Shown here piece by piece: positions 1 through 20,038 of a stretch of DNA of 20,038 nucleotides (the first letter of the stretch is position 1; each line of letters begins with the position of its first letter). The DNA lies in the IMG/VR virus record IMGVR_UViG_3300020420_000076, positions 1 to 20,038 of that record; one strand, given 5' to 3'. A program made the position numbers and the translations under genes. This stretch comes from a virus. The notes beneath the pieces were generated by a model, which was given only the letters and a program-made list of their open reading frames with translations, did not search any database and was not told where the DNA came from.

Positions 1-105
1 CCTAATATCACTTGAATGTTTTGCTAAACCTCGTTCTTTTTGCTTATCAATTTTTCTTTCCATTTCAAATTCAAAAAAGGTCTTTGAGTTATCATATTCA
101 ACCAT
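1..105 (-). CDS. Hypothetical protein, N-terminal part only
   Basis: Only the first 35 codons are in the window; the gene runs off the left edge. The ATG at 105-103 is preceded by a good ribosome binding site (AAGGAG, about 7 bases upstream), which fixes the start. The start overlaps the end of the winged-helix gene upstream by 8 bases, so it is the next gene in the same operon. The visible part is strongly charged (MVEYDNSKTFFEFEMERKID and onward, rich in K and E), probably helical. I do not recognise it. Confidence 0.6.
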   Translation of the reverse strand, partial: MVEYDNSKTFFEFEMERKIDKQKERGLAKHSSDIR

Positions 106-316
106 CACTTTTCTCCTTCAAAAGTTCGTATTCAGCAAATGTTTTGCCATCCATAGTTTTATTGTGAGTGATAATATTAAACCCCTCTTGTCTTAAATTG
201 AATATAACCGCACTCAATCTAAAACAGCCAAATTGGTATAAGGCTTCTAGCGGGGTAATTTTGTTACCTATTTCTAGGTATTCTAGGATGTTTTCCCTTT
301 GTGATTTTTTTAGCAT
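98..316 (-). CDS. Small winged-helix / helix-turn-helix protein
   Basis: 72 residues. The pattern is that of a short phage winged-helix domain (like the Pfam HTH_39 type). A first helix (residues 4-16) leads to the segment ITPLEALYQFGCFRLSAVI (20-38), a helix-turn-helix in which T21 caps the second helix. Then LRQEGFNI (41-48) and the tail GKTFAEYEL (57-65) would form the beta wing. Such proteins bind DNA and are common in early operons of phages, where most have no known target. Either regulation or a role in replication is possible. It is part of the leftward operon and overlaps the next gene by 8 bases. The family call is from memory of the pattern, without a search. Confidence 0.65.
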   Translation of the reverse strand: MLKKSQRENILEYLEIGNKITPLEALYQFGCFRLSAVIFNLRQEGFNIITHNKTMDGKTFAEYELLKEKSDG

Positions 317-328
317 AATAATTCCTTT

Positions 329-682
329 CTATAAATTATGTTTCGCTAATTCTCGTTCATTAACTACCTTCGTCCGAAGGTCATCTCTAAACGCTTTAAA
401 GGACTCAAACCTTATCTTGGCTCGATTCCTCTTCTTTAAGGTTTCACTAAATCTGTTAGTAAAATCCCTAAACTTGTCATGGTTGTATATTAAACCATCT
501 AATTCCTTCATATTCTTATACATTTTTTGGCGTGAAAATTGAAGCGTTAGTTCCGCTATAATCATCTTTTCTTCTTTTTTCATAAGCTCTACGGCTGTAT
601 CTAAGTCAGCAAATATTATCCCTAATTCTTCCTGCTGATGGGAAATTTTATGAGGGTCAAACTGTAGTGAGTATATGTCCAT
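329..682 (-). CDS. Hypothetical charged helical protein, early operon
   Basis: About 117 residues from the chosen ATG at 682. Three starts are possible (GTG 700, ATG 685, ATG 682). The AAAGGA ribosome binding site sits 6 bases before the ATG at 682 but only 3 before the ATG at 685, so 682 is preferred; the upstream gene ends at the same place (TGATG). The protein is almost all alpha-helical by composition, with long stretches rich in K, E, R and F (for example MKKEEKM, RFSETLKKRNRAKIRFESF), consistent with a coiled coil. There is no signal peptide or membrane segment. I do not recognise the family. Its place between a DUF6378-like gene and a DNA-binding gene suggests a DNA-metabolism accessory role, which is inference only. 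Confidence 0.6.
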   Translation of the reverse strand: MDIYSLQFDPHKISHQQEELGIIFADLDTAVELMKKEEKMIIAELTLQFSRQKMYKNMKELDGLIYNHDKFRDFTNRFSETLKKRNRAKIRFESFKAFRDDLRTKVVNERELAKHNL

Positions 683-945
683 CATTCGTCCTTTATGCAC
701 TCTGAGTAGGTTATCATGTACCCCATTTTGTCTTTGTAACTATCATGATGCTTGGGGTTTGTCGTTAGCCTTACTGTTTTCTGCCAGTCGTTACACAAAG
801 CCACTTGATGGGGTTTTACTTCTATTCCAAGAATAACCGACCATCCTTGAGCTATTTGTTCATGGTTTTTTTGAATATCACCATAATCTGTTCCCCTGTT
901 TTTTATAATTTTAAGAACTTCTTCACATATATTTCGACCAATCAT
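682..945 (-). CDS. DUF6378-like protein
   Basis: 87 residues. The motif order matches small phage proteins of the DUF6378 type. It has a helix ending in RGTDYGD (17-23) and a stretch with HEQIAQGWSVILG (28-40). Then come KPHQVALCNDWQKTVRL (44-60) and NPKHHDSYKDKMGYM (63-77), with conserved D, H and GY positions near the C-terminus. The general look (YGD, K-xx-RL, DS-xx-D-xx-GY) resembles all-alpha nucleotide pyrophosphohydrolase-like folds, but the biochemical role is not known to me. It starts directly after the stop of the HNH gene and overlaps the next gene by 1 base. The family call is from pattern memory. Confidence 0.6.
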   Translation of the reverse strand: MIGRNICEEVLKIIKNRGTDYGDIQKNHEQIAQGWSVILGIEVKPHQVALCNDWQKTVRLTTNPKHHDSYKDKMGYMITYSECIKDE

Positions 946-1227
946 TCAGCTATCCTTTTTCCATTCTATGCGTTCTAATAAATCTTTTTTCCATTGCTCG
1001 TTAAGTTCCTTGTCTGAATGTCCTAAAGTGTGGCACTTGCGACATAGAGCGTATAGATTATCTATGCGGTTTAACCTGTTATTTTTGACTCCACCCATGC
1101 CTTTCGGTATTAGGTGATGAATATCAACCGCCACCTCTTTATGACAATTCCAACATAAGGGGATATCGTTTTCGTGATACCCCCAAAAGTCAGAAAAAAG
1201 CTTCTTATAGTTTTTTAAGGTTTTCAT
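946..1227 (-). CDS. HNH endonuclease-like protein
   Basis: 93 residues from the ATG at 1227. It carries the hallmarks of an HNH nuclease: a CWNC knuckle (C25, C28), the catalytic-type IHH pair (H37, H38), the DNL asparagine (N57) and a second knuckle CRKC followed by H (C62, C65, H66). The four cysteines should bind a structural zinc. Longer versions starting at ATG 1245 or TTG 1263 are possible but would overlap the upstream gene more (the chosen start overlaps by 23 bases). It is free-standing, not inside another gene, and sits in an early operon with a putative single-stranded DNA-binding protein. It may be a homing-type enzyme, or serve replication or packaging, as HNH proteins do in some phages. 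The target is not visible. Confidence 0.8.
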   Translation of the reverse strand: MKTLKNYKKLFSDFWGYHENDIPLCWNCHKEVAVDIHHLIPKGMGGVKNNRLNRIDNLYALCRKCHTLGHSDKELNEQWKKDLLERIEWKKDS

Positions 1228-1705
1228 CAAATGCCCTAACCGCATTTTTAGTAAGTTCCTCAATATCGTTTACTGAGAAGTGACCAGACCCCATAGACCT
1301 ACCAACAACACCAGTTACGAATATATCTAACCGCTGTGTATCGCTTTTATTCATGCCACCAGTAGGCTGTTTAGGTGTAAAGGTATTATTAGCCTGTGGC
1401 ATTGGTTGTGGTGCTTGTGAGGGCGTATAAACTGGCTCTCCACCATACATTGCGTTAGGCTTTTGTTGATACGATGCCTGTCCGTCATTTGGCATTGATG
1501 CTATCTCAACGTCTTTGATATTGGTGTATTGATTACCATTAGCTGATGTTTTCGTATTAATGACTGTATAGTTTATCGCATCGCCTTTTTGTGGCATGGG
1601 GTTCATAACTGTACCCCTGTAATAAAGCCTAGTGCCATCTATCAAATCTATAGAGTAATTTGGTACTCCATCTTTCGTATTATCAAATATTTTATCTATT
1701 ATCAT
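1205..1705 (-). CDS. Putative single-stranded DNA-binding protein (OB-fold plus disordered linker)
   Basis: 166 residues in three parts. Residues 1-67 have alternating strands and turns (NYSIDLIDGTRLYYRG, KGDAINYTVINT, YTNIKDVEI) that look like a small OB-fold. Residues 70-118 are a low-complexity linker rich in Q, P, N and M with several tyrosines. Residues 120-166 form a compact helical tail (TQRLDIFVTGVVGR, then DIEELTKNAVRAFDENLKKL). Many marine phages have such short single-stranded DNA-binding-like proteins in their early operons. Ending in a helix, not the acidic DDDIPF-type tip, is unlike bacterial SSB. The start has a good AAGGAA site. The function is inferred from fold pattern and context. 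Confidence 0.5.
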   Translation of the reverse strand: MIIDKIFDNTKDGVPNYSIDLIDGTRLYYRGTVMNPMPQKGDAINYTVINTKTSANGNQYTNIKDVEIASMPNDGQASYQQKPNAMYGGEPVYTPSQAPQPMPQANNTFTPKQPTGGMNKSDTQRLDIFVTGVVGRSMGSGHFSVNDIEELTKNAVRAFDENLKKL

Positions 1706-1715
1706 TTTATTTTCC

Positions 1716-2027
1716 TTATTTATTAATTACGTTGTAACCACGACCCTCTAAACACCTATTGATAAAATGTTTTCTGGTATTTGCTTTAGGACTGAGCCAC
1801 AACACCCTCCAACGAATTGAATTATATACCACTTTGCTTTTGTCGAAAACGTAACTTGTATTGTCCTCAACTAAACTTTTGCAAGTATAATAATCATCGT
1901 GAAATCGGTTCATATTGCCTTTAATATTTGCCGATGATTTCCCTCGACTGTCAACTATTGGCATGGTAGAACACCCACCAATAACAACGGCTGACAATAA
2001 AGTGAAAATTAGTTTTGATTTTTTCAT
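1716..2027 (-). CDS. Phage-encoded lipoprotein of unknown function
   Basis: 103 residues. The N-terminus is a clear lipoprotein signal: positive charges (K2, K3, K5), a hydrophobic core LIFTLLSAVV, then the lipobox IGGC with the lipidated cysteine C19. The residue after it is serine, not aspartate, which predicts the outer membrane. The mature part has two further cysteines (in YYTCKSL and NRCLEGRGY) that could form a disulfide, and ends in NRCLEGRGYNVINK. I recall similar C-terminal endings in small lipoproteins of marine bacteria, but cannot confirm this. It follows a 24-residue membrane peptide and has a GGAG site. Known roles of phage lipoproteins are superinfection exclusion, host conversion and Rz1-type lysis; Rz1 is unlikely here because the gene is far from the lysis block. 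Confidence 0.75.
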   Translation of the reverse strand: MKKSKLIFTLLSAVVIGGCSTMPIVDSRGKSSANIKGNMNRFHDDYYTCKSLVEDNTSYVFDKSKVVYNSIRWRVLWLSPKANTRKHFINRCLEGRGYNVINK

Positions 2028-2074
2028 ACGAACTCCAATTCAATTTAAAACCTATTCTATTTTTTGGGTTATGT

Positions 2075-2149
2075 CTACGCAAAACCTATTATTAGAAAAA
2101 TCATAATTAAAAACGCACTATCAAAAACAATCTCTAAAAATTTATTCAT
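2075..2149 (-). CDS. 24-residue single-span membrane peptide
   Basis: A very short open frame starting with an ATGA overlap on the stop of the gene upstream. The peptide begins MNKFLEIVFDSAF and continues as an unbroken hydrophobic helix rich in I, L and F (residues 14-24), ending at TAG. The hydrophobic run and the translational coupling argue for a real gene; its small size keeps the confidence moderate. It is followed 47 bases later by the lipoprotein gene, so the two could act together in the envelope (inference). Confidence 0.45.
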   Translation of the reverse strand: MNKFLEIVFDSAFLIMIFLIIGFA

Positions 2150-2517
2150 CGTTTATCTGCTCCAAACTTTTGTATTTTATTTTTCATTAATTTTTGCAAC
2201 ACCAACTGGTCTAAATGTTTTTTAACTGAGAAGTACAAAGTAAGTTCGTCTTGAATTTTTCTGTTTTCTTCAAAACTTGTTTCCCCTAAATCAATAATAT
2301 CAGACTCAGAATTATCCTCTGAATTTTCTACAGGGATTAGGTGAGAAGTGTCTTCAGCCAGTTCATGCAATTTTTTTATTCTAAGGTCTTCTCTAGCCTT
2401 AGAAACAATCTCACAATATTCTTTGACTAAACCATAATGTTTAGCAACTGACATATTTAGGACTCTAACGTTGTAAAGCGTTTTGTTCCCTATTTTTGTT
2501 GGTTGTTCTAGCATCAT
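2146..2517 (-). CDS. Hypothetical early protein
   Basis: 123 residues, not recognised. Two start codons in tandem (ATGATG at 2517) lie behind a G-rich binding site (GGTGGGGG), and the first overlaps the stop of the upstream gene as ATGA. The N-terminal half looks like a compact mixed domain (TKIGNKTLYNVRVLNMS, then helices with KEYCEIVSKAREDLRIKK). A strongly acidic stretch follows at residues 58-82 (rich in E, D, S and N), then a helical C-terminus with a very basic end (KLMKNKIQKFGADKR). The acidic stretch may be a flexible linker. Nothing shows the function. Confidence 0.6.
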   Translation of the reverse strand: MMLEQPTKIGNKTLYNVRVLNMSVAKHYGLVKEYCEIVSKAREDLRIKKLHELAEDTSHLIPVENSEDNSESDIIDLGETSFEENRKIQDELTLYFSVKKHLDQLVLQKLMKNKIQKFGADKR

Positions 2518-2699
2518 AAACCCCCACCTATTAAATTGTTTTTAGATTCATCTAAACAGGCTTCGCCATCAGCTATGAAACGACTGACATACCATTCCCT
2601 AAAGGTTTCTCCCTCTCTCTTGTCTAAGTCATACAGAAGTTTAAATTCCTCTAATTCGTGACCCTCTAAGGTTACTGTATGTTTAATTGCTATTTTCAT
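2514..2699 (-). CDS. Small hypothetical early protein
   Basis: 61 residues from the ATG at 2699. A much longer frame (start 2813) exists but would lie inside the upstream gene, so the internal ATG is taken; it sits behind a run of six G that can act as a ribosome binding site. The sequence reads like a small domain with a beta strand (MKIAIKHTVTLEGHE) and two acidic helices (LEEFKLLYDLDKREGETFREWY). I do not recognise it. It overlaps the next gene by 4 bases. Confidence 0.55.
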   Translation of the reverse strand: MKIAIKHTVTLEGHELEEFKLLYDLDKREGETFREWYVSRFIADGEACLDESKNNLIGGGL

Positions 2700-2700
2700 A

Positions 2701-2997
2701 TTAGTACCCCCCACATTGGTCAGAGAAAGGATAGTTTTGAATAGGTCTAGCCATCTCTTTATCCCTTTGAATAAAGACCCTGTTATTTTGGTTAAGGTTG
2801 TTAAGGCAATCATTTAGCGTTTCAAGACAAGTAAACTCTTCTTGGTCATCTTCAAAGCTGAGTACATCCCCACTCATATTACAGAAAACAAACCATCCTT
2901 CTTCTTGATGCCCTAAAACAAATTCCCTATCTGCCCACTCACTTGATAAGTGAGCTTTGTTTTCAACCCATTCGATATTATTCAGATGTTTTCTCAT
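2701..2997 (-). CDS. Hypothetical early protein
   Basis: 98 residues, acidic, with many aromatic residues (IEWVENKAHLSSEWADREFV, WFVFC) and four cysteines (in VFCNM, FTCLE, NDCLN and DQCGG). The pattern WADREFVLGHQEEGWFVF looks like a small beta-rich domain. It begins with a TAATG overlap on the upstream gene and is therefore translated with it. I see no motif that gives a function. Confidence 0.55.
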   Translation of the reverse strand: MRKHLNNIEWVENKAHLSSEWADREFVLGHQEEGWFVFCNMSGDVLSFEDDQEEFTCLETLNDCLNNLNQNNRVFIQRDKEMARPIQNYPFSDQCGGY

Positions 2998-3179
2998 TAC
3001 TTTGACTCCTTATTCATTCCTAATAAAGCAAACAATATTTTTATTGATTTTTTCGCTTCCTTTGTTTCCATCCATTCTTTCTGTGGAAGTGCCACTAATC
3101 CCTCATCATGACAATCCATCCAATAATCTTCATACGCTTCTTTATAAACTTCTTCTTTTGAAATAGGTGTGAGTTTCAT
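2997..3179 (-). CDS. Small hypothetical early protein
   Basis: 60 residues, all helical by composition: an acidic N-terminal half (SKEEVYKEAYEDYWMDCHDE) and a basic, amphipathic C-terminal helix (KEAKKSIKILFALLGMNKES). It begins and ends with TAATG overlaps, so it is translationally coupled on both sides. Not recognised. The ratio of acidic and aromatic residues fits small early phage proteins that bind host proteins, but this is only an impression. Confidence 0.55.
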   Translation of the reverse strand: MKLTPISKEEVYKEAYEDYWMDCHDEGLVALPQKEWMETKEAKKSIKILFALLGMNKESK

Positions 3180-3496
3180 TAGCTTACCTCCTCAATTTTT
3201 TCTTTAAGCTTTTCCCAAGATAAACCATCGTTCTCATGTGGCTCACATTTGTTTTCCCACTTAGCTATAAATCTTTTCAACTGACCCTCATCCCTTTTCC
3301 AACTTTTGTAATCTGGTTCTGAGTAGTGTAGTTCTCTAAGTTGTGCTACAGCAATTTCTAAACGCCACCTAGCTTCATTTACAATATATTTGTCTGGATA
3401 AAAGCTATCGACAGTTTCCCAATCCATCATATCAATTACCTCAAATTGATTTGAAAGCTCGTCTACTCTCATTGCGTTTTTTACGATTAATCTCAT
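3179..3496 (-). CDS. Hypothetical protein, first gene of the leftward early operon
   Basis: 105 residues. A TTG start at 3508 would add MEFK, but that TTG lies within the ribosome binding site (TTGGAGTTC) that serves the ATG at 3496, so 3496 is the start. The protein is rich in W, E and K (DMMDWETVDSFYPDKYIVNEARWRLEIA up to the acidic end EKLKEKIEEVS) and looks helical. It is the first gene behind the promoter at 3539-3567, with about 40 bases of leader. I do not recognise it. Confidence 0.6.
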   Translation of the reverse strand: MRLIVKNAMRVDELSNQFEVIDMMDWETVDSFYPDKYIVNEARWRLEIAVAQLRELHYSEPDYKSWKRDEGQLKRFIAKWENKCEPHENDGLSWEKLKEKIEEVS

Positions 3497-3533
3497 TTTG
3501 AACTCCAATTTATTATTATTATTAACGTCTATA

Positions 3534-3555
3534 AACCTAGAATATAAGCTAGGTT
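3534..3555. repeat. Inverted repeat over the early promoter (operator candidate)
   Basis: AACCTAG, an 8-base spacer, then CTAGGTT: a perfect 7-base inverted repeat. It overlaps the -10 box and the start region of the leftward promoter, where a bound repressor would block RNA polymerase. No repressor gene for it is identified in the window. Confidence 0.55.
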
Positions 3556-3567
3556 ATTAAATGTCAA
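3539..3567 (-). promoter_or_regulatory. Predicted sigma70-type promoter of the leftward early operon
   Basis: On the minus strand a perfect -35 box TTGACA (3567-3562) is followed after 17 bases by TATTCT (3544-3539). Transcription would start near 3532 and run into the gene at 3496 and the ten or more genes behind it. The perfect -35 and exact spacing are the evidence. The inverted repeat at 3534-3555 covers the -10 and part of the spacer. Confidence 0.6.
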
Positions 3568-3593
3568 CAACAAAAATGAAAAAATATTGTGGT

Positions 3594-3617
3594 TTGGTGT
3601 TTTTATTGGTATTTTTA
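3594..3617. repeat. Tandem 12-bp repeat
   Basis: Two adjacent copies, TTGGTGTTTTTA and TTGGTATTTTTA, differ at one base. They lie between the two promoters. This could be an iteron-like protein binding site or chance in AT-rich DNA. Confidence 0.35.
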
Positions 3618-3642
3618 TCTTATTCCTTCTAAGTTAGCGGAA

Positions 3643-3674
3643 TATACAAACAGAACTCCAATTCGATTTGTATA
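3643..3674. repeat. Inverted repeat over the rightward promoter (operator candidate)
   Basis: TATACAAA at 3643-3650 is mirrored perfectly by TTTGTATA at 3667-3674, and inside these arms GAA (3653-3655) pairs with TTC (3662-3664) after two mismatches. The right arm contains the -35 candidate TTGTAT of the promoter for the nuclease gene. The arms differ in sequence from the other inverted repeat, so a different protein would bind. Confidence 0.5.
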
Positions 3675-3697
3675 GCGTAGGGGGTAAATTTTATAAC
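3668..3697 (+). promoter_or_regulatory. Candidate promoter for the plus-strand nuclease gene
   Basis: TTGTAT (3668-3673) and TATAAC (3692-3697) are 18 bases apart, both close to sigma70 boxes. Transcription would begin near 3704, giving a leader of about 36 bases before the ATG at 3740. The -35 lies in the right arm of an inverted repeat. Confidence 0.4.
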
Positions 3698-3739
3698 TTA
3701 AATGGGTGCAATCTCATTAAAACTTAGAACTTACCCCTT

Positions 3740-4102
3740 ATGACAAAAGAATCAGACATACAAATAGCCTGTAATGACTACCTAAATTATCTGTGCAAAT
3801 ACTATCATTTTCGGCATTTCCATGTTCCAAATGAGGGTCAGAAGTCTATAGGCTATCATTTAAAGCTAAAGAAGATGGGTCTGAAGTCTGGTTGTCCAGA
3901 TATTATTATAGAATATCCAGAAGGGCGTATTCTTTATATTGAGTTGAAGAATGAAAAAGGTAGGCTGTCTGATGCTCAAAAGCTTTGGGCGGTGCAGTCT
4001 AAAGCTATGGATACACCCCATTTTATTGTGAAGGGCGGTGTAACTGAATGTTTAGACCAAGTAAAAGAAATAATTGAAATGAACGTTCCTGTGCGGTCTT
4101 AG
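3740..4102 (+). CDS. VRR-NUC domain nuclease
   Basis: 120 residues, the size of a stand-alone phage VRR-NUC protein. The PD-(D/E)xK core is visible: a helix with E4 and Q8, the strand HVPNEG (28-33), GLKSGCPDIII with the metal-binding D54, then the pair E68 and K70 in YIELK, and Q80 in RLSDAQ. Family members are structure-selective DNA nucleases, thought to act on branched replication or recombination intermediates. It is the only plus-strand gene in the window and has no clear ribosome binding site before its ATG; an in-frame TAG upstream excludes a longer version. Its 3' end meets the late block only 8 bases from the stop of the gene at 4111. Confidence 0.9.
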   Translation: MTKESDIQIACNDYLNYLCKYYHFRHFHVPNEGQKSIGYHLKLKKMGLKSGCPDIIIEYPEGRILYIELKNEKGRLSDAQKLWAVQSKAMDTPHFIVKGGVTECLDQVKEIIEMNVPVRS

Positions 4103-4110
4103 TTATTCCC

Positions 4111-4266
4111 CTAGTAGTTCACCCTTTTTATTGGTAACAGCCGTTGTACAGCCTTTAAATTGCCTTTGTAGGGCATTTTATTCTTTCTGGTGCGTTTTCT
4201 TTTTGCTCTGATAGGTCTTTTACCAATTAATTCAGAAATAGTAGCTGTGGTTGTAAACCCATTCAT
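4111..4266 (-). CDS. Small basic protein
   Basis: 51 residues, starting with an ATGA overlap on the gene upstream. A short N-terminal part (MNGFTTTATISELIGKRP) is followed by a very basic patch (IRAKRKRTRKNK, residues 19-30) and a basic helix (KAVQRLLPIKRVNY). It is the last gene of the leftward late block and is unrecognised. The basic patch suggests nucleic acid binding (inference). Confidence 0.6.
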   Translation of the reverse strand: MNGFTTTATISELIGKRPIRAKRKRTRKNKMPYKGNLKAVQRLLPIKRVNY

Positions 4267-4445
4267 TTTCCGACTTTCCGCATTGCTCTATTATGTGCTT
4301 GTGCAAACGTCTTTCCCGACTTTAAGTCTTTAGCCATTTCTTTCATATGTTTTAATGAATGATGCCTAGCATGACTGTTCATAGTCTTGCGTTGTCGGGG
4401 TGTTAAGTCTTTAGTAAACTTTTTAATAGATTTGACTAAAACCAT
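4263..4445 (-). CDS. Small basic His-rich phage protein
   Basis: 60 residues. The pattern LTPRQRKTMNSHARHHSLKHM followed by GKTFAQAHNRAMRKVGK is one I recognise from small proteins in many tailed phages, including marine ones. They share the HH-xx-KHM and G-x-xF-xxAH-xxAM-xxVGK motifs; the function is unknown to me. The protein is highly basic and helical, with no membrane segment. The start follows the stop of the upstream gene directly, and its stop overlaps the next start, so it is translated in a chain with its neighbours. Confidence 0.7.
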   Translation of the reverse strand: MVLVKSIKKFTKDLTPRQRKTMNSHARHHSLKHMKEMAKDLKSGKTFAQAHNRAMRKVGK

Positions 4446-4532
4446 TTACCGCTTTTTTCTTTTCATCTTTTTGGTTTTTTTCTTCTTCTTCATTCCCTTA
4501 GAATGTGACCCTTTTCCTGTGTGATACGGCAT
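4446..4532 (-). CDS. 28-residue lysine-rich microprotein
   Basis: The peptide begins MPYHTGKGSHSKGM and then is nearly all lysine and arginine to the end. It starts with a TAATG overlap on the upstream microprotein gene and ends directly at the start of the next, so its coding status is supported by coupling as well as by its MPYH-type start, which I recall from other phages. A protamine-like DNA or RNA binding role is the obvious guess; nothing else is visible. Confidence 0.6.
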   Translation of the reverse strand: MPYHTGKGSHSKGMKKKKKTKKMKRKKR

Positions 4533-4633
4533 TACTTCTTTCCTTTCTTTTTCTTTTTACCCTTTTTTTGACTTTTTAGAATTGCTTCCTGTAGTCCTTT
4601 TGGTAGTTTTTTTTGTTTTGGTGTTAGTGCCAT
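4532..4633 (-). CDS. 33-residue lysine-rich microprotein
   Basis: Sequence MALTPKQKKLPKGLQEAI, then a tail that is mostly lysine and glycine. It has the strongest ribosome binding site in the cluster (AAAGGGGG, 5 bases before the ATG). The N-terminal half could form one amphipathic helix. It overlaps, in another frame, the 3' part of the longer open frame at 4557-4730; the strong binding site favours this one as a true gene. Unknown function, recalled as a recurring type in marine phages. Confidence 0.65.
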   Translation of the reverse strand: MALTPKQKKLPKGLQEAILKSQKKGKKKKKGKK

Positions 4634-4730
4634 GATAACCCCCTTTGGTTTTTTGGTTCAATGATTTTTTAAGAAAATAACTAGCAATCTTTGAGAAGAA
4701 ATCATAAAGCTTCAAATATACTTTTTTCAT
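4557..4730 (-). CDS. Small protein behind the repeat element, overlapping frame
   Basis: 57 residues: an N-terminal amphipathic helix with aromatic residues (MKKVYLKLYDFFSKIASYFL) and a K/T/S-rich tail that overlaps the next microprotein in a second frame for 77 bases. The ATG follows the repeat element at 4738-4772, which carries AGGA 9 bases before it. The helix could be membrane-associating. The tail may be only a by-product of the overlap. Not recognised; whether it is expressed is uncertain. Confidence 0.4.
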   Translation of the reverse strand: MKKVYLKLYDFFSKIASYFLKKSLNQKTKGGYHGTNTKTKKTTKRTTGSNSKKSKKG

Positions 4731-4737
4731 GTCTTTA

Positions 4738-4772
4738 TATCCTGGGATTTATTCAATAAAATCAAACACTTA
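4738..4772 (-). repeat. Copy B of a roughly 36-bp two-copy leader element
   Basis: This stretch matches 15500-15535 at 31 of 36 positions (four substitutions, one single-base gap). On the minus strand it reads an AT-rich hairpin (GATTT paired with AAATC, imperfect in this copy), then CCCAGGATA, then the ATG at 4730. It overlaps the last codons of the endolysin gene. See the finding on the two copies. Confidence 0.65.
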
Positions 4773-5217
4773 TCTCAAAATGAGGACAGTCCAAAAAATA
4801 TTTTCTTTTCTGACTTTTTCTAAGGTCTATGTAAGATTCTCTAGCTTCTTCGGCTGTACCTTGCCAATCACGCAAGTCTGGCACACTCCACGCACCACCC
4901 CATTTAATCGGCACGCCTTCTTTTATTGATGCTTCTTTGAACGCATCTGCTATTTCATCATATAAATTAAGTTCCCAAGAAATTCTTGAACCAATATAAG
5001 CAACAACGTCCACCGCATCCCCTGTAAGGTGTTTGCTGTTCATTGTTTGTGAAGCACCTCTAGCCACTAATTCCTCTTGTTCTTGAATATTTCTTAGTCC
5101 ACAGGTGACTCCGAAATCGCAATTCGTCAGTCCTATGGCGGTGGTTACTACTGAATGTAATTGGTTCTTTACTCCGTCTAATCGTCCTAGACTTCTCTGT
5201 GATAATGTAAAAGCCAT
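4762..5217 (-). CDS. Endolysin, M15-type peptidase (VanY/L-alanyl-D-glutamate peptidase-like)
   Basis: 151 residues, a single catalytic domain without a cell-wall-binding domain, as is usual for phages of Gram-negative hosts. The metallopeptidase signature is complete: SKHLTGDAVD gives the zinc ligands H63 and D70, and DCPHFEI gives the third ligand H146. The region before it (CGLRNIQEQEELVARG, from residue 39) matches the start of the M15 domain. The enzyme would cut peptide bonds in peptidoglycan at lysis. There is no signal peptide, so release depends on the holin encoded just upstream. The start has an excellent AAGGAG site. Confidence 0.9.
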   Translation of the reverse strand: MAFTLSQRSLGRLDGVKNQLHSVVTTAIGLTNCDFGVTCGLRNIQEQEELVARGASQTMNSKHLTGDAVDVVAYIGSRISWELNLYDEIADAFKEASIKEGVPIKWGGAWSVPDLRDWQGTAEEARESYIDLRKSQKRKYFLDCPHFEISV

Positions 5218-5218
5218 G

Positions 5219-5683
5219 TTATGCTCCTTTTGTTTTATAATACTTGCTTACTGCTCGACTTCCAAACCAAAAACTCATAATAGACGCAAACAAACCTGCT
5301 GTCTGGTCATCCCATATTGTGTCTAATGCCATTGTCAAACCCATCCCACCATTCTGCATTAAAGCTAATAATGCTGTTACTTTGATGGCAACGAATAAGC
5401 TAAAAAAAGCATAAGTGATGATAGGACGCACGCTACCTCGTAATGCGTTAATAAAACCTCCTGCATCCACGCTATCATGTTTATATAACCCCTCTGTTTC
5501 TTTTATCTCTGCCTGTTTATCTAATTCTTTTATTTTAAGTTCTGACCTTTTAGCCATTAACTCTATTTCCATTTGCATCTTTTGCAGTTCATGCTTGTTT
5601 TCTTGTGATTTCTTAAAAAAATTTAGAATTTCTGGTAAAAAACTTGTTCCGAACCCTAACAAACTACCTAGTAAGGTCATCAT
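5219..5683 (-). CDS. 3TM-type holin
   Basis: 154 residues with the layout of the GTA_holin_3TM family. A hydrophobic N-terminal segment (4-23) is followed by a charged coiled coil (26-65). Then come a membrane span after SVRP (86-109) and a last span ending in the family hallmark FWFGSR (138-143) and a basic tail. Holins of this family pair with the downstream endolysin, here one base away. An ATGA overlap links it to the EF-hand gene upstream. The family is typical of alphaproteobacterial gene transfer agents and phages, which supports the host inference. Two ATG codons in tandem are possible starts. Confidence 0.85.
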   Translation of the reverse strand: MMTLLGSLLGFGTSFLPEILNFFKKSQENKHELQKMQMEIELMAKRSELKIKELDKQAEIKETEGLYKHDSVDAGGFINALRGSVRPIITYAFFSLFVAIKVTALLALMQNGGMGLTMALDTIWDDQTAGLFASIMSFWFGSRAVSKYYKTKGA

Positions 5684-6012
5684 TTCGGTTGTTCCCTTCT
5701 TTTTGCAAGTTGATTAAACCCTATGAAACTACCTATAACACCCATGTTACTCAATACCCAAATTTCAGCAATACCAGAAAGATGGTCTATGCGTTCAATA
5801 GGAACTATTGGGGTCATTAATACCACAATGAAAGCGGTGACTGTTATAGCTGAGAACCATACGATATAACGTTGTTGGTCTTCTTTTTTATCTCTGTTTT
5901 CCAAAAGAACCAGTTTTTCACGCATTTCAAACTCTGCATCGCTAATTATATTATCGCCATTTGCGTCTAGCTTTTCAAACTTTGAACCTTTTTCTAATTG
6001 TTTTTGTGTCAT
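5680..6012 (-). CDS. EF-hand membrane protein in the lysis block
   Basis: 110 residues from the ATG at 6012, chosen over 6042 because it makes an ATGA overlap with the upstream stop. Residues 16-27 form a canonical calcium-binding EF-hand loop: D16, N18, D20, I23 and E27 are all in place in LDANGDNIISDAEF. Then follow a charged helix (30-47), a membrane span (50-68), the connector TPIVPIERIDHLSG and a second span (81-100), with a basic C-terminus. I recall similar EF-hand plus two-span proteins in marine phages but know of no assigned role. Position directly before the holin suggests a part in lysis or its timing. The loop could be inside or outside depending on topology. Confidence 0.75.
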   Translation of the reverse strand: MTQKQLEKGSKFEKLDANGDNIISDAEFEMREKLVLLENRDKKEDQQRYIVWFSAITVTAFIVVLMTPIVPIERIDHLSGIAEIWVLSNMGVIGSFIGFNQLAKRREQPK

Positions 6013-6191
6013 TCTTTTCTCGTTACAACTTTTGGTTTGCAATATGCCGAAAACGTATTTCTAGTTTGTCTTTCATTGTAAAAATTAATCTTTTCCGCAT
6101 ACCAGTTGCATTTATCAATACTACCATATTCTATAGACTCATTATAAATTTGTGTTCCTTCAAGAATAACAAGCACGAATAACAATGTCAT
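6009..6191 (-). CDS. Small secreted or membrane-anchored protein with two cysteines
   Basis: 60 residues. A short hydrophobic start (MTLLFVLVILEG) could be a signal or anchor, though it has no positive charge before the core. The rest has just two cysteines (C28 in DKCNWYAEKI and C51 in AYCKPK), fit for one disulfide outside the cytoplasm. Both ends overlap the neighbours by ATGA. I recall this kind of protein near phage lysis genes, without function. Confidence 0.6.
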   Translation of the reverse strand: MTLLFVLVILEGTQIYNESIEYGSIDKCNWYAEKINFYNERQTRNTFSAYCKPKVVTRKE

Positions 6192-6667
6192 TTTTTAAAA
6201 CTATCATTTAGTGAGTCTAATACTTGGTCAATATTGGGCGGTTTACCATGTGGGTCATAACGGCAAGAATATTCTGTAGGACACTCACCTTCGACCACTA
6301 ACGTATAAGTATCGTTTGCACCTTTGTATAGACACACTTGCTGTCCATTCTTTGCTTTCACTCTTTTATATCTCCTACACGTTATGTATTTTGGGTCTTC
6401 TCTCACCCCTTTTCTGATTTCTTGTTCCCATGTCCAGTCACTAAATTTTTTAAGAAAACAGGTAAAACAGTTCTTTATATTGTCCGATTGTGCTAAATAT
6501 ATCACCTTTCCATTAGTACAAAGCCATTCAAAGGTTTCTTGTCCACCTTCTTTTCTGACGCATTTATCCCTAGTCTGATAGCCACCAACCCCTGTCCAAC
6601 CCCATGAGTGAGTAAATGAAAAGACCCAAAAGACCAATGCCAACACTACACACGATGATAATGACAA
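6188..6667 (-). CDS. Secreted cysteine-rich protein
   Basis: Up to 159 residues. No ATG exists in the proper place; the start must be TTG (6667), GTG (6646) or TTG (6643), all inside the 3' end of the upstream gene. The N-terminus has a signal-peptide core (VVLALVFWVFSF) and then a W/G-rich stretch. The mature part has eight cysteines (36, 50, 67, 70, 97, 112, 129, 135), including a CFTC pair, and many W and Y. An even number of cysteines and a signal fit a disulfide-bonded periplasmic or virion protein. I do not recognise the family. Translation may be coupled to the upstream gene. Confidence 0.6.
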   Translation of the reverse strand: MSLSSCVVLALVFWVFSFTHSWGWTGVGGYQTRDKCVRKEGGQETFEWLCTNGKVIYLAQSDNIKNCFTCFLKKFSDWTWEQEIRKGVREDPKYITCRRYKRVKAKNGQQVCLYKGANDTYTLVVEGECPTEYSCRYDPHGKPPNIDQVLDSLNDSFKK

Positions 6668-7073
6668 CGATAGAAATGACTTTTTCTCTAAATTGCTGTT
6701 TATCGTAAACCTCCTTTTGCCTTCTCTTACGAATGTCTGCTTCCATCCTTAAAAGCTCCTCCCAACTACTTTGTCCATGCGAAAATTGGATGAACGTCCG
6801 AAGCTCCGCCCTTTGCGATTCTAGTTGTTTTTTAGCGGTAAATGCTTCAATGGCTTCTTGTTCAATAGTTTTGCCACTCATTACCTTTTTGAGTAAAGAT
6901 GGGTTTTTCGCTGACTTATGGGCGTTATCAATGTCTGAAACCGCACCCATCCATCTTGAGAGGTCTTGCGACATAGATTCAAGCTCTCGACCCGCCATAA
7001 ATGCTCTTTTTATGCCTTGAAAAGCACTACTCGCTACGCTTAAACTGGCGGTGATACTTATAGGGTCAAACAT
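6570..7073 (-). CDS. Coiled-coil membrane protein of marine phages, unknown role
   Basis: 167 residues. An N-terminal FDPISITASLSVASSAFQG hydrophobic stretch is followed by long charged helices (25-130). These contain the motif LSRWMGAVSDID (38-49) and W104 in QSSWEELLRMEADIRKRRQ. One membrane span lies at 132-157, with a short tail. I recall proteins with this motif order next to fibre and lysis genes in environmental marine phages; no role is established to my knowledge. The start has a run of seven G as its ribosome binding site. Its last 98 bases overlap the signal peptide region of the next gene in another frame. Confidence 0.7.
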   Translation of the reverse strand: MFDPISITASLSVASSAFQGIKRAFMAGRELESMSQDLSRWMGAVSDIDNAHKSAKNPSLLKKVMSGKTIEQEAIEAFTAKKQLESQRAELRTFIQFSHGQSSWEELLRMEADIRKRRQKEVYDKQQFREKVISIVVIIIVCSVGIGLLGLFIYSLMGLDRGWWLSD

Positions 7074-7096
7074 TTAGAACCCCCCCTGTATCCCAT

Positions 7097-7276
7097 TTAT
7101 AGAACTATAGTGTTAAAGATAACCCCGAATGAACTAATGACATAAAAGGCTGTAATGGAAATAACTATTCTTTCGAGTCTGGAAACCCTACGTTCCATGT
7201 CTTGTCTAAAGTGGTACATATCGTTTTTTAGAACACTTAGTTCCATGAGTATTGCACTTATGTCTTGTTTGGTCAT
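7097..7276 (-). CDS. Small coiled-coil plus single-span protein (XhlA-like layout)
   Basis: 59 residues. Residues 1-36 form an amphipathic heptad helix (MTKQDISAILMELSVLKNDM, then RQDMERRVSRLERI), residues 37-59 a single hydrophobic span that ends the protein. This is the layout of XhlA-type haemolysin/holin accessory proteins, but sequence identity to that family is not evident. It begins with a TAATG overlap on the upstream gene. A place at the border of fibre and lysis genes fits a lysis-accessory role (inference). Confidence 0.6.
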   Translation of the reverse strand: MTKQDISAILMELSVLKNDMYHFRQDMERRVSRLERIVISITAFYVISSFGVIFNTIVL

Positions 7277-7455
7277 TAGTCAGCGTCCTTAATGGTAAGT
7301 TTACCTTGCTTTACTTGTTCCATAACTTCTTGATAATCTGTATTATCTGGGTCAACTGGTATATTTAGCCTAGACCCATCATGTGTTATTTTTATTGAAA
7401 CTACTGTTTCTCCCATATGGTCTTTACAGTATTGTGCGTTTGTATATTTTGTCAT
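7276..7455 (-). CDS. Small protein paired with the third fibre gene
   Basis: 59 residues, linked to the fibre gene by an ATGA overlap. It contains VSIKITHDGSRLNIPVDP followed by DNTDYQEVMEQVKQGKL. The motif VP-x-DP-xNTDYQ-x(5-6)-Q/W-xx-G is one I know from many short phage proteins and from parts of tail-fibre-assembly-like proteins. A fibre accessory or chaperone role is likely from the position, not proven. Confidence 0.65.
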   Translation of the reverse strand: MTKYTNAQYCKDHMGETVVSIKITHDGSRLNIPVDPDNTDYQEVMEQVKQGKLTIKDAD

Positions 7456-8555
7456 AGTTCTGCCTTTAAGTAAAAGAAAGCATTAGTTGTATCATTTATA
7501 TAAAGCGCTCCTGCATCTCCTGCTGTTCCACTTATATCAGTGCTATTATAAAATGCTGTAGATTTGGTAGAACTAGGTGACGATAATGAAAGGTCATCAA
7601 AGTCATCCGCATTTCCTGCTCTATAAAATCTAAAATCATTTGTACCATCGTTAGTTTCTACAGTAGGTCCTGACCTCATTTCTACCTTGTGGTCTAGAAT
7701 AGATACCATAGTTGAAGATGAATAATTCCAAGCAGATGCAAAATAGCCTATATTTTCGCCTTTTGGTACAACAGCGTAAAAATACCTAAAACACTTTGCA
7801 AGGGTTGTTCCTACATCTTCGTGCTGAAAATCTGATGCTTGTGAGCCTACTTCTAATTGGACTCCTGTAATCTCCCAAGTGTTGTCTGTGCTGTCGCCTA
7901 TGTTTACGTTTCCAACAGCACGATTAGCATCAGTATTTGATGCCCAAGATGTGTTAAGTGTTCCACCTGAAGTAGGGTTATAGCTAGTACCTGCTAATAA
8001 ATGCCAAAGAACACGCAAAGATTCAGCATTGTCATTGTCAAATGCACCTGTTGTATCGCCTTCAAATGTTATACTTTTCTGTTCCCATGTATTCGCTGAA
8101 CTTATTGTGTATGCTTTAGATATTTGTCTTGTGTTATCTATATCTTTCAACTCGCAAATATATGTTCCAGTTTTATTTGATTTAACATAAAATGATAAGG
8201 TTAAACTTTTTGCATCACTTGTGCCTTTTTTAAGTTGTTGTAGATTTTGACCTTCTAATCTTTGATGCAAAAACACTCTAGCATTACCATTTCCTAAACT
8301 TGCTTCTGCTGTAGTACAATCATATTTTAAAGAATATGGAAAACCATTTAATCCTGATGAAGCCTGAGTAATAGTAAATCTTGCTGAAGTATCACCCAAA
8401 GCAGTTTTAAATCTATCTAATTGATACGCACTACTAGAAACACCAGTAAAGCTTGTACCTCTTTGTGCCACGTTCATTGCACCATTAATTATGAGATTAG
8501 ACGAACCTGCACCGACATTCTCTGTTCCTCTGCTTTGTATTTTAGTTAAAGGCAT
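7452..8555 (-). CDS. Tail fibre / receptor-binding protein with carbohydrate-binding-like domain
   Basis: 367 residues. The N-terminus (MPLTKIQSRGTENVGAGSSN) is followed by NLIINGAMNVAQRGTS (20-35) and LDRF. This opens a jelly-roll domain that closes with the typical WEITGVQLEVGSQASDFQHED and then TLAKCFRYF (227-259). These motifs are shared by many fibre proteins of cyanophages and other marine phages and resemble carbohydrate-binding modules. The last 100 residues (after PKGENIGYFASAW) have a beta-rich look and may carry the receptor tip. It is the last of three tandem fibre genes and probably the most distal fibre or a variant tip. Confidence 0.8.
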   Translation of the reverse strand: MPLTKIQSRGTENVGAGSSNLIINGAMNVAQRGTSFTGVSSSAYQLDRFKTALGDTSARFTITQASSGLNGFPYSLKYDCTTAEASLGNGNARVFLHQRLEGQNLQQLKKGTSDAKSLTLSFYVKSNKTGTYICELKDIDNTRQISKAYTISSANTWEQKSITFEGDTTGAFDNDNAESLRVLWHLLAGTSYNPTSGGTLNTSWASNTDANRAVGNVNIGDSTDNTWEITGVQLEVGSQASDFQHEDVGTTLAKCFRYFYAVVPKGENIGYFASAWNYSSSTMVSILDHKVEMRSGPTVETNDGTNDFRFYRAGNADDFDDLSLSSPSSTKSTAFYNSTDISGTAGDAGALYINDTTNAFFYLKAEL

Positions 8556-8557
8556 CT

Positions 8558-8839
8558 TTATTCTCCGATGGCGTTTTCTGCATCTCTTTGTTTTCTAGTC
8601 TTATAATCTGACCTAGCGGTTATAAGCTTTACAAAGTCGGCTTGGTTGCTTGGTATTGGGTCTGTGAAAGAACTATCGTTCATAAGCTTTGTAGTCCATT
8701 CCTGTTGCATCCTTTTCCAAGCATTGTTTATTTTGCCTGTCATTGCGTCTTGTACCCATTCATTAATGTCTAACAAGTCATTGTTTAACATAGCTTGTTG
8801 GGTGTCATCTACTTCTATTTTTAATGTAAGTTTTGCCAT
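8558..8839 (-). CDS. Small protein paired with a fibre gene
   Basis: 93 residues. It opens with a beta strand (AKLTLKIEVDD), then helices with DINEWVQDAMTGKINNAWKRM (24-44), QEWTTKLMND, and the C-terminal motif DYKTRKQRDAENAIGE. I recall very similar proteins between fibre genes of marine phages. The function is not known to me; it could be a fibre chaperone or a virion component. The binding site of the next fibre gene lies in its stop region, two bases before that start. Confidence 0.6.
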   Translation of the reverse strand: MAKLTLKIEVDDTQQAMLNNDLLDINEWVQDAMTGKINNAWKRMQQEWTTKLMNDSSFTDPIPSNQADFVKLITARSDYKTRKQRDAENAIGE

Positions 8840-8854
8840 TTTTATTTCCTTTTT

Positions 8855-9850
8855 TTAGCAAACAAGATAACCAGAAAAATTTGTATCTGTAGCGTAGTCT
8901 GTTGTAGCTGACCCCCCCGCCTGTCGTATTCGACAAGTTACTGTATCGTTTGCATCCATGTCAGCTAATACAGAATGGGCAAGGTGCATATAAGTCATCG
9001 TGGAATCAAAGGCAGTAGGGGTAACTATTCCATAATATGTTTTGTTGCTAGTAATAATATATGTTTGAAGGTAAGCGGAATCACTAGGTACTTGTTGAAA
9101 GTAAATATTTAATTGTAATTGATATCTTCCTGTTACTGGTGCTGTGAATGTATTAGATGCAAAATTATTACCTTGATCAAATCTTTCTGTGCCAAACACT
9201 ATTTGGTGGTCAGTATCAGTCGCTAGGTTTTCTACTGCGGAACTAGGATGCACTAAAAAAGCGGGTTGATTTGGCATAGTAATTTCTGAAGGTGCTTCTA
9301 ACTGCCCTATAGCTGTTGTACCAGACCCACTAATAGAATTTATCTTTAATACGTTCCCTGCTGTTAGATTCCCTGTAGGAAGCGTTAAAGTGTAGGATTG
9401 ACCCGCTGAATGGGCGGGTGACCGCAACTTTACCCCATGTGAGTTTTGTGAACAATTTAGCTGTAATGTTCCGTCCGTAGTGCCATCGCCTTTTATAGAC
9501 AATCCCGCACTTGAAGAAGTGGATACAAAGTTTGTCTTTGCGTTTGTTACTGTGCTATCACTTGGTGTTCCTATGTCTAGCGTGTTTCCTAAGACAAGAA
9601 TAAAATCTATTGAGTCGCTAGATGATAGTGTACCGCTTGAAGGTAAGAATGTGATTGTAGAACCAGAAACAGAAAAGGCGGTAAGGGGTGCTTGTATAAC
9701 ACCATTCAGAGAAACCAACATATGCAAGGCTGATTCTGGAACAAATGCCACCCCACCATTTAGAAGATTATAGGTGTTGGTGCTTGATGTTGTTATTGCA
9801 TCTAGCTTGATATAGTTCCCAACTTGGGGTGATTTGCCTATATATGCCAT
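8855..9850 (-). CDS. Tail fibre with C-terminal C1q/TNF-like jelly roll
   Basis: 331 residues. Residues 1-90 (MAYIGKSPQVGNYIKLD, then FVPESALHMLVSLNGVIQAP and SIDFILVLG) form an N-terminal domain common to marine phage fibres. Residues 95-185 are a low-complexity beta shaft (S, T, G, N). Residues 195-331 look like a C1q/TNF-type jelly roll: FLVHPSSAV, TFTAPVTGRYQLQLNIYF (234-251) and a final FSGYLVC strand. Such domains form trimers and often bind the receptor. It shares a TAATG overlap with the small gene upstream. The single GATC found by eye in the window (9175-9178) is in this gene. Confidence 0.8.
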   Translation of the reverse strand: MAYIGKSPQVGNYIKLDAITTSSTNTYNLLNGGVAFVPESALHMLVSLNGVIQAPLTAFSVSGSTITFLPSSGTLSSSDSIDFILVLGNTLDIGTPSDSTVTNAKTNFVSTSSSAGLSIKGDGTTDGTLQLNCSQNSHGVKLRSPAHSAGQSYTLTLPTGNLTAGNVLKINSISGSGTTAIGQLEAPSEITMPNQPAFLVHPSSAVENLATDTDHQIVFGTERFDQGNNFASNTFTAPVTGRYQLQLNIYFQQVPSDSAYLQTYIITSNKTYYGIVTPTAFDSTMTYMHLAHSVLADMDANDTVTCRIRQAGGSATTDYATDTNFSGYLVC

Positions 9851-10098
9851 TAACTTTCTACTTCTATATGTTTTTTATATGCTGTTTTTATCTCATTTGT
9901 GTGAAACTGTTTTACCATTGCTTTTACGTCTGCACTTTCGTTGGTGCTGTCGTCATTTGGTGCTACTACATGACGATGGTAAGAACGTGATATTTCTTTG
10001 CCATCCTCTTTTATGACTGTTGCTGTTCGCACTTGTATGTGCTTGAAGTCACCTACAACTTCTATTTTGTCTTGTATTGTTTCTTTTGTTATTGCCAT
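9850..10098 (-). CDS. Small conserved protein paired with a fibre gene
   Basis: 82 residues. The motif order, KETIQDKIEVVGDFKHIQVR then TATVIKEDGKEISRSYHRHV and NDD near residue 48, is one I recall from many phages with marine-type fibres. The function is unknown to me. It is predicted soluble with a beta-rich front and a helical end (VKAMVKQFHTNEIKTAYKKH). Its place between fibre genes suggests a fibre-assembly or structural role. Confidence 0.6.
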   Translation of the reverse strand: MAITKETIQDKIEVVGDFKHIQVRTATVIKEDGKEISRSYHRHVVAPNDDSTNESADVKAMVKQFHTNEIKTAYKKHIEVES

Positions 10099-10122
10099 TT
10101 TTTATATCCTCATAAATAAATT

Positions 10123-10776
10123 TTATGCAGAAGGGTAGCTCAAAGTAATAGATATATCTGAACCACCAGACGCATTAACATCTGAAATTTTTATGCTTGA
10201 ATCAGCAACATTTACGTCATTATCTCTGAGAGTAAACAAAGCGTTACCATTTTGAATTTTAGCCGTTACATAGTTTTCAAACGTAATTCTATCTGTTTCA
10301 ACTACTCCAGTCCCGTATAAATACGATGAGCTAAGAAGGTCTGCTGTGAAAGGTAATCCCCTTACATGAATTGAATTACTACTAGTCATGCCACTTGTAT
10401 TTATGTTTAATAACGTACAATAAATTTGAACCTGTTTTCCTACTTTTATATATTGTCCTTGAAAAGTACCACTTGCTGTATTACCGCCACTAGCATTGTC
10501 TGCTACAACTGGTGTGAAACTCCCCTCCTCATAGTCGTCAAGTAGTTCCGATGACATGGTTGTTCCATCACTCGTAGCTGAGAAATTAATACCATGACCA
10601 CTTGCTAGGGTAATATCACCATCTGTAAGTGTAAGACCATTAGCTATTGTTGGACTGTTTTCTATTTTTGCACCAGTAATAGCATCATCGGCAACTTTGG
10701 CGGTTGTTATCTGCCCATCTTGTATATCAGCACTTGTAAGTAAGGCTGATGCGGGTTGTACTCCTATAAATGGCAT
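10123..10776 (-). CDS. Tail fibre protein
   Basis: 217 residues. The N-terminus MPFIGVQPASALLTSADIQD is followed by GQITTAKVADDAITGAKIEN, a repeat seen in collar-type fibres of marine phages. The motif LLDDYEEGSFTPVVAD and Y-xKVGKQVQIYCTL (79-120) then opens the C-terminal beta domain that ends ISITLSYPSA. It is the most tip-proximal of the three fibre genes by order. A strong AAGGGGG site precedes the ATG. Very likely virion-associated; its receptor, if any, is unknown. Confidence 0.8.
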   Translation of the reverse strand: MPFIGVQPASALLTSADIQDGQITTAKVADDAITGAKIENSPTIANGLTLTDGDITLASGHGINFSATSDGTTMSSELLDDYEEGSFTPVVADNASGGNTASGTFQGQYIKVGKQVQIYCTLLNINTSGMTSSNSIHVRGLPFTADLLSSSYLYGTGVVETDRITFENYVTAKIQNGNALFTLRDNDVNVADSSIKISDVNASGGSDISITLSYPSA

Positions 10777-10785
10777 TGTTCCCCC

Positions 10786-11136
10786 TTATGTTATTTCTAA
10801 TATACTAAGTGTAGCGTCTATTTTACTGGCAACACTACAATCAATCTTTAAAATGTCTGTGGTTTGCAATACCACCTTACCCCCTGTAAGTAATTCTAGG
10901 GTTGAGCCGTTTGGGATACTAACATCTTTTGCTAGTAAAACTGTTTCGTTTGTTTCTGTGTCGCTTGTATCTGAAACTAGTTGAACGTCTACTGTAACCG
11001 CTGTTGTGTGTATATTACAAAGCAATAAGCCTATAACAACTGTGGTTGTTGAACTTGGTACTGTGTAAAGTGTTAATGGCGTTCCCGCACTTGCGGGCAT
11101 TGCTCCGTTGGTTTTTACCTTAAATGTGTTAGCCAT
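10786..11136 (-). CDS. Small beta-rich virion-type protein
   Basis: 116 residues, almost all beta strands: LTLYTVPSSTTTVVIGLLLC, then TAVTVDVQLVSD, an IPNGSTLELLTGGKVVLQ segment and the end IDATLSILEIT. I recall this type (YTVP at the front, IP-xGS-xLEL in the middle, a final SIxEIT) as a frequent protein next to fibre genes of marine phages. It may be a tail-tip or head decoration component; the sequence does not decide. It precedes the first fibre by nine bases. Confidence 0.65.
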   Translation of the reverse strand: MANTFKVKTNGAMPASAGTPLTLYTVPSSTTTVVIGLLLCNIHTTAVTVDVQLVSDTSDTETNETVLLAKDVSIPNGSTLELLTGGKVVLQTTDILKIDCSVASKIDATLSILEIT

Positions 11137-11146
11137 ATTCTACTCC

Positions 11147-11461
11147 CTATCCTAGAGCAATCGCCAAAGGTAAAGCATTAGGGTCTGTTTCTGATATAGT
11201 ACCAGTCGTTGACATTGTGCTTGTGATTGCGTTGCTTGTTATATTTATTGAAAACAACTCAATATTATCTGAACCATCGTTAATCTTTACTTTTAGTGTG
11301 CCACTTGTTCCATTATCGACCCATATTGTGCCTGTAGCGACTGAACTAGGTGCTGAACTTCCTATGTGCTGTGTGTTCAAAGCCGTTAGAATATTATTCA
11401 ATTCAGTCCGAAAAGAACTAAAACCTTGATTTGCTAAACTTACATCTGAAACTTGTGCCAT
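11147..11461 (-). CDS. Small tail-fibre-like virion protein
   Basis: 104 residues. The front reads SLANQGFSSFRTELNNILTALNTQHIG, a helical collar-like segment. Then come APSSVATGTIWVD and TLKVKINDGSDNIELFSIN, a short beta module seen in fibre N-termini of marine phages. It lies directly behind the tip protein J gene, so it could link J to the fibres (inference). Confidence 0.65.
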   Translation of the reverse strand: MAQVSDVSLANQGFSSFRTELNNILTALNTQHIGSSAPSSVATGTIWVDNGTSGTLKVKINDGSDNIELFSINITSNAITSTMSTTGTISETDPNALPLAIALG

Positions 11462-11483
11462 GATTTTTTATACCTTTTTCCTG

Positions 11484-14400
11484 TTAACTTTGCAACCCAA
11501 ATCCCTTTGCGATGTAGTCAAATGTCCTATCAACTGCACCCCCGCTTGAATTTGCAAACGCTATTGTGAACCCACTTACTGTCTTAGAACTTATTGTGAA
11601 AACATCACCAGTAGCCATATTTTGTGCGGAAATACCTATTGCGGGTGCTTCAAAAAATGGGTTTGTAAACGTTACTGTTTTGCTTCCGCTTGATGTTGCC
11701 ACATTACTTTCCGCAAACGTTCTTTCTTCCATATTTAATTTAATCACAATATTTTTTACATTACTAGACGTTTGAGCGTCATCATTTGACAACTTTAAAC
11801 GAAACTTTGCAAATTTAAATTTGAACGTTGCTGATTGTGTAATATCTTGAAAGCTTGTGCAATCGGCTAGTGACGTTGTGGAAGTTGCTATCTGCACTCT
11901 ATGAAAAGCGTGTATTTGTTCCGTTCCATCAAAAGGTGCTTTAGCTTCATCAAATAATAATGCACCTCTACCACCATCAAACAAATCATAAGGGTTTTCT
12001 GCGTCTAGGGTTATTGATGGTTCTATATTGCCATCAAATATTTGTGAAAGTGAAAGAGAATTAGTGAAATTGTAAAACCCTTTTGCATCTCTGTTTGTAT
12101 TATTAAAATTTGGGTTTGACGTTGTATCTGTTCCCCCTAGCTCAAAATCCCCTTCAACACTATCAAAATTACCTACTGTATCGTCAAAATTAGTAACTGT
12201 ATCTAAAGATAATATTACATCCCCCGATGGGTCTATCTTTACAGCAAGCGGAAATGATGCGTCCATTTGGTCTGAAGCCGTGAAAATATCGGGTGTTTCT
12301 GTAAACGTTGATATTTGCTTATAGGCTTGTATAGCTGAAATATTGGTTGTGACTATGGTGGCTTCTGCCGATGTATTGCCGTTTTTATCTACTGCTTTGA
12401 TAAGATATGAACCGACTCTAGCGGGTACTACTGCATTATCGCACTTTCTTCTAGGGCATCTAACAAGATTTGTTGAGTTAAGCCAGTTAGCACCAGTTGT
12501 AACATTTTGATAGCGTATTTCATAAAAAGATATATCCAAGTCGCTATTCGCTGAAGGGGGTGTCCATGTAAGCTTTAGATGGTCTTGACCATGCAACTCA
12601 ACCCCGAAATCCTCAACATTGCTAGGCGGTTCAACACCCCCTACTATTGCCCTTGTAGTTGATATGAAGGTACTCTTAGACCCTATAGTGTTTACTGCCC
12701 TTACTCTGACTTGATAGGTTGCACCATCAATCACATTAAGGTGTTGATATTCCAGTATTTTTCCAACTGCTATTTCTCTAAATGAATCACTAACAGCGTT
12801 CCCATCGGGGTCTAATGTCTGCTTTATTTGCACCTCATAATTATCAACAAAAAGGTCTGTTGACGCTCCAATAGTAATTAACATTCTCGTTATAACAATC
12901 CCATCGGCATACTCTACCAGTTCATCAGCTAGTGTTATGCTTGCGGGTGGCTGTACTGAAAAGGGGTTTGGAAGTGTTGTGTCGGGTATCGTTGCCACTT
13001 CCTGTTGTGTACCGAATGTATAAAAACTATCTTGATGCTCTGAACATTGTAAACTTACTGTGTGGTCTGTGTTTATTGACATTCCCTGTACTCTAAAGGG
13101 TTTTGCGGAAAAGCTAGGGGTTGCATGGGTTACGTTTACAATATCCCCTATGGCTAGGTCTAAGGCTGTTGCATCTGCTCTAAGCGATATATCAAGGCTA
13201 GTTCTGGAACGTCTAAGTATTATTTCTGCCATTTCTTGAGCTTGATATGGACTTGTAAACATAGAAAAATCAAATCTGCCTTCTAATAAAAGACCGCCAT
13301 CAGCGGTTTTCATATTTGCGTGTTGGTCTGCCGATGCTAATCCTGTTTCATCTACTGGCGGGAATTGTGCTGTGTCCGACTGATAATTTTTATCTGGATT
13401 GATAAAGTTTACAATAACCCTGTTATATCGTGAGTTTTTATTTTTACTTTGGACTGTGATACCGCCTAATATATTGTCTTCTGTGAGCGTTATAGACGCT
13501 GACCCTGTGCTTTCGACCAATATATTGTATTTACCCCCCGAAAAGTTTAGATACGACCTAGACCCCCTTACAAAGTTTTTGACGTTATCTATAGCTTTTA
13601 CTGACGTATCAACTACCGCATGACTATCCATAAGGTCAATCTGGCTTGCACCGCTGAAAGGTGTGATATTTGTATCACATACATCTGTGGCGGTCTGCCA
13701 ATCAGCAAAGTTACTATCGAAATAACTATTTGGGATACCCATGCCGAATCTATCGTTTCTGAGATAGTCTAATAGCTGTAATATTGGGTTATCAGAATAT
13801 TCCCATGTTGTGCTTGTATCTGCCCTGTGGCTACCGCTACCGCCTGTAACTGTTCCATCAAGATTTGGATTGTAGACCTTCCGACCCTTTATAATCGCTT
13901 GCACTTTAGGCAATGACCCGAACTTATCAGCGTTCCATTCAAATCTAAGAGCTAGATAGGATAACCCTCGTAATCTGTGATTTGATGTCCATGACGTAAG
14001 TGTAGATAAAAGGGTTGATGCTGATTGTGAGTCTGTTCCCAAATGTGCTTCAACTGTAATCAGACTAGAGTCAGCAAAGAAGTTTGAATCCGAACTAGCT
14101 ACTGTTCGTTGTGTGCCATCGGTCAATGCTCCGCTAAGAGTAACTTGGTTTTCGTTTACAAATAGGGTTTCTACGCTGTTTATTTCTCCTTCACTAAGAA
14201 CTAAAGCCATATATAAATATTGATTATCTGTTCCCGATGTTTCTAAGAATACGACATTACCCCCAACTTTTCTTGTTCCATATACAACAGGAATAGAAGC
14301 GTTTGCCCTAAATTTATTGACTAATATCCCCTGTGCTTGCTGTTCTGCAAAGTCATCCCCGAACTCTGGTATTTCTGGTTGTGGTATTAGCCACCCTACA

Positions 14401-14489
14401 ACGTCTTCTACTACGTCTACGACTACATCAACTACATCTCTTACGAAATCGCCTACATCATCAAGAAAATCACCTACAAAATCACACAT
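11484..14489 (-). CDS. J: Tail tip / central hub protein (lambda J-like)
   Basis: 1001 residues, the usual size for lambda J-type proteins and the largest gene here. Residues 2-34 are an odd amphipathic repeat of D and V (DFVRDVVDVVVDVVEDVVGW). Residues 50-125 hold the conserved front of the family (IPVVYGTRKVGGNVVFLET, YLYMALVLSEGEI). Residues 125-480 form the hub domains, with IIKGRKVY at 199-206 and a DNPILQLLDYL segment. Two fibronectin type III-like domains follow at about 513-617 and 620-717. The C-terminal module at 922-998 ends FDYIAKGFG, typical of phage tip proteins. The protein closes the tail tube and is likely to contact the cell surface. The gene symbol is by analogy with lambda. 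Confidence 0.85.
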   Translation of the reverse strand: MCDFVGDFLDDVGDFVRDVVDVVVDVVEDVVGWLIPQPEIPEFGDDFAEQQAQGILVNKFRANASIPVVYGTRKVGGNVVFLETSGTDNQYLYMALVLSEGEINSVETLFVNENQVTLSGALTDGTQRTVASSDSNFFADSSLITVEAHLGTDSQSASTLLSTLTSWTSNHRLRGLSYLALRFEWNADKFGSLPKVQAIIKGRKVYNPNLDGTVTGGSGSHRADTSTTWEYSDNPILQLLDYLRNDRFGMGIPNSYFDSNFADWQTATDVCDTNITPFSGASQIDLMDSHAVVDTSVKAIDNVKNFVRGSRSYLNFSGGKYNILVESTGSASITLTEDNILGGITVQSKNKNSRYNRVIVNFINPDKNYQSDTAQFPPVDETGLASADQHANMKTADGGLLLEGRFDFSMFTSPYQAQEMAEIILRRSRTSLDISLRADATALDLAIGDIVNVTHATPSFSAKPFRVQGMSINTDHTVSLQCSEHQDSFYTFGTQQEVATIPDTTLPNPFSVQPPASITLADELVEYADGIVITRMLITIGASTDLFVDNYEVQIKQTLDPDGNAVSDSFREIAVGKILEYQHLNVIDGATYQVRVRAVNTIGSKSTFISTTRAIVGGVEPPSNVEDFGVELHGQDHLKLTWTPPSANSDLDISFYEIRYQNVTTGANWLNSTNLVRCPRRKCDNAVVPARVGSYLIKAVDKNGNTSAEATIVTTNISAIQAYKQISTFTETPDIFTASDQMDASFPLAVKIDPSGDVILSLDTVTNFDDTVGNFDSVEGDFELGGTDTTSNPNFNNTNRDAKGFYNFTNSLSLSQIFDGNIEPSITLDAENPYDLFDGGRGALLFDEAKAPFDGTEQIHAFHRVQIATSTTSLADCTSFQDITQSATFKFKFAKFRLKLSNDDAQTSSNVKNIVIKLNMEERTFAESNVATSSGSKTVTFTNPFFEAPAIGISAQNMATGDVFTISSKTVSGFTIAFANSSGGAVDRTFDYIAKGFGLQS

Positions 14490-14933
14490 TTATGCTAATC
14501 TCCAGTTACCGCCCATATTTTCAAACCCAAGTTTTTCTAACACCGCACCTATTTCTATTTTTGTTGTGACCCCCATGACTATAGGCAAATCATCAGCTAC
14601 ATTTTTTACGCTATCTATCAGCGTTTTTACTAGCTTAAAATTTCTATATTGTTTTTTAATATATAGAATATTTATGTTTATTAGTTCCTGTTTGCTAAAC
14701 CAATATTCTGATTTATGAAATATGCAACAGCCAATAAGTTCCTGTTGTTCTAACTCTTTTACAAGAATAATCTTGCCCTTTTGTAAAATGAAATCAATAA
14801 ACGCTTTTAGTTTTGGCTTATCTACTTTGGGTAAGTCTACGTCAAATAAATCAACTTCTTTAAAATTTATCAACAAATCAAAGACCTCTTGAAAATCTTT
14901 TTTCTCTGCTTGGTATATATGAACACTACTCAT
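14490..14933 (-). CDS. GNAT acetyltransferase-like protein in the tail module
   Basis: 147 residues from the ATG at 14933, chosen because it overlaps the upstream stop as ATGA. The fold pattern fits GNAT: an N-terminal strand-helix (HIYQAEKKDFQEVFDLL), a central hairpin (GKIILVKELEQQELIGCCIFH), the strand ININILYIKKQYRNFKLVKTLI (about 84-105) and the end KLGFENMGGNWRL (132-144). The acetyl-CoA loop usually reads R/Q-xx-G-xG/A; here it is KKQYRNFKL, without the glycines, so activity is doubtful. In lambda-like phages this slot, between the L-like gene and J, is filled by the K (NlpC/P60 peptidase) and I genes, which are absent. Role unknown: tail maturation, host modification or a structural relic. 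Confidence 0.65.
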   Translation of the reverse strand: MSSVHIYQAEKKDFQEVFDLLINFKEVDLFDVDLPKVDKPKLKAFIDFILQKGKIILVKELEQQELIGCCIFHKSEYWFSKQELININILYIKKQYRNFKLVKTLIDSVKNVADDLPIVMGVTTKIEIGAVLEKLGFENMGGNWRLA

Positions 14934-15496
14934 ACCCGACCCCATTTAATGTCGCTTACAGTTAAAGCGGAAAATTCCATACCTTTGTCAGAAGAAAAAA
15001 ACCTTTTTTGTGAAGTGTCTGACGTTGTTCGCCCACTTTGTTTTGAAAAGTTACCCCAATGTGATGTAACAGTTAGGTTTATGCTTGCTGATTTTGTGGT
15101 ATCCGTAATCTTATATTCGTCTATTGTTCCATAAAATAACAGGAATGGGTCTGCTATTAGTGCAAGGTTTGCATCTAAAAACCCTCTATAAACAAATACA
15201 TTGTCGTTAATGATGTTTTCGTTAAGTGCTATGGATATATAGGTTTGGTCTACACCAGAAAGATTAACAATAAGACTATTTTTAGAAGGTGCGTTTGTTT
15301 CGCTTACCCCTGTTATTCCTCTAAAATGTCCGTTTGCTTGGTACGTTCTTGATGTTCCAGAAACGTTTGATGTTATGTCAAAGCTTGCATTTGTTAGATA
15401 TACTGGCGTTCCGAAACCTAATTCTAATAAAATAACTGGTTCAATATTTCCTGTGGCTAGTTCTGTTTTTACTGCACTTGTTAGACCTCTAGCCAT
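14930..15496 (-). CDS. Minor tail protein (DUF2163-like, lambda L position)
   Basis: 188 residues. The motifs match the N-terminal part of DUF2163-type minor tail proteins: VILLELGFGTPVYLTNA at 20-36, then LLFYGTIDEYKI and the closing SHWGNFSKQSGRTTSDTSQKRFF with DKGMEF. These proteins sit between tape measure and tip protein and form part of the tail-tip complex. It starts after a 45-base gap that holds copy A of the leader repeat, an exception in a region where genes otherwise touch. The ribosome binding site AGGA belongs to that repeat. Confidence 0.8.
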   Translation of the reverse strand: MARGLTSAVKTELATGNIEPVILLELGFGTPVYLTNASFDITSNVSGTSRTYQANGHFRGITGVSETNAPSKNSLIVNLSGVDQTYISIALNENIINDNVFVYRGFLDANLALIADPFLLFYGTIDEYKITDTTKSASINLTVTSHWGNFSKQSGRTTSDTSQKRFFSSDKGMEFSALTVSDIKWGRV

Positions 15497-15499
15497 GTT

Positions 15500-15535
15500 T
15501 ATCCTGGGATTTTATTTAGTAAAATCAATAACTTA
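15500..15535 (-). repeat. Copy A of a roughly 36-bp two-copy leader element
   Basis: On the minus strand the element contains a perfect hairpin, GATTTTA with loop CTAAA and TAAAATC, followed by CCCAGGATA, whose AGGA is the ribosome binding site 5 bases before the ATG at 15496. The second copy is at 4738-4772 (31 of 36 positions equal). Confidence 0.65.
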
Positions 15536-15541
15536 CACATC

Positions 15542-16150
15542 TTACAAACTCTCTATTACATCGAACTCATAATTAAATAATAAGTTTCCATTCTTGTCAT
15601 TCTGACCTGTTGCGAACTCTTGAACGTCACTTGTTAAATGAACTGTAAAAGGTACTGAATCATAAGTTACAGCACTATCATTTGCTAGAGCTTCTCTTAA
15701 AGGCGGTTCTATTGTGACTGTTGACGCATTACTAGATGAGGTTGCATCTTCGACAACCATATAAACCTTATCATGGGCAAACTTTATGAAATCACCTGCT
15801 TTTAATCGCCCTGCTCCATCAGCACCGAACCCATCTATAGCTATCGTTGTGTCTGTTGCTGTATGTGTGCCATTGACTAATAAAGTGCCTGTTTCGTTGC
15901 CCTGTGCGTTAAGATAGCTTGGGAAGGTTACTGTAAAATTATCTTTTCTGTTTCTTTGCTTCATTATAAACGCCATCACAGGTGCAAAGTCTGCCCTAGT
16001 CATGGGAGGATATGAAAGAGTAAAACTAAAGCGTTGACCTTGCACTTGTCTTCTAAATGTCTTTCCGCTATCGGTTTCGCTGAACAATGTCTTTTGATTG
16101 CTCTTGATATTTATAGCTGTAAAATCTGTTTTTGGTAACGCTCCACTCAT
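15542..16150 (-). CDS. Minor tail protein / distal-tail-type protein
   Basis: 202 residues. A beta-rich front (DFTAINIKSNQKTLFSETDS) leads to LSYPPMTRADFAPVMAFIMKQRNRKD (45-70), a motif seen in tail proteins directly after the tape measure in many siphoviruses (lambda M position). A middle domain follows with GADGAGRLKAGDFIKFA and VYMVVEDA, and the closing strands LLFNYEFDVIESL. It overlaps the tape measure gene by ATGA. It likely forms the ring between tube and tip (distal tail protein). Certainty is good for a tail role, moderate for the exact equivalent. Confidence 0.75.
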   Translation of the reverse strand: MSGALPKTDFTAINIKSNQKTLFSETDSGKTFRRQVQGQRFSFTLSYPPMTRADFAPVMAFIMKQRNRKDNFTVTFPSYLNAQGNETGTLLVNGTHTATDTTIAIDGFGADGAGRLKAGDFIKFAHDKVYMVVEDATSSSNASTVTIEPPLREALANDSAVTYDSVPFTVHLTSDVQEFATGQNDKNGNLLFNYEFDVIESL

Positions 16151-18189
16151 ACGACTGCCATTTTACCCTTTTCGTTCATAGCACTATTGATAAGGTTTAC
16201 GATTACACCCCTGCTATTTACCAATAATTCGTTGAACCCTCTAGCGTCTACTGTATTAATATTGAAATTTACTGTGACTTGTTTACCCATTCCTAGCTTG
16301 TCATTTGGTACGACTGTTCCCGCTTGGTCTGGTACAAAGAGTTCTGCACCTTTTTCCCCAACAATGCTTGCCCTACCTACTGGCGGTCTACCACCTTTTT
16401 CAAAACCTCTAATTTTGTTTATGATACCCGCACCAAAGGCTAATGCACCCCCTACAGCTACAATATTGAATGGGAAGGGTATAGAAGCAAACGTTTTCAT
16501 TGCTCCTTCTTGTAAGCTTATTAATGATTTCTTAATTGCATCTGCTTTGAACATTGCCATGCCTTTGTCAAAAGCACTTTGTATCGCTTGACCTATTAAC
16601 ATTTCAACAGTTTTTCTTACAATAAATTGTGATAAATCTTGGAAGCTTAGTTTTCCTGTCATTACAAAATCGGTTAATGATTGTTTCAATCCCTCAAAAG
16701 CTTCTACACCTATGTCACGCATTTGCAACAAACCATCTTTCTGAGTTGTCATTGCTTCGTTGAAACCTTCTTTAAATTTTTCGTATGCTGTTGTGAGTGA
16801 TAAAAGTTCCTTCTTTTGTTTTTTAAGTGACCCTGTTGTCTTGTCTGTGCTAGTGCCAAACTCCTCTACTGTGCCGATTGGCACTAATGCCATCGCTTTG
16901 TCTAATTCAAATAATAATTTTTTGAAATCTCTTAATTCTTTGTTGGCTTTGAAAATTTCATCTGCATCTTCTTGAAAAGGGTTGCTTACTGTTTTAGCTT
17001 CACCTAATTTTTTAATAGTCTGAACTAATTCATCCCTTAACTTATGAAAATTATCCCGAACCCTATCAAATCCATCTGCCGTGTCGCTCGTAAATGTTTC
17101 TAGTTGAGTTTTTATAACATCAACATTTGTTTTGAAGTCCTCAAACCCTTTTTTAGCTGAAAACGCTTCGAATAATTTTTCAAGATTGCCTGTAGCTTCT
17201 GCAACCCCTACCCCCAAAGCCACTATCGCTCCAATGCCTGTTATTCTTGACACTTTTGCAAACTTTATCATTCCTAATCGCACTTTTGTTAAGGCAAGTG
17301 CAAGATTTAGAAAAGATGTTGTGATTTTACCGACAACAAAAGCCATTCCCAAAGCTTTTATCAACTGGAAATTATCATGAATTATCTTGATACCTTTACC
17401 AACAGTAATAACAGCCGTTGAGAGTCCTTTTCCAACTGCTCTTGCAATTTCATCTATGGTATCTTGGTTCTCTGATAAAGCTTTGTCTAAAGCACCGAAT
17501 TCTTGTTTTAAGCCAACTAAAAATTCGTCTGCAACCGCTTTTTGAAAACTAAATATTTTATCGCCTATCATTGAAAGCGTTCCTGTAAAGGTCTTCGCTA
17601 GGTCATCTGTTGCACCCGCAAACCTTCCACCTTTTCCAAACACTCTTTCAAATGCTTCGGCTGTTTCTTCCGCTGTTACTGTAGCACCCGCCTTAAATCC
17701 TAGTAAATCCCTAACACCTCTTTCCCTAAAAATGTCTGCACTAGCTACACCCGCTGAGAATGAACGCTGTATCTGTTCCGCTGTTGTTTGGAAGTCTAAC
17801 CCAGTAACACTAGCAACATTCCCTGTTATTTCTAATATCTTTGCTAATTCTTTTGAATCTTTTGCAACAACTGCTAGGTTTCCCGCTCCCGCTTGTATTT
17901 GCTCTAAGCTAAAAGGCACTTTAGATGCGAACTTCGACATAACATCAAAAGCTTTTGCACCTTCTTCAACGCTTCCAAATAAAAATTTAAGTCTGATTTG
18001 AAGGGATTCAACTTGCCTACCAACGTCAACAAAAGACTTTATCGCAACACCCGCACCAATACCCACAAGAGCATTTCTAAGGTTAAAAACTGATTTCTTG
18101 AGTTTATCTATCCCCGTTGTGGCTGACTTCATAGCTTGGCGGGTCTTATCCTTCGCTATAATGTCTATATTTACGTTTTTTGTTGCCAC
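16147..18189 (-). CDS. Tail tape measure protein
   Basis: 680 residues starting with GTG directly after the chaperone extension stop. The first 40 residues are basic and helical (DIIAKDKTRQAMKSATTGI). There are hydrophobic segments at 38-56, 277-300, 318-333 and 568-592, and long helices between. The C-terminal region has TGKLSFQDLSQFIVRKTVEML (511-531) and FEKGGRPPVGRASIVGEKGAELFVP (596-620), a typical ending of lambda-type tape measures. Tape measure length sets tail length; at about 0.15 nm per residue this gives roughly 100 nm, a medium siphovirus tail (estimate from the rule). It is also thought to help DNA pass the cell envelope. Confidence 0.92.
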   Translation of the reverse strand: MATKNVNIDIIAKDKTRQAMKSATTGIDKLKKSVFNLRNALVGIGAGVAIKSFVDVGRQVESLQIRLKFLFGSVEEGAKAFDVMSKFASKVPFSLEQIQAGAGNLAVVAKDSKELAKILEITGNVASVTGLDFQTTAEQIQRSFSAGVASADIFRERGVRDLLGFKAGATVTAEETAEAFERVFGKGGRFAGATDDLAKTFTGTLSMIGDKIFSFQKAVADEFLVGLKQEFGALDKALSENQDTIDEIARAVGKGLSTAVITVGKGIKIIHDNFQLIKALGMAFVVGKITTSFLNLALALTKVRLGMIKFAKVSRITGIGAIVALGVGVAEATGNLEKLFEAFSAKKGFEDFKTNVDVIKTQLETFTSDTADGFDRVRDNFHKLRDELVQTIKKLGEAKTVSNPFQEDADEIFKANKELRDFKKLLFELDKAMALVPIGTVEEFGTSTDKTTGSLKKQKKELLSLTTAYEKFKEGFNEAMTTQKDGLLQMRDIGVEAFEGLKQSLTDFVMTGKLSFQDLSQFIVRKTVEMLIGQAIQSAFDKGMAMFKADAIKKSLISLQEGAMKTFASIPFPFNIVAVGGALAFGAGIINKIRGFEKGGRPPVGRASIVGEKGAELFVPDQAGTVVPNDKLGMGKQVTVNFNINTVDARGFNELLVNSRGVIVNLINSAMNEKGKMAVV

Positions 18190-18713
18190 TTATCTACTTG
18201 CCTTTGATATTCGTTCTTGTCGTTCTCGTTCCTCATGTTGGATTTGGAAGTACGCAATCCACATATTAAATTCTTCAACTGACATTTGCAAGATTTCGGA
18301 AACTGTTTTGTGAAGCTTTTCGGCTAAACCAAAAATGTTGTGTAACTCTGCATCATTCTTTAGTTTTTTTTATAATCCTCAATATCTTCATTACCAGTAC
18401 CCATTATCTTTGTGGCAACGTCTGCAATTACATTTGTGTCAGCTTTTGTTTTGAAGGAAAGAATGTGAGAAGCATTAAACATTTTTTCGCCATCTTTTGT
18501 TAAGGCTTTTTCAATGATAACGTCAATGAGTACAAGCAAATCGGTATTCGTAGCACCCTTAAATATCTTTTGTTTCTCAAGCATATTAAAAGGCTTGGTA
18601 TGAATAGCTTTATCGCCTGTCAAACCCCACTCTGGAACTTCAATAATCTGTGTGTCTAGCTGACTAAAATGGTCACGAATACCATCAAAGTAGTCAATCT
18701 TTTCATCTGCCAT
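18190..18713 (-). CDS. Tail assembly chaperone, frameshifted long form (GT-type)
   Basis: About 174 residues made by a -1 shift at 18363-18369. The first 117 residues are the short form; the extension adds 57, starting LKNDAELHNIFGLAEKLHKT and containing VSEILQMSVEEFNMWIAYFQ, then a charged tail to the stop at 18190. The extension has no start codon of its own before its middle and contains the FGLAEKL, MS-xEEF and W-xAYF signature typical of the second chaperone frame of lambda-like phages. Long and short forms coat the tape measure during tail assembly in lambda. The stop is followed at once by the tape measure start. Confidence 0.85.
18360..18713 (-). CDS. Tail assembly chaperone, short form (G-type)
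   Basis: 117 residues. Motifs of the first chaperone frame are present: IIEVPEWGLTGDKAIHTKPFNM (23-44) and LLVLIDVIIEKALTKDGEKMF (60-80), followed by a helical end. The stop codon TAA lies directly behind the slippery A-AAA-AAC, as expected where a fraction of ribosomes shift. Its place between tube and tape measure genes is the standard one. Without the frameshift this gene and the extension would be unrelated frames. Confidence 0.88.
   Translation of the reverse strand: MADEKIDYFDGIRDHFSQLDTQIIEVPEWGLTGDKAIHTKPFNMLEKQKIFKGATNTDLLVLIDVIIEKALTKDGEKMFNASHILSFKTKADTNVIADVATKIMGTGNEDIEDYKKN
18363..18369 (-). other. Programmed -1 frameshift site
   Basis: The heptamer A-AAA-AAC lies at the end of a run of eight A, in the correct phase for a -1 slip (AAA AAC re-paired as AAA AAA), immediately before TAA. 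GAGG, like an internal ribosome binding site, lies about 7 bases upstream and could stimulate the shift. I see no strong hairpin right after it. Confidence 0.85.
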
Positions 18714-18714
18714 T

Positions 18715-19101
18715 TTAGACTGTTCCGATGGTCAACCCACCATTACCTTGTCCAGATACAGTTCTAGTTGTTACACCATCTAATGTAACGCCTACTGACA
18801 TTCCAGTAACAATTCCACTACCACTAAACTTTCTATCTCCAGACTCATTACCTTCTGGTAAGAAAGCAAAAGTAAGTTCTGCTCCTTGTACTAATGTTGT
18901 TTGACCAGAATCCGTTTCATCAAAGTTCATATCAATGGTGAAAGTATAAGTACCCCGACCGACTAAATATGATTTCATTGAACTACCAAGTGCTGTATCC
19001 TCAACAACGTCATGGGTAGTATCAACTGTGAACCCTGTGGCATTACCTAACGTAGTACCCCCAATAGTTACAACCCCTTCTTTTCCGTGATGTGTAGCCA
19101 T
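18715..19101 (-). CDS. Major tail tube protein
   Basis: 128 residues, beta-rich with few charged stretches. The N-terminal HGKEGVVTIGGTTLGNATGF and the middle DVVEDTALGSSMKSYLVGRG (31-50) followed by YTFTIDMNFDETDSGQ are typical of tail tube subunits that form hexameric rings. The end (GMSVGVTLDGVTTRTVSGQG) gives the last strands. Good ribosome binding site AAGGAG. Gene order, directly before the chaperone pair, supports the call. Confidence 0.85.
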   Translation of the reverse strand: MATHHGKEGVVTIGGTTLGNATGFTVDTTHDVVEDTALGSSMKSYLVGRGTYTFTIDMNFDETDSGQTTLVQGAELTFAFLPEGNESGDRKFSGSGIVTGMSVGVTLDGVTTRTVSGQGNGGLTIGTV

Positions 19102-19105
19102 TTAT

Positions 19106-19255
19106 TTACTCCTTTTCTTCTTTAGGTTTTTCGACTTTTTTAGAAACCGCCTTTTCTTCATGTACCTTGTAGCCATTTTTTTCAAAATGTTCTACATGGT
19201 CTTCAACGCATTTTATTATACTTTCGCCTTTTTTCATAGTCACATTTTTAGCCAT
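19106..19255 (-). CDS. 49-residue protein between tail terminator and tube genes
   Basis: It starts at a TAATG overlap with the terminator stop, and its stop lies 4 bases before the tube start. The sequence begins MAKNVTMKKGESIIKCVEDH, has the middle VEHFEKNGYKV and ends in a lysine/glutamate-rich tail. The pattern resembles small connector-region proteins in marine phages (EH-x-E-xF-xKNG-xKV), whose role I do not know. Coupled translation supports a real gene. Confidence 0.6.
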   Translation of the reverse strand: MAKNVTMKKGESIIKCVEDHVEHFEKNGYKVHEEKAVSKKVEKPKEEKE

Positions 19256-19698
19256 TATGCACTCCCTCTAGTAAATTCATATACTACCCTTGCTGTTATT
19301 CGTACACCCCCATACGGATATATTGTACCCTCATCCGTTGATGCTTCAATAATCTGCGTATCTATAGCATTACCATTTCTAGTTATATCATTATCTAAAG
19401 TTTCTTCAACAACTTCTATGATTTGGTTGCGAACTGTGTCTATATTGGAGTCTGTACCTTTTCCAAAAGCCACAATCAAAAAGTCTATAGTTCCTCTATA
19501 TGTTCCTGCACCTGTATCACCTATGCTAGAAACTTCCCTCGTTTCGTCACCAGATTGGATAAACATAGCAGGGAATTGTGCGTCACTAAGTTCTTCAACC
19601 TCAAAGGGTTCTCTTGTTATCTTTTTGAACTCAATAGGACTTGTAACCGCATCAAGCTTTGTAATTATATCACCTGCTATGTTTTCCCTTTTGCTCAT
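19255..19698 (-). CDS. Tail terminator / tail completion protein
   Basis: 147 residues. The order of features fits tail terminator proteins. A helical front (ENIAGDIITKLDAV) leads to LSDAQFPAMFIQSGDETREV (37-56), then YRGTIDFLIVAFGKGT, a long helix IDTVRNQIIEVVEETLDND and final strands VRITARVVYEFTRGSA. Such proteins cap the tail tube and join it to the head. The gene lies between the neck protein and the tube gene, as in lambda-like and HK97-like phages. It overlaps the upstream gene by ATGA. Confidence 0.75.
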   Translation of the reverse strand: MSKRENIAGDIITKLDAVTSPIEFKKITREPFEVEELSDAQFPAMFIQSGDETREVSSIGDTGAGTYRGTIDFLIVAFGKGTDSNIDTVRNQIIEVVEETLDNDITRNGNAIDTQIIEASTDEGTIYPYGGVRITARVVYEFTRGSA

Positions 19699-20038
19699 AA
19701 TCGCATTTCTTTAAAATAAAAACTCGCAAACTCGTCTTTTAGCTTATCTTCTTCTTTATTTCCTATAGCAAAGAATGGTCTTGTTATACGTCTTTTACCT
19801 ACCCCGAATGTATCGTGGTAACTAGCTATCTTTGCTCTTTCCATGTTTGAGAAGAATAATGTGCTTTTTGTACCACCTGTTCGGAAATCTAAGCTACGAA
19901 ACATTTTACCTGTGTCTGTTAGGTCTACAAAGCCTGTCTGTCTACCCCTCTTTTTACGGCTTCTGACTGTGCCTTTAGCGTATGCCCTCATTTGACCGCC
20001 ATCTGGTAGCTTACCTGCCTGTGTACGCTTGGTAATCA
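19695..20038 (-). CDS. Neck protein, HK97 gp10-like, 5' end outside the window
   Basis: An ATG at 19991 exists, but the frame stays open without stop to the right edge. The upstream 15 codons (ending KLPDGGQ just before that ATG) belong to the typical region of this family, in which KLPDG precedes the KRGRQTGFVDLTDTGKMFRSL segment. So the gene is cut by the window end, and the ATG is internal. The family sits at the head-tail joint of HK97-like phages. The visible part continues with strands and ends in a helix (DKLKDEFASFYFKEMRL). Head and packaging genes should lie further right. Confidence 0.75.
   Translation of the reverse strand, partial: ITKRTQAGKLPDGGQMRAYAKGTVRSRKKRGRQTGFVDLTDTGKMFRSLDFRTGGTKSTLFFSNMERAKIASYHDTFGVGKRRITRPFFAIGNKEEDKLKDEFASFYFKEMRL

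Follow-up and report, generated by a model that had tools for sequence, protein, structure and literature searches.

Four of the five small frames between the endolysin and nuclease genes of the window, O2 to O5, are clearly real coding genes and are common to many marine phages. Late nucleic-acid binding in genome packaging or condensation is the role that fits these four best, because in other marine phages the relatives of O4 adjoin genes for the head and for packaging; we propose it as a tentative reading of evidence that is comparative throughout.

A chain of tiny basic genes

The window is the whole stretch analysed, the 20,038-base virus record IMGVR_UViG_3300020420_000076, which is a fragment. 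Judged from its 1001-residue tail protein, 40-52% identical to those of the Pelagibacter phages HTVC026P, 202P, 111P and 112P, the window virus is kin of these siphophages, and its host is therefore probably Pelagibacter or a relative. The chain and the genes around it are as follows.

O1: 4557-4730, minus strand, 57 aa; amphipathic aromatic first half (about 32 residues, 4633-4730) and a basic tail out of frame with O2
O2: 4532-4633, minus strand, 33 aa; LTPKQKKLPKGLQEAI head and lysine tail, preceded by AAAGGGGG
O3: 4446-4532, minus strand, 28 aa; MPYH head and lysine tail
O4: 4263-4445, minus strand, 60 aa; His-rich, basic, predicted four-helix mini-protein
O5: 4111-4266, minus strand, 51 aa; GFTTTATISELI head and RAKRKRTRK patch
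M15-type endolysin: 4762-5217, minus strand, just upstream of the chain; phrog_465 (4.9e-50), PF13539 (1.5e-6)
Holin-like membrane protein: 5219-5683, minus strand, upstream of the endolysin; phrog_6637 (unknown function, 5.4e-28), phrog_3427 (holin, 0.087)
VRR-NUC nuclease: 3740-4102, plus strand, convergent, bounding the chain; PF08774 (1.2e-7)

A holin function for the 5219-5683 product is suggested by its position and by weak matches. The five coupled minus-strand frames are present as the sequence-only reading had claimed, and its account of their joints was borne out: O2 and O3 share a TAATG, O4 and O5 share an ATGA, and O3 is in direct contact with O4 (TAA then ATG). O1 and O2 overlap out of frame by 77 nt. 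The very strong binding site that it noticed is AAAGGGGG, the strong ribosome site of the chain, ahead of O2, and O2 and O3 do consist, as it described them, of a short head with a poly-lysine tail. The net charges of O1 to O5 are +16, +13, +14, +14 and +14, with 28-50% K + R; by inspection the chain is lysine-rich, and mean hydrophobicity is low in O2, O3 and O5. The polybasic frames of the window are concentrated in this chain. Pfam profiles gave nothing for O1 to O5 except a chance match of O5 (E 0.19), and O1, O2, O3 and O5 had no match in PHROGs.

The lone plus-strand VRR-NUC gene stands amid minus-strand genes and ends 8 bases from the O5 stop; its terminator-like hairpin (4161-4175) falls within O5, and its cluster was found in 73 of the 168 loci examined. 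A promoter or terminator of the chain's own is not supported, as the counts of such signals lie inside the shuffle range (5 against a mean of 4.4, s.d. 1.9, and 2 against a mean of 1.1, s.d. 1.0). The product of the minus-strand frame 5680-6042 is small and membrane-like and weakly matches an EF-hand profile, below the cut-off (PF13202, 0.0073).

The 620 bases from 4111 to 4730 were shuffled with their dinucleotides preserved, and qualifying frames (ATG start, at least 25 aa, net charge at least +9) were counted. Five are observed, and none of 2000 shuffles reached five (mean 0.31, maximum 3). Among viral contigs, 99 relatives of O4 were confirmed, of which the best 80 were kept; with the window they make a near set of 81 loci, all with O4 by construction. 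The frames are conserved in these relatives: O3 is present in 72 of the 81 loci, O5 in 78 and O2 in 54. The same chain, O2-O3-O4-O5, recurs in this order, with nearly fixed junctions: O3 ends exactly at the O4 start in 60 of 72 loci and overlaps it by one base in the other 12, and O5 starts at +179 in 66 of 78.

Selection acts on the proteins. For pairs 2-25% apart, pN/pS is 0.12 for O2, 0.14 for O3, 0.15 for O4, 0.23 for O5 and 0.51 for O1. In same-length sets of O2 to O5, pN/pS is 0.07-0.33 in the true frame and 0.64-2.97 in the two shifted frames, where every value exceeds 1 except that of the 51-aa O5 at shift 2; 49-81% of the changes in these four genes are at third codon positions. Chance frames could be suspected in a stretch whose coding strand is A-rich, lysine codons being AAA and AAG, and this explanation does hold for the tail of O1. 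For O2 to O5 it is ruled out by the shuffles and the in-frame pN/pS, and for the chain as a whole we regard it as extremely improbable.

Properties of O1, O4 and O5

The earlier picture of a basic gene holds for each of O2 to O5 and needs a correction for O1. The first 32 codons of O1 have a pN/pS of 0.31 (9 distinct sequences), and the part overlapping O2 has 1.42 (13 distinct sequences), so selection does not preserve the basic tail at the protein level; the tail is a by-product of the overlapping O2. In four relatives (L049, L070, L075 and L080) the O1 head is fused in frame to O2. A sequence pattern recognised O1 in at least 29 of the 81 loci, a count that is too low because the pattern missed some members, that of the window included. 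The first half of O1 is amphipathic (hydrophobic moment 0.53) and may have a membrane-active role. In some relatives, a 93-aa gene lies just above the chain (4428-4709 in L075; cluster 29, with members in 14 loci). It has an aromatic amphipathic start like that of O1 and a CxxC motif, and is possibly a paralogue.

An AlphaFold2 model of O4 from 58 sequences (pLDDT 95.5, pTM 0.79) has four helices, and O4 is accordingly predicted to be a compact, well-folded four-helix domain. Fourteen columns are invariant in the 58 sequences: Q18, H25, H28, H29, S30, K32, H33, M34, M37, G44, F47, H51, A54 and G59; when positions are counted from the motif, a one-residue insertion in three sequences shifts the last four of them. 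The invariance from H28 to M34 is partly due to selection of the sequences, since these positions lie within the motif used to find distant members; the other eight columns are independent of it. The spacing of the histidines at i, i+4 and i+8 (25, 29 and 33), together with H51 on the last helix, suggests a metal site.

No match of O4 in the PDB clearly rose above noise (best Foldseek E 1.7; best VIA-align Z 5.2, r.m.s.d. 2.8, 59 residues aligned). Its weak neighbours include the leaderless bacteriocins aureocin A53 (Z 3.4) and epidermicin (Z 2.6), both within noise. In a structure search of a viral library A0A516LMB1 alone passed 0.001 (5.6e-4). O4 belongs to phrog_31838, a 51-residue phage profile of unknown function, which the window protein matches over positions 3-51 of 51 (1e-4) and its HTVC111P relative at 0.0019; the relative in Hodr (7.5e-14) and the alignment bridge the two. 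Two further PHROGs matches are weak (0.063 and 0.097). Unlike the profile, O4 carries an extra 9 residues at its N terminus and keeps a fixed chain of partners. For O5, an AlphaFold2 run with 13 sequences gave no confident fold (pLDDT 58.4), and the protein models as disordered.

Genomic settings of the O4 relatives

Relatives of O4 are viral and nearly absent from cellular genomes. A wider pattern search of viral contigs gave at least 600 stretches and at least 532 confirmed relatives, 80 of which were kept. A search of 84,980 cellular genomes gave five candidate stretches and one confirmed relative; it comes from a single-cell contig of Pelagibacteraceae, where portal-, scaffold- and capsid-like genes surround it. 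In a set of 50,697 annotated phage records O4 has three matches: HTVC111P, Hodr (E 0.003) and cyanophage P-SCSP2 (E 0.2), the last accepted because it shares the invariant columns. In P-SCSP2 the relative lies between the scaffold and major capsid genes with DUF5872 and DUF6321 proteins; in Hodr it is accompanied by a DUF6321 protein and stands between genes resembling those of the small and large terminase.

The distant set of 81 loci was reduced to 79 when two (L091 and L092) were dropped, in which the frame is longer and no O4 below 130 aa could be called. Within 3 kb of O4, head or packaging clusters occur in 30 of the 79 loci, lysis clusters in 19, both in none and neither in 30. When each distinct O4 protein is counted once, the figures are 22, 14 and 26 (neither) of 62. 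The labels cover chosen clusters, named from scanned representatives and the rest by reading; c11 (unknown function) was left out, and 'neither' takes in unlabelled genes and short contigs. A missing neighbour means little, since the contigs are fragments. Among the near relatives, lysis genes adjoin the cassette in 70 of 80 loci, neither type in 10 and head genes in none; unrelated endolysins, of M15 or lysozyme type, stand above the same cassette.

The four Pelagibacter isolates all have a run of tiny basic frames after the endolysin, several of them without annotation. These are O2- and O3-like in 026P, O3- and O5-like in 202P, O3- and O4-like in 111P and of other basic types in 112P. Polybasic frames of the isolates are concentrated in this place and at a spot before the terminase: a second small basic gene pair lies just upstream of the terminase gene (7040-7189 and 7622-7894 in L086, and the same place in L087-L089), and one gene of the pair, when tested, had no Pfam match.

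The cassette is shuffled among marine phages, remaining basic and viral as its neighbours change. Another basic family lies within 1.5 kb of O4 in 67 of the 79 distant loci; DUF6321-like proteins are found in 40, DUF5872-like proteins in 38 and the YPSAYAN family in 30, all counts being approximate as the motifs are loose. DUF6321, DUF5872 and DUF5824 (PF19846, PF19197 and PF19141) are tiny basic marine-virus proteins that share cassettes with O4 relatives. O1 to O5 differ from them in sequence, with no match to the three Pfam profiles at E up to 1, and the window contains none of them. DUF6321 was found by tblastn in 212 of the 50,697 phage records, mostly from phages of cyanobacteria and Pelagibacter; in HTVC010P it lies downstream of an M15 gene. 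Roseobacter phage CRP-823 has a DUF5824-like protein between its portal and capsid genes (E 1.7e-4, below the Pfam cut-off), and in HMO-2011 a relative of the basic partner of Hodr lies near lysozyme, terminase and portal genes. The 461-aa, lysine-rich cyanomyophage protein gp160 of P-SSM4 (T4-GC119; 3062-4447 in L172) looks like several small basic proteins fused: DUF6321 (1.5e-22) follows stretches that by eye resemble DUF5872, which Pfam did not confirm, and the GYHYMPDG family. T4-GC119 is named a hypothetical protein in the available text of PMC3037559, and that of PMC12085832 gives no function for DUF5872. The limited set of literature searched contained no description of these families or of small basic proteins in marine phages, nor virion data for the carrier phages.

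These positions bear on function. If O2 to O5 act in packaging, this shuffled cassette would supply strongly basic proteins that attach to nucleic acid electrostatically and, late in infection, help to fill the head or condense the genome. O2, O3 and O5 would be flexible polycations, and O4 a compact, basic module of four helices, in which a metal ion may be held by the conserved histidines. In the lineage of the window, the cassette directly follows the lysis genes, a position that would put it last in the late block; other marine phages have it between the scaffold and major capsid genes or by the terminase. The head-gene settings are predicted by such a late nucleic-acid-binding role and are not predicted by a dedicated lysis role for O2 to O5. 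Against packaging, the window's own group adjoins lysis genes and never head genes, and 30 of the 79 distant loci have neither.

The lysis setting of that group raises the possibility, which we consider rather unlikely, that one or more of the peptides, most probably O1, break the outer membrane after the endolysin in the manner of cationic disruptins, in phages without recognised spanins and with O2 to O5 assisting. The chain directly follows the holin and endolysin genes in the 70 near loci, the O1 head is amphipathic, and the bacteriocins are among the neighbours of O4, within noise. In the window, itself a fragment, and the four isolates, one simple lipobox pattern found no spanin-like lipoprotein beside the endolysin. 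Identifiable spanins are missing in 13% of the tailed phages of Gram-negative hosts, and the phiKT disruptin is a short amphipathic antimicrobial-like peptide (PMC12819732, in part). However, 30 of the 79 distant loci adjoin head or packaging genes and none of these 30 adjoins lysis genes, which is evidence against a purely lytic role; O2, O3 and O5 are of low hydrophobicity and bear no evident resemblance by eye, as O4 bears none, to phiKT gp28, and O1 was recognised in a minority of loci by the incomplete pattern. The minus-strand frame 1716-2027 of the window codes for a 103-aa predicted lipoprotein (lipobox GGC), distant from the lysis genes, not an obvious spanin, and with its cluster in 57 of the 168 examined loci.

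Two further roles were weighed against packaging. The peptides could remain unpackaged and, inside the infected cell, bind to the DNA, RNA or ribosomes of the host. Many phage takeover proteins are small, and charge alone suits any nucleic acid; yet the genes are placed with late genes (head, terminase and lysis) and not in an early block, and we judge host takeover to be a shade less probable than help in lysis. Less probable again would be a role as assembly factors, in which the basic proteins bind an acidic scaffold or the capsid interior and aid assembly of the shell or filling of the head but do not condense DNA. Scaffold clusters often lie close by (22 matches within 3 kb over the 79 distant loci), and the scaffold-like proteins of these settings carry an acidic net charge (-28 to -37 in L144, L153 and L170), but the cassette is not near scaffold genes in the group of the window or in the 19 distant loci with lysis genes.

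Known systems and significance

The sequence-only reading had offered protamine-like, RNA-binding, anti-host and membrane-active roles and chosen none of them. Small basic proteins condense DNA in other dsDNA viruses, as do the core proteins of adenovirus and P6.9 of baculovirus, according to the available parts of PMC3281028 and PMC6163548. The proteins of the chain are likewise small polycations of dsDNA viruses suited to charge neutralization; at 28-60 aa, net +13 to +16 and 28-50% K + R, they are small and strongly basic. The known examples, as described there, are arginine-rich and belong to eukaryotic viruses, whereas the chain is lysine-rich, with several proteins per genome. Nucleic-acid binding in packaging survives as the best fit for O2 to O5; in structure the likeness to protamines fails for O4, which is predicted to be folded, whereas O5 is not.

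For phages, the same part of PMC3281028 states that evidence is lacking for any large contribution of basic proteins to the neutralization of dsDNA, dense packing leaving little room. In the available P-SS2 virion proteome (PMC2784084), the five small detected proteins that were translated are acidic, and bases 1-45000 of P-SS2 contain no motif of these families; the proteome is therefore neutral for the packaging reading, since the families are absent from those bases. Disruptin gp28 of coliphage phiKT, as presented in part in PMC12819732, is a short cationic amphipathic peptide beside an endolysin, as in the chain; O1 is like it in kind only.

Pelagibacter and cyanobacteria, whose phages carry these genes again and again, are among the commonest marine hosts; the smallest of the genes are often left without annotation, and the literature searched gave no function for any of them. 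The cultured isolates HTVC026P, 111P and 202P make the questions of condensation and of a disruptin directly testable. If O1 is a disruptin, it would show how some marine phages open the outer membrane without spanins. A bolder extension of the packaging reading, which we likewise consider rather unlikely, is that exchangeable tiny polycations, several per genome, give many abundant marine tailed phages a chromatin-like, protein-condensed genome core or easier head filling, with O4 as a new metal-binding four-helix DNA-binding fold. Such a core, if real, would contradict the view that small cations and polyamines alone neutralize the DNA of tailed phages, and if the proteins condense DNA in the virion, the general statement on how tailed phages pack their genomes would change.
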